From positions 1-43,391 of the forward strand of contig CADCVR010000097.1 of assembly GCA_902806205.1 (NCBI GenBank): a stretch of DNA of 43,391 nucleotides, given 5' to 3'. Under the pieces are notes generated by a model. It did no database searches, was not told the origin of the DNA, and worked only from the letters and a program-made list of their open reading frames with translations. The DNA is from an uncultured Solirubrobacteraceae bacterium. GTDB taxonomy: Bacteria; Actinomycetota; Thermoleophilia; Solirubrobacterales; Solirubrobacteraceae. This document shows positions 1 through 43,391 of the stretch, piece after piece (the stretch's first letter is position 1; each line of letters starts with the position of its first letter). The position numbers and the translations under genes were made by a program.

Positions 1-428
1 CGTCGACTTGGATCGACGGGTTCGCAGGACGGTACGGCTGGCTGGATTACTCGGCGCCCAGCTGGGTGGGTACCTGGTTCAGGTTCTTCATCGCAACCGC
101 CGGACTGTTGACCGTCGCCACGCTCATAAGGGCTAGGGAAGCGGTTTTTTCGCGACGCGCAGAAGTGCTCGCCTACATCGCTTTCAGCATTACGCTCGCC
201 GCCGTTATTGCTAAGACCGGCTACGACTATCGGCGAGCAACGGGCTTTGTATTCGAGCAGCCACGCTACCTTTTCGGCGTCGTTGGTCTTTACAGTGGGT
301 TCGTTGCTGTCGCATGCCTTGGGCTTGGCCACCGGTTCGCGCCCAAGCTTGCCATCCTCGCGATCGGCTTCTTTTGCCTCCACAACATGACCGGCCTCAC
401 CCAAACGATGCTGCGGTACTACGGCTGA
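1..428 (+). CDS. C-terminal part of a DUF2142-type polytopic membrane protein (5' truncated by the window)
   Basis: The reading frame is open from base 3 to the TGA at 426-428, so the gene begins upstream of the window; the GTG at 66 is internal. The first residues read STWIDGFAGRYGWLDYSAPSW. The GRYGWLD-x-PxW pattern is typical of the last extracytoplasmic loop of DUF2142 membrane proteins, which are common in actinobacterial and other surface-polysaccharide loci. Three or four hydrophobic segments follow (around FFIATAGLLTVATLI, VLAYIAFSITLAAVIA, YLFGVVGLYSGFVAVACL and LAILAIGFFCLH). The biochemical role of the family is not established; GT-C-like or polymer-handling roles have been suggested from context. 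Base composition here is visibly lower in GC than the rest of the window. It ends 30 bp before the convergent glf gene. Confidence 0.7.
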   Translation, partial: STWIDGFAGRYGWLDYSAPSWVGTWFRFFIATAGLLTVATLIRAREAVFSRRAEVLAYIAFSITLAAVIAKTGYDYRRATGFVFEQPRYLFGVVGLYSGFVAVACLGLGHRFAPKLAILAIGFFCLHNMTGLTQTMLRYYG

Positions 429-437
429 CGTTGCTCT

Positions 438-467
438 CAGTGCCTACGCACCCAGTGCCTACGCACC
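438..467. repeat. 15-bp perfect tandem duplication across the glf stop codon
   Basis: Two adjacent identical copies of cagtgcctacgcacc occupy 438-452 and 453-467. The second copy contains the TAG stop of glf (459-461 on the minus strand) and encodes its last residues. Each copy holds a short GTGC/GCAC inverted repeat. It looks like a simple slippage duplication between the convergent gene ends. Confidence 0.8.
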
Positions 468-1610
468 AACCCTCAACGCCTCAAGCACTTCCTCCGACGC
501 GTTGAGCGCTTCTCGCATGCAATCGTCCATGTCGATGTAGAGGTAGTTGGCCAAGCGCCCGGCGAAGAACAGGCGGTCGGTGCCGATCTTGGTGCGAAGC
601 TCGTCCTGGTAGCGGTCGTTGAGCTCTCTGTTGCGCTCGTTCTCGATGGGGTAGTAGCGCGTCGGGGCGCCGGTGAACTCGAAGCCGAGGACGGTGCCCT
701 CGCACTTCTGGCCGGAGGCGTGTTTGGTCTCGTGCACGCGGATGTACGGGAACTCCGCGCCGGGATAGTTGACGACCATCGCGCCCTGGGCGTACTCGCG
801 GTGTGGGATGTGGACATTGCGGACGAGAATCCCGCGCCACTCCAACTCGCCGAGGTGGCCTCCGGAGAAGACGTCGAGCGGGCAGGTGAGCACGACGGCG
901 TCGGCCTGCGTCTCGTGCATGTGGTCGTCGAGGTTGCTCTGGTTGGCCTCCACTCCGGTGCGAAGCTCGATGAGCGGTGACTCGAGGAGGCCGTCGATGA
1001 CGTCGGTGTAACCGTTGGGCCCAGCGGGCCATCCCTGGAACGGGTCGGGGAACAGGTACGGGTCGTTGTCCCATCGCACGGACACCCGGCGGGGAGCCCA
1101 CTGGGCGGAGAGCTCGCGGGCCGGGCGGCCCCACTGCTTCTCGGTGTACGGCTTGATGAAGCGCTCGTAGAGGATCGGGCCCATCAACTCCAGGCACCAG
1201 TCCTCGAAGTTCGCGGCCTGGGCGCGGGCGGCCGCGTCTACGCTCTCACGCTCGGCGAGCTGGCGGTGGATCTCCTCGCCCCGCGACTGCTTGTCGATGT
1301 CCGAGAGCAGGATCGGCCAGTTGAGCACCTGGCCGTCGGCGAGGATGTCGACGCGGTGGCGGTAGCCGTTGAACGGCGTCATCGCGTTTGCGAGGTTCCA
1401 TACCTCCTCGTCCTCGGTGTGGAAGATGTGAGAGCCGTGCGGCTCATACAGCACGCCCTCCATGTGCTCGGAGCGAATCAGCCCACCCGCGACCGGGTCG
1501 CGCTCCAGCAGAACGCTCGAGACCCCCTCGCGGGCCAGCGCGTAGGCCAGCGTGCAGCCGGTCAGGCCGGCGCCGACGATCAGGACGCATGGGTTGGTGG
1601 TGGAGGCCAT
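459..1610 (-). CDS. glf: UDP-galactopyranose mutase
   Basis: Predicted FAD enzyme of 383 aa converting UDP-galactopyranose to UDP-galactofuranose, the donor for galactofuranose-containing glycans. The N-terminus has the dinucleotide-binding motif (VGAGLTGCTLAYALAREG) followed by the family signature region GSHIFHTEDEEVWNL. It also has KPYTEKQWGRPARELS, the substrate-binding stretch with FQGWPAGPNGYTDVIDGL, and the C-terminal FFAGRLANYLYIDMDDCM. Length and order match known Glf proteins (about 370-390 aa). The ATG at 1610 was chosen because it is preceded by AAAGGTGA, a good ribosome binding site, and places the Rossmann motif near the N-terminus; the longer open frame upstream has no family similarity. 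Several GT2 genes in the window (9493-10377, 11336-12307) could use the product, which is inference. Confidence 0.93.
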   Translation of the reverse strand: MASTTNPCVLIVGAGLTGCTLAYALAREGVSSVLLERDPVAGGLIRSEHMEGVLYEPHGSHIFHTEDEEVWNLANAMTPFNGYRHRVDILADGQVLNWPILLSDIDKQSRGEEIHRQLAERESVDAAARAQAANFEDWCLELMGPILYERFIKPYTEKQWGRPARELSAQWAPRRVSVRWDNDPYLFPDPFQGWPAGPNGYTDVIDGLLESPLIELRTGVEANQSNLDDHMHETQADAVVLTCPLDVFSGGHLGELEWRGILVRNVHIPHREYAQGAMVVNYPGAEFPYIRVHETKHASGQKCEGTVLGFEFTGAPTRYYPIENERNRELNDRYQDELRTKIGTDRLFFAGRLANYLYIDMDDCMREALNASEEVLEALRVGA

Positions 1611-2020
1611 GGGACGGTCACCTTTGCGTTCGAGGCCGATCTGGCCCGGAGGTCTCGAGGGGAGGACGTCTCTCGGGCGACGACGTTTGCTGCGCGAGAA
1701 GTGTAGATGGCCGGTCGGGCCCGGTGCTGCTGCGAAGGTGGGCGAGTCGGCCTGCGACCCTCCGCCCGTCGTTCTCTCCGGTGCTGAAAGCGCGCAGCGT
1801 TCACGCTGCCGGGTTGCTGTTGATCGCCATCGCCAAGCGCCGATCCGTTCCTCATCGTCCTCCTGCACCTCGCGTGATGGTCCTGGGGGCCCGGCCTGGC
1901 CGGCGCGTACGTCGGGCGCACCGACGAGGGTCAGGCAGCGTCCGAAACTCCGTCCTTCCCGAGCGCGTCGGCTCACCCCGACGCACGAAGCCGGTCCGCT
2001 GATGCTGTCACCATCTAGTC
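1611..2020. other. Intergenic region between divergent glf and rfbH
   Basis: About 410 bp without a convincing gene. Open frames crossing it on both strands are GC-rich shadows or N-terminal extensions with no recognisable protein character. It should hold the promoters of both divergent genes; I can only point to a TACACT box for glf. No repeat, RNA fold or terminator stood out. Confidence 0.5.
1700..1705 (-). promoter_or_regulatory. Candidate -10 box (TACACT) for glf
   Basis: The minus strand reads TACACT about 90 nt upstream of the glf ATG, matching the TANNNT form seen before many genes here. No clear -35 element. The leader would carry the AAAGGTGA ribosome binding site. Confidence 0.3.
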
Positions 2021-3388
2021 GTGGCTCACGACCCGACGCACGTTCCCATGCCGGATGCGGAGGCGCGCAGCGAGCGTGCGGTCGAGCTGCGAGGGGAGAT
2101 TCTCGAGTTGGTGCGCGAGTACCACGATGTGGCCTTCCAGCCCGAGCCCTTCGTGCCCGGCGAGACGTCGCTGCGGTACGCCGGCCGCGTCTTCGATCAC
2201 CACGAGATCGAGAACCTCGTCGACTCGAGCCTGGACTTCTGGCTGACGGCCGGCCGCTACGCGGCCCAGTTCGAGAAGCGCTTCGCCAAGCGCTTCGGGC
2301 TGCGCCACTGCCTGCTGGTCAACTCGGGCTCGTCGGCCAACCTCGTGGCCTTCTCCGCCCTGACGTCCCCAGAGCTCGGCAAGCGGGCCTTGAAGCGGGG
2401 CGACGAGGTCATCACCGTGGCCTCCGGCTTCCCGACCACCGTGAACCCGATCATCCAGAACGGATGCGTGCCGGTCTTCGTCGACGTACACGTCCCGACG
2501 TACAACATCGACGTCAACGCGCTCGAGACGGCGCTTTCAGATCGGACGGCAGCGGTCATGATCGCGCACACGCTCGGCAACCCGTTCGATCTCAGGGCGG
2601 TCCGCGCGTTCTGCGACGAGCACAAGCTCTGGCTCGTCGAGGACTGCTGCGACGCGGTCGGCTCGACCTTCGACGGAAAGCACGTCGGCACGTTCGGGGA
2701 CTTCGCGACCGTGTCGTTCTATCCGGCCCATCACATGACGATGGGCGAGGGCGGTGCGGTGCTCACCAACACGGGGCGCCTGAAGGTCATCGCCGAGTCG
2801 TTTCGCGACTGGGGCCGTTCGTGCTGGTGTGCCCCGGGCGACCAGGACACCTGCGGCAAGCGCTTTGGGCACCAGCTCGGCGATCTGCCCTTCGGGTACG
2901 ACCACAAGTACGCCTACTCGCACGTCGGCTACAACCTCAAGGTCACCGACATGCAGGCGGCGATCGGCTTGGCGCAGCTGGACAAGATCGACGACTTCAC
3001 CACCGCCCGCAAGACGAACTTCCGGCGCCTGTGGGACGGCATGGCGCACCTCCAGGACACCCTGATGCTTCCCGAGGCCACGCCGGGCTCGGATCCGAGC
3101 TGGTTCGGCTTCCCCATCGCGGTCAAAGCCGACGCGCCCGTCGGCCGCACGGCCGTCGTGGAGTTCCTCGAGTCGCGCAAGGTCGCCACCCGGCAGCTCT
3201 TCGGCGGCAACCTCGTCCGCCAGCCCGCGTATGCGAGCGTCGAGCATCGCCAGATCGGCGAGCTCCCGAACTCCGACTTCGTCATGGACCAGGTGTTCTG
3301 GATCGGTCTCTACCCCGGACTGGGCGAGGAGGAGCTCGACTACATGGTCGACACCGTCGACGAGGCGGTGCGCACGTGCGCGAAGTGA
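2021..3388 (+). CDS. rfbH: CDP-4-keto-6-deoxyglucose 3-dehydratase (RfbH/E1 type, PMP and [2Fe-2S] dependent)
   Basis: Predicted 455-aa member of the aminotransferase-fold dehydratases that remove the C3 hydroxyl of CDP-4-keto-6-deoxyglucose on the way to 3,6-dideoxyhexoses. Two diagnostic features are present. First, the PLP-lysine is replaced by histidine in [16 protein letters not shown] (His237/His238). Second, cysteines 210, 268, 270 and 278 fit the spacing C-X57-C-X1-C-X7-C known for the [2Fe-2S] cluster of the E1 dehydratase. [38 protein letters not shown] near the N-terminus is also characteristic. The GTG at 2021 is the start given; ATG at 2048 is equally possible. The stop overlaps the next gene by 4 nt (GTGA). 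The NAD(P)H-dependent reductase partner (E3) and the CDP-glucose synthesis genes are not in the window. Confidence 0.9.
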
Positions 3389-5106
3389 AAGTCGCCGACT
3401 GGATCGCGGAGTACCTCGCCGAGCAGGGCGTCACGCGCGTCTATGAGCTCATCGGCGGGATGATCGTCCATATGGTGGACGCGATCCACCGGCAGGGGCG
3501 CATCGAGCTCGTCAGCGTCCGCCACGAGCAGGCCGCCGCGTTCGCCGCCGACGCCGAGGGCCGGATCACCCGCGTCCCCGGGGTGGCCATGGCCACGAGC
3601 GGCCCGGGAGCGACGAATCTGTTGACCGGCATCGGTTCCTGCTACTTCGACTCCTCGCCGGCCGTCTTCATCACCGGCCAGGTCAACCGGCACGAGCAGC
3701 GCGGCGGCCGCGGGATCCGCCAGCTCGGCTTCCAGGAGACGGACATCGTCACGATGGCCGCCCCGATCACCAAGGGCGCCGTTCGTGTGGAGACGGCCGA
3801 AGAGGTTCCTGCGGTGCTCGAATGGGCGTTCATGCTCGCCACGCAGGGCCGTCCGGGCCCGGTCCTGGTCGACATCCCGATGGACGTGCAGGGCACCGTG
3901 CTGGAGCTGGGTGGGCCCGTGCGTGCACCCGACCCGCCGCGTGCCGCACCTGCCGCGGACGCCGTCGACGAGCTGCTCGCCGCCCTCGGGCGGGCCAAGC
4001 GCCCGCTGATGCTCGTCGGCGCCGGCGTCCGCGCGAGCGGTGCGATCGACGAACTGCGGGCCGCGGTCGACCTGCTCGGCGTGCCCGTGGTGCACTCGCT
4101 GCTCGGCGTCGACGCGCTGCCCTACGAGCACCCCCTGCGCGTCGGGCTCATCGGCTCGTACGGGAACCGCTGGGGAAACTGGTCGATCGGCGAGGCGGAC
4201 GTGCTGCTGGTCGTCGGCGCGCGCCTGGACATCCGGCAGACGGGCTCGGAAGTCGAGGCCTTCAAGGGTGACCGGGTGATCTTCCACGTCGACGCCGAGG
4301 AGGTCGAGATCAATCAGCGCGTCCCTGGGTGCCATCCGGTCGTGGCCGATGCGCGCGCGTTCCTCCGGGAGATGTGCACTCGCGCGAAGGGGTCGAACGC
4401 GCTGGCGGGCCACGCCGCCTGGACGGAGGAGATCGCCGCCAAGCGGGCCGAGTGGCCAGACACCGCCGAGCTCCCCGACATCGAGGGGCTCAACCCGAAC
4501 GTCCTGATGCACGAACTGTCAGCCGTCAGCAGCGCGGCGGGGTCCTATGTCGTCGACGTGGGTCAGCATCAGCAGTGGGCGGCGCAGTCACTCGAGCTCA
4601 CGTCACGGCAGCGCTTCCTGACGTCGGGCGGCATGGGTGCCATGGGCTTCTCGCTGCCCGCGGCCATCGGTGCCGCACTATCGACGGGCGAGCCGGCCGT
4701 GATCATCGCCGGCGACGGGTGCTTCCAGCTCAACCTCCAGGAGCTCCAGACGGTGGCCGATCGCGGCCTGCCGCTGAAGATCGTGGTGGTCGACAACGGG
4801 TGTCACGGCATGGTCCGCCAGTTCCAGCAGTCGTACTTCGACGGGCGTTACCAGTCGACCGTCTGGGGCTACTCGGCGCCCGACTTCTCGCGGGTGGCCT
4901 TGGCCTTCGGCATCGGCTCGGCACGGGTGGACGCGTCCGATGACCTCGCCGGGGCGCTCGCTCAGCTCTGGGCGGATCCGTCCGTCCCGTTCTTGTTGAC
5001 GGTGTCGATCGACTTGATGGCCAACGCGTACCCGAAGCTCGCATTCGGCCGGCCGGTCACCGAGATGGAGCCCTTCGCACAGCCGATCGCGATGGAGGGC
5101 ACGTAG
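3385..5106 (+). CDS. ThDP-dependent acetolactate-synthase-like enzyme, candidate CDP-sugar C2-transferase (YerE-like)
   Basis: A 573-aa enzyme with the acetohydroxyacid synthase fold. It has the catalytic glutamate in [13 protein letters not shown] (Glu48), [29 protein letters not shown], and the ThDP motif beginning GDG at residues 443-445 and ending VVVDNG. Against ordinary acetolactate synthase, the MHG stretch is replaced by [10 protein letters not shown], the FDDRVTG region reads LDIRQTG, the usual C-terminal tail is missing and no ilvN gene follows. It starts at GTG 3385, overlapping the rfbH stop as GTGA, which implies translational coupling; GTG 3376 is an alternative. Yersinia YerE, a relative, adds a two-carbon unit from pyruvate to CDP-3,6-dideoxy-4-ketohexose. 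I infer the same type of reaction from sequence class and coupling to RfbH; plain acetolactate synthase or another decarboxylase cannot be excluded. Confidence 0.75.
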
Positions 5107-5132
5107 AGGCGCCCATCGCGGGCGGTTCTCGT

Positions 5133-6587
5133 TTGAACCTCTCGCAGAAGGTGGCGCGGAACACGGCGCTGCTGGTCGGCGGTCGTCTCGCGGTCGCCGG
5201 TTCGGGACTGGTGGGGACCATCGTCGCCACCCGCTATCTCGGCGTCGACGGGTTCGGGCAGCTGATGATCGCCGTGACGTTCGTCGCGCTCTTCGGCGTC
5301 CTGACCGACGCGGGCGTGTGGACCATCGCTGCGCGCGAGATCGCCAGGCGGCCGGAGGACGAGCAGTCGATCCTGGCCACCGTCAGCCTCATCGGGCTGG
5401 CACTCAGCGCAGCCACGCTGCTGCTGCTCCTCGGTGCCATGCTCGCCGTCTACGGCGGGGCGGACCGTGACGCGGTTCGTCTCGGCATCGTCATCGTCGG
5501 CGCCCAGTTGGTCATCTCGGGGCCGCTCGGTGTCAGCTCCGCCTTCATGACCGCCCACCAGTCCGCGGTGCCCCCGGCACTCGGAGGGCTGCTCGCCGGC
5601 GCCGGGTTCCTCGTCGCCCTGGCCGTCGTCGTGCTGGCCGACCTCGGCTTCGCCGGCGTCGCCGCGGCGTACACCGTAAGCGCGGTGCTCAATGCCGTGG
5701 TGCCGGTGGTCGCCGTGATGCGGATCCGCTCGCTGCGGCCGCGCTGGGAGAGCCTGCTGGCACGTGAGCTGCTGCGCGCGGCGCTGCCGCAGGGCTTCGT
5801 TCTGGCGATCACGACGATCTACATCCGCGTCGACACCATCCTCCTCTCCGTGCTCGCAACGGACCGTGACGTCGGCTTCTACGGCGTCTCCTACCGCGTC
5901 TTGGAGTTCCTGCTTCTCGTGCCGATCTTCGCCAGCACCACGCTGTTCCCGGAGCTGGCGCGGGCCGGAGCGCACTCCGAGCGTCTGCGCATGCTGGTTC
6001 AAGGACTCTTCTCGGCCGTGGTCATCGCGGCGATCCCGATGGTGTGCGTCTTTGCGGGCTTCGCCCCCGAGATCGTCCGGATCGCCGGCGGCGCGGAGTA
6101 CGACCCGGCGGCGGACGTCTTGCGGCTCCTGGTCCTTGCGATCGCCTTCTCATTTCCCGCCACCGTGCTCTTCAGCGCCCTGGTGGCCACGGACCAGCAG
6201 CTCCTGCTGGCTCGGGCGATGCTGATCGTATTGGCCGGCAACGTCGCCTTGAACGTCGTGCTGATCGGCCCCCTCGACGCCGAGGGGGCGGCGCTCGCGC
6301 TCGTCCTCAGCGAGGTCGTGTCCGTCACGCTCGCGTGGCGGCTGTTCGCCCGCGTCGGGCGGCCGCCGCGCCTCCAGTCGCCGGCCCGGCTGGCGGTGGC
6401 GACGGCCGCGTGTGCCGCGACGGTCGTCGGCGTCCGGCTCGTCGTCGCCGAGCCGGCGAACCAGCCCGCCGTCGTCGTGTTGCTGGGCTCGACGATGGCG
6501 GCCGCGGTCTTCTGCGTCGCGGCGGTGGCCGTGCGGGCGGTCCCCGTCGAGGTGACCTCGGCGGTGGCGCAGTTGCGCCGGCGGTGA
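5133..6587 (+). CDS. Wzx-type polysaccharide flippase (MOP superfamily)
   Basis: A 484-aa polytopic membrane protein with about 14 hydrophobic segments over its whole length. The N-terminus (NLSQKVARNTALLVGGRLAVAGSGLVGTIVATRYLGVDGFGQ) is typical of Polysacc_synt flippases, with the RYLGVDGFGQ loop after the first helices. Such proteins move undecaprenyl-diphosphate-linked repeat units across the membrane for Wzy-dependent polymerisation. TTG at 5133 is the only sensible start, 26 nt after the ThDP enzyme, so the gene is probably in the same operon. No Wzy polymerase is obvious in the window, although the DUF2142 protein and the 793-aa membrane protein are polytopic. The locus also has an ABC exporter, so two export routes coexist. 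Confidence 0.87.
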   Translation: MNLSQKVARNTALLVGGRLAVAGSGLVGTIVATRYLGVDGFGQLMIAVTFVALFGVLTDAGVWTIAAREIARRPEDEQSILATVSLIGLALSAATLLLLLGAMLAVYGGADRDAVRLGIVIVGAQLVISGPLGVSSAFMTAHQSAVPPALGGLLAGAGFLVALAVVVLADLGFAGVAAAYTVSAVLNAVVPVVAVMRIRSLRPRWESLLARELLRAALPQGFVLAITTIYIRVDTILLSVLATDRDVGFYGVSYRVLEFLLLVPIFASTTLFPELARAGAHSERLRMLVQGLFSAVVIAAIPMVCVFAGFAPEIVRIAGGAEYDPAADVLRLLVLAIAFSFPATVLFSALVATDQQLLLARAMLIVLAGNVALNVVLIGPLDAEGAALALVLSEVVSVTLAWRLFARVGRPPRLQSPARLAVATAACAATVVGVRLVVAEPANQPAVVVLLGSTMAAAVFCVAAVAVRAVPVEVTSAVAQLRRR

Positions 6588-6600
6588 TCGGCGCCGTCGT

Positions 6601-6606
6601 TAGCCT
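6601..6606 (+). promoter_or_regulatory. -10 box TAGCCT, leaderless type
   Basis: TAGCCT lies 8 nt before the ATG at 6615, with no ribosome binding site between. A transcript starting 6-9 nt after the box would begin at the start codon. Confidence 0.55.
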
Positions 6607-6614
6607 GCGCCCGC

Positions 6615-7589
6615 ATGCTCGCCGACGACCTGGAGATCACGCTCATCACGTACAACCGGGCCGACGCGCTGGCCCGCGCGCTGGAGCAACTGGCGGCCAG
6701 TCCGTTTGCCGATTGCCGGATCACGGTCCTGGACAACTGCTCCACCGACCACACGCCAGAGGTCTGCACGATCTTCGCCGAGCGGTTCGAGGACCTCCAC
6801 GTCATGCGCCATGTGCGCAACATCGGCGCCGAGGCCAATTATCTGCGAGCGCTGGAGACGATGACGCGGCCCTACGGCTGGGTGCTGTGCGACGACGACG
6901 ATCTCGACTTCTCGCACTGCGACGATGTCATCGCGGCGATCGAACAGGGTGAAGTCGATGTCCTCTCGGTCGGTGCTCCGGGCCGAGAGGAGTGGGCAGG
7001 GGGGCGCACCACGATGGGGCGGCTGCGAGACGCGGACTTTCGCGTCTACAGCGTCTTCGTCTTCATGCCCAACACGATCTACCGCACCGCGGCGATCGAC
7101 CCCGCCGCCCTGCTCGACGGCTACCGCAACATCGAGAACCTCTACCCCATGTTCCCCTTCGTCCGCCGCCTGGTCGAGCGCGACGCGCCCGTGCACGTCT
7201 CCCTCCGCATGCTCGTGCACCGGGGCGGGATCACCGTGCCGGTGACGCCGATGTACTGGTTCGTGCGCTGGGTGCGCTGCGCGTCGACGATCCCCGAACA
7301 GCAGGACCGCCGCTATCTGGTGTGGAGCGCCGCACCGGGTCGCATCGCCTGGCTCAGGACACTCGCGGCCAGCATCCTGCAGGAGAAGCTCTACCGCCCG
7401 CAGGCGGTGGGTGGCGAGCTCTGGGAGCTGTTGCGGCTGCTCCGTGGCGGCCAGCGGCTGGCGCTCATCGCGCTCGCCCCGCTCGCCCTCGTCCCGACTC
7501 CCGCGCTCGCGGTCGCCAAGCGGCGCCTCACCGGGCAGGAGGACGTTCTCACCTTCGGCGCCGCGGCCCCGCACGAAGAGCGACCGTAG
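6615..7589 (+). CDS. Glycosyltransferase, family 2
   Basis: A 324-aa protein with a GT-A fold N-terminus. The stretch ITLITYNRADALARALEQL opens the fold, LDNCSTDHTPEVC is the nucleotide-binding loop, and WVLCDDDDLDFSH supplies the metal-binding aspartates. It therefore probably transfers a sugar from a nucleotide-sugar donor to a lipid-linked glycan at the inner membrane face. The C-terminal third (after residue 220) is amphipathic with one hydrophobic stretch (LALIALAPLALVPTPALAVA), suggesting membrane association. It is the last gene of the rfbH-ThDP-wzx run, 27 nt after the flippase, but has its own -10 box. The donor cannot be told from sequence; the unusual deoxysugar made by the operon is an attractive guess only. 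Confidence 0.85.
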   Translation: MLADDLEITLITYNRADALARALEQLAASPFADCRITVLDNCSTDHTPEVCTIFAERFEDLHVMRHVRNIGAEANYLRALETMTRPYGWVLCDDDDLDFSHCDDVIAAIEQGEVDVLSVGAPGREEWAGGRTTMGRLRDADFRVYSVFVFMPNTIYRTAAIDPAALLDGYRNIENLYPMFPFVRRLVERDAPVHVSLRMLVHRGGITVPVTPMYWFVRWVRCASTIPEQQDRRYLVWSAAPGRIAWLRTLAASILQEKLYRPQAVGGELWELLRLLRGGQRLALIALAPLALVPTPALAVAKRRLTGQEDVLTFGAAAPHEERP

Positions 7590-7682
7590 CCTCGTGCCGC
7601 CAGGATGCGCCAACCGCCGACCTCGCACGAACCCGCGGAAGCTGCGTCAAGAGTGCCGCGCTCAGCCCCAGAGACCGGAGGT

Positions 7683-8744
7683 CTAGGACCGCGGCACGCG
7701 CGCCTTGACGGCCCGCACGCCGTCGAGGACGGGACCGACCAGCCGGTGCGGCAGCACGAGGATGGGCATGCTGAGCGCCCAGAAGGCGGGCAGAAACCAG
7801 TAGCAGCGGATCAGGCAGACGAGCAGGCGGAAGTCGAGCGACACCGTCTGGCCGGGCAGCTGCTTGAGGTGAGCGAGCATGGCCGGATGGGCCTGCACGA
7901 GCCAGATGCTGCCCATGGCGGAGCGGTAGAGCGCTGAGCGGCCGCCGAACATCGCGCGCCAGATCCGTGCACGGTCGGACGTGACGATCATCGTGTACTC
8001 GGCCAGCCCACCGTCGAAGGTGTCGACGACCGACGTCAACCCGATGCGGTGGCGGACGACAGGCTCGGCCACCCACCGCCACCGCGGGTTCCGGCGGATC
8101 ACCGAGCCGAGGATCGGGAGATGCGGGAAGTTCCGTCCGGCGGCGATCCCCCGGGGCCCGAGGTCGGCGACGGCCGCCACCCACCGGTCCCGGCGGACGA
8201 CCTGCGTGGAGATGTAGTCCTGGAGCATCGCAAGCTCGGCGAAGATCTCCTGCGCGTCGGTGTAGCTCGTGCGGCCCGCCGGCGGCAGCACCCGCGGATC
8301 GTCGAGCAGAACCTCATCGGGGTGTCCGTCGTCGATGTTGCGCCGGTTGAGCGTCAGTCCGGAGAGCTCCGGGTCGGTGTCCAGTGCCGCCAGCACGATG
8401 GCGATGCCCCCGGCCTCCACCTCGTCGTCGGACCCCATCAACCAGCAGAACTCACCCTGCGCGAGTTCCACCGCCTTGAGGAGGTTGGGCGTGAACCCCC
8501 GGTTCTCCTCGAAGCGGAAGGTGACGAGCGCCTGACCCAGGTTCTCCCCGTGACGGGCGAGCACCGACTGGGTGGCGTCGCACGAGCCGTTGTCGCTCAC
8601 GCAGATCTCGAGCACGCCGGGCGGCAGGTCGGGCAGCTGCCCGACGATGGACCGCAGCGCCCGGTCCAGCACGCCGGCACGCCCGTGGTGCGTCGGGAGG
8701 CAGATCGACAAGCGCGGTCGAGATGGCAGCGGCGACGTGCTCAC
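7683..8744 (-). CDS. Glycosyltransferase, family 2
   Basis: A 353-aa GT2 with RLSICLPTHHGRAGVLDRALRSI at the N-terminus, EICVSDNGSCDATQSVL, and the acidic motif FCWLMGSDDEVEAGG. The C-terminus has two hydrophobic stretches (DFRLLVCLIRCYWFLPAFWALSMPILVL). GTG at 8744 (protein begins STSPLPSRPRLSICLPTHHG) puts the GT fold at the right place; the longer frame upstream would run through the divergent gene at 8811. Convergent with the preceding GT gene, 93 bp apart, with no clear terminator between. The GSDDE motif recalls abequosyltransferase-type GT2 enzymes (WaaV/RfbV group), which would suit a dideoxy sugar, but that is a weak inference. Confidence 0.83.
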   Translation of the reverse strand: MSTSPLPSRPRLSICLPTHHGRAGVLDRALRSIVGQLPDLPPGVLEICVSDNGSCDATQSVLARHGENLGQALVTFRFEENRGFTPNLLKAVELAQGEFCWLMGSDDEVEAGGIAIVLAALDTDPELSGLTLNRRNIDDGHPDEVLLDDPRVLPPAGRTSYTDAQEIFAELAMLQDYISTQVVRRDRWVAAVADLGPRGIAAGRNFPHLPILGSVIRRNPRWRWVAEPVVRHRIGLTSVVDTFDGGLAEYTMIVTSDRARIWRAMFGGRSALYRSAMGSIWLVQAHPAMLAHLKQLPGQTVSLDFRLLVCLIRCYWFLPAFWALSMPILVLPHRLVGPVLDGVRAVKARVPRS

Positions 8745-8797
8745 GACGGGATGCTTAGCAGCAGGTAGTCGCAGGCGTTGCCCGTCCCGGCCACGGC

Positions 8798-8803
8798 TAG
8801 AGT
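8798..8803 (+). promoter_or_regulatory. -10 box TAGAGT, leaderless type
   Basis: TAGAGT is followed by 7 nt and then GTG 8811; no ribosome binding site is visible. Confidence 0.5.
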
Positions 8804-8810
8804 TCCGCGC

Positions 8811-9527
8811 GTGAAACTCGGCGCCGTCGTCGCCCTGGTCGCCACTGCTCCGGAGCACGCCGATCTCGTCGAAGAGACACGGGAGGCACTCGCCGGCCAG
8901 ACCGTGGCCCCGATCGCGGTGGTCGTCCAGCCTCCCTCCACCGCCCCCGCACGGAGCGCGCCGGCCGAGCAGCCCGAGTGGCTGTGGCTGCTCGACGGGG
9001 TGACAGTGCCCCGGGCCGACGCACTGGAGGCCTTCGGCGCGGCGCTGGAGACGCTCGCGGGCCTGCCGGCGCCGCTCCTGCTGGCGAGCAAGGTGATCGA
9101 CGCGGCGGGGGCGATGCATCCCGACGCCCTTCCCCGACACGAGATCTTCGAGAAGCAGTACACCGTCGATGCGATCGAGCGGGGCCTCGTGCAGCTTCGC
9201 GCTGTGCCGGCGGGCTCTTTGCTGATCCGTCGTGGGACGTTCGAGCGTTTCGGGGAGTTGCGGGCGGACCTGCCGCCGAACTGGGCGGTGTTCGAGTTCA
9301 CCGCTCGCGCGCTTCGGTCGTGGGAGGACACGGGCTATCTCGTCCCGTCCAGCGTCGCCGTTCGCAAGCTCCCGCCGCACCCAGCGGGTCGCCGCGGTGA
9401 GGGACTGAGAACGCGAGCCCGCCTGCTCGCCGGTCCGGCGTGGACGCCGACAGAGCGCCTATGGGAGGGCTTCCTGGTCGCCGAGGCGGCAGTCAGGGCC
9501 GCGCGGGGACCGGCGCGCCGGGCTTGA
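8811..9527 (+). CDS. Degenerate GT2-like protein lacking the acidic metal-binding motif
   Basis: A 238-aa protein that aligns by eye with the intact GT2 encoded convergently at 9493-10377. WLWLLDGVTVPRADALEAF corresponds to WIWLMDDDTIPTPTALEKL, LLLASKVIDAAGAMHPDA to ALLSSRVVWTDGAMHPMN, and GYLVPSSVAVRKLPP to GYLVPASVTVHKTKQ. The catalytic DDD is replaced by LDG, the TYNR motif by VATAPE, and much of the nucleotide-binding loop is gone. It is therefore unlikely to be an active transferase. The frame is intact and the gene has its own -10 box, so it is not an obvious pseudogene; a partner or regulatory role is possible. Its 3' end overlaps the convergent GT2 by 35 bp. Start chosen from the -10 box; TTG 8778 is an alternative. 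Confidence 0.72.
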   Translation: MKLGAVVALVATAPEHADLVEETREALAGQTVAPIAVVVQPPSTAPARSAPAEQPEWLWLLDGVTVPRADALEAFGAALETLAGLPAPLLLASKVIDAAGAMHPDALPRHEIFEKQYTVDAIERGLVQLRAVPAGSLLIRRGTFERFGELRADLPPNWAVFEFTARALRSWEDTGYLVPSSVAVRKLPPHPAGRRGEGLRTRARLLAGPAWTPTERLWEGFLVAEAAVRAARGPARRA

Positions 9528-10377
9528 GTCCGTCGCGGACGCCGCGCGCCACCAGCGCGAGGCTGGCGCGTGAGAAGCGGCTGAACTGCAGGTAGGCGAC
9601 GACGCTCATGACGTAGCCGAAGAGCAGCCCCGGCTTCTCCCGGGGCCTCCAGGCGGTGCCGCGCAGCATGTAGATGGTGTTGCGCACGTGGAAGTAGAAA
9701 CGGTCGCCGCTGCAGGTGATGGCGGTGTAGGACTGCTTCGTCTTGTGGACGGTGACGCTGGCGGGCACGAGGTAGCCGGGCTCGCGGCCGAGGATGCGCG
9801 CCGTGTACTCGATGTCGTCGCTCCAGAGGAAATACCGCTTGAGCGGCAGCCCGTGGCGGTTCACCGCGCCGCGATGCAACAGCAGCGACACGAAGGTCGC
9901 CGTCCGCAAGGGCATCAGTCGCTGTTCGGCTCCCGCCACCACGTCGGGGACCGACTCGCGCTCGAAGCCGGGGTTGTTCATCGGGTGCATCGCGCCGTCC
10001 GTCCACACCACTCGGCTGGAGAGCAGGGCCGGCGGGTGCGAAAGGCCCGTCCGGGCGGGCGCCTCGAGCAGCTTCTCCAGGGCCGTGGGAGTCGGGATCG
10101 TGTCGTCGTCCATGAGCCAGATCCACTCGTGGCCGGCCTCGTGGGCCAGGCGCAGCCCTTCGTGGAAGCCGCCCGCGCCGCCCCCGTTGACTCCCAGGGC
10201 CACGAGCTCGACCTGTTCGGCGTAGCGCTCCCGGATCAGGTCCGGAGTGCCGTCCGTGCTGGCGTTGTCCACGACGAGGATCTGATCGGGTGGGCGCGTC
10301 TGGGCGGCCAGGGCCGCGAGACACTCCTCGAGCAACTCCCGGCGGTTGTAGGTGACCACGACGGCGCAGACGCTCAT
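9493..10377 (-). CDS. Glycosyltransferase, family 2 (GlfT1/rhamnosyltransferase-like)
   Basis: A 294-aa GT2 with VCAVVVTYNRRELLEECLAAL, ILVVDNASTDGTPDLI, the glycine-rich NGGGAGGFHEGLRLA and the acidic motif WIWLMDDDTIP. This combination (N-x-GG-x-GGF followed by W-x-DDD) is usual in actinobacterial galactofuranosyl- and rhamnosyltransferases. YFLWSDDIEYTARI carries the second acidic cluster expected for the acceptor/base side. Because glf is nearby, a galactofuranosyltransferase role is plausible but unproven. ATG 10377 was chosen; a TACGGT box lies 10 nt upstream. The gene is divergent from 10423 (45-bp gap) and overlaps the degenerate paralogue at its 3' end. Confidence 0.87.
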   Translation of the reverse strand: MSVCAVVVTYNRRELLEECLAALAAQTRPPDQILVVDNASTDGTPDLIRERYAEQVELVALGVNGGGAGGFHEGLRLAHEAGHEWIWLMDDDTIPTPTALEKLLEAPARTGLSHPPALLSSRVVWTDGAMHPMNNPGFERESVPDVVAGAEQRLMPLRTATFVSLLLHRGAVNRHGLPLKRYFLWSDDIEYTARILGREPGYLVPASVTVHKTKQSYTAITCSGDRFYFHVRNTIYMLRGTAWRPREKPGLLFGYVMSVVAYLQFSRFSRASLALVARGVRDGLKPGAPVPARP

Positions 10378-10387
10378 GCGACAGCCG

Positions 10388-10393
10388 ACCGTA
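10388..10393 (-). promoter_or_regulatory. -10 box TACGGT, leaderless type
   Basis: On the minus strand TACGGT is followed by 10 nt and the ATG at 10377. It sits in a 45-bp divergent intergenic region with a second -10 box on the other strand. Confidence 0.5.
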
Positions 10394-10409
10394 GCAGCGC
10401 GGGCGAGGC

Positions 10410-10415
10410 TAGATT
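10410..10415 (+). promoter_or_regulatory. -10 box TAGATT, leaderless type
   Basis: TAGATT is followed by 7 nt and GTG 10423, within the same short divergent region as the TACGGT box on the opposite strand. Confidence 0.55.
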
Positions 10416-10422
10416 GCGCCGC

Positions 10423-11343
10423 GTGATCTCCATCGTGATCCCCGTCAAGGACGGCGGTGAGGACCTGCGCCGCTGCCTGTGGGGCATCGCGCGACAGCGC
10501 GTCGACGAGGAGGTCGAGGTCGTGGTGGTCGACTCGGCGTCCAACGATGCAAGCGCCGAGCTGGCGGAGTCGATGGGCGCCCGGGTTCACCCGATCGCCG
10601 CGGAGGAGTTCAACCACGGCGCCACGCGGAACCTGGGCGTCTCCTTGGCGCGCGGTGAGGTCGTCGTCTTCACCTCTCAGGACGCCTACGCCCCCGAGGA
10701 CGACTGGCTGGACCGCCTCACCGCGCCCGTGCGCGCGGGGGCCGTGGCCGGCGCGTACGGACGTCAGCTCGCCCACGACGGCGCCTCGGCGGCCGAGCAG
10801 TACTTCCTCGACTTCCTCTACGGCCCGGCGTCCCGGGAGCAGGCCGCCGCCGGGCCGGACGAGCTGACGATGGACGCGACGCTCTTCTCGAACGTCAACG
10901 CGGCCATGCGTACCGACGTGCTGCGCCGCTTCCCCTTCGCCGAGGACATCATCATGAGCGAGGACCAGGACTGGTCGCGTCGGGTGCTGCTCGACGGGGA
11001 GCGCCTGGCCTACGTCGCCGAGGCGGTCGTCCGTCACTCCCACCCGTACACGCTGCGCGCGGCGTTCAAGCGCTTCTTCGACTCCGGCGTCTCCGCCGAG
11101 CAGGCTTACATGGCCGCCGGCGCGCCCGCCGCGGAGGTGCTGCGCCGGCGGGCGGCGGACTACGCGCGCGGCGAGCTGCGCTGGCTGTGGGACGGCCACC
11201 GCCGCGCGATCCCCTACGCGTTGCTCTACGAAGGGGTGAAGTTCGCGGGCCTGCAGCTCGGGCTGCGCCACGAGCGCCTGCCGGCCGCGGTCAAGCCCCA
11301 CCTGAGCGCCCTGCCGGCGTACTGGGCCGCACAGCGTGGGTGA
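10423..11343 (+). CDS. Glycosyltransferase, family 2 (rhamnosyltransferase-like)
   Basis: A 306-aa GT2 with ISIVIPVKDGGEDLRRCL, EVVVVDSASNDASAELA, and the EFNHGATRNLGVSLARGEVVVFTSQDA block typical of bacterial rhamnosyltransferases (RfbF/WbbL-like relatives). SNVNAAMRTDVLRRFPFAEDIIMSEDQDW supplies the acceptor-side acidic cluster. The same architecture forms the N-terminal half of the fusion protein at 12273-14408, so the two are paralogues. GTG 10423 gives a natural N-terminus directly at the GT fold and has the -10 box just upstream; the long in-frame extension upstream is a shadow of the minus-strand gene. The next gene overlaps it by 8 nt. Confidence 0.88.
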   Translation: MISIVIPVKDGGEDLRRCLWGIARQRVDEEVEVVVVDSASNDASAELAESMGARVHPIAAEEFNHGATRNLGVSLARGEVVVFTSQDAYAPEDDWLDRLTAPVRAGAVAGAYGRQLAHDGASAAEQYFLDFLYGPASREQAAAGPDELTMDATLFSNVNAAMRTDVLRRFPFAEDIIMSEDQDWSRRVLLDGERLAYVAEAVVRHSHPYTLRAAFKRFFDSGVSAEQAYMAAGAPAAEVLRRRAADYARGELRWLWDGHRRAIPYALLYEGVKFAGLQLGLRHERLPAAVKPHLSALPAYWAAQRG

Positions 11344-12307
11344 GGCGAGCGTCTGCGCGTTCGTCCTCACCCGCGACCGCAAGGGGCTACTGGCCGAATG
11401 TCTGCGCGGCCTGCTGGCCCAGACGCAGCCCGTGGCCCGCGTCGTCGTCCTGGACAACGCCTCCTCCGACGGGACGCGGCAGCTGCTCGAGGGCGAGGGA
11501 CTGCTCGAGGAGCCGCGCCTGCGCTACGTGCGCAGCGAGGTCAACACGGGCGGTTCGGGCGGCTTCCGGGCCGGTGTGGAGCTCTGCCTCAAGGAGGGGA
11601 CGGAGTGGATCTGGCTCATGGACGACGACGCGGAACCTGCGCCCGACGCGCTGGAGCGCCTGCTCGCAGCGCCGGTGGCCGAGGACCCGGACACGGCGGT
11701 GCTGTGCACGGCGGTCGTCCACCCCGACGGTCGCGTCGACGGCCAGCACCGCTGCTCGTTCGGGCGTTTCGTGCTCCCGCTCAAGCCCGAGGCCTACGTC
11801 ACGGGGAACTACGCCGACGTGGACTGCGCCTCGTTCGTCGGCTTCTGCATCCGCGCCGACGTCGCGCGAGCCATCGGACCGGTGAAGGCCGAGTTCTTCC
11901 TGGGCTACGACGACGCGGAGTGGTCGCTGCGGGCGCGGCGCCACGGGCGCCTGCGCCTGGTCCCCGAGAGCCGCATCGTCCACAAGATCGTCATCGGTGG
12001 CGGCGAGCAGACGAGACGGGCGCAAGTCGCCAACCGGCTGCTCAAGCAGCACTACAGCTCATCGCCCTGGCGAGGGTTCTGGAAGGACCTCTACCGCCTG
12101 CGCAACTTCATGTGGCTGAAGCACCAGCACCAGGACACCGGGCGGCTCGCCTTCGCCGGGCTCACCGCCACCTACTGCCTCAAGGCCCTGCTCTACGACC
12201 CGCAGCCCCTGCGGCGGATGCCGTGGCTGGTGCGCTACGCGCTGAAGGGCCGGCGTGGCGACTTCCGCGCGCTCACGCCGGAGGCGTGGGCGCGGCGGAC
12301 CGGCTGA
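11336..12307 (+). CDS. Glycosyltransferase, family 2 (GlfT1-like)
   Basis: A 323-aa GT2 beginning at GTG 11336, overlapping the previous gene by 8 nt, so the two are co-expressed and probably coupled. Motifs are VCAFVLTRDRKGLLAECLRGL, VVVLDNASSDGTRQLL, NTGGSGGFRAGVELCLKEG, WIWLMDDDAEP and EFFLGYDDAEWSLRARRHG. It is a paralogue of the product of 9493-10377, with the same NxGGxGGF plus WxxxDDD arrangement found in galactofuranosyl/rhamnosyl GT2 enzymes. VHKIVIGGG near residue 220 is the conserved H-K region near the catalytic site. The C-terminus contains conserved Trp/Tyr-rich helices likely to bind the membrane. The 3' end overlaps the convergent fusion GT by 35 bp. Confidence 0.87.
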   Translation: MGEASVCAFVLTRDRKGLLAECLRGLLAQTQPVARVVVLDNASSDGTRQLLEGEGLLEEPRLRYVRSEVNTGGSGGFRAGVELCLKEGTEWIWLMDDDAEPAPDALERLLAAPVAEDPDTAVLCTAVVHPDGRVDGQHRCSFGRFVLPLKPEAYVTGNYADVDCASFVGFCIRADVARAIGPVKAEFFLGYDDAEWSLRARRHGRLRLVPESRIVHKIVIGGGEQTRRAQVANRLLKQHYSSSPWRGFWKDLYRLRNFMWLKHQHQDTGRLAFAGLTATYCLKALLYDPQPLRRMPWLVRYALKGRRGDFRALTPEAWARRTG

Positions 12308-14408
12308 GTGCCTGCCGGAGGGCCTGGCGGATCCCGTCTTGCACCTGCATGGCCGCCCTGTCCCAGGTGCGGTCGGTGACGAACGCCTTCCCGGCGAGCG
12401 AGCGCCGCTCCCACTCGACCGGGTCGTCCATCAGGCGCTCGATCACCCCGGCGAGGTCGAGCGGATCGAACGCGGAGAGCGCCACCGGGCCGTCGGCGCC
12501 GAACACGCCCTCGGCGCTGATGCCGGCCAGATCGACACACGGCAGCCCGCAGGCGAGCATCTCCTGCGGGATCAGCGAGTAGTTCGTCAGCGAGAGCACG
12601 AGACCCACCGTGGCCTCGCTGAACGTCCACGACAGCTCCTGCGGGCTCAGGATCCCGAGGTGCTCGTGGGAGACGGGGACGTCGATCTCATCGCGGTTCC
12701 CGAAGGCGACGACACGCAAGCCAGGGCGGCGCTCCGCGAGCTCCTGCAAGGCCATCAGCGCCAGGGGAACAGCGCGCCGCGGGGTGATGGCGCGGCCGTA
12801 GAGAGCGATCGTGTCACGGCGGCGCGCGACCGGACGGGGGCGGTACGCGTCGTGGTCGACACCGAAGTCGAACCGCGAGGTGCTGCGGCCGTAGCGGTCG
12901 CGGACGAGCTCCTCCAGCCACGGTGAGGCGCAGATCGCGTGCATGTCGAGTCCGTACGTCGCTTCGGCGAAGCGCGACTCCACCGACGTGGCGTAGAACT
13001 CGGACTCGTGGTCGTGGACGAGGTAGGCCCGGGCGCGACAGCCGGCCAGCAGCATCACGGGATGGGCCGTCTGCCAGCCCGTCGCGACGACCACGTCGGC
13101 GCCGTACCAGTCCCGAAAGCCCTTGAACACCGGGCCCTCGATCGGCGCGAACCACTCCCGCATGTCACCCCGGATACGTGCGGCGCGATCGCCGTCCATG
13201 AGGCCGAACTCGTCGGTGATCCAGAAGGTCACCGTGTGGCCCTCGAGCTCGAGGCGGCGCATGATCTGCAGGATCGAGTTGTGGCCACCGGATCCGCGTG
13301 AGAACGGTGGTATGACGCAGGCGATGTGCAGCGGCGCGTCCGCTGCCTGCTCGCCGGCCGGCGCGAGCAGCGGCGCCGGTCCGTCCCTGGCGTAGCGGCG
13401 TACGGCGTCCCAGATCACCGGCCGCCGAGCCCTGGCGACCGGCTTGCCGACCGGCGGTCTGGTCACGGTGGACCGGGTCGGCGCCGTCGCGACGGTGCCC
13501 TCGAGCGACAGGCGGCGCTGCACCGCGCCGGGCATCGCGTCCGCTCTGGAGCCGAGCGCGCTGAAGACCTTGCGACCGGCGTGGTGCAGCACCGAGCGCC
13601 CGGTCCACGCGCGTGCGTCGAGCCCCTGGCCGCGCATCCACTCCCGGTCGGCCGCCACCAGCGAGCGTACGTCGCGCACGGTGCTGCGCAGCCCGAACGG
13701 CTCGACGTGACCGATCGTCGCGCGCAGGCCGCGGTACTCGTCGTAATAGCGGCGCATGAACTGCACCGGCGGGTAGTCATGGGCGTGCAGCACGGCCGCC
13801 CCGGGGACGTAGGCCTTCGCCCAGCCGGCGGTGAGCATCGCCCGCGCGAACGCCTGGTCCTCGGAGTAGGGGACGTCCGCGAAGCGCAGTGCCTCCCAGC
13901 AGTCGCGCCGGTAGGCCGCATTGACGTTGGAGAGAAAGACCTGGTCACCCTCGCGCTGCACCGACGGACCGCCGCCGGGCGCCTCGTGGGTGGCGAAGAA
14001 CGCAGCCAGCTCGCGGGCGATCATCGGCGAGGTGTCGGCTCTGGCCAGGTGCGGCCCGTAGACGGCGCCGACGTCCCCGGCCAGGTCGAAACCGCGTTGC
14101 AGGGCGGCCAGCCAGCCCGGCACGGGGGTGGCGTCCTGCGTCAGAAAGCAGATCAGCTCGCCGGACGTCGATGCGGCGCCGAGATTGCGCGTGCGGCCGT
14201 GCCCGAAGCTCGCGGGCTCGATCGACAGCACACGCACGCTGCGGGAGGAGGCAATCTGGAAGCTGTCGTCCGTGGAGCCTGAGTCGATGACGAGCACCTC
14301 CAGCGAGCTAGTGTCGCCGGCCTGGGCGAGGGTCGCGTCGAGGAGTTCGCCGAGGTAGCGCGCGCCGTCCTTCACGGGGACGATCACCGAGACCGACCGG
14401 TGCGCCAT
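12273..14408 (-). CDS. Bifunctional glycosyltransferase: N-terminal GT2 fused to C-terminal GT4-like domain
   Basis: A 711-aa protein. Residues 1 to about 250 form a rhamnosyltransferase-like GT2 (SVSVIVPVKDGARYLGELL, VLVIDSGSTDDSFQIA, SFGHGRTRNLGAASTSGELICFLTQDA, VFLSNVNAAYRRDCWEALRFADVPYSEDQAFA). After a linker of roughly 100 residues, the C-terminal 350 residues form a GT-B type GT4-like domain (IACVIPPFSRGSGGHNSI, VVVATGWQTAHPVMLL, YLVHDHESEFYATS, SLTNYSLIPQEMLACGLPCVDL). The same C-terminal type occurs alone at 33030-34205. Such fusions usually build a repeating disaccharide linkage processively, consistent with a polymer exported by the adjacent ABC transporter. ATG 14408 shares one base with the stop of the upstream coiled-coil gene (TGATG). 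Confidence 0.87.
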   Translation of the reverse strand: MAHRSVSVIVPVKDGARYLGELLDATLAQAGDTSSLEVLVIDSGSTDDSFQIASSRSVRVLSIEPASFGHGRTRNLGAASTSGELICFLTQDATPVPGWLAALQRGFDLAGDVGAVYGPHLARADTSPMIARELAAFFATHEAPGGGPSVQREGDQVFLSNVNAAYRRDCWEALRFADVPYSEDQAFARAMLTAGWAKAYVPGAAVLHAHDYPPVQFMRRYYDEYRGLRATIGHVEPFGLRSTVRDVRSLVAADREWMRGQGLDARAWTGRSVLHHAGRKVFSALGSRADAMPGAVQRRLSLEGTVATAPTRSTVTRPPVGKPVARARRPVIWDAVRRYARDGPAPLLAPAGEQAADAPLHIACVIPPFSRGSGGHNSILQIMRRLELEGHTVTFWITDEFGLMDGDRAARIRGDMREWFAPIEGPVFKGFRDWYGADVVVATGWQTAHPVMLLAGCRARAYLVHDHESEFYATSVESRFAEATYGLDMHAICASPWLEELVRDRYGRSTSRFDFGVDHDAYRPRPVARRRDTIALYGRAITPRRAVPLALMALQELAERRPGLRVVAFGNRDEIDVPVSHEHLGILSPQELSWTFSEATVGLVLSLTNYSLIPQEMLACGLPCVDLAGISAEGVFGADGPVALSAFDPLDLAGVIERLMDDPVEWERRSLAGKAFVTDRTWDRAAMQVQDGIRQALRQALSRSAAPTPPA

Positions 14409-14686
14409 CACGCCCCGAGCACGCGCCGCTTGAGCCGCTTGAGCTGTCGGGCGAGTGACCGGACGCGCTTGAGCGCCTCGAGCGCGGGGACGGCACCGGG
14501 CTTGGCCATGACCGCATCGAGGTCGATCTGCCAGCGCTCGAGCCAGTAGAGCTTCTCCTGCGCCTCGGCCACCACGCGGGCGGTGCGCTGCGCCTGCACG
14601 GCCAGTTCGGCCTCGAGCGCGGCGACGCGCGCCTGCAGCGCCGCGACTTCGGCGTCGCGGGAGTCGGGGGTCGGCGTAGCGCTCAC
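14408..14686 (-). CDS. Small coiled-coil protein of the ABC-exporter operon
   Basis: A 92-aa protein starting at GTG 14686. Residues 12-50 are a heptad-rich coiled coil (DAEVAALQARVAALEAELAV). The next stretch, EKLYWLERWQIDLDAVM, resembles the tail of many polysaccharide-locus methyltransferases and glycosyltransferases, and the C-terminus is strongly basic (KRVRSLARQLKRLKRRVLGA). The basic end may contact membrane or a partner. It lies 21 nt after the methyltransferase gene and its stop is fused to the next start (TGATG), so it is surely part of the operon. I infer it is the detached coiled-coil part of a methyltransferase-type chain terminator; direct evidence is absent. Confidence 0.75.
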   Translation of the reverse strand: MSATPTPDSRDAEVAALQARVAALEAELAVQAQRTARVVAEAQEKLYWLERWQIDLDAVMAKPGAVPALEALKRVRSLARQLKRLKRRVLGA

Positions 14687-14707
14687 GGCGGGGCCAGTCT
14701 CTCAAGA

Positions 14708-15835
14708 TCAACGGCGCTGGAGGACGACGACGTCCTGGGCCTGATCGAGGGCGCCAGGCCAGTTGAGGCGGACCGCCCAGTCGTCCTGAGTGCACGACAG
14801 AAGCCACTCGAGCGTCAGGTACGCGTTTCCCCAGCCGGGGTCCCTGACCCCCCAGTCGCCTTCGGGCCCGAAGACGTCGACGAAGTGATGGCCCCGCTGC
14901 ACCATCGCGGTGGCGGCGGCCGTCGCGGTCTGCGTCGAGACGTGCGCGCGTCGCAGGAGCGTCGAGAGGCAGTCGAAGCCGTGCGTCGTGATCACGAGCG
15001 CGCCCCCCGGAGCGATCACGCGGTGCAGCTCCGCCAGCCACTCGATCGCCGGCCGCTCGGCGAAGTGCGACCAGACCGAGATGGCGTAGGCCATGTCGAC
15101 GGACCCGTCAGGAAGCTCGATCGGCGGGCGCTGCGGGCTGACGAAGAACCGCGCCATCGAAAGGTTCCCGGCGGCCCACGCGATCGCGTCCTCGTTCGGG
15201 TCGCAGGCCAGGCATTCGAGGTCGGGGCGCCCTGCCGCGATCGCCCGCACGACGCGTCCGGAGGAGCCTCCGAAGTCGAGCACCGTGGCGCCGTCCGGTA
15301 CCTCCAGGCCGGCGTGCCCGAGCGCGTCGAACACCAGATCGGCGAGGAAGACGTCGCCGCCGGCCGCCATCGGGCCGCGGGCCATGGCGTGGACGTCCTC
15401 CGGTGGCATACGCGCCGAGAGGCCGGCGCGCTCGAGCGCCGGAAGCACGCCGTAGGCCGCCGCGAGGTTCAACGTCAGGCGCTTGCGGGTGCTCGGGTCG
15501 GCGACGGCGTAGAGATCCGCGGGATGGCCCTCGAGGCGCGAACGGACCGCGGCAAGGTCGCTGTCGTGCAACCTCGAGTAGAGGCGGTCGGTGATCGGCG
15601 TCGCCACGCCGCGCCCAACTGCCTCTGGTCGTCCGAGCAGCAGCCCGACGATCGCCTCCTCGTGACGTTGCTCCGGTGTCGCTGCCGGTGGCGGCGCGAG
15701 CGTCTCGACGAGCTGTTGGCGCGCACTCTCGATCGCCCGGCGCGTCCGGCGGCCTTCGATCCGGCTGGTGAGGTAGGCGGCGGTGCTCGCGCCCGCGGTC
15801 GCGCTCGCGACGAGCAGGATGGAGGAACGCGGCAC
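14708..15835 (-). CDS. Membrane-anchored SAM-dependent class I methyltransferase
   Basis: A 375-aa protein. Residues 4-21 (SSILLVASATAGASTAAY) form a probable N-terminal membrane segment, followed by a basic/coiled region (SRIEGRRTRRAIESARQQL). The methyltransferase core begins near residue 184 with motif I (VLDFGGSSGRVVRAIA), then ECLACDPNEDAIAW, an Asp-rich SVDMAYAISVWSHFAE and the post-motif LAELHRVIAPGGALVITTHG. It could methylate the growing or finished polysaccharide. GTG 15835 was chosen because the TAGCGT box ends 7 nt before it; the frame stays open upstream, but that DNA codes for the Wzm permease. The stop codon of wzm lies within this -10 box. Its position between Wzm/Wzt and a coiled-coil gene suggests a chain-terminating function. 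Confidence 0.82.
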   Translation of the reverse strand: MPRSSILLVASATAGASTAAYLTSRIEGRRTRRAIESARQQLVETLAPPPAATPEQRHEEAIVGLLLGRPEAVGRGVATPITDRLYSRLHDSDLAAVRSRLEGHPADLYAVADPSTRKRLTLNLAAAYGVLPALERAGLSARMPPEDVHAMARGPMAAGGDVFLADLVFDALGHAGLEVPDGATVLDFGGSSGRVVRAIAAGRPDLECLACDPNEDAIAWAAGNLSMARFFVSPQRPPIELPDGSVDMAYAISVWSHFAERPAIEWLAELHRVIAPGGALVITTHGFDCLSTLLRRAHVSTQTATAAATAMVQRGHHFVDVFGPEGDWGVRDPGWGNAYLTLEWLLSCTQDDWAVRLNWPGALDQAQDVVVLQRR

Positions 15836-15842
15836 GCGCAGG

Positions 15843-15848
15843 ACGCTA
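15843..15848 (-). promoter_or_regulatory. -10 box TAGCGT, leaderless type, overlapping the wzm stop codon
   Basis: On the minus strand TAGCGT is followed by 7 nt and GTG 15835. Its first three bases are the TAG stop of the permease gene, so the promoter would be internal to the operon. Confidence 0.45.
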
Positions 15849-16739
15849 GAGATTCTCGGCGATGCGGGGGCTCTCGCGGCGAAACACCCAGTAGCCCAGC
15901 GCAAACGTGCCCAGGATGATCGCGAGCGGGATCAGCGGCCGCAGGTCGGCGCCCATCGCCCGCGTGATCGACGGCGCCGTGGGGTCCACGAGCGCGTGGC
16001 GCAGCTGCGTCAGCAGTGCCGCGAGCGGATTGCACAGGTAGATGCGCTGATAGCTCTCGGGCACGAACGTCGCGACGTAGAGCACAGGACTCGCGTAGAA
16101 CAGCAGTTGCGCCGTGACCTCCCAGATCGGCTGGATGTCGCGGTAGCGCACGTACAGCGAGCTCAGCAGCATGCCGACGCCGAGGGCGAAGACCGTCAAC
16201 AGCAAGATGATCACGGGCAGTTCGAGCCAGGCCCACTGCGGATAGATGCCGTTGGCCAGCACGAAGATGAACACGGCGACCAGCGTCATCCCGAGGTTCA
16301 GCAGCGCGGTGATGCCGACAGCCATCGGGATGACCAGCGGCGGGAAGTACATCTTGCGCAGCAGGTTCTCCCGCGTCACGAGGGACTGCACCGAGTTGCC
16401 CGCGATCTCCGCGAAGAACTGGAACAGCACCATCCCGAAGAGGATGTAGACGCCGTAGTTCTTGATGTTCTCGTCGAGCCCGATGATGTCCGTGAAGACG
16501 ACGTAGACCACGCCGAAGAACGCGAACGGCCGTGCGAGGGTCCAGACGCCACCGAGCGCCGAGCCGTAGAAGCGCAGCTTCCAGTCCGTCAGCGCCAGCG
16601 TCCAGGCCAGGGTCGTCGAGCGGCGGAGGCCGACGTCGTGTCCCCCGCGCCGGCCTGCCTCGATGATCGTGACGAGCTCGGCCCCGTCGGCAACGGCGTC
16701 GGGACCCGGGCTCGGCTCCTGCATCAGCGTGCTGGCCAT
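15846..16739 (-). CDS. wzm: ABC-2 type polysaccharide export permease (Wzm)
   Basis: A 297-aa inner-membrane permease with six predicted helices. The N-terminal cytoplasmic part carries TDWKLRFYGSALGGVWTLARPF, the typical start of ABC2_membrane polysaccharide permeases (W-x-L-x-RPL-like). It is followed by VYILFGMVLFQFFAEIAGNSVQSLVTRENLLRKMYFPP, where ENLLRKMYFP is a conserved signature of the Wzm/TagG/RfbA family. The YRDIQPIWEVTAQLLFYASPVLY block is also characteristic. It pairs with the ATP-binding protein encoded just upstream on the same strand; the two genes share one base (TGATG). Together they would export a completed polysaccharide through the membrane. Confidence 0.93.
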   Translation of the reverse strand: MASTLMQEPSPGPDAVADGAELVTIIEAGRRGGHDVGLRRSTTLAWTLALTDWKLRFYGSALGGVWTLARPFAFFGVVYVVFTDIIGLDENIKNYGVYILFGMVLFQFFAEIAGNSVQSLVTRENLLRKMYFPPLVIPMAVGITALLNLGMTLVAVFIFVLANGIYPQWAWLELPVIILLLTVFALGVGMLLSSLYVRYRDIQPIWEVTAQLLFYASPVLYVATFVPESYQRIYLCNPLAALLTQLRHALVDPTAPSITRAMGADLRPLIPLAIILGTFALGYWVFRRESPRIAENL

Positions 16740-17986
16740 CAGCCCGTGACCTCGATGTCGTACTCCGGTTCCACGAGGCCGCCCGTGTTCTGCGTCGCGT
16801 GGATGTAGATCGACGTGAGGTCCTCGCGGAGGTCGATCGCGTTGGCTCCCGAGCCGGCGCGGGCGATCGACGGCGTCAGGAGGTACTGACTCGTGGCAAA
16901 CGGCGTGTCGAGCCCGAAGCGGACGACGAGCTCGTCACCGGCGACGCGGCGGCCGAGATGGACGCCCTGGAACTCGGTGCTGGCGACGAAGTAGGTGTGG
17001 CCGATCTCGTTGCGCAGCGTCGCGCCGACGATGGGGGAGTCGACCTCGCCGTGAAAGCGCACGGAAACGGCGATCTCCATCCGCTGGCCCCGCTCGAGCT
17101 GCTTGACGCGCTGGCCGTCGTGCTCGAACCACGCCTCGACGATCTCGGCGACGCCCTGGTCGCCGAAGCGCTGGTCGTCCGCACCGTCGTGCAGGAGGCG
17201 GCCGAAGTTCAGCTCGTTGTACGCGCGCGCGATCGCGCGGGGACCGCCGATCTCCAGGACCTCACCGCGCTCGACCAGCATCGCGCGGTCGCAGAAGCGC
17301 TCGACGGCGAGCATGTCGTGGGTCACGAAGACGATCGTCTTCTCCGCGGCCTTCAGCCGCGTGAACTCCTCGAAGCACTTCTGCTGGAAGGCGGCGTCGC
17401 CCACGGCGAGCACCTCGTCGACGAGCAGCACGTCGGAGTCGATCTGGATGGCGGTGGAGAAGCCCAGCCGCACGGCCATACCGCTGGAGTAGTTCTTGAG
17501 CTTGAGGTCGACGAACTCCTCGAGCTCGGCGAAGGCGATGATGCTGTCGAAGCGCGCCCGCGCCTCCCGGCGCGAGAGGCCCATCATCACCGCGTTGATG
17601 GTGATGTTGTCGCGAGCGGTCAGGTCGGGATTGAAGCCCACGCCGAGCTCGATGAACGGCGAGAGCCGGCCGCGGATCTCGACCCGGCCGGCGTCGGGGC
17701 GGTAGATGCCCGCCAGGACCTTCAGGAGCGTGCTCTTGCCCGAGCCGTTTCGCCCCACGATTCCGAAGAACTCGCCCCGGCTGATGTCGAGGTGCACGTC
17801 CCGAAGCGCCTTGAGCTCGTTGTATGTGGTCGAGCGCCACGGGTGCAGCGCCCGCTCCTTGAGCGTGCTGTAGCGCTGGTGCGGAAGCCGGAACGTCTTG
17901 GCGACGTGCTCCATTCGCACCGCGGGTGAGGCGGTGGCGAGTCGGGCGCGGCGCAGCTCGGCGCCGGACTCGGCGAGCACGGGCAT
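16739..17986 (-). CDS. wzt: ABC transporter ATP-binding protein with C-terminal glycan-binding-type extension (Wzt)
   Basis: A 415-aa protein. The N-terminal ABC domain has Walker A GRNGSGKST (78-86), signature YSSGM (166-170), Walker B DVLLVDE (185-191) with the D-loop AVGD, and switch His223. The extra domain, about residues 265-415, includes VKQLERGQRMEIAVSVRFHGE and VVRFGLDTPFATSQYLLTP, the pattern of Wzt C-terminal domains that in E. coli O9a recognise the modified end of the O-polysaccharide. ATG 17986 was selected because a TACCGT box ends 7 nt upstream; a GTG at 18031 would add 15 residues. Presence of the C-terminal domain suggests coupling between chain termination and export, which fits the methyltransferase downstream. 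Confidence 0.92.
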   Translation of the reverse strand: MPVLAESGAELRRARLATASPAVRMEHVAKTFRLPHQRYSTLKERALHPWRSTTYNELKALRDVHLDISRGEFFGIVGRNGSGKSTLLKVLAGIYRPDAGRVEIRGRLSPFIELGVGFNPDLTARDNITINAVMMGLSRREARARFDSIIAFAELEEFVDLKLKNYSSGMAVRLGFSTAIQIDSDVLLVDEVLAVGDAAFQQKCFEEFTRLKAAEKTIVFVTHDMLAVERFCDRAMLVERGEVLEIGGPRAIARAYNELNFGRLLHDGADDQRFGDQGVAEIVEAWFEHDGQRVKQLERGQRMEIAVSVRFHGEVDSPIVGATLRNEIGHTYFVASTEFQGVHLGRRVAGDELVVRFGLDTPFATSQYLLTPSIARAGSGANAIDLREDLTSIYIHATQNTGGLVEPEYDIEVTG

Positions 17987-17993
17987 CCCCGAC

Positions 17994-17999
17994 ACGGTA
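17994..17999 (-). promoter_or_regulatory. -10 box TACCGT, leaderless type, for the wzt-wzm operon
   Basis: On the minus strand TACCGT is followed by 7 nt and ATG 17986. It would drive the wzt-wzm-methyltransferase-coiled-coil-GT operon. Confidence 0.55.
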
Positions 18000-18058
18000 T
18001 CCGGGTGAACGGCCACGAGCCGGCTCGACACGGACGGCCGGGGAAGGCTCCGTTGGGC

Positions 18059-18916
18059 TCAGCGCTCGCGACCGTCGACGGCCATGTGACGATCGAGCTG
18101 GAGTTGATGCACGCGCGACCGGCGCTCGAGTTCGTGCTGGAGGCGGATCACCTCGAGATAGAGCTCGATCCGGTTGGTCTCCAGGCGGGCGATCAGTTCG
18201 TGCTGGTACGGCGCGACGAGCGACCGTACGGGCTCCGCCCACGACGCACCGCTTGCGAACAGGACGCCGAGGCCGAAGACGGCAGGCACCACCTGAAGCT
18301 CCAGGGTCGGCCGGTCGGCGAGGAAGTCCTCCACCGCGGTGAGCACCCCGTTCCGCGGGCCGCCCTCACGCCGCGCCCAAGCCCACTGCCCCGCGGAGGA
18401 GAACCCCGTTTCCTGGAGGGCAGCCGCTCCGGGCACGGCTCCGCCGTTGTACGAGTGCTCGTGGAGCGCCTCGGCGGGTACGCGCTCCGGCGCGTAGTAG
18501 GAATCGCGGTGCGCGCACGGCCAGCCCACGTCGTGCAGGACCACGAGCGCCGGGCGGTCGCCGTCGTGCAGACGGTCGTCGAGGGCTTCCAGCTCCGACG
18601 TGACCGTCCAGTAGTTGTGGTCGCCGTCGATGATGCAGACGTCGAGCGAAGGGAGCTGCTCGAACGCGGCGGGCGACGCGACGCGGAGGAGCCGCAGACG
18701 CTCGGCGCTCCTGGCCAGGCGGTCGAGTTGCGGCGACGGGGAAGGGTCGACGCAGTGGATCTCCCCGTCCGCACGATCGGCCCATGCGACGAGCTGCTGG
18801 GTGAACAGGCCGCCCTCTCCGCCGATCTCGGCGACCTGCCGGGCACCCGTCGTCTCGAGAAGGTCGGTGATCAGCGGCTCGAACACGGCGAGCGAGTGGA
18901 GGAGGAGGTCGGGCAC
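18059..18916 (-). CDS. SAM-dependent methyltransferase-like protein with C-terminal coiled coil
   Basis: A 285-aa protein of the class I methyltransferase type, similar to the Methyltransf_24-like sugar O-methyltransferases. It has motif I as VAEIGGEGGLFTQQLVAW, the acidic residue in IHCVDPSP, and DVCIIDGDHNYWTVTSEL, whose IDGDHNYWTV pattern is usual for this group. VVLHDVGWPCAHRD continues the core. The last 60 residues (HELIARLETNRIELYLEVIRLQHELERR) form a coiled coil. It probably methylates a sugar or acts in assembly of the same glycan. GTG 18916 is divergent from the HAD-protein gene with 39 bp between. Its stop lies 72 bp before the wzt start, so it is likely upstream in the same transcriptional direction. 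Confidence 0.8.
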   Translation of the reverse strand: MPDLLLHSLAVFEPLITDLLETTGARQVAEIGGEGGLFTQQLVAWADRADGEIHCVDPSPSPQLDRLARSAERLRLLRVASPAAFEQLPSLDVCIIDGDHNYWTVTSELEALDDRLHDGDRPALVVLHDVGWPCAHRDSYYAPERVPAEALHEHSYNGGAVPGAAALQETGFSSAGQWAWARREGGPRNGVLTAVEDFLADRPTLELQVVPAVFGLGVLFASGASWAEPVRSLVAPYQHELIARLETNRIELYLEVIRLQHELERRSRVHQLQLDRHMAVDGRER

Positions 18917-18940
18917 GCAGTTTGCGGGGGGCGGGTTGCT

Positions 18941-18946
18941 TAGACT
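18941..18946 (+). promoter_or_regulatory. -10 box TAGACT, leaderless type
   Basis: TAGACT is followed by 9 nt and ATG 18956 without a ribosome binding site. It lies inside the 39-bp divergent region shared with the methyltransferase gene at 18059-18916. Confidence 0.55.
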
Positions 18947-18955
18947 CGCGCCCGG

Positions 18956-21577
18956 ATGACTCTAACTGCTCGGTCTCGTGACACCCGCCTGCGGCGGGTC
19001 GACGCCACGCTGCGCGCGAGCGGTGCGGAGCTCGTGACGTTCGACGTCTTCGACACGCTCGTGTTCCGGAGGGTCGACCGTCCGATCGACGCCTTCTCGC
19101 TCGTCGGACGTGCGCTCCGTGAGGCGGGCGCGCTCGGCGGCGCGATGACCCCGGCGATGTTCGGAGCCGTTCGTGAAGCGGCGGAAAAGCGTGCCCGCGA
19201 GCAACGCCAGGCGCTCGACGGGAGCGAAGAGGTCGACCTGTACGACATCTACGACGCGTTCCCACGTTGGCCGCTCGACCGAGCCGTCACCGTCGAGGAG
19301 CTGGTCGCCATGGAGGTGGATGTCGAGCGAGGGCTGCTCGTTCCCGATCTCGAAGTCGTCTCCTTCCTCGAAGGGGTCAAGGCAGAGGGGACGCGCATCG
19401 CGGGGGTCTCGGACATCTACTTCCGCGTCGATACGCTCCGTGACCTCCTGCAGCTGCCCCGGGTGGGGACCCTGCTCGAGGGCGTCGAGCTGTTCGTCTC
19501 GTGCGAGCTGGGCTTCGGCAAGGGCAGCGGCCTATGGGACCGGGCAGCCGAGGTGTTCGGGGTCGCCCCAGATCGCATCGTGCACTTCGGTGACAACCCG
19601 GTCGACGACGTCGAGAAGGCGCAGGCCGCCGGCGTGCGTGCCTGCGGCTTCGAGCAGCGCGACGCCCCGCTGGCTGAGATCAAAGTGGCGGAGCGCCGCC
19701 TGCGGAACACCGTGGGGCGATCCCGTCCGCTCGAGTGGCGCAACACGATCGATCCGGCGGGCCTCTACGCCATGCGCGGGAAGGTCATCGCGCAGACCGA
19801 GCAGCCCCGCGGCCGGCAGGGGTACTGGCGGTACGGCGCCACGGTTCTCGGCCCTGTGCTCAGCGGCTTCACGCAGTGGGTGGCGCGGGAGGCGGCTTGG
19901 GCGGGGATGAACCGCGTCGGCTGCCTGATGCGTGAAGGCACGCTGCTCGCCGAGCTGATCGCATCCGCCGCCGCCGTGGAGGGGTTCGAACTGCAGACCG
20001 TGCCCACCTGGCTCAACCGGCACGTCGGCCTGGCCGCCACCCTCGGCGACAGCTCGGATCCCGTGGGACGTCTGCTGCACGGACGCTCGGGCCTCACCGT
20101 CGCGGAAGGCCTGGGCCTCCTCGGAATCGAGAGCGAGGACGTCCCGGCGCTGGCCGGGCAGGCGTCGACGCGACTGCAGGATCCGACCGTGCGGAAGATG
20201 TTCGTCGAGGCGGTCAACGGGCAGGCCACGCTGCGCGCGAAGGCCGGCGCGCATGGCCGTGAACTTGCGGGGCGCGCGGCGCAGGTGCTCGCCGACGCGG
20301 CGGATCCGAGTGGGCGGCTCTGGCTCGTGGACGTGGGGTGGGGCGCGAGTATCCAGGCCGACGCGGCGCAGCTGCTCGCGGCCACCGATCGTGACCTCGA
20401 CGTCACCGGCTTCTACCTCCTCACCAACGAGAGTGCCGTCAGCCGCGTCGCTGACGGCCTGGCCGTCCGCTCCTTCCTGCTGGACGGTGGCAGCGGGAAG
20501 GAGCTCGTCGATCTGGTCATGCGCAGCCCGGAGGTCATCGAGCAGGTCACCTGCGCTGACATCGGTACCCAGCGGGGCATCGACGCGCAGTTGCGGCCCG
20601 TCACCGCGCCGCTCGACCCCGCCACCGACGAGCAGCGGCGCGACGCGGAGGCGGTGCGCGAAGGGGTCAAGGCCTTCCACGACATGTGGCTCCGCTACCG
20701 GGCGATCGTTCCCGGCGCCCTGCCGAGCCTCGCCGACGCGCAGGACGAGCTCGTCGCGGTGCTCGTGCGCAGCATCATCGCGCCGACGAGCGAAGAGGCC
20801 AGGCTGTTCGGGGACTGGCTCCACGACGAGGGACGCGGCTCCTCCCTCGAGGACCCGCTGGCGGGCGTCGCTCACGAGCGCCTCGCCAGCCACGCCTCCG
20901 GAGATCAGCTGCAGGCGCTTCCCATGCAAGACCTGTACTGGCCGGCTGGTCTCGTCGCACGCTACGCCCCAGAGCACGCGCCGCTCGTGCAGGCGGCAGC
21001 CACGGGCTTGGTGCCCTGGGAGGCGCTGTCGACGGACGCCGGAGTCGCGAGCTTCAGGGTCGCTGACGCGGTGGAGCCGGCTGGGCGGCCGGCGGAAGTC
21101 GTTCGCCTCCGTGCCAATCAGCGGGGCAACGTGCTGCTCAGCTGGAGCGGCGGTGGGGCGGATCTCCGCGAGCTGACCGTCCAGCTGTGCCGCGATGCGC
21201 ACGTCGTGCGAATCGACAGCCTCGAGCTGCGCCTCTGGGAACAGGGCTCCGCCGTGCCGCGGGTCGTGCGTCTCGCGGCCGACGACCTCGCGCTTCAGGT
21301 CCCCCGGGATCGGTACGTGACTGTCGGGCACAACGTGCTGGCGGCTCGGGCTCCCGGCGCGTCGCTCTCCGTGGATCTGTTCCACCTGCGCCAGCAGGTC
21401 GTGTATCGGGTCCAGGTCGTCGCTCGCTGCGGGCTCCTCGCAGTCCCTGCCCCGCTCGGGGGGGACATTCCGTTCGAGTCAGAGCAGGTGGACCAGCTGA
21501 AGCAGTCGGTGAGCTGGCGCGTGACCTCGCCGCTGCGCCGAGCGGCCGGCGCCGGCCGTCGGCTGCGGCCGAGCTAG
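18956..21577 (+). CDS. Large polysaccharide-locus protein with N-terminal HAD hydrolase domain
   Basis: An 873-aa protein. Residues 25-240 are a HAD-superfamily domain with all four motifs: FDVFDTLVF (Asp30, Asp33), AGVSDIYF, the lysine in GFGKGSGLWDRAAE, and IVHFGDNPVDDVEKAQAAG. The domain is therefore probably a working phosphatase or related phosphotransferase. It resembles the COG5610 group of HAD proteins found in O-antigen clusters. The following roughly 600 residues include LWLVDVGWGASIQADAAQLL and end in SWRVTSPLRR, a tail motif shared by many glycan-assembly proteins. I do not recognise a catalytic family there. ATG 18956 has the -10 box immediately upstream. The substrate is unknown. 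Confidence 0.78.
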   Translation: MTLTARSRDTRLRRVDATLRASGAELVTFDVFDTLVFRRVDRPIDAFSLVGRALREAGALGGAMTPAMFGAVREAAEKRAREQRQALDGSEEVDLYDIYDAFPRWPLDRAVTVEELVAMEVDVERGLLVPDLEVVSFLEGVKAEGTRIAGVSDIYFRVDTLRDLLQLPRVGTLLEGVELFVSCELGFGKGSGLWDRAAEVFGVAPDRIVHFGDNPVDDVEKAQAAGVRACGFEQRDAPLAEIKVAERRLRNTVGRSRPLEWRNTIDPAGLYAMRGKVIAQTEQPRGRQGYWRYGATVLGPVLSGFTQWVAREAAWAGMNRVGCLMREGTLLAELIASAAAVEGFELQTVPTWLNRHVGLAATLGDSSDPVGRLLHGRSGLTVAEGLGLLGIESEDVPALAGQASTRLQDPTVRKMFVEAVNGQATLRAKAGAHGRELAGRAAQVLADAADPSGRLWLVDVGWGASIQADAAQLLAATDRDLDVTGFYLLTNESAVSRVADGLAVRSFLLDGGSGKELVDLVMRSPEVIEQVTCADIGTQRGIDAQLRPVTAPLDPATDEQRRDAEAVREGVKAFHDMWLRYRAIVPGALPSLADAQDELVAVLVRSIIAPTSEEARLFGDWLHDEGRGSSLEDPLAGVAHERLASHASGDQLQALPMQDLYWPAGLVARYAPEHAPLVQAAATGLVPWEALSTDAGVASFRVADAVEPAGRPAEVVRLRANQRGNVLLSWSGGGADLRELTVQLCRDAHVVRIDSLELRLWEQGSAVPRVVRLAADDLALQVPRDRYVTVGHNVLAARAPGASLSVDLFHLRQQVVYRVQVVARCGLLAVPAPLGGDIPFESEQVDQLKQSVSWRVTSPLRRAAGAGRRLRPS

Positions 21578-21605
21578 ACCGTGGCCGGCCGCGCGGGCAG
21601 AGTCG

Positions 21606-21611
21606 TATCCT
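21606..21611 (+). promoter_or_regulatory. -10 box TATCCT, leaderless type, before a short leader ORF
   Basis: TATCCT is followed by 8 nt and ATG 21620, which opens a 21-codon ORF rather than the large gene. Confidence 0.5.
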
Positions 21612-21619
21612 GGGCGAGC

Positions 21620-21685
21620 ATGTTTCCGCTCACCTCCCTGCCCGCCACGCGCTACGGCCGCTCGACGCGCTGGCGCACCGCGTGA
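21620..21685 (+). CDS. 21-codon leader ORF coupled to the FAD oxidoreductase gene
   Basis: ATG 21620 opens a short frame encoding MFPLTSLPATRYGRSTRWRT followed by Ala and TGA at 21683-21685. The stop overlaps the GTG start of the next gene as GTGA. The ATG sits 8 nt after a TATCCT box, the same layout as the leaderless genes in this window. The peptide is basic with no recognisable domain. A role in loading ribosomes for the downstream gene by termination-reinitiation is the simplest explanation; an attenuator function is possible but there is no run of one amino acid. Confidence 0.5.
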   Translation: MFPLTSLPATRYGRSTRWRTA

Positions 21686-23088
21686 GGGTCGCAGTCATCG
21701 GCGCCGGGGTGGCGGGCCTCGTGGCCGCTCACCGGCTGAGTGCCGCGGGACATACATGCGACGTCTACGAGCGCTGGCCGGGGCTCGGAGGCCAGGCGGC
21801 GACGCTCGACATCGGCGGCGGGCACCGCATCGAGCGCTACTACCACCACCTGTTCACGAGCGACCGGCACATCGCTGCGCTCTACCAGGAGCTCGGTATG
21901 CCCGACGAGCTCGAAGCCCGCCCCTCCTCGGTCGCCTTCTTCCTGCAGGGGCGCTCGTGGGCCTTCACGACGCCGATGGACCTGCTGCGCTTCAAGCCCC
22001 TGAGCCTCGCCGCACGGCTGCGCATGGGCCTCGCGGTCGTCTGGCTGCAGAAGACCGGCAAGGAGGTCGGACCGTTCGAAGGCCAGACGGCGCGTCAGTG
22101 GATCAAGCGGTTCATGGGCAACGAGGCCTACGAGAAGGTCTGGGGGCCGCTGCTGCGAGGCAAGTTCGGCGATCGCGCGGACGACATCTCCATGGGCTGG
22201 CTCTGGAGCAAGCTCACGCTGCGGCGCAAGATCAAGGGCGCGGAGGCCCGCCAAGAGCTTCTGGTCTATCCCCGCCGTTCCTGGGAACCGCTCTTCGAGG
22301 CGCTGCAGCGCTCGATCGAGGATGGCGGCGGGCGCGTGCTCATCGACCGTCCGGCCGCCGGGATCGCGGGCGATGGCGAGGCCTTCCTCGTCACCGCCGG
22401 CGCGGCGGGCTCCTTCCGCTCGGGCCACGCCCCGACGAACTTCGAGGTCGACGGCGCCCCGGAGCGCTACGACGCTGTAGTGGCCACCGTGCCCAGCGAC
22501 GTCTTCCGTGACCTGCTCGCCGGCGAGCTGCGCGAGAAGATCGGTGCGCCATACCTCCAACGCCTGGAATCGATCGAGTACCACACGGCGCTGTGTCTCA
22601 TCCTCGAGCTCGACCGGAAGTTCAGCCCCTTCTACTGGACGAACATCGCAGACCCCGATCTGCCGTTCGTCGGGCTCATCGAGCACACGAACTTCGTGGC
22701 GCCCGAGCGCTACGGAGGACGGCACTTCCTCTACGTGGCCAACTACCTCGAGGCGGGGCACGAGCTGCTCGGACTCGACGACGGGGCGCTGCTCGAGCGG
22801 TATCTGCCAGGCCTTCGCCGCGTCAACCCGGCGTTCGCTCCTGAGTGGGTGCACCGCCGCTGGCTGTTCCGCGAGCCCGCTGCGCAGCCCATCGTGGACG
22901 TCGGGTACCGGCAGCGCATCCCGTCCTTGGACACCGGGGTGCCGGGACTCGTCCTGGCCAACACCACACAGATCTACCCCGAGGACCGGGGCACGAACTA
23001 CGCCGTCCGCTTGGGAGGCGACGCCGCCCGCGCCCTGCTGGCCGGTACGGCGCCGCGCGAAGTCGCCGGAACCCGACCCGGGGCCTGA
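21682..23088 (+). CDS. FAD/NAD(P)-dependent oxidoreductase (amine oxidase / UGM-like fold)
   Basis: A 468-aa flavoprotein with the N-terminal dinucleotide motif VAVIGAGVAGLVAAHRLSAAGH (GAGVAG at 7-12), then VYERWPGLGGQAATLDIGGGHRIERYYHHLFTSD as in COG1232/COG1233 amine-oxidase-like proteins. WGPLLRGKFGDRADDISMGWLW and PRRSWEPLFEALQRSIEDGG are conserved within the polysaccharide-locus subgroup. The C-terminal GLVLANTTQIYPEDRGTNYAVRLG closes the FAD-binding fold. The reaction is unknown; relatives act in sugar or lipid carrier metabolism and several are annotated only as protoporphyrinogen-oxidase-like. GTG 21682 was chosen because it begins exactly at the Rossmann strand and overlaps the leader ORF stop. 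It is convergent with the next gene, 16 bp apart. Confidence 0.82.
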   Translation: MRVAVIGAGVAGLVAAHRLSAAGHTCDVYERWPGLGGQAATLDIGGGHRIERYYHHLFTSDRHIAALYQELGMPDELEARPSSVAFFLQGRSWAFTTPMDLLRFKPLSLAARLRMGLAVVWLQKTGKEVGPFEGQTARQWIKRFMGNEAYEKVWGPLLRGKFGDRADDISMGWLWSKLTLRRKIKGAEARQELLVYPRRSWEPLFEALQRSIEDGGGRVLIDRPAAGIAGDGEAFLVTAGAAGSFRSGHAPTNFEVDGAPERYDAVVATVPSDVFRDLLAGELREKIGAPYLQRLESIEYHTALCLILELDRKFSPFYWTNIADPDLPFVGLIEHTNFVAPERYGGRHFLYVANYLEAGHELLGLDDGALLERYLPGLRRVNPAFAPEWVHRRWLFREPAAQPIVDVGYRQRIPSLDTGVPGLVLANTTQIYPEDRGTNYAVRLGGDAARALLAGTAPREVAGTRPGA

Positions 23089-23104
23089 CGAACGCGGCGT
23101 GGCC

Positions 23105-25486
23105 TCAGCCGATCGCCTGCGCCCCCGATCCACCGAGCGCTTGGCGCCTCGCCTCGCGGCACGGCGTGACCGACGCCCGGACATAGTCCAGCCGGGTCTG
23201 TCGCGCCACCGCCGGCACGGGATCGAACTCGCCGCCGATCGACGGCCCCATCTCCGGCGGCTCCGGGGTGACGCGCGCCGTCGCGATGCGCTGGGCGCCC
23301 GTGCCGGAAACGGGGATGCACGCCCACAGGCGCCCGTCCTTCATGCGCCGCTGAAGGGGCGACGAGCCGTTCAGGCGAAGCTCTGGCGGGCCCGCGAGAA
23401 TCATCGTGAGGTAGGCGGGCTCGGTACTCTGCGCGGCGATCCAGAAGGTCAGCGGGCCGGCCTTCTGGAACGTGGAGGCGGTATTGCCCGGCTTCTGGAC
23501 CCAGGCGGTGCCGGAGGGGTCGCGCCGCGCGGTGTCCATGGCGACGCCGCGCGCCACCGTGACGTCGAAGGGCCGCGTGCGCCGCGCGAGCACCACCGGT
23601 CCGTGGCGGTAGAGCACTTCGCGCCCCAGATCGAGCGACCCGTAGCGGCTGAGGACGTACTCGTAGTCCGGGGTGTAGGCCGGGTCGACCTCCGGCCGGA
23701 TCGCGGTGTACCAGAAGCCCGAGTAGTCGTTGTAGGCCGCTACCGTGGAGAGGCGCTGGTCCGTGGTCTGCGTAAGCGCCTGGTACCAGAAGGATTGCTC
23801 TGTCCAGGACTCGTAGGGGATCGACTCGAAGCCCTCGATCTGCAGCGTGCCGTCAAGGCCTCGCGCCTTGTCGAGCACGGGCAACATGTCCTTCGAGGCC
23901 ATCACCGCGCCGGTGGCGATCCGGTCCTTGACGGTGAGCATCGTCGCGGCCGTGGCCAGGGCGGCGAGCACCCCGAGCCCTGTTCCCACGTCGCGCCAGT
24001 GCCCCCCGAGCGAGCGCACGGCGTAGACGCCGACCCAGACCGCCGCGGCCACCGCCGGCGCGAGCGTGAGCAGTGTGCGCTGCACGCAGTAGGAGCAGTC
24101 CAGTCGCGTGGCGCTGAGGTACGCCTGCAGGCATGCTACGAAGGCGAACGCCAGCAGCGCCCGTGAGAAGGGGATCCGGCGGAAGGCCACAGCGGCGCCG
24201 AGCAGCAGGGCGAGCGGCAGCACCACGCCGACGAGCGCGAAGCGCAGGCCGGTCGGATCCGCGAAGGCGATGTCGTAGAACTCGACGGTCTGGGTCAACC
24301 ATCCCGCGAGCTTGCCGACGCTCATGTCGTAGAGGTCGCTCGGCGTAATCGAGATGAACGCTTCCCGGTCGACGACCTGGCGGCGCACGTACTCGATCAG
24401 CCAGATTCCCGAGCGCGGCGAGGCGAGCAGGGTGGTCGCGCCCGTGAGCGCGCCGAGCCCGGCCACCCGAAGCACCTCCTTGCGCGCGAGGCGCCTCCGG
24501 CGCCACAGGTGACCGACGATGGGAATCGCGCCGAGCAACGCCAGCGTGCCCGCCGCCTGCGGGAAGATCTCCGGGTAGCTCGTGTGAAAGCCCGCCAGCA
24601 TGATGCCGCAGAGCACCGCGGCGAGCTTGGACTGCTCTCGCACCACGAACCACGCCGTGACGAGGAACGCCGGCACGAGCGCGACGCCCGAGAGCAGCCC
24701 CTGGCTGCCGTCCCCCCACAGCTGGAAGAGCGTCGGCCCCGCCGCGGCGAGTCCGGCCAGCAACGCGGGCCAGCGCGCCGGGACCATTGCCCGTACGAGT
24801 CCCGCCGTGCCCAGCGCCGCCACCAGCAACAGCGTCAGCGACCACGGCGCCTGCATCAGCCAGGGCGGCCAGCCGAACGTCGCCCCGAGCGCGGCGGGAA
24901 CGGTGCTCGCCCCGGAGTGCTGCCACTTGAAGCCCCAGCCCGCGCGCAGGGTGAGGTTCCACGGCTCCCCCCAGGCCACGTCGTCGTACTCGTGCGAGGG
25001 GTAGGGGAACAAGACCTCCCTGAATGGCTCGTTGTTCGTGTGGTTCTGAAAGCCCTGGATGTAGTTCACGTACATCTGGGAGTCGAAGATCCCGAAGGCC
25101 ACGGGCCCGGGGGAGTAACGGGCGTCCTGCGGGCCGTTGATGACCAGCAGGGGCACGATGAGCACCAGGGCGAGCACGCCGCCGTCCCGCCAGGCGCGGC
25201 CCCGGTCGAGCCGCAGGCCGCCGTCACGGCGTTCCGTCCGCCACCCCCACAGGCACGACGCGACGATGGCCGGAACGAGCAGCCACCACAGCGCCCACCG
25301 CAGCGGCACGAAGAAGTTGGCGGTCACGAGCAGGCACATCGCTGCGGCGAAGCCGAAGCTGGGGGCAAGTGCCAGCCGCGCCATCGCGGGCACGCGCCAG
25401 CGCCGTAGCTGGGCAGCCAGGCCGAGACCCAGCAGCGTCAGCACGCCGAGGAAGATCAGCTCCTTGATGAGCAAGTAGCGCAGCAA
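23105..25486 (-). CDS. Large polytopic membrane protein, GT-C-like, with extracytoplasmic C-terminal domain
   Basis: A 793-aa protein. The first 500 residues contain about 11-12 hydrophobic helices separated by short loops, with an early extracytoplasmic loop (ARYSPGPVAFGIFDSQMYVNY) carrying an Asp, as in GT-C glycosyltransferases. The final roughly 260 residues are soluble and probably outside the membrane. It could be a polyprenol-phosphate-sugar-dependent transferase. TTG 25486 was chosen because the next residues LRYLLIKELIFLGVLTLLG start the first helix and a TACCGT box ends 8 nt upstream. GTG 25570, which overlaps the epimerase stop as GTGA, is the alternative and would add a proline-rich 28-residue head. 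It follows a GtrB-like transferase and an epimerase on the same strand. Confidence 0.72.
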   Translation of the reverse strand: MLRYLLIKELIFLGVLTLLGLGLAAQLRRWRVPAMARLALAPSFGFAAAMCLLVTANFFVPLRWALWWLLVPAIVASCLWGWRTERRDGGLRLDRGRAWRDGGVLALVLIVPLLVINGPQDARYSPGPVAFGIFDSQMYVNYIQGFQNHTNNEPFREVLFPYPSHEYDDVAWGEPWNLTLRAGWGFKWQHSGASTVPAALGATFGWPPWLMQAPWSLTLLLVAALGTAGLVRAMVPARWPALLAGLAAAGPTLFQLWGDGSQGLLSGVALVPAFLVTAWFVVREQSKLAAVLCGIMLAGFHTSYPEIFPQAAGTLALLGAIPIVGHLWRRRRLARKEVLRVAGLGALTGATTLLASPRSGIWLIEYVRRQVVDREAFISITPSDLYDMSVGKLAGWLTQTVEFYDIAFADPTGLRFALVGVVLPLALLLGAAVAFRRIPFSRALLAFAFVACLQAYLSATRLDCSYCVQRTLLTLAPAVAAAVWVGVYAVRSLGGHWRDVGTGLGVLAALATAATMLTVKDRIATGAVMASKDMLPVLDKARGLDGTLQIEGFESIPYESWTEQSFWYQALTQTTDQRLSTVAAYNDYSGFWYTAIRPEVDPAYTPDYEYVLSRYGSLDLGREVLYRHGPVVLARRTRPFDVTVARGVAMDTARRDPSGTAWVQKPGNTASTFQKAGPLTFWIAAQSTEPAYLTMILAGPPELRLNGSSPLQRRMKDGRLWACIPVSGTGAQRIATARVTPEPPEMGPSIGGEFDPVPAVARQTRLDYVRASVTPCREARRQALGGSGAQAIG

Positions 25487-25494
25487 GGGGCAGG

Positions 25495-25500
25495 ACGGTA
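25495..25500 (-). promoter_or_regulatory. -10 box TACCGT, leaderless type
   Basis: On the minus strand TACCGT is followed by 8 nt and TTG 25486, in the interval between the epimerase stop and the membrane protein. It supports the shorter start. Confidence 0.45.
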
Positions 25501-25566
25501 GCGGGGGCGGCGGCCGTTCAGCGGCACCCGGCCGGCACGCACGGTGACTCATCCGCCGACCGCGGC

Positions 25567-26520
25567 TCACCCGTGCCCGTGCCGTTCGGCCAGCGCCCCC
25601 GACGCAGTCTGTCGCATGATGTCGTCGTAGACGCGCCGGACCCCGGTGGCCAGCAGGGTCCTTGGCGCCGCTCCGCGCGGTTCCGGGTGGCGGGTGCGCA
25701 ACCGCAGGTCGATGACGTGCCGGCCGTTGGCCGGCAGAGGCGCCTGGACCACCCCGATTCGCGTGCGGCTGACGCGCTGCACGAGCGCGACGAGCTCGGC
25801 GACGCTCGTCGCCTGCCCCGCCGCGATCACGCGGATCTGCGGGTCGGCGGGCTGCCGCGCCACGGCGTCCGTGAGGAGTCCGAGCGCCGTCGACGCCGCG
25901 TCGTCGACGAAGAGGTAGTCACGCAGCGTGTCCATCGGCACGAAGACGCGGATCGGGCGGCGCATAGCGGCCTGAAGACACAAGCGGGTGACGAGCCCCT
26001 GCGCTTTGTCGAGATTCTGGCCGGGCCCGTACAGCGTCGAGATGCGACCGACGACGAGCGGCACCGAGCCGGCGAGCTCATGGGCGACCGCCTGCTCCTG
26101 CAGCAACTTGACGGCACCGTAGGCGTTCAGCGGCCGCGGCTGGGTGCGCTCGTCGAAGGGCGGGGCGACAGAACCGGCGTACATCCCCGCCGACGAGGTG
26201 AGAAACAGCGCGCCCCGACCGGCGGGGCGCTTCTCGCGGACGGCTGCTGCGAACCGCCGCACGAGCTCGGCCTCGTCGTCGAGCGCAGCACGCGTCGTAC
26301 CGACGACGCCCGCCCCCGCCGCCCATACGATGGCCCAGTCCTCCTCGTCGGTGACGCCCGCGAAGCGCTCGAGGTCCGCCCGCAGTACCGTCGAGGAGGC
26401 CGCGACGTTCCCCCACGGAACCGGCGTGCCGGCGAAACGCAGTACCCCTGCTCGTGCCCGGACCAGCGCCGACCCGAAGAGCCCTCCGGCGCCGATGATC
26501 CAGACGAGCACTACGGTCAA
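25567..26520 (-). CDS. NAD-dependent epimerase/dehydratase (extended SDR)
   Basis: A 317-aa protein with a Rossmann start VLVWIIGAGGLFGSALV (GAGGLFG at 10-16), an SSAGMYAG strand and the catalytic YGAVK motif near residue 130. IRVFVPMDTLRDYLFVDDAA is the conserved Asp-rich stretch of nucleotide-sugar epimerases. It probably changes the configuration of, or reduces, a nucleotide-linked sugar. The first codon TTG 26520 overlaps the stop of the preceding GT2 gene (TTGA), suggesting coupling; GTG 26511 would shorten it by three residues. Placed between a polyprenyl-phosphate glycosyltransferase and a GT-C-like protein, it may supply or tailor the sugar used by them. Confidence 0.85.
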   Translation of the reverse strand: MTVVLVWIIGAGGLFGSALVRARAGVLRFAGTPVPWGNVAASSTVLRADLERFAGVTDEEDWAIVWAAGAGVVGTTRAALDDEAELVRRFAAAVREKRPAGRGALFLTSSAGMYAGSVAPPFDERTQPRPLNAYGAVKLLQEQAVAHELAGSVPLVVGRISTLYGPGQNLDKAQGLVTRLCLQAAMRRPIRVFVPMDTLRDYLFVDDAASTALGLLTDAVARQPADPQIRVIAAGQATSVAELVALVQRVSRTRIGVVQAPLPANGRHVIDLRLRTRHPEPRGAAPRTLLATGVRRVYDDIMRQTASGALAERHGHG

Positions 26521-27542
26521 CCGTCAGCCGCGTCGTCCGCGCCGGCCTGCTCGAAGGCCTCTTCCGGATCCCGGACGACCACGTACATCGGTTTGCCCAT
26601 CGACATGCCGGCGGCGACGCCGACGTACTCCGCGATCACGCCGAGCGACAGCATCACCACACCTCCCACGAGCAGCGTGGTCACCACCGCAGAGGTCCAT
26701 CCCTCGACATCGGTCCCGCCCGTCAGCCGCAGGACGACGAGGTACGTCGCGAACAGCAGGCCGAGAAACGTGGTGGCCACGCCGAGGCCGGAGACGAGCC
26801 GCAGCGGGCGGTTGCCCGAGGAGATGACCAGGCGCCAGAAGTGCGAGAAGAGCCGGCGGGTCGTGTAGTTGGAGGCGCTGCGACCCTCCGCCCGGAGCGT
26901 GACCGGGCACGACGCGACGTCGGAGACCACCCACGACAGCGCGACGTCGAGGTACACCCCCGGGCCGACGTACGCGGCGACGCTGCGGCCGGGCTCTCCG
27001 GCGACCAGGCGGAAGCTGTGGAACCGGTGCTCCGAGCCGCTGGACAGCAGGCGGAGGAACACGGTCTTGGTCGCGTGCGACGCGACGTTGCGCAGCACGG
27101 AGTGCGGCGCCTTGTTCGTGGGGGCGGCATAGACGAGCTGCGCGCGCTCGGCATAGGCCGTATCGAGGAGCTTCGCGATGTCGGCGGGGTTGTGTTGGCC
27201 GTCCTCGTCCATGGTGACGATCCACTGTCCGCCGGTTGCGGTCATCCCTGCGACGGTCGCTGCATGCTGGCCGAAGTTGCGTGACAGCCAGACGGGACGG
27301 ACCCAGTCGTACGTCGCGGCCAGCTTGCGGATGACCGAGTCACTCAGGTCAGGTCCGCGATCCCAGACGAGCGCGACCTCGTCGACGATGTACCTGCGGC
27401 CGTCCGGCGTGCTCTGCGGCTCGTGGTAGGCCGCGATCTCGGCGACCAGATCGGCCAGCGTGTCGGCGCCCGAGTAGACCGGGATGACGACGCTGATGCG
27501 AACGAGGCCGCGCCCGGCGGTGGGCTCGCGCTCGGGGTTCAT
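26517..27542 (-). CDS. Polyprenyl-phosphate glycosyltransferase, GT2 (GtrB/ArnC-like)
   Basis: A 341-aa GT2 with RISVVIPVYSGADTLADLVAEIA, the conserved VWLSRNFGQHAATVAGMTATGGQWIVTMDEDGQHNP (DxD in MDEDGQ), then two C-terminal transmembrane helices (LGVATTFLGLLFATYLVVLRL and VVTTLLVGGVVMLSLGVIAEYVGV). The SRNFGQ and DEDGQHNP motifs with the two-helix tail identify the GtrB/ArnC/DPM-type enzymes that load a sugar onto undecaprenyl phosphate. ATG 27542 was chosen because a TACGGT box ends 9 nt upstream; the longer frame lacks similarity. The two genes after it (epimerase and GT-C-like membrane protein) fit a three-part lipid-linked sugar decoration system, which is inference. Confidence 0.88.
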   Translation of the reverse strand: MNPEREPTAGRGLVRISVVIPVYSGADTLADLVAEIAAYHEPQSTPDGRRYIVDEVALVWDRGPDLSDSVIRKLAATYDWVRPVWLSRNFGQHAATVAGMTATGGQWIVTMDEDGQHNPADIAKLLDTAYAERAQLVYAAPTNKAPHSVLRNVASHATKTVFLRLLSSGSEHRFHSFRLVAGEPGRSVAAYVGPGVYLDVALSWVVSDVASCPVTLRAEGRSASNYTTRRLFSHFWRLVISSGNRPLRLVSGLGVATTFLGLLFATYLVVLRLTGGTDVEGWTSAVVTTLLVGGVVMLSLGVIAEYVGVAAGMSMGKPMYVVVRDPEEAFEQAGADDAADG

Positions 27543-27551
27543 CTCGCGAGC

Positions 27552-27557
27552 ACCGTA
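27552..27557 (-). promoter_or_regulatory. -10 box TACGGT, leaderless type
   Basis: On the minus strand TACGGT is followed by 9 nt and ATG 27542. It would drive the GtrB-like / epimerase / membrane-protein run. Confidence 0.5.
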
Positions 27558-27761
27558 GCGGGATCGCCCCTCCTCCCTGCGAGCCGAGGCGCCGGCGTCG
27601 CCGCGAGACGGCGTGAGCCCGCCGGCCTCGCAGAAGTTGACTGACTGCGAGCCGTTGACACCCGCCGGCGCGCGGGCCGCGGAGAGAGCGTCTTCGCGCC
27701 ATCTCACGATGCGGGGCGCCCCCCACCGTGCTGGCGCCCTCAGCGATCGCTGGTACGGGCG

Positions 27762-28127
27762 GTGCCCGCCGATGCTCTTCACCTCCTGCCCGCCGAACCA
27801 ACGGCCGAATACGACGGCGGCGTCTCAGCCTGCCGCGTCCCCGGATGCACGCGACCGGCACGGGGACAGCTTCGTTTCTGCGTCGTCTGCGAGCACCGCT
27901 ACCGAGCGGTTACGGCTCGTCGCGGGGGGTTGGTCGAGTTGCTCTGCGCAGCGCTCGCTGCTCTGGGCGACCCGCTCTACACCGCCTTCGGTGCGCGGCG
28001 CAAGGAGCTCGGCGCGCATGTCCTCGCCCATCTCGAGGAGCTCAACGCGATCGAGGTGTACGTCCCGGCCGCGGCGGTCGAGGACTTCGTGGCCGAGCTG
28101 GACGCCAGGGCACAAGAGGCGCGATGA
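27762..28127 (+). CDS. Small protein with Cys4 zinc-ribbon-like motif
   Basis: A 121-aa protein. Cysteines 24, 29, 40 and 43 form a C-x4-C-x10-C-x2-C pattern (ACRVPGCTRPARGQLRFCVVCEHR) that looks like a metal-binding ribbon; the rest is helical (VELLCAALAALGDPLYTAF, ELGAHVLAHLEELNAIEVYV). No family is recognised. GTG 27762 is a reasonable start but weakly supported. The stop overlaps the next gene as ATGA, so the two are probably translated together. Given the next protein, a DNA- or sigma-binding role is conceivable, but nothing in the sequence proves it. Confidence 0.65.
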   Translation: MPADALHLLPAEPTAEYDGGVSACRVPGCTRPARGQLRFCVVCEHRYRAVTARRGGLVELLCAALAALGDPLYTAFGARRKELGAHVLAHLEELNAIEVYVPAAAVEDFVAELDARAQEAR

Positions 28128-29551
28128 CCACTTCGCTTCGGACGAGTGCAATCCTCTCGCCAGGAGCCGTAGTTGAAGAGAAAGCTGGGACGGAGAGCGC
28201 GCCCTCGGGCGCGTCCGGGCAGGCGACGAGCGGGACGGGGATGCCGGCGAGAAGGGTCAAGGGAGTAACGGCAGAACGCAGGAGTCGGGTGCTGCTCGCG
28301 CGCCGCGGGCGGTCCTGGGACGCACAGGAGGTGGCCGAGCACCTCATGTCCTGTCGCGGGCAGATGCTCGGCGGGCTGAGGCACAAGACGCCATGGGCCG
28401 GCCTCGACGTCGACACGCTCGACTCGTGCTTCGGTCACGGCGCGGCCGTCATCGCCAGGGTGGCCGCGAGCGGCCAGCGTCCGGAGTGGCGCAGCGCGAA
28501 GGATCTCGAGAAGGCGCAGATCGCCGCCTTCCGACATCAAGCGCTGGACCACTGGAAGCGCGTCAACGCGCAGTCTCGAAAGGGCGACCGCACCGCGGTT
28601 GCCTTCGATCCGGAGCGACACGCGTCCAAGGACGCTCCGATGGACCGGCTGTTCGCGCAGCCCGACCTCCACGCGATCCAGCGTGATCTGCTCGCGGAAC
28701 TTACCGACCCGGAACTGCGTGCTTTCTGGGCAGCGGTCCTGGGAGAAGCCGCGAGCTTCAAGACGGCGGGCGATCGGCTGAAGCTCACCAAGGCTCAGGT
28801 CATGGCGCGGACGCGCGCCGGTCGGTCTGCGTTCGCCGGCTACCTCGATCGGCGCGAGACGGGCGAACTCTGCCGGGAGCGATGCGAGGACATCGTTGCC
28901 CTGCGCGCCGGGGCGGCGAACGACCTGCGGGCTGAGCGTGCGATGGCCCATCTTGAGTCCTGCTACGCGTGCTCGCTGGTTCACCAACCGCGCATCGGGG
29001 CGTTCGAGCGGGGCATTCTCGGTCTGACTCCCACCGGTCTGCTGCTTCGCCTCGTGACGCGCGCCGGCGAAGTGGCGTCCGTCCCGGCGACGCGTTGGAC
29101 CGAGGTGGGCGCGGGCGCGCGTCTGGTCGCGGGCGGCGTCGCGGCGCTGACCGTGGCCGGGTCGGGCGTCGGCATCGAGGCTGCGCTCAACGACCGTCCG
29201 GGGGCACGCGGGCCGCGGCCCACGGAGAAGCGACGATCACCCGCGGTGCCGGTCGAGGGCTTCGTGACGCCGGCGCGCGTGCTGCCGCGCTCCGTCCGCA
29301 ACACCCCGACCCCCGTGTCGCCAACGGTCGCCTCCAAGCGCCGGAGCGAGGCCGACCGCGGCGCCACGAAGCAGCCCAGCCCCCGCGGGACCGCCGCTGC
29401 ACCGACGACTCGCAGGCCGGCCGCGATCGCCAGCGGACCCGCCGCGACGGAGTTTTCCTTCGAGCGCGGCGGAACGCCGGCGGCGCGCGAGTCCGCTCCT
29501 GCACCCCCGACGAAGACGCCGTCTCCGGCGACCGAATTCTCTGGACCATGA
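28124..29551 (+). CDS. Sigma-factor-like/zinc anti-sigma-like fusion membrane protein
   Basis: A 475-aa protein. Residues about 60-240 show the layout of a divergent ECF sigma factor. A region-2-like segment (AAFRHQALDHWKRVNAQSRK) is followed by a helix-turn-helix-like end (ELTDPELRAFWAAVLGEAASF, then DRLKLTKAQVMARTRAGRSAF). Next comes H276-x3-C280-x2-C283 (AHLESCYACS), the zinc anti-sigma (ZAS) signature, preceded by further cysteines (LCRERC). A single hydrophobic segment lies near 333-352 (RLVAGGVAALTVAGSGVGI), followed by a long Pro/Thr/Arg-rich tail that would be outside the cell. Start ATG 28124 overlaps the previous stop, and its own stop overlaps the next start (ATGA both times). Sigma-like assignment is by eye and needs a profile search; the ZAS-TM part is stronger. 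Confidence 0.65.
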   Translation: MTTSLRTSAILSPGAVVEEKAGTESAPSGASGQATSGTGMPARRVKGVTAERRSRVLLARRGRSWDAQEVAEHLMSCRGQMLGGLRHKTPWAGLDVDTLDSCFGHGAAVIARVAASGQRPEWRSAKDLEKAQIAAFRHQALDHWKRVNAQSRKGDRTAVAFDPERHASKDAPMDRLFAQPDLHAIQRDLLAELTDPELRAFWAAVLGEAASFKTAGDRLKLTKAQVMARTRAGRSAFAGYLDRRETGELCRERCEDIVALRAGAANDLRAERAMAHLESCYACSLVHQPRIGAFERGILGLTPTGLLLRLVTRAGEVASVPATRWTEVGAGARLVAGGVAALTVAGSGVGIEAALNDRPGARGPRPTEKRRSPAVPVEGFVTPARVLPRSVRNTPTPVSPTVASKRRSEADRGATKQPSPRGTAAAPTTRRPAAIASGPAATEFSFERGGTPAARESAPAPPTKTPSPATEFSGP

Positions 29552-31671
29552 CCACCACCGACCAGACGAGACCATCCATGACCGAGACGCCCCATCGATC
29601 CATCGGCGACCGCCTGACCCGGCCACTGATGCCGCTCTTGCTGTTCGCCTGTCTGCTTGCGCAGTCCAGCACCGCGTCGGCTGCGACGTACACCGTCGAC
29701 AGTTGCCAGCACCCGGATGGAGCCTACGCAGGAAGAGACGGCTGGACGGCTTCGCACAGCGGCGTCTATGTCTACACTGGCGACAGTTGTGCTGGCGGAG
29801 GACCACTGGACGCTTATTGGGCCTCAGATATCGAGCACAACTACTCTGATCTAGCTCGTTGGACGTTCGCGGCCCCGACTGGCACCACTATCCGGAGTTT
29901 GAGTGGTACTCGGTCGGCACGAGCGGCTGCCGGACGTCCCTATGGGACGCCAGTCACCGTCATCAAGGCCGATGATGGTTTTCTTGAACAATGCGGTAGC
30001 GTGTTCCCCTGCTCGGCCGTGGACGGTGAATTTGTCTACGCCGTCAATTCGGCGAATTCGGTGGCCTTCGGAGTCGAGTGCGGTGGTGCGCCTGGTGGAC
30101 GATGCCCGGGTGGTACCACCGCAATCTCCGTGCGGAGGTTGAGAATTACTCTGGCGGACAATTTCTCGCCTACGTTCAACGGTCCCCCCACCGGTTCGCT
30201 CACCTCTCCCACGTCCATCACCCGCGTCCGCACCGTCAACTACTCGGCCAACGACATCGGCGGAGGCGTTTACCGGCAGCGACTGCTCGCGGACGGAAGG
30301 GAAGTCGCGGCCGGTCCGGTCGATGGGAACGAAGGGCGGTGCGTGCGCTATCCGGTGGGGAACGGCTTCTCGTCACCAGTCCCCTGTCGGACCACAGTGA
30401 GCGGCAGCATGGCCTACGACACCGCCGGGCTGTCCGACGGTCCCCACGAGTTGGAGCTCCAGGTCTTCGACGCGACGGACGAGAACAAGGTGGTCAGCTC
30501 GTGGAGCGTTCAGGTGGACAACGCGCCCCCTTCGGTCGGTGCCGTGAGCGTAGACGGCATCGCCCGCGACGGTGAGGCGCTGCGCTGCAGTGCCGCGGTG
30601 GAGGGGCAGTCCCCGCGTGTCGCGTACCAGTGGTTGCGTTCGAACGCCGATGGCTCGGACGTCAAGGACATCGCCGGGGCGACCGAGGCGACCTACCGGC
30701 TCGTGAGCGCGGATGTCGGGAAGAAGCTGCTCTGCAGGCTCACGGGGACCGACGGTGGGGGCTCGGCCACGAGGACGTCGTCGCTGACTTCAGGCCCCTT
30801 CGCGGGTGGCGGGCTGGTCGGGGCGAAGGATTCGTCAACGCCTGCCACTCAGCCCGGCACTGCCCCGCCTTCCACTCAGCCAGGCACTGCCCCGCCTGCC
30901 ACTCAGCCCGGAACTGCCCCGCCTGCCGCCCAGACTGGTAGTGCCCCACCCGCCGGTGAGGCGGGTACTACTCCGGCGAATAGCGATGGCCCTTCAGCGA
31001 GCAGCGTGGCGCCGCAGTCGTCGGCACCGGCAGCTCAACTGTCGCCGCTGCCCGCCTGCACGGGCGCGACGGTGGCGATGTTCGGCAGCGTGAGCCCGCT
31101 CAAGCGCTCTTACAGACGCAGCGGGTTCGGGCTCTCTGGCCGACTCATGGCGCTGAATGGGAAGAGCGGTGTAGGCGGTGCCGCGCTCGATGTGATGCAG
31201 ACCGTCACCCGCGCCGGTATGAGCCAGAGGACGAAGGTCGGAACGGTCACGACAGCGCCCGACGGATCCTTCCGAGCCAAGGTGCCGCCGGGGCCGACTC
31301 GCCTCGTCCAGCTCGTCGAACCAACCTGCGGCTCGGTCGGCCCGACCGTGTCTCAGCGCGTCCGCGGCGCCGTGCTGGGGAAGACGACCACACGCCGGGT
31401 GCGCAACAGGCAGACCGCGCGCTTCCGTGGTCGGGTGCTCGGCGGGTACGTCGGCCGGGGGCTGCCGCTCGAGCTCCAGGTCAAGGTCGGCTCGAGCTGG
31501 AAGGACGTCAAGGCCGTCACCACGAACTCGCGCGGGGAGTACCGGGTGAGCTACCGGTTCATGCGGACCTACGTGCGCTACACGTACCGCTTCCGGATCG
31601 TCACCCGCGCGGGCAGCGCCTGGCCGTACATGGCGGCCAAGAGCCGCCAGCTGAAGGTGCGAGTCAATTAG
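29548..31671 (+). CDS. Secreted surface protein with Ig-like domains and Pro/Thr repeat linker
   Basis: A 707-aa protein starting at ATG 29548 (ATGA overlap with the fusion protein). A signal peptide covers residues 20-46 (LTRPLMPLLLFACLLAQSSTASA, then ATYTV). The next roughly 150 residues are Cys-containing and Tyr/Ser-rich. Ig/cadherin-like beta domains follow (NFSPTFNGPPTGSLTSPTSI, SVQVDNAPPSVGAVSVDG, and a VAYQWLRSNADGSDVKDIAGATEATY domain resembling Ig-like surface repeats). Residues 432-467 are four 9-residue repeats of the PATQPGTAP type. The C-terminal 200 residues form carboxypeptidase-regulatory-like beta domains. There is no sorting motif or C-terminal helix, so it may be released or non-covalently bound. 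DNA at about 29680-30190 is clearly less GC-rich than its surroundings. Confidence 0.8.
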   Translation: MTTTDQTRPSMTETPHRSIGDRLTRPLMPLLLFACLLAQSSTASAATYTVDSCQHPDGAYAGRDGWTASHSGVYVYTGDSCAGGGPLDAYWASDIEHNYSDLARWTFAAPTGTTIRSLSGTRSARAAAGRPYGTPVTVIKADDGFLEQCGSVFPCSAVDGEFVYAVNSANSVAFGVECGGAPGGRCPGGTTAISVRRLRITLADNFSPTFNGPPTGSLTSPTSITRVRTVNYSANDIGGGVYRQRLLADGREVAAGPVDGNEGRCVRYPVGNGFSSPVPCRTTVSGSMAYDTAGLSDGPHELELQVFDATDENKVVSSWSVQVDNAPPSVGAVSVDGIARDGEALRCSAAVEGQSPRVAYQWLRSNADGSDVKDIAGATEATYRLVSADVGKKLLCRLTGTDGGGSATRTSSLTSGPFAGGGLVGAKDSSTPATQPGTAPPSTQPGTAPPATQPGTAPPAAQTGSAPPAGEAGTTPANSDGPSASSVAPQSSAPAAQLSPLPACTGATVAMFGSVSPLKRSYRRSGFGLSGRLMALNGKSGVGGAALDVMQTVTRAGMSQRTKVGTVTTAPDGSFRAKVPPGPTRLVQLVEPTCGSVGPTVSQRVRGAVLGKTTTRRVRNRQTARFRGRVLGGYVGRGLPLELQVKVGSSWKDVKAVTTNSRGEYRVSYRFMRTYVRYTYRFRIVTRAGSAWPYMAAKSRQLKVRVN
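30841..30948 (+). repeat. Four 27-bp tandem repeats encoding a Pro/Thr linker
   Basis: Units at 30841-30867, 30868-30894, 30895-30921 and 30922-30948; the first three are nearly identical and the fourth is diverged. Each encodes nine residues of the type P-A-T-Q-P-G-T-A-P. A flexible spacer between the Ig-like and C-terminal domains is likely, and copy number may vary. Confidence 0.9.
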
Positions 31672-31675
31672 ACCG

Positions 31676-31712
31676 TTCGCGCGGCGGCGGCCACCAGGCG
31701 CCGCCGCGCGAA
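31676..31712 (+). terminator. Strong hairpin terminator after the surface-protein gene
   Basis: A perfect 14-bp inverted repeat (ttcgcgcggcggcg, 31676-31689, with its complement at 31699-31712) with a 9-nt loop, starting 5 nt after the TAG stop. No U-tract follows, as is common in high-GC actinobacteria. Confidence 0.75.
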
Positions 31713-31755
31713 GGCCATCGGGCGGGTGTCTCGTGGCGGCGACCGCCCCCGAAGC

Positions 31756-31761
31756 TACCCT
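31756..31761 (+). promoter_or_regulatory. Candidate -10 box TACCCT with an approximately 60-nt leader
   Basis: TACCCT lies about 68 nt upstream of GTG 31830. The leader holds a modest CAGGGA ribosome binding site. Weak on its own. Confidence 0.25.
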
Positions 31762-31829
31762 GACCAGACCGGTCGTCAGCGCGACCTTCGCGCGGCCCGC
31801 GCGTTACCCACCGCAGGGACCGGGGTTCC

Positions 31830-33026
31830 GTGCCCGAACCACCCCCCTTCGACATGAGCACTCTCGAGCGACTCGACGACCTTCCCGCCGGTGCCGACGA
31901 CGGCCACCTGCGGGTGTCGGTGGTCATTCCGTGCCTCAACGAGGAGGAGAACATCGAGGTGTGCGTGCGCACCGCGCTCGAGGTCATGCAGCGGGCAGGG
32001 ATCCGTGGGGAGGTCGTGGTGGCCGACAACAACTCCGATGACCGGTCGGCCGAGCTTGCCCGCGCCGCCGGAGCCCACGTCGTCACCGAGACGCGCCGCG
32101 GCTACGGCTCCGCCTACCTGGCCGGCTTCGCCGCCGCCCGCGGCAAGTACATCGTGATGGGAGACGCCGACCTCACCTATGACTTCGCGGAGATCCCGCG
32201 CTTCGTCGCCGAGCTCGACAAGGGCTCCGAGCTCGTGATGGGCGACCGGATGGACAACATCCGGCCGGGCGCCATGCCCTGGCTGCACCGGTACGTCGGC
32301 AACCCGATCCTCTCGGGGATCCTCAACCTCTTCTTCCGGACGGGCATCCGCGACGCGCACTGCGGCATGCGCGCGCTCCGCCGCGACGTCCTGCCGCGCC
32401 TGGACCTGCGCACCACCGGCATGGAGTTCGCCTCGGAGATGGTCATCAGGGCGGGCAAGGAGAACCTCAAGGTCTCCGAGTTCCCCATCGACTACCACCC
32501 GCGCGGCGGAACGTCGAAGCTCTCCACGTTCCGTGACGGCTGGCGCCACCTGCGCTTCCTGCTCGTCCATTCCCCCACGCACTTGTTCATGCTGCCGGGA
32601 CTGATCCTGGCGCTGGTCGGAACCGTCATCTCCACCGTGTCGCTGACCCAGGTCGACGTCTTCGGCCGGGAGTGGGAGATCCACACGATGATCGCCGGGG
32701 CGCTGCTGATGATCGTCGGCACCCAGGTCATGGCGCTCGGGCTCTGTGCTCACGCCTACGGGACGTACTTCATGGGCGAGAAGGACGCGTGGTTCGACCG
32801 GATGCGCGCACGGTTCCGCCTCGAGCACGGCCTGCTGCTCGGTGGGGCGATCCTGCTGGCGGGCCTCGTCATCTGCGCGGTCATCGTCGGCATCTGGATC
32901 GCCAACGGCACCGGTGAGCTTTCCGAGGAGCGCTCGGCCGTGCTCGCCGCCACCCTGGTGATCGTCGGCATGCAGGTGTTCTTCTCAAGCTTCCTGCTCA
33001 GCATCCTCGGCCTGCGCCGCCGGTAG
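31830..33026 (+). CDS. Polyprenol-phosphate sugar transferase, GT2 (DPM/DPG-synthase-like) with four C-terminal helices
   Basis: A 398-aa protein. The GT2 domain has RVSVVIPCLNEEENIEVCV, EVVVADNNSDDRSAELA, RRGYGSAYLAGFAAARGKYIVMGDADLTYDFAEI (DAD metal motif) and GIRDAHCGMRALRRDVL, all typical of dolichol/undecaprenyl-phosphate mannosyl- or glucosyltransferases. YHPRGGTSKLSTFRDGWRHLRFLLVHSP is the conserved end of the catalytic part. Four transmembrane helices follow from about residue 250. It would make a lipid-phosphate sugar donor used outside the membrane. GTG 31830 is chosen because of the CAGGGA upstream; ATG 31854 is an alternative. The gene is convergent with a GT4 gene, only 3 bp apart. 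Confidence 0.87.
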   Translation: MPEPPPFDMSTLERLDDLPAGADDGHLRVSVVIPCLNEEENIEVCVRTALEVMQRAGIRGEVVVADNNSDDRSAELARAAGAHVVTETRRGYGSAYLAGFAAARGKYIVMGDADLTYDFAEIPRFVAELDKGSELVMGDRMDNIRPGAMPWLHRYVGNPILSGILNLFFRTGIRDAHCGMRALRRDVLPRLDLRTTGMEFASEMVIRAGKENLKVSEFPIDYHPRGGTSKLSTFRDGWRHLRFLLVHSPTHLFMLPGLILALVGTVISTVSLTQVDVFGREWEIHTMIAGALLMIVGTQVMALGLCAHAYGTYFMGEKDAWFDRMRARFRLEHGLLLGGAILLAGLVICAVIVGIWIANGTGELSEERSAVLAATLVIVGMQVFFSSFLLSILGLRRR

Positions 33027-33029
33027 CGC

Positions 33030-34205
33030 TCAGGGACAGGTGGCCGCGCGGAGCGCCGCGCGCAGCCCGTGCTCGACCTGCTCGGCCGCGCTCGCCCAGG
33101 TGCGTTGGGCCACCAGCCGCATGCCGTCGCGGGAGCGCGCCGCGCGCTCGAGGAGGTCGTCGAGCAGGCGCTCCATCGCGTCACAGAGCGCGAGGGGGTC
33201 GGGGTCGGCGAGGACCGGACCCCGCCCGCCCGCCGGCGCACCGAAGGTCGCAAGCATCGCGTCGCTCGCCAGGTCGACCACCGGCAGTCCGCAGGCCATC
33301 ATCTCCGTCGGGATCAGCGAGGGGTTCGTCAGCGACAGGCACAGCCCGACGGTCGCGCTGGCGTAGGCGTGAGCGAGGGCCTCGGGGTCCATCACGCCGA
33401 GCTGCCGCGCTGGGAACGGGACGGCGACGTCGCCGGCCTCCCCGAAGACGGCGATCTCCACCTGCGGGCGCCGGTGGTGAAGCTCGGCCAGGGCGAGGAC
33501 GCCGAGCGGCACGGCGCGGCGGGCGGTCACCGCGCGGGCGTAGAAGAGCACGAGGTCCTCGCGGCGGTGAGTCGGCAGCGGCTTGTAGGTGGCGTGGTCG
33601 ACGCCGAGGTCGAACGCCGTCGCGCTGGCGCCGTAGCGGTCCCCGACCACCTCGGCCAGCCACGGCGACGCGCAGACGCAGTGCAGCCCCTGGCGGTAGC
33701 TCCACTCCGCCCACAGCCGCTCGGCCGACGCGGGGTAGAACTCGGGCTCGTGGTCCTGCACGAGGTAGGCGCGTGCGCCGGCGTCGGGCAAGGCGAGCAC
33801 CTCGGGAACCGTCTGCCAGCCCGTCGCCACGACGACGTCCGCGCCGCGCCAGCTTCCGAGGCCCTTGAGGACAGGGGCCCCGACGGGGCCGAAGAAGGAC
33901 TCGAACAGGTGCTCGACGTCGTCGTCCGGGTGGCGGCCCTGCTGGTCGACCAGGAACAGCGCGAGCTGGTGCCCGCGCGCCTCGAGGCCGCGCACGAGGG
34001 TCGCAATAGTCGCGTGTCCACCCGAGCCGCGGCGGAAGGACGGGACGACGACCGCGACGCGCAGCCGGTGCGCGCCGGCGCGGGAGGGCCCCTCTCCGCT
34101 CAACGGCGCTGGGCCGTCGCGCAGAACGTCGAGCAACGCGAGCGGCGCCTCGACAGGGACGGTGGCCGGGCGGTCACGGCCGGCCAGGCGGCGCAGCGAG
34201 GGCAT
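33030..34205 (-). CDS. GT4-like glycosyltransferase (rhamnan/O-antigen type)
   Basis: A 391-aa GT-B type protein whose sequence parallels the C-terminal half of the fusion GT at 12273-14408: VVVPSFRRGSGGHATIATL against VIPPFSRGSGGHNSI, VVVATGWQTVPEVLAL against VVVATGWQTAHPVMLL, YLVQDHEPEFYPASAERLW against YLVHDHESEFYATS, and SLTNPSLIPTEMMACGLPVVDL against SLTNYSLIPQEMLACGLPCVDL. It is thus a stand-alone paralogue. The nucleotide-sugar region is the C-terminal Rossmann half with the E of PTEMMACG. ATG 34205 has a TACGAT box 6 nt upstream and gives a sensible N-terminus; the longer frame upstream is unsupported. The gene is divergent from rmlC. Confidence 0.87.
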   Translation of the reverse strand: MPSLRRLAGRDRPATVPVEAPLALLDVLRDGPAPLSGEGPSRAGAHRLRVAVVVPSFRRGSGGHATIATLVRGLEARGHQLALFLVDQQGRHPDDDVEHLFESFFGPVGAPVLKGLGSWRGADVVVATGWQTVPEVLALPDAGARAYLVQDHEPEFYPASAERLWAEWSYRQGLHCVCASPWLAEVVGDRYGASATAFDLGVDHATYKPLPTHRREDLVLFYARAVTARRAVPLGVLALAELHHRRPQVEIAVFGEAGDVAVPFPARQLGVMDPEALAHAYASATVGLCLSLTNPSLIPTEMMACGLPVVDLASDAMLATFGAPAGGRGPVLADPDPLALCDAMERLLDDLLERAARSRDGMRLVAQRTWASAAEQVEHGLRAALRAATCP

Positions 34206-34211
34206 CGCCCG

Positions 34212-34217
34212 ATCGTA
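34212..34217 (-). promoter_or_regulatory. -10 box TACGAT, leaderless type
   Basis: On the minus strand TACGAT is followed by 6 nt and ATG 34205. Confidence 0.5.
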
Positions 34218-34257
34218 GGCGCCCACGGCGGCCATTGAGCCTCGCCCGCGCGCGCAT

Positions 34258-34338
34258 CCTGGGGCCGAGCCCTCCGTCGCCGGTCGAACCTCGGCCCGCC
34301 CGGGCAACCTGGGCCGAGCGCTCCTTCGCCGACCGACC
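34258..34338 (+). repeat. Imperfect 31-bp direct repeat upstream of the rmlC-like gene
   Basis: Copies at about 34258-34288 and 34308-34338 share most positions (common core cctggg, ccgagc, ctcc, tcgccg and cga) and start 50 nt apart. They lie between the divergent GT4 and rmlC promoters, ending just before the TACCGT box. They may be a regulatory site or a simple duplication. Confidence 0.5.
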
Positions 34339-34340
34339 AC

Positions 34341-34346
34341 TACCGT
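34341..34346 (+). promoter_or_regulatory. -10 box TACCGT for the rmlC-like gene
   Basis: TACCGT lies 32 nt before the TTG start. Unlike most glycan genes here, this transcript would have a short leader with a GAAGGAG ribosome binding site at 34367-34373. Confidence 0.45.
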
Positions 34347-34378
34347 TCGCGCTCCCCTGATCGCCCGAAGGAGCACCG

Positions 34379-34945
34379 TTGCAGCGCATCCCGACCCGCC
34401 TGAAGGGTCCTCTCCTGATCGAGCCGAGGGTCTTCGGCGACGACCGGGGCTTCTTCGCCGAGACCTTCCGCGCGAACGTCTTCGCCGACGAGTTCGGTGT
34501 CACCGAGCCGTTCGTGCAGGACAACCACTCGCGTTCGACCAAGGGTGTCGTGCGCGGGATGCACTTCCAGATCGGCGCGGGCGCCTCCAAGCTCGTCCGC
34601 TGCGGTCGCGGGGCGATCTTCGACGTCGTGGTCGACATTCGGGTCGGTTCGCCGACCTACGGCCAATGGGAGGCCACCGAGCTCTCCGAGGAGAACATGC
34701 GTGTCTTCTACGTCCCGATCGGCTTCGCTCACGGCTTCTGCGTGCTCTCCGACGTTGCCGACGTCTTCTACAAGCAGTCGGGCTACTACGCCGACGCAAC
34801 CGAGCGAGGCGTCTCCTACCGCGACCCAAGCATCGCGATCGACTGGCCTCTCCCCGCTTCCGAGCTGCTGCCGAGCGCGCGCGACGCCGCCGCGCCGCGG
34901 CTCTCGGAGGTTGAAGGCGAGGTGCCGTTCGTCTACCGGGACTGA
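34379..34945 (+). CDS. rmlC: dTDP-4-dehydrorhamnose 3,5-epimerase family protein (RmlC-like)
   Basis: A 188-aa cupin epimerase. The family core is present: IEPRVFGDDRGFFAETF, QDNHSRSTKGVVRGMHFQ with the catalytic His62, KLVRCGRGAIFDVVVDIRVGSPTYGQW, and FYVPIGFAHGFCVLSDVADVFYKQSGYY with the conserved Tyr. It inverts C3 and/or C5 of a nucleotide-linked 4-keto-6-deoxy sugar. The length matches RmlC (about 180-190). TTG 34379 follows GAAGGAG by 5 nt and starts the protein correctly. No rmlA, rmlB or rmlD is in the window, so the exact substrate (rhamnose pathway or the CDP/dTDP deoxysugar made nearby) is uncertain. Confidence 0.9.
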   Translation: MQRIPTRLKGPLLIEPRVFGDDRGFFAETFRANVFADEFGVTEPFVQDNHSRSTKGVVRGMHFQIGAGASKLVRCGRGAIFDVVVDIRVGSPTYGQWEATELSEENMRVFYVPIGFAHGFCVLSDVADVFYKQSGYYADATERGVSYRDPSIAIDWPLPASELLPSARDAAAPRLSEVEGEVPFVYRD

Positions 34946-34959
34946 CCGACGAGCTGCCC

Positions 34960-34979
34960 GACGGGGTGCCGCCCCGACG
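34960..34979 (+). terminator. Possible hairpin after the rmlC-like gene
   Basis: CGGGG and CCCCG (34962-34966 / 34972-34976) pair around a 5-nt loop, with two further pairs beyond one mismatch, about 15 nt after the stop. Short and without a U-tract, so only tentative. Confidence 0.35.
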
Positions 34980-35035
34980 TCGCCAGGCGCACGGCTAGGT
35001 GTGCCTCGCAGCTAGCCACGTCTCAGTGAAGGCTG

Positions 35036-35041
35036 TAGCGT
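35036..35041 (+). promoter_or_regulatory. Candidate -10 box TAGCGT
   Basis: TAGCGT about 74 nt upstream of ATG 35115; the leader ends in AAAGGA (about 35100-35105), a good ribosome binding site. No clear -35. Confidence 0.35.
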
Positions 35042-35114
35042 CGCGAGCAGCCGGAAAGCGGAGCGTGCGCAGGCAGCACGACCACCGACGTGCAGGTCTC
35101 AAAGGAACGCGTAC

Positions 35115-37655
35115 ATGAACCGTCGACCGACCCTCGCCCGCCTCCTCACCACCCTCGGCGGAGCCGCCGTCGCGGCCGCCTGCACGGCGAGCACGGCCCT
35201 CGCCCAGGCCGGCCTCCCGCGGACCTACGAGCCTCAGCGCATCGACAGCCCCGTGTCCGTGGCCAACGGCGTGTTCGGCCGCGGCATGGCCGGCGCCGGC
35301 GACCTGAACGGTGACGGCATCGATGATCTCCTCATGCCCCAGCAGGCGGACAGCCCGCGCAACGACGGCATGGTCTTCGTGATCAGCGGCGCGACCGGCG
35401 GTCTGATCGCCCGGATCGATGCTCCCGACCCTGGTGGCGCGGGCAGCCGCGCCGGCTTCGGCTCGTTCTGGACCTCCAAGGTCGGCAGCAGAGCGGTTCC
35501 GACGTCGGACCTGGCCAGCTGCTCGGGCGGCACGGTCGGCGCCCAGTGCCCCCAGAACCCGATCGGGCCACCCGACAACATCCCCGAGATCATCGTCGGC
35601 GCCCGCGGCGTCGATGCCAACGGAACCGACAGCGGGCGCGTGTACGTCTACGACGGCGCGACCCGGGCGCTGCTGAAGCGCATCGACATGCCACCGGCCG
35701 ACGCGGCCATCCCCAACGCGCTGCTGAGGGGCTCGGGCTTCGGGCGCACGGCGCTCAACCCGGCGGGCCTGACGGCGTGCGCCGGGAACTTCGGCGTCGG
35801 AGAGTGCCCGTCCCTACCCCGGGCGACCGCCATCGGCGACCTGGACCGCGGGGGCCGCCCCGACCTGGTCATCGGCGCACCGCAGCTCACCGAGAGCCCG
35901 GCGACCGCCCAGCCCGGATCGAACTGCGCCACCGCTCCCGCCGGCACCGTCTGCGAGCAGGCCGGGCGGGCCTACTTCTACCGCGGCGAGGACATCGCCG
36001 GAAGCGACCCCACGGTCATCCTGGACGGGACGAACCCGGGCCAGGCCGTCACGACGATACGCAACCCCGACGCGCAGCGCGACAGGACGAGTGGCGTGCC
36101 GGCCGACAACGAGCAGCTCGCCAACACCGTGACCGCCGTCGGCGACCTGGGCGCCTGTCGCGCCGTCGGCATCCGGCCGGGTGAGACGTGCTCGCGCGTG
36201 GACAGCGTGACGGCCCCCGATGGGGTGCCCGATGTCGTCATCCCCTCGCCGGGTACCGACCTGCCGCTCGAGAATCCCGATCCCGCCTTCGCCAACGCCG
36301 GCGTCGCGTACTTGATCGACGGAGCGACCGGCGCGGTGCTCTACACCTACCAGCACCCTGAGCGCCAGTCGGGCGCCACCTTCGGGTCGCAGCTCTCAAG
36401 TCACGAGCCGGCGGTCGGCGACCTCGGCAGCACGGGCGCGCCCGACCTCTACCTGCCCGCGCCGCTGCAGAACACCCCGGCCATCACCGGTGCGGGGCGC
36501 GGCTACGTCATGAACGGCAACTTCAAGACCGGCTCCGGGACGGTGCTCCTGAGCCGGCTCGACGACCCGACGCCGTCGAAGAGCGGCAACTTCGGCGGAG
36601 GCAGCGCGGGAGTTGGCGACCTCGTGCGCGGAGAGGCCACCCCCGCCAACGAGATGCTGATCGGCGTCGAAGGGTTCACGAGCTCCGAGCGCAACGACGT
36701 GCACGTGTTCAATCCCGCGACGGAGCAGGTCTTGCAGATTATCCCCGATCCCGATCGCCAGACCGGAAGCGGCTTCGGCGGCTCGATCGTGCCGCTGGGC
36801 GACATCAACGGTGACGGGTTCCTGGACTTCGCCACCTCGGCGGAGAACTTCGACGGCCGGTCCGGCTCCTCCGACGGCCGCGTCTACGTCTTCCGCAGCG
36901 ACGATTCCGCGCTTCCAGCGGGTCCGACCGGCCCGACGGGCCCCGGCGTCGCTCCCCCGAGGGGTCCCGCCGGGCCGGCCGGCCCGGCAGGACCTCCCGG
37001 GCCCGCCGCGCCGAACCCCGGCGCGCCGACGCCGCCGTCAGCGAGCGGTGAGAAGATGACCGCAAAGCTCCAGGTGGCTCGTTCGCAAGTTCTGCGGCAG
37101 GCCCGACGGCTCGACGTCCTGGCGCTCATCACCCGTCGTGCGTCGGGACAGGCGCGCATCGAGTTCGCCGCCGCGGGCCGGCGGTTCCGCTTCAGCGAGA
37201 AGATCAGCGACGGACGGCTGCGGTTCAGCCGCAGCATCCCGGCCGCCCAGGCGGCGCTGGGCACCGGGATCATGACGATCAGCTATCCCGGCGACGCGGA
37301 CACGCGGCCGCAGACCGTGCGGCTGCGCGCTGCATCGCGTCAGGCTGACCTCGCGCTCGAGCGCCCGCGCCTGCAGAACGGACGCCTGAGGGCCTCGGGC
37401 ACGATGGCGCAGCTCGCGCGCGGCGTCGTGCGGGTCCAGATCGAATGGGTCAACAACGGCGAGACGACGACGCTGCAGCGCACCGCTCAGATCACCGACG
37501 GCCGCTGGGAGCTGAACGTGAAGCTCTCCGACGTCGTCGCGCGCGCGATCGCCGGGCGCGAAGGCACCGTTCACTCGTACACCTTGTTCACGGGCTACCT
37601 CCCCCGTCGCGTCCGGGGCGAGATGCGGTCCTTCGAGGTGCTGCCTGCGCGGTAG
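35115..37655 (+). CDS. Secreted FG-GAP repeat protein with collagen-like linker
   Basis: An 846-aa exported protein. The signal peptide covers residues 1-35 (LARLLTTLGGAAVAAACTASTALAQA). The body contains integrin-alpha-like FG-GAP repeats with calcium-binding type loops (GRGMAGAGDLNGDGIDDLLM, AIGDLDRGGRPDLVIGAP, GGSIVPLGDINGDGFLDF), predicting a beta-propeller. A collagen-like Gly-Pro segment follows at about 603-635 (GPTGPTGPG, GPAGPAGPAGPPGP), then a C-terminal beta-rich domain of about 200 residues. FG-GAP propellers usually bind ligands or surfaces. ATG 35115 has AAAGGA upstream. No anchor motif is seen, so surface attachment is uncertain. It sits after the glycan locus without obvious functional coupling. 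Confidence 0.85.
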   Translation: MNRRPTLARLLTTLGGAAVAAACTASTALAQAGLPRTYEPQRIDSPVSVANGVFGRGMAGAGDLNGDGIDDLLMPQQADSPRNDGMVFVISGATGGLIARIDAPDPGGAGSRAGFGSFWTSKVGSRAVPTSDLASCSGGTVGAQCPQNPIGPPDNIPEIIVGARGVDANGTDSGRVYVYDGATRALLKRIDMPPADAAIPNALLRGSGFGRTALNPAGLTACAGNFGVGECPSLPRATAIGDLDRGGRPDLVIGAPQLTESPATAQPGSNCATAPAGTVCEQAGRAYFYRGEDIAGSDPTVILDGTNPGQAVTTIRNPDAQRDRTSGVPADNEQLANTVTAVGDLGACRAVGIRPGETCSRVDSVTAPDGVPDVVIPSPGTDLPLENPDPAFANAGVAYLIDGATGAVLYTYQHPERQSGATFGSQLSSHEPAVGDLGSTGAPDLYLPAPLQNTPAITGAGRGYVMNGNFKTGSGTVLLSRLDDPTPSKSGNFGGGSAGVGDLVRGEATPANEMLIGVEGFTSSERNDVHVFNPATEQVLQIIPDPDRQTGSGFGGSIVPLGDINGDGFLDFATSAENFDGRSGSSDGRVYVFRSDDSALPAGPTGPTGPGVAPPRGPAGPAGPAGPPGPAAPNPGAPTPPSASGEKMTAKLQVARSQVLRQARRLDVLALITRRASGQARIEFAAAGRRFRFSEKISDGRLRFSRSIPAAQAALGTGIMTISYPGDADTRPQTVRLRAASRQADLALERPRLQNGRLRASGTMAQLARGVVRVQIEWVNNGETTTLQRTAQITDGRWELNVKLSDVVARAIAGREGTVHSYTLFTGYLPRRVRGEMRSFEVLPAR

Positions 37656-37688
37656 GGCACGCCGGCGACGCGGTCTGCCCGATGCTCG

Positions 37689-37719
37689 AGCCATCCCGGC
37701 GCACAACGGGCTCATGGCT
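37689..37719 (+). terminator. Hairpin between the FG-GAP gene and ctaA
   Basis: AGCCATCCCG (37689-37698) pairs with CGGG and ATGGCT (37707-37710 and 37714-37719) across an 8-nt loop with a 3-nt bulge. It is about 34 nt past the FG-GAP stop and covers an upstream ATG (37714), which argues that ctaA starts further downstream. No U-tract. Confidence 0.45.
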
Positions 37720-37740
37720 TGCGCCACACTGTTCGGCGAC

Positions 37741-38718
37741 ATGCAGGCCCGGTTCACCGTCCGTCCCCGTCCATATCGCTGGATCGCCTGGTCGGCGCTC
37801 GGCGTCCTGACGCTCATCGTCTTCACCGGCGCTGCCGTGCGGCTCACGGGCTCTGGCCTGGGCTGTCCGACCTGGCCGAAGTGCACGACCACCGCCTACG
37901 CGGCACCGCTGAGAAGCCACCAGGGCATCGAGTTCGGCAACCGGCTGCTGACCAGCGTCGTCGGCCTGCCGTGCTTCCTGGCCTTCGTCGGCGGCTGGTT
38001 GCGCAAGCCCTACCGCCGCGACCTCATGCTGCTCGGCCTCGGGTTGTGCCTGAGCGTCCTGGCCCAAGCCGTGCTCGGCGGCATCACGGTGCTCACCGGC
38101 CTCAACCCGTACACCGTGATGGCGCATTACGTACTGTCCATGGGCGCCCTGGCGCTCGCCGCGATTCTCGTGTGGCGCGTCCACCGCGAGCATGCCGGCG
38201 CGGCCCAAGCCGTCGCGCGCTCTCGTCGCCTCGTGCGCGCCGTGCGCGCCTTCTTCGCCTACGGGATGCTCATGATCGTCGCCGGGACGGCCGCGAGCGC
38301 CGCGGGTCCGCACGCCGGCGGCGCCGGAACCGGTGACGTCGTCTCCCGGCTGAACTTCTGGGGCGCCGACACGCTCCGCCTCCTCATCGCGGGTCACGCG
38401 CGGCTGGCCGCCGTCTACGGCGTGCTGGCCGTCGTCGGCTTCGTCGCGATCCGCCGAGGCCGCGAGGACCGCGACCTCTTGCGTCCCCTCGGGACCGTCT
38501 GCGTCCTGCTCGGTCTGCAGGGAGTCGTCGGCACCCTCCAGTACCACGCAGATCCGGCGCTTCCGGCCGAGATCGTCTGGATCCACGTCGCCCTGGCGGC
38601 GCTGACCTTCAACGCGCTCATGTGGCTGCTGCTCGCCACGGGCCGCTCGGCCCCCGCCGCGCCCGTGCCCGGCCCGGCCGCTGCCCCCGCTTCGGAGCGG
38701 GCCGTCACCCCCGCGTAG
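37741..38718 (+). CDS. ctaA: Heme A synthase (CtaA/COX15)
   Basis: A 325-aa integral membrane protein that would oxidise the C8 methyl of heme O to give heme A for cytochrome oxidase. About eight hydrophobic helices, and the family stretch FTGAAVRLTGSGLGCPTWPKC with Cys42 and Cys48. The other heme-ligand regions are recognisable: VMAHYVLSMG, AGHARLAAVYG and WIHVALAALTFNAL. The canonical ExxHR motif reads GIEFGNR (residues 62-68), with Asn where the first histidine of the B. subtilis type stands. ATG 37741 is preferred because the upstream ATG 37714 lies inside a hairpin; that longer form would add nine residues. It is convergent with the RsbW-like gene, 12 bp apart. Confidence 0.88.
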   Translation: MQARFTVRPRPYRWIAWSALGVLTLIVFTGAAVRLTGSGLGCPTWPKCTTTAYAAPLRSHQGIEFGNRLLTSVVGLPCFLAFVGGWLRKPYRRDLMLLGLGLCLSVLAQAVLGGITVLTGLNPYTVMAHYVLSMGALALAAILVWRVHREHAGAAQAVARSRRLVRAVRAFFAYGMLMIVAGTAASAAGPHAGGAGTGDVVSRLNFWGADTLRLLIAGHARLAAVYGVLAVVGFVAIRRGREDRDLLRPLGTVCVLLGLQGVVGTLQYHADPALPAEIVWIHVALAALTFNALMWLLLATGRSAPAAPVPGPAAAPASERAVTPA

Positions 38719-38730
38719 CTCGTCACCGAC

Positions 38731-39099
38731 CTACGGCGCGCGGTGTATCTCGAACCAGACGTGCGTGCTCCCCGCGCAGGCGCCCCAGCTCGCGGTCAGC
38801 TCGTCGACGACGCGCAGCCCGAGGTTCTCCCGGTCGCGCTCGGCGCGCCGGATCGCCGGCGCGCCCGCAGCGCCCTGGTCGATGATCTCGCCGCGCACCT
38901 CGTCGCGCCCGTACAGCTCCAGCTCGACGCGAATGCCGTGTCGCGGCCCGTGTTGCACGGCGTTGGTCACCAGTTCGGAGACCACGAGTTGCACGTCGCG
39001 CAGCACGTGCGGGGACAGGCCCAGCGAGAGCGCTCGGATCGAGGTCCGAGCTCGGGAGGGGGCGGTCTCGTCGGGGTCGAGGGTGAGGGAAAGGCGCAT
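38731..39099 (-). CDS. RsbW-like anti-sigma factor serine/threonine kinase (HATPase_c_2)
   Basis: A 122-aa ATP-binding protein of the GHKL fold. The N-box ELVTNAVQHG (Glu42, Asn45), the Asp-Gly in IIDQGAAG (G1) and LGLRVVDELTASWG (G2) are in the right order, and the length is typical for stand-alone anti-sigma kinases of actinobacteria. Such proteins bind a sigma factor or phosphorylate a STAS anti-sigma antagonist. No STAS partner or sigma gene is adjacent, so the target is unknown. ATG 39099 is chosen because it is preceded by GGAGGAGG at ideal spacing. It follows lon on the same strand, but a strong hairpin separates them, so it is probably a separate transcript. Confidence 0.83.
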   Translation of the reverse strand: MRLSLTLDPDETAPSRARTSIRALSLGLSPHVLRDVQLVVSELVTNAVQHGPRHGIRVELELYGRDEVRGEIIDQGAAGAPAIRRAERDRENLGLRVVDELTASWGACAGSTHVWFEIHRAP

Positions 39100-39154
39100 C
39101 GGTCCTCCTCCGTTGCCCTGCACTCCGCGGCGTGAAGCACGGTTTGTTCACACT

Positions 39155-39199
39155 GCGACGCACGCGCGGGGCGACAGCTGACGCCCCGCGCTGCGTCGC
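39155..39199 (-). terminator. Long hairpin terminator after lon
   Basis: An 18-bp stem with one bulged base: gcgacgca then gcgcggggcg (39155-39173) pair with cgccccgcgc then tgcgtcgc (39182-39199), loop of 8 nt. It begins 3 nt after the lon stop. No U-tract on either side. Confidence 0.8.
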
Positions 39200-39201
39200 C
39201 T

Positions 39202-41562
<2,361 letters not shown>

Positions 41563-41580
41563 GTGAGTAGCAGAGATCCT

Positions 41581-41593
41581 TTGAGAGGCTCAA
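41581..41593 (-). promoter_or_regulatory. Inverted repeat TTGAG-N3-CTCAA in the lon leader
   Basis: The 5-bp arms match the core arms of the HAIR element bound by HspR in actinobacteria, but the spacer is 3 nt, where HAIR has about 9 between these arms. It lies between the putative -10 box and the ATG of lon, where a repressor could act. Tentative. Confidence 0.3.
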
Positions 41594-41607
41594 CGGTTGC
41601 GGATGCA

Positions 41608-41613
41608 ACGATA
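41608..41613 (-). promoter_or_regulatory. Candidate -10 box TATCGT for lon
   Basis: On the minus strand TATCGT lies about 45 nt upstream of the lon ATG. No convincing -35; distance permits a leader that contains the inverted repeat and AAAGGA. Confidence 0.35.
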
Positions 41614-41702
41614 GCAAGAGATCTCAGTCCTCTCGACTGAGGTGTTCGCCCTGGCGCGTCGCCACCCGTGGGGCCCGGCGAGCAGACGCACCTCCGATGG
41701 CG

Positions 41703-41708
41703 TAGCCT
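41703..41708 (+). promoter_or_regulatory. -10 box TAGCCT upstream of the c-di-AMP riboswitch
   Basis: TAGCCT lies about 20 nt before the first conserved riboswitch nucleotides, so transcription would start near 41715 and include the whole aptamer. The rest of the 330-bp lon-rpf intergenic region (41563-41892) is filled by the lon promoter, this promoter and the riboswitch. Confidence 0.5.
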
Positions 41709-41727
41709 TCGCGCCTCGAACGAGAAC

Positions 41728-41871
41728 CCACGCCGAGTTCCGGCCGCCGCGTGCGGTCGGGATCGGGGGACCCAGAGGGCTGCGAGGTGCGGTCCGGGGG
41801 CGAATCGCCGGGTGCTTTCCCGGCGTAGCGCAACGTCAGCGCGAGCCCGTCAGCTAACCCCGTAGGCGGTA
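41728..41871 (+). ncRNA. ydaO/yuaA (cyclic di-AMP) riboswitch
   Basis: The leader of the Rpf-like gene carries the conserved blocks of the ydaO aptamer in order: GCCGAGTTCCG (41733-41743), GGGGGACCCA (41765-41774), GGGGCGAATC (41797-41806) and the 3' signature CCCGTCAGCTAACCCCGTAGG (41847-41867), whose GTCAGCTAAC core is nearly diagnostic. CGCC (41731-41734) can pair with GGCG (41865-41868) as the closing stem. The GAAGGAGG ribosome binding site follows within about 10 nt and the start codon is 22 nt downstream. In other actinobacteria this riboswitch controls rpf and related cell-wall hydrolase genes, switching them off when c-di-AMP is high. No intrinsic terminator is visible, so translational control is possible. 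Confidence 0.9.
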
Positions 41872-41892
41872 AGACGCGAAGGAGGGCCGTCC

Positions 41893-42567
41893 GTGCCCCA
41901 GCCGTACCCCGCCGTGTCGTCATCTCCCGCCCTCGTGCGTCGCGCGCGCCGCACGCTGGTCCTCGCGGGGGCCGGACTCGCGCTGAGTGCCGCCACCGCG
42001 TCCGCCCAGGCGCAGGGCGGCGCCTCCGCCGGCGGAGGCGCCGAAGCCGGCGACCCGGCGGTCGCCGCGTCGCGGGCCGCGGCGCCCGCACGGAAGGCCT
42101 CGACAGGGAAGCCGACCCGGGCGACTGTCCGCTCCGTCCAGCGCAAGCTGCGCGTGCGTGCCGACGGGGTATACGGGGCGAAGACGCGCGCGGCGGTGCG
42201 CCGCTACCAGCGCCGACACGGGCTGAAGGCAGACGGTCGTCTCAGCCCCAAGACGCTCGACGCGCTGGGCGTCGTCGGCCGAGCGGCCCGCGCCCCCGCC
42301 GCTCCGGCGCCGTCCGCCGACGCGTCGGTCCTGCTCGCGGCCATCGCGCAGTGCGAGTCCGGCGGAGACCCCACCGCGGTCTCGGCCGACGGCAAGTACC
42401 GTGGCAAGTACCAGTTCCTGATCTCCACCTGGGAGGCGATCGGCGGTGCCGGCGACCCCGCCGCAGCTCCCGAGCCCGAGCAGGACCAGCGCGCGGCGGC
42501 GCTGCTGGCCGCCGAGGGCACGAAGCCCTGGCCGGTCTGTGGTCGCCAGGCGCTGTCCGCACGGTAG
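41893..42567 (+). CDS. Secreted Rpf-like lytic transglycosylase with peptidoglycan-binding domain
   Basis: A 224-aa exported protein. Signal peptide residues 14-40 (VRRARRTLVLAGAGLALSAATASAQA). A PG_binding_1 domain spans about 78-128 (VRSVQRKLRVRADGVYGAKTRAAVRRYQRRHG). The C-terminal resuscitation-promoting-factor/transglycosylase-like domain (about 145-218) has the catalytic glutamate in AQCESGGDP (Glu155), YRGKYQFLISTWEAIGG, and paired cysteines 154 and 216. It would cleave peptidoglycan glycan strands during growth or exit from dormancy. GTG 41893 is preceded by GAAGGAGG. The c-di-AMP riboswitch directly upstream fits known regulation of this class. Confidence 0.9.
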   Translation: MPQPYPAVSSSPALVRRARRTLVLAGAGLALSAATASAQAQGGASAGGGAEAGDPAVAASRAAAPARKASTGKPTRATVRSVQRKLRVRADGVYGAKTRAAVRRYQRRHGLKADGRLSPKTLDALGVVGRAARAPAAPAPSADASVLLAAIAQCESGGDPTAVSADGKYRGKYQFLISTWEAIGGAGDPAAAPEPEQDQRAAALLAAEGTKPWPVCGRQALSAR

Positions 42568-42673
42568 CCACGGCCCACGCCTGCGGTGCGTGCGGGAGGC
42601 GCGCGCCCGCGGCGCTTCTCGTCGACCGGTGCGGGTCGGCGGCCGGCGCGACGGACCCTCCGGAGCACGACGG

Positions 42674-42679
42674 TAGCTT
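42674..42679 (+). promoter_or_regulatory. -10 box TAGCTT, leaderless type
   Basis: TAGCTT is followed by 6 nt and ATG 42686 with no ribosome binding site between. Confidence 0.5.
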
Positions 42680-42685
42680 GCGGGC

Positions 42686-43391
42686 ATGCCTGACCTGCCG
42701 CCGTCCCTCGCGGCCGCACTGCGGCCCGTTCTGCCCGAGCTCGCGCAGGACACCGTGGCGGCGATCGGGCGCGAGGTTCCGGATTACGCACGATCACTCG
42801 AGGGACCGTTCGGCGAAGCGCTGCGCAGCGGCGTAGAGGTGGCGCTCGAGCGCTTCGTCGACGAGCTCTCCGGCCCGGCGGCCGCCGACGACCGGGCGCA
42901 GGCGATGTACACGGGCCTCGGCCGCGTCGAGCTGCGCGCAGGCCGCTCGCTCGACGCCCTGCTGAGCGCCTACCGGCTCGGAGCACGGCTGGCCTGGGAG
43001 CGCTTCCAGGCCGCTGCCGTGGCGGCGGGCCACCCGCCCGAGGTGCTCTACGCACTGGCCGGGGCGATCTTCACCTACATCGACGCCATCTCGGCGGAGT
43101 CCGTCGCGGGCTACGCCGAGGAGCAGTCACGCGCGGCGGGTGAGCGCGCGCGGCGCCGGCGCGCGCTCGCCCGGCTGCTCGGCACCGACGGCGTGGGCAC
43201 CGAGGAGCTGGCGCTGCTGGCCGCCCCCGCGGGCTGGCCGCTTCCGGCGAGCGTCGCGGCGCTCGCGGTGGCCGGCGATGAAGATCCGGAGCGTCTCGCG
43301 TCGCGGCTCGGCACCGACGTCATCGCCGCCCAGGGGCCCGACGAGGCCGTGATGGTCGCCTGGGTGCCCGACCCCGACGCGCCTGGGCGCC
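42686..43391 (+). CDS. PucR/CdaR-family transcriptional regulator, N-terminal part (cut by window end)
   Basis: An open frame from ATG 42686 to the end of the window (235 codons, no stop), so the C-terminal part is missing. The first 150 residues match the RsbRD-N-terminal-like helical domain common in actinobacterial PucR proteins: LRPVLPELAQDTVAAIGREVP, then YTGLGRVELRAGRSLDALLSAYRLGARLAWERF and AGAIFTYIDAISAESVAGYAEEQSR. The following region (LLGTDGVGTEELALLAAPAGWPLPA) leads into the usual GGDEF-like middle domain. The PucR C-terminal helix-turn-helix would lie beyond the window. It probably binds DNA near a metabolic operon; targets are unknown. Confidence 0.82.
   Translation, partial: MPDLPPSLAAALRPVLPELAQDTVAAIGREVPDYARSLEGPFGEALRSGVEVALERFVDELSGPAAADDRAQAMYTGLGRVELRAGRSLDALLSAYRLGARLAWERFQAAAVAAGHPPEVLYALAGAIFTYIDAISAESVAGYAEEQSRAAGERARRRRALARLLGTDGVGTEELALLAAPAGWPLPASVAALAVAGDEDPERLASRLGTDVIAAQGPDEAVMVAWVPDPDAPGR

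What the first reader, a model, noticed from the sequence alone, without database searches (positions are those of the whole stretch)
27762..31671. Three-gene unit joined by two ATGA overlaps: Cys4 small protein, sigma-like/zinc anti-sigma-like membrane protein, secreted Ig-like protein
Seen: genes at 27762, 28124 and 29548 each overlap the next by ATGA; the middle protein has an HxxxCxxC motif, one membrane segment and a long Pro/Thr-rich outer tail, preceded by a segment with the layout of a divergent ECF sigma factor; the last has a signal peptide and Ig-like domains. Inference: this may be a self-contained surface-sensing or surface-protein expression system in which sigma-like and anti-sigma-like parts are in one chain. 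I know of no named system of this form.
Basis: partly seen in the sequence, partly recalled or inferred. Interest (0 to 1): 0.75.

Follow-up and report, generated by a model that had tools for sequence, protein, structure and literature searches.

The report
Sigma/anti-sigma fusion with secreted partner
The middle gene encodes a fast-evolving sigma factor fused to its own zinc anti-sigma domain and a long tail, translated together with a secreted Ig-like surface protein; the same two-gene pairing, with a previously unremarked C-terminal Glu-Phe tail motif, recurs across this order of soil Actinobacteria and makes a specific surface-sensing model testable.

Summary
The three genes and both ATGA overlaps are real. 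P2 (28124-29551) is a very divergent ECF sigma factor (region 4 by profile and predicted fold; region 2 by predicted fold and alignment) followed by a CHCC zinc anti-sigma (ZAS) domain, a weakly hydrophobic Ala/Gly segment and a Pro-rich tail. P2 belongs to a fusion family present in 93 of 101 genomes of its order. Two features look new. (1) The next gene is very often a secreted Ig-like protein sharing P3's C-terminal ~175 aa domain (36-37 of 77 loci; 30 of 32 in two families), usually joined by a 4-nt overlap. (2) The tails carry [DE]F motifs, one near mid-tail and one at the extreme C-terminus: 34 of 77 end in EF-x-P, against none of 309 other genes nearby. P1, the Cys4 protein, was found in only two genomes. 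Most likely P2 is a membrane-tethered, proteolytically released one-component sigma factor that controls its own operon and so the surface protein, inside a polysaccharide locus. Tethering, release, motif ligand and regulon are inferred. New variant of a known kind.

The parts
27762..28127 (+). P1: 121-aa Cys4 protein (Cx4C-x10-Cx2C), function unknown, lineage-specific
   Evidence: ortholog only in G005 (51-52% id, four Cys kept); weak Zf_WRKY19 match E 0.0011, below cut-off
28124..29551 (+). P2: fused ECF sigma / zinc anti-sigma / hydrophobic segment / Pro-rich tail, 475 aa; ATGA overlap with P1 and with P3
   Evidence: orthologs 51-59% identical in two MAGs of the genus
28307..28603 (+). P2 aa 62-160: divergent sigma region 2
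   Evidence: predicted fold matches two-domain sigma factors (SigL 6dv9 Z 8.2, WhiG 6pfj Z 8.1); aligned with Sigma70_r2 of relatives (24/24 of canonical members match); no Pfam hit in P2 itself
28679..28858 (+). P2 aa 186-245: sigma region 4 (helix-turn-helix)
   Evidence: CnrH region 4 Z 8.8 rmsd 2.8; SigR region 4 Z 8.3 rmsd 2.1; hhalign prob 96.3 to relatives over P2 189-284
28862..28993 (+). P2 aa 247-290: zinc anti-sigma (ZAS, zf-HC2-like) domain, ligands C250, H276, C280, C283
   Evidence: zf-HC2 E 0.066 in P2, 0.0011 in ortholog, 19/24 canonical members; four ligands 88/88
29123..29179 (+). P2 aa 334-352: Ala/Gly/Val-rich hydrophobic segment, candidate transmembrane helix
   Evidence: KD 1.53; family median position 61 aa after ZAS, median KD 1.73 against 1.43 for shuffles
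29192..29548 (+). P2 aa 357-475: Pro/Ala/Thr-rich tail, presumed outside the cell
   Evidence: composition; family tails 17% Pro, 19% Ala
29447..29467 (+). mid-tail EF motif TEFSFER
   Evidence: 89 [DE]F in family tails against 15.9 expected
29531..29548 (+). C-terminal EF motif TEFSGP (end of protein)
   Evidence: 34/77 family members end in EFxP; 0/309 control genes
29548..31671 (+). P3: secreted Ig-like protein, 707 aa
   Evidence: full-length homolog 35% id, E 1e-98, directly downstream of the P2 relative in L013
29548..29685 (+). P3 signal-peptide-like N-terminus
   Evidence: hydrophobic stretch aa 27-45 followed by ASA|AT (crude rule, no dedicated predictor)
31132..31659 (+). P3 aa 529-704: C-terminal domain (CarboxypepD_reg/Ig-like) shared by the partner family
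   Evidence: profile built from P3 aa 506-707 found in 36 of 48 downstream secreted proteins, at their C-termini; CarboxypepD_reg matches in relatives
27685..27701 (+). AGAGCGTCTTCGCGCCA, possible promoter or operator element about 61 nt before P1
   Evidence: 16/17 identical about 52 nt before P2 in G002; only exact copy in the genome; function not shown
31677..31714 (+). GC-rich hairpin just after the P3 stop, possible end of the transcript (no T-run)
   Evidence: z -2.2

Best explanation
P2 is a one-component, membrane-tethered ECF sigma factor. Its sigma regions are held inactive by the ZAS domain in the same chain; an Ala/Gly-rich helix anchors it and the Pro-rich tail with two EF motifs lies outside. 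A change at the cell surface (state of the polysaccharide made by the surrounding locus, or loading of the partner protein) exposes the chain to regulated proteolysis, releasing the sigma part. That part transcribes its own operon, so the secreted Ig-like protein P3 is made together with its regulator, and possibly polysaccharide genes. The EF motifs are docking peptides for a partner outside the cell. P1 is an optional cytoplasmic zinc protein of this lineage. Shown: homology to sigma region 4 and ZAS, gene order, overlaps, motif conservation, recurrence of the partner. Inferred: membrane insertion, proteolytic release, autoregulation, ligand of the motif.
For: Sigma plus ZAS homology: profile of clear members finds P2 at E 6e-10, shuffles no better than 0.076; fold of P2 predicted from its own clade only retrieves sigma factors; canonical members match Sigma70_r2 24/24, Sigma70_r4_2 21/24, zf-HC2 19/24, TIGR02937 24/24 and SigE structures E 3e-13. 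CHCC ligands 88/88. Family in 93/101 genomes of the order. Next gene secreted in 46/77 loci against 38/309 control genes; 36 next-gene partners share P3's C-terminal domain, 22 of them with a 4-nt overlap, plus L065 on inspection. EF motif: [DE]F in last 8 residues 46/77 against 6/309 genes and at most 3 in shuffled tails. Polysaccharide context: Wzm/Wzt, glycosyltransferases and RmlC around the window unit; glycosyltransferase or ABC-export genes also beside the other three P2-type loci. Precedent for proteolytic activation of such fusions: IutY shown, SCO4117 proposed (PMC8999054, PMC5826349).
Against: P2's clade is fast-evolving (branch 1.97) and its region 2 is not recognised by Pfam, so RNA polymerase binding is not assured. 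The hydrophobic segment is weak and is followed by an Arg-rich stretch, unusual for an outside tail. One family (f2) keeps the fusion and the EF motif but never has the partner directly downstream (0/20), so the partner is not essential to the sigma protein, nor obviously the motif's ligand. No shared -35/-10 pair was found upstream.
Confidence: 0.6

Rival explanations
1. P2 is a degenerate sigma fusion that no longer drives transcription; it works as a membrane scaffold, as an anti-sigma for another sigma factor, or as a decoy titrating one, while P3 is an ordinary surface protein.
For: Very long branch; no Pfam sigma match in P2; region 2 supported only by predicted fold and alignment. A canonical member exists elsewhere in the same genome (L058) and could do the transcription.
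Against: Region 4 and ZAS are retained with all zinc ligands; the three clade members keep many invariant residues in regions 2 and 4; the gene pair is kept.
Confidence: 0.18
2. The fusion acts as a sigma factor but the secreted protein is only a co-transcribed cargo (surface coat or adhesin) with no role in sensing; the EF motif binds a housekeeping envelope protein or protease.
For: EFxP ends are about as frequent in loci without the partner (15/36) as with it (17/36); family f2 has the motif without the partner.
Against: In families f3 and f4 the pairing is nearly invariable (30/32) with overlapping start and stop codons, suggesting fixed stoichiometry rather than loose co-regulation.
Confidence: 0.35
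3. The chain is not a membrane protein: the hydrophobic segment is a soluble Ala-rich helix and the tail with its C-terminal EF motif stays in the cytoplasm, where it is a protein-interaction or degradation signal.
For: Hydrophobicity is marginal (1.53 in P2; family median 1.73); residues after it are Arg-rich in P2.
Against: The hydrophobic maximum sits at a consistent place (quartiles 54-66 aa after ZAS) and exceeds shuffles; long Pro/Ser/Thr/Gly tails and linkage to secreted proteins fit an outside tail; described ECF48/52/53 fusions have the same layout with TM helices (PMC8999054).
Confidence: 0.12

Closest known systems
ECF52 (SCO4117 of Streptomyces coelicolor), also ECF48 and ECF53
   Same: ECF sigma, zinc-finger anti-sigma domain, transmembrane segment(s) and (ECF52) a long Pro-rich extension in one chain; Actinobacteria; activation by proteolysis proposed (PMC5826349, PMC8999054).
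   Different: ECF52 tails end in a carbohydrate-binding domain; here no such domain was found, the tail ends in an EF motif, and a separate secreted Ig-like protein is encoded next door.
IutY of Pseudomonas putida (ECF243)
   Same: Sigma and membrane anti-sigma fused; released by Prc and RseP (PMC8999054).
   Different: Iron cell-surface signalling with an outer-membrane receptor; Gram-negative; no ZAS-EF tail is described there.
SigI/RsgI of Clostridium thermocellum
   Same: Sigma factor controlled by a membrane anti-sigma with outside sensing and RseP cleavage (PMC12203970); multiple paralogues, as in family f4 here.
   Different: Two separate proteins and a different sigma/anti-sigma family; sensing of plant polysaccharides.
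Class I ZAS anti-sigma factors (RsrA, RsiW, RslA)
   Same: CHCC zinc domain (zf-HC2) next to sigma region 4.
   Different: Separate proteins, not fused to the sigma factor.

Membership tests
sigma-70 family, ECF type | sigma region 4 | tested here: met
   profile E 6e-10, region 189-284; CnrH r4 Z 8.8 rmsd 2.8; SigR r4 Z 8.3 rmsd 2.1
sigma-70 family, ECF type | sigma region 2 | tested here: inconclusive
   no Pfam hit in P2; fold search matches two-domain sigma factors; canonical relatives match Sigma70_r2 24/24
sigma-70 family, ECF type | binds RNA polymerase core and starts transcription | not testable with these tools
   needs in vitro transcription
ECF with fused ZAS anti-sigma (ECF48/52/53 type) | C-terminal CHCC zinc domain after region 4 | tested here: met
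   C250, H276, C280, C283, 88/88 in the family
ECF with fused ZAS anti-sigma (ECF48/52/53 type) | transmembrane helix after the zinc domain | tested here: inconclusive
   one marginal hydrophobic segment at a conserved place; no TM predictor available
ECF52 | C-terminal carbohydrate-binding domain | tested here: not met
   no such Pfam or NCBIfam match in P2; Pfam scan of 24 relatives lists none
ECF52 | Pro-rich extension | tested here: met
   22 Pro in the last 119 aa; family tails 17% Pro
ECF48/52/53 | match to the group-specific ECF profile | not testable with these tools
   ECF group profiles and reference sequences not held
SigI/RsgI | separate sigma and anti-sigma genes, SigI-type sigma | tested here: not met
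   single fused chain of 475 aa

The most novel reading that the evidence does not exclude
An order-wide surface-signalling system in which a membrane-tethered sigma/anti-sigma fusion displays a tandem EF peptide, the last copy at its free C-terminus, as docking site for a co-translated secreted Ig-like protein (or for an envelope protease). Occupancy of the peptide reports assembly of the surface coat and controls release of the sigma factor: a C-terminal short-peptide checkpoint for surface-layer building, expanded into several paralogous pairs per genome in one family.
Probability: 0.25. Interest if true: 0.75.

Novelty: new variant of a known kind. Interest (0 to 1): 0.58.

Why it matters
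Fused sigma/anti-sigma chains are known mostly from a few characterised cases, and what their outside tails sense is largely open. Here is a large family, in 93 of 101 sampled genomes of a poorly studied soil order, with a fixed co-encoded secreted partner in many members and a sharply defined C-terminal peptide. That gives a concrete candidate ligand-receptor pair and a short peptide to test, and a handle on how these mostly uncultured soil Actinobacteria may control their surface.

Tried and rejected
Pfam, NCBIfam and PHROGs on P1-P3 directly: no named family above cut-off. PDB profile search with P2's clade alone: no sigma hit; with relatives included, SigE and CnrH appear. Third gene of G005 (L012 1-555): same position, secreted, but no measurable homology to P3 (contig-truncated). 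ECF-type promoter search upstream (GGAAC/CGTC): no shared -35/-10 pair; only a 17-nt element shared with G002. Upstream blocks CAATTTGCG and GGGGGAGAG conserved in family f3 are absent from P2's clade and match no Rfam family. That the terminal Pro codon (CCA TGA) is conserved only because it holds the next gene's ATG was rejected: many members end EFGP with CCC TGA or CCG TAG and no overlap. Plasmid collection: no relative of P2. The genome-contig scan found only the two already known MAGs plus one weak hit in a Halobacillus (L023), not followed. Several whole-genome searches failed on the server (and later), so P3's C-terminal domain could not be counted genome-wide.

Full report
Observation. 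A GC-rich hairpin follows the P3 stop. The unit sits in a polysaccharide locus: family-2 glycosyltransferases on both sides, a WsaF-like glycosyltransferase, RmlC-type epimerase and Wzm/Wzt export genes nearby.

What P2 is. Direct Pfam gives only a sub-threshold zf-HC2. Relatives were found stepwise: 51-59% identical orthologs in two MAGs of the genus (G002, G005), a 27% relative in G003, and more distant ones in other genera. The distant ones are plain sigma factors with a zinc anti-sigma domain (Sigma70_r4_2 E 1e-6, zf-HC2 E 1.6e-4, Sigma70_r2 E 1.4e-4 in L014). A profile from four such members, without P2, finds P2 at E 6e-10, while the best of 1000 shuffled P2 sequences reaches 0.076; the matched part is region 4 plus ZAS. 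A structure of P2 aa 52-356 predicted from its own three-member clade only (mean pLDDT 63, about 90 in region 4) retrieves mostly sigma factors: Foldseek best SigE (E 0.056, probability 0.90), SigR region 4 probability 0.91. VIA-align gives CnrH region 4 Z 8.8 (67 residues, rmsd 2.8), SigR region 4 Z 8.3 (65 residues, rmsd 2.1), SigL Z 8.2 over both domains but with large rmsd. So region 4 is secure, region 2 is likely, and the four zinc ligands C250/H276/C280/C283 are invariant.

The family. The eight-sequence sigma-ZAS profile finds members in 93 of 101 genomes drawn from the order. Eighty regions from there were fetched; with eight earlier loci, 88 genes were compared, 77 with a complete tail and downstream DNA. 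Of 24 canonical members, 24 match Sigma70_r2 and TIGR02937, 21 Sigma70_r4_2 and 19 zf-HC2. P2's clade is a fast-evolving branch with L013 next to it; long branches make its exact place unsure.

The secreted partner. The next gene is secreted by a crude rule in 46 of 77 loci, against 38 of 309 other genes in the same loci. Thirty-six of these next-gene products carry P3's C-terminal ~175-aa domain at their own C-termini; a 37th (L065) was missed because the script chose another frame, and in L067 the domain protein lies one gene further. Twenty-two of the 36 are joined by an exact 4-nt overlap. By family: f1 6 of 25, f2 0 of 20, f3 17 of 19, f4 13 of 13 (L065 would make f1 7). The loci were chosen by the sigma profile, not by the neighbour, so the pairing is not a selection effect; how often the domain occurs elsewhere is unknown. 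Relatives of P3 match Big_13 and CarboxypepD_reg.

The tail motif. Tails are 19% Ala, 17% Pro and only 1.5% Phe, yet 89 of 147 Phe follow Asp or Glu (15.9 expected). Many tails have one such motif mid-tail (EFTPE, EFGFE, EFSFE) and one at the very end: 34 of 77 end in EF[GASQE]P and 46 of 77 have [DE]F in the last eight residues, against 0 and 6 of 309 control genes and at most 3 in 200 tail shuffles. Related sequences are not independent, but terminal [DE]F motifs occur in all four families sampled (the exact EFxP end in three of them), with different codons and with or without an overlapping next gene. P2 has both copies, TEFSFER and TEFSGP. The motif is as common without the partner as with it (15/36 and 17/36 ending EFxP), so its ligand may be a general envelope protein rather than the partner.

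P1. A Cys4 protein found in only two genomes of the genus, all four Cys kept. In G002 the P2 gene has no P1; a 17-nt element (16 identical) lies before the first gene in both (27685-27701 here), unique in the genome at 0 mismatches. It may be a promoter or operator of the unit; not shown.

Mechanism. From the known fusions (ECF52 SCO4117, IutY; PMC5826349, PMC8999054): sigma held by ZAS, tethered in the membrane, released by proteolysis. Applied here, release would raise expression of the operon and so of the surface protein. Steps shown: domain homology, gene order, overlaps, motif. Steps inferred: membrane insertion, outside tail, proteolysis, autoregulation, link to polysaccharide.

Known versus new. 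The single-chain sigma/anti-sigma form is known (ECF48/52/53). The ECF52 carbohydrate-binding domain was not found, so P2 is not filed as ECF52; its ECF group could not be tested. No paper describing the Thermoleophilia family, the partner pairing or the EF motif was found in the held library, which is not proof of absence.

Noticed in passing
window 41721-41883 (+): c-di-AMP riboswitch (RF00379, 59 bits, E 2.5e-11) directly before the gene at 41893-42567.
   Followed up: no
L103, L107, L113, L116, L118, L082, L095, L099, L108 upstream of the sigma gene: Conserved upstream blocks CAATTTGCG and, about 30-75 nt later, GGGGGAGAG before canonical sigma-ZAS genes of one family (GGGGGAGA in 16/88 upstream regions against 0 in shuffles); no Rfam match; possibly the promoter or operator of the system.
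   Followed up: partly
window 27762-31671: Third-position GC of P1-P3 (0.78-0.82; 0.65 in the first 220 codons of P3) is lower than in the two neighbouring glycosyltransferase genes checked (0.91 and 0.94), hinting at recent arrival or fast change.
   Followed up: no
L016 5815-12845: One sigma-ZAS gene followed by two tandem secreted Ig-like proteins, the second starting with a 4-nt overlap; the same genome has further sigma-partner pairs (L097, L106, L126).
   Followed up: partly
L058 320-2038 (G000 contig C34): A second, canonical sigma-ZAS fusion in the window's own genome, ending SEFGP, without a secreted partner next door.
   Followed up: no
L060, L061, L062 downstream of the fusion gene; also inside the gene after L014's fusion: A small cytoplasmic protein (LCFIEPQDAIRVIAESVGR...) recurs downstream of canonical fusions in family f1 in place of the secreted partner.
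   Followed up: no
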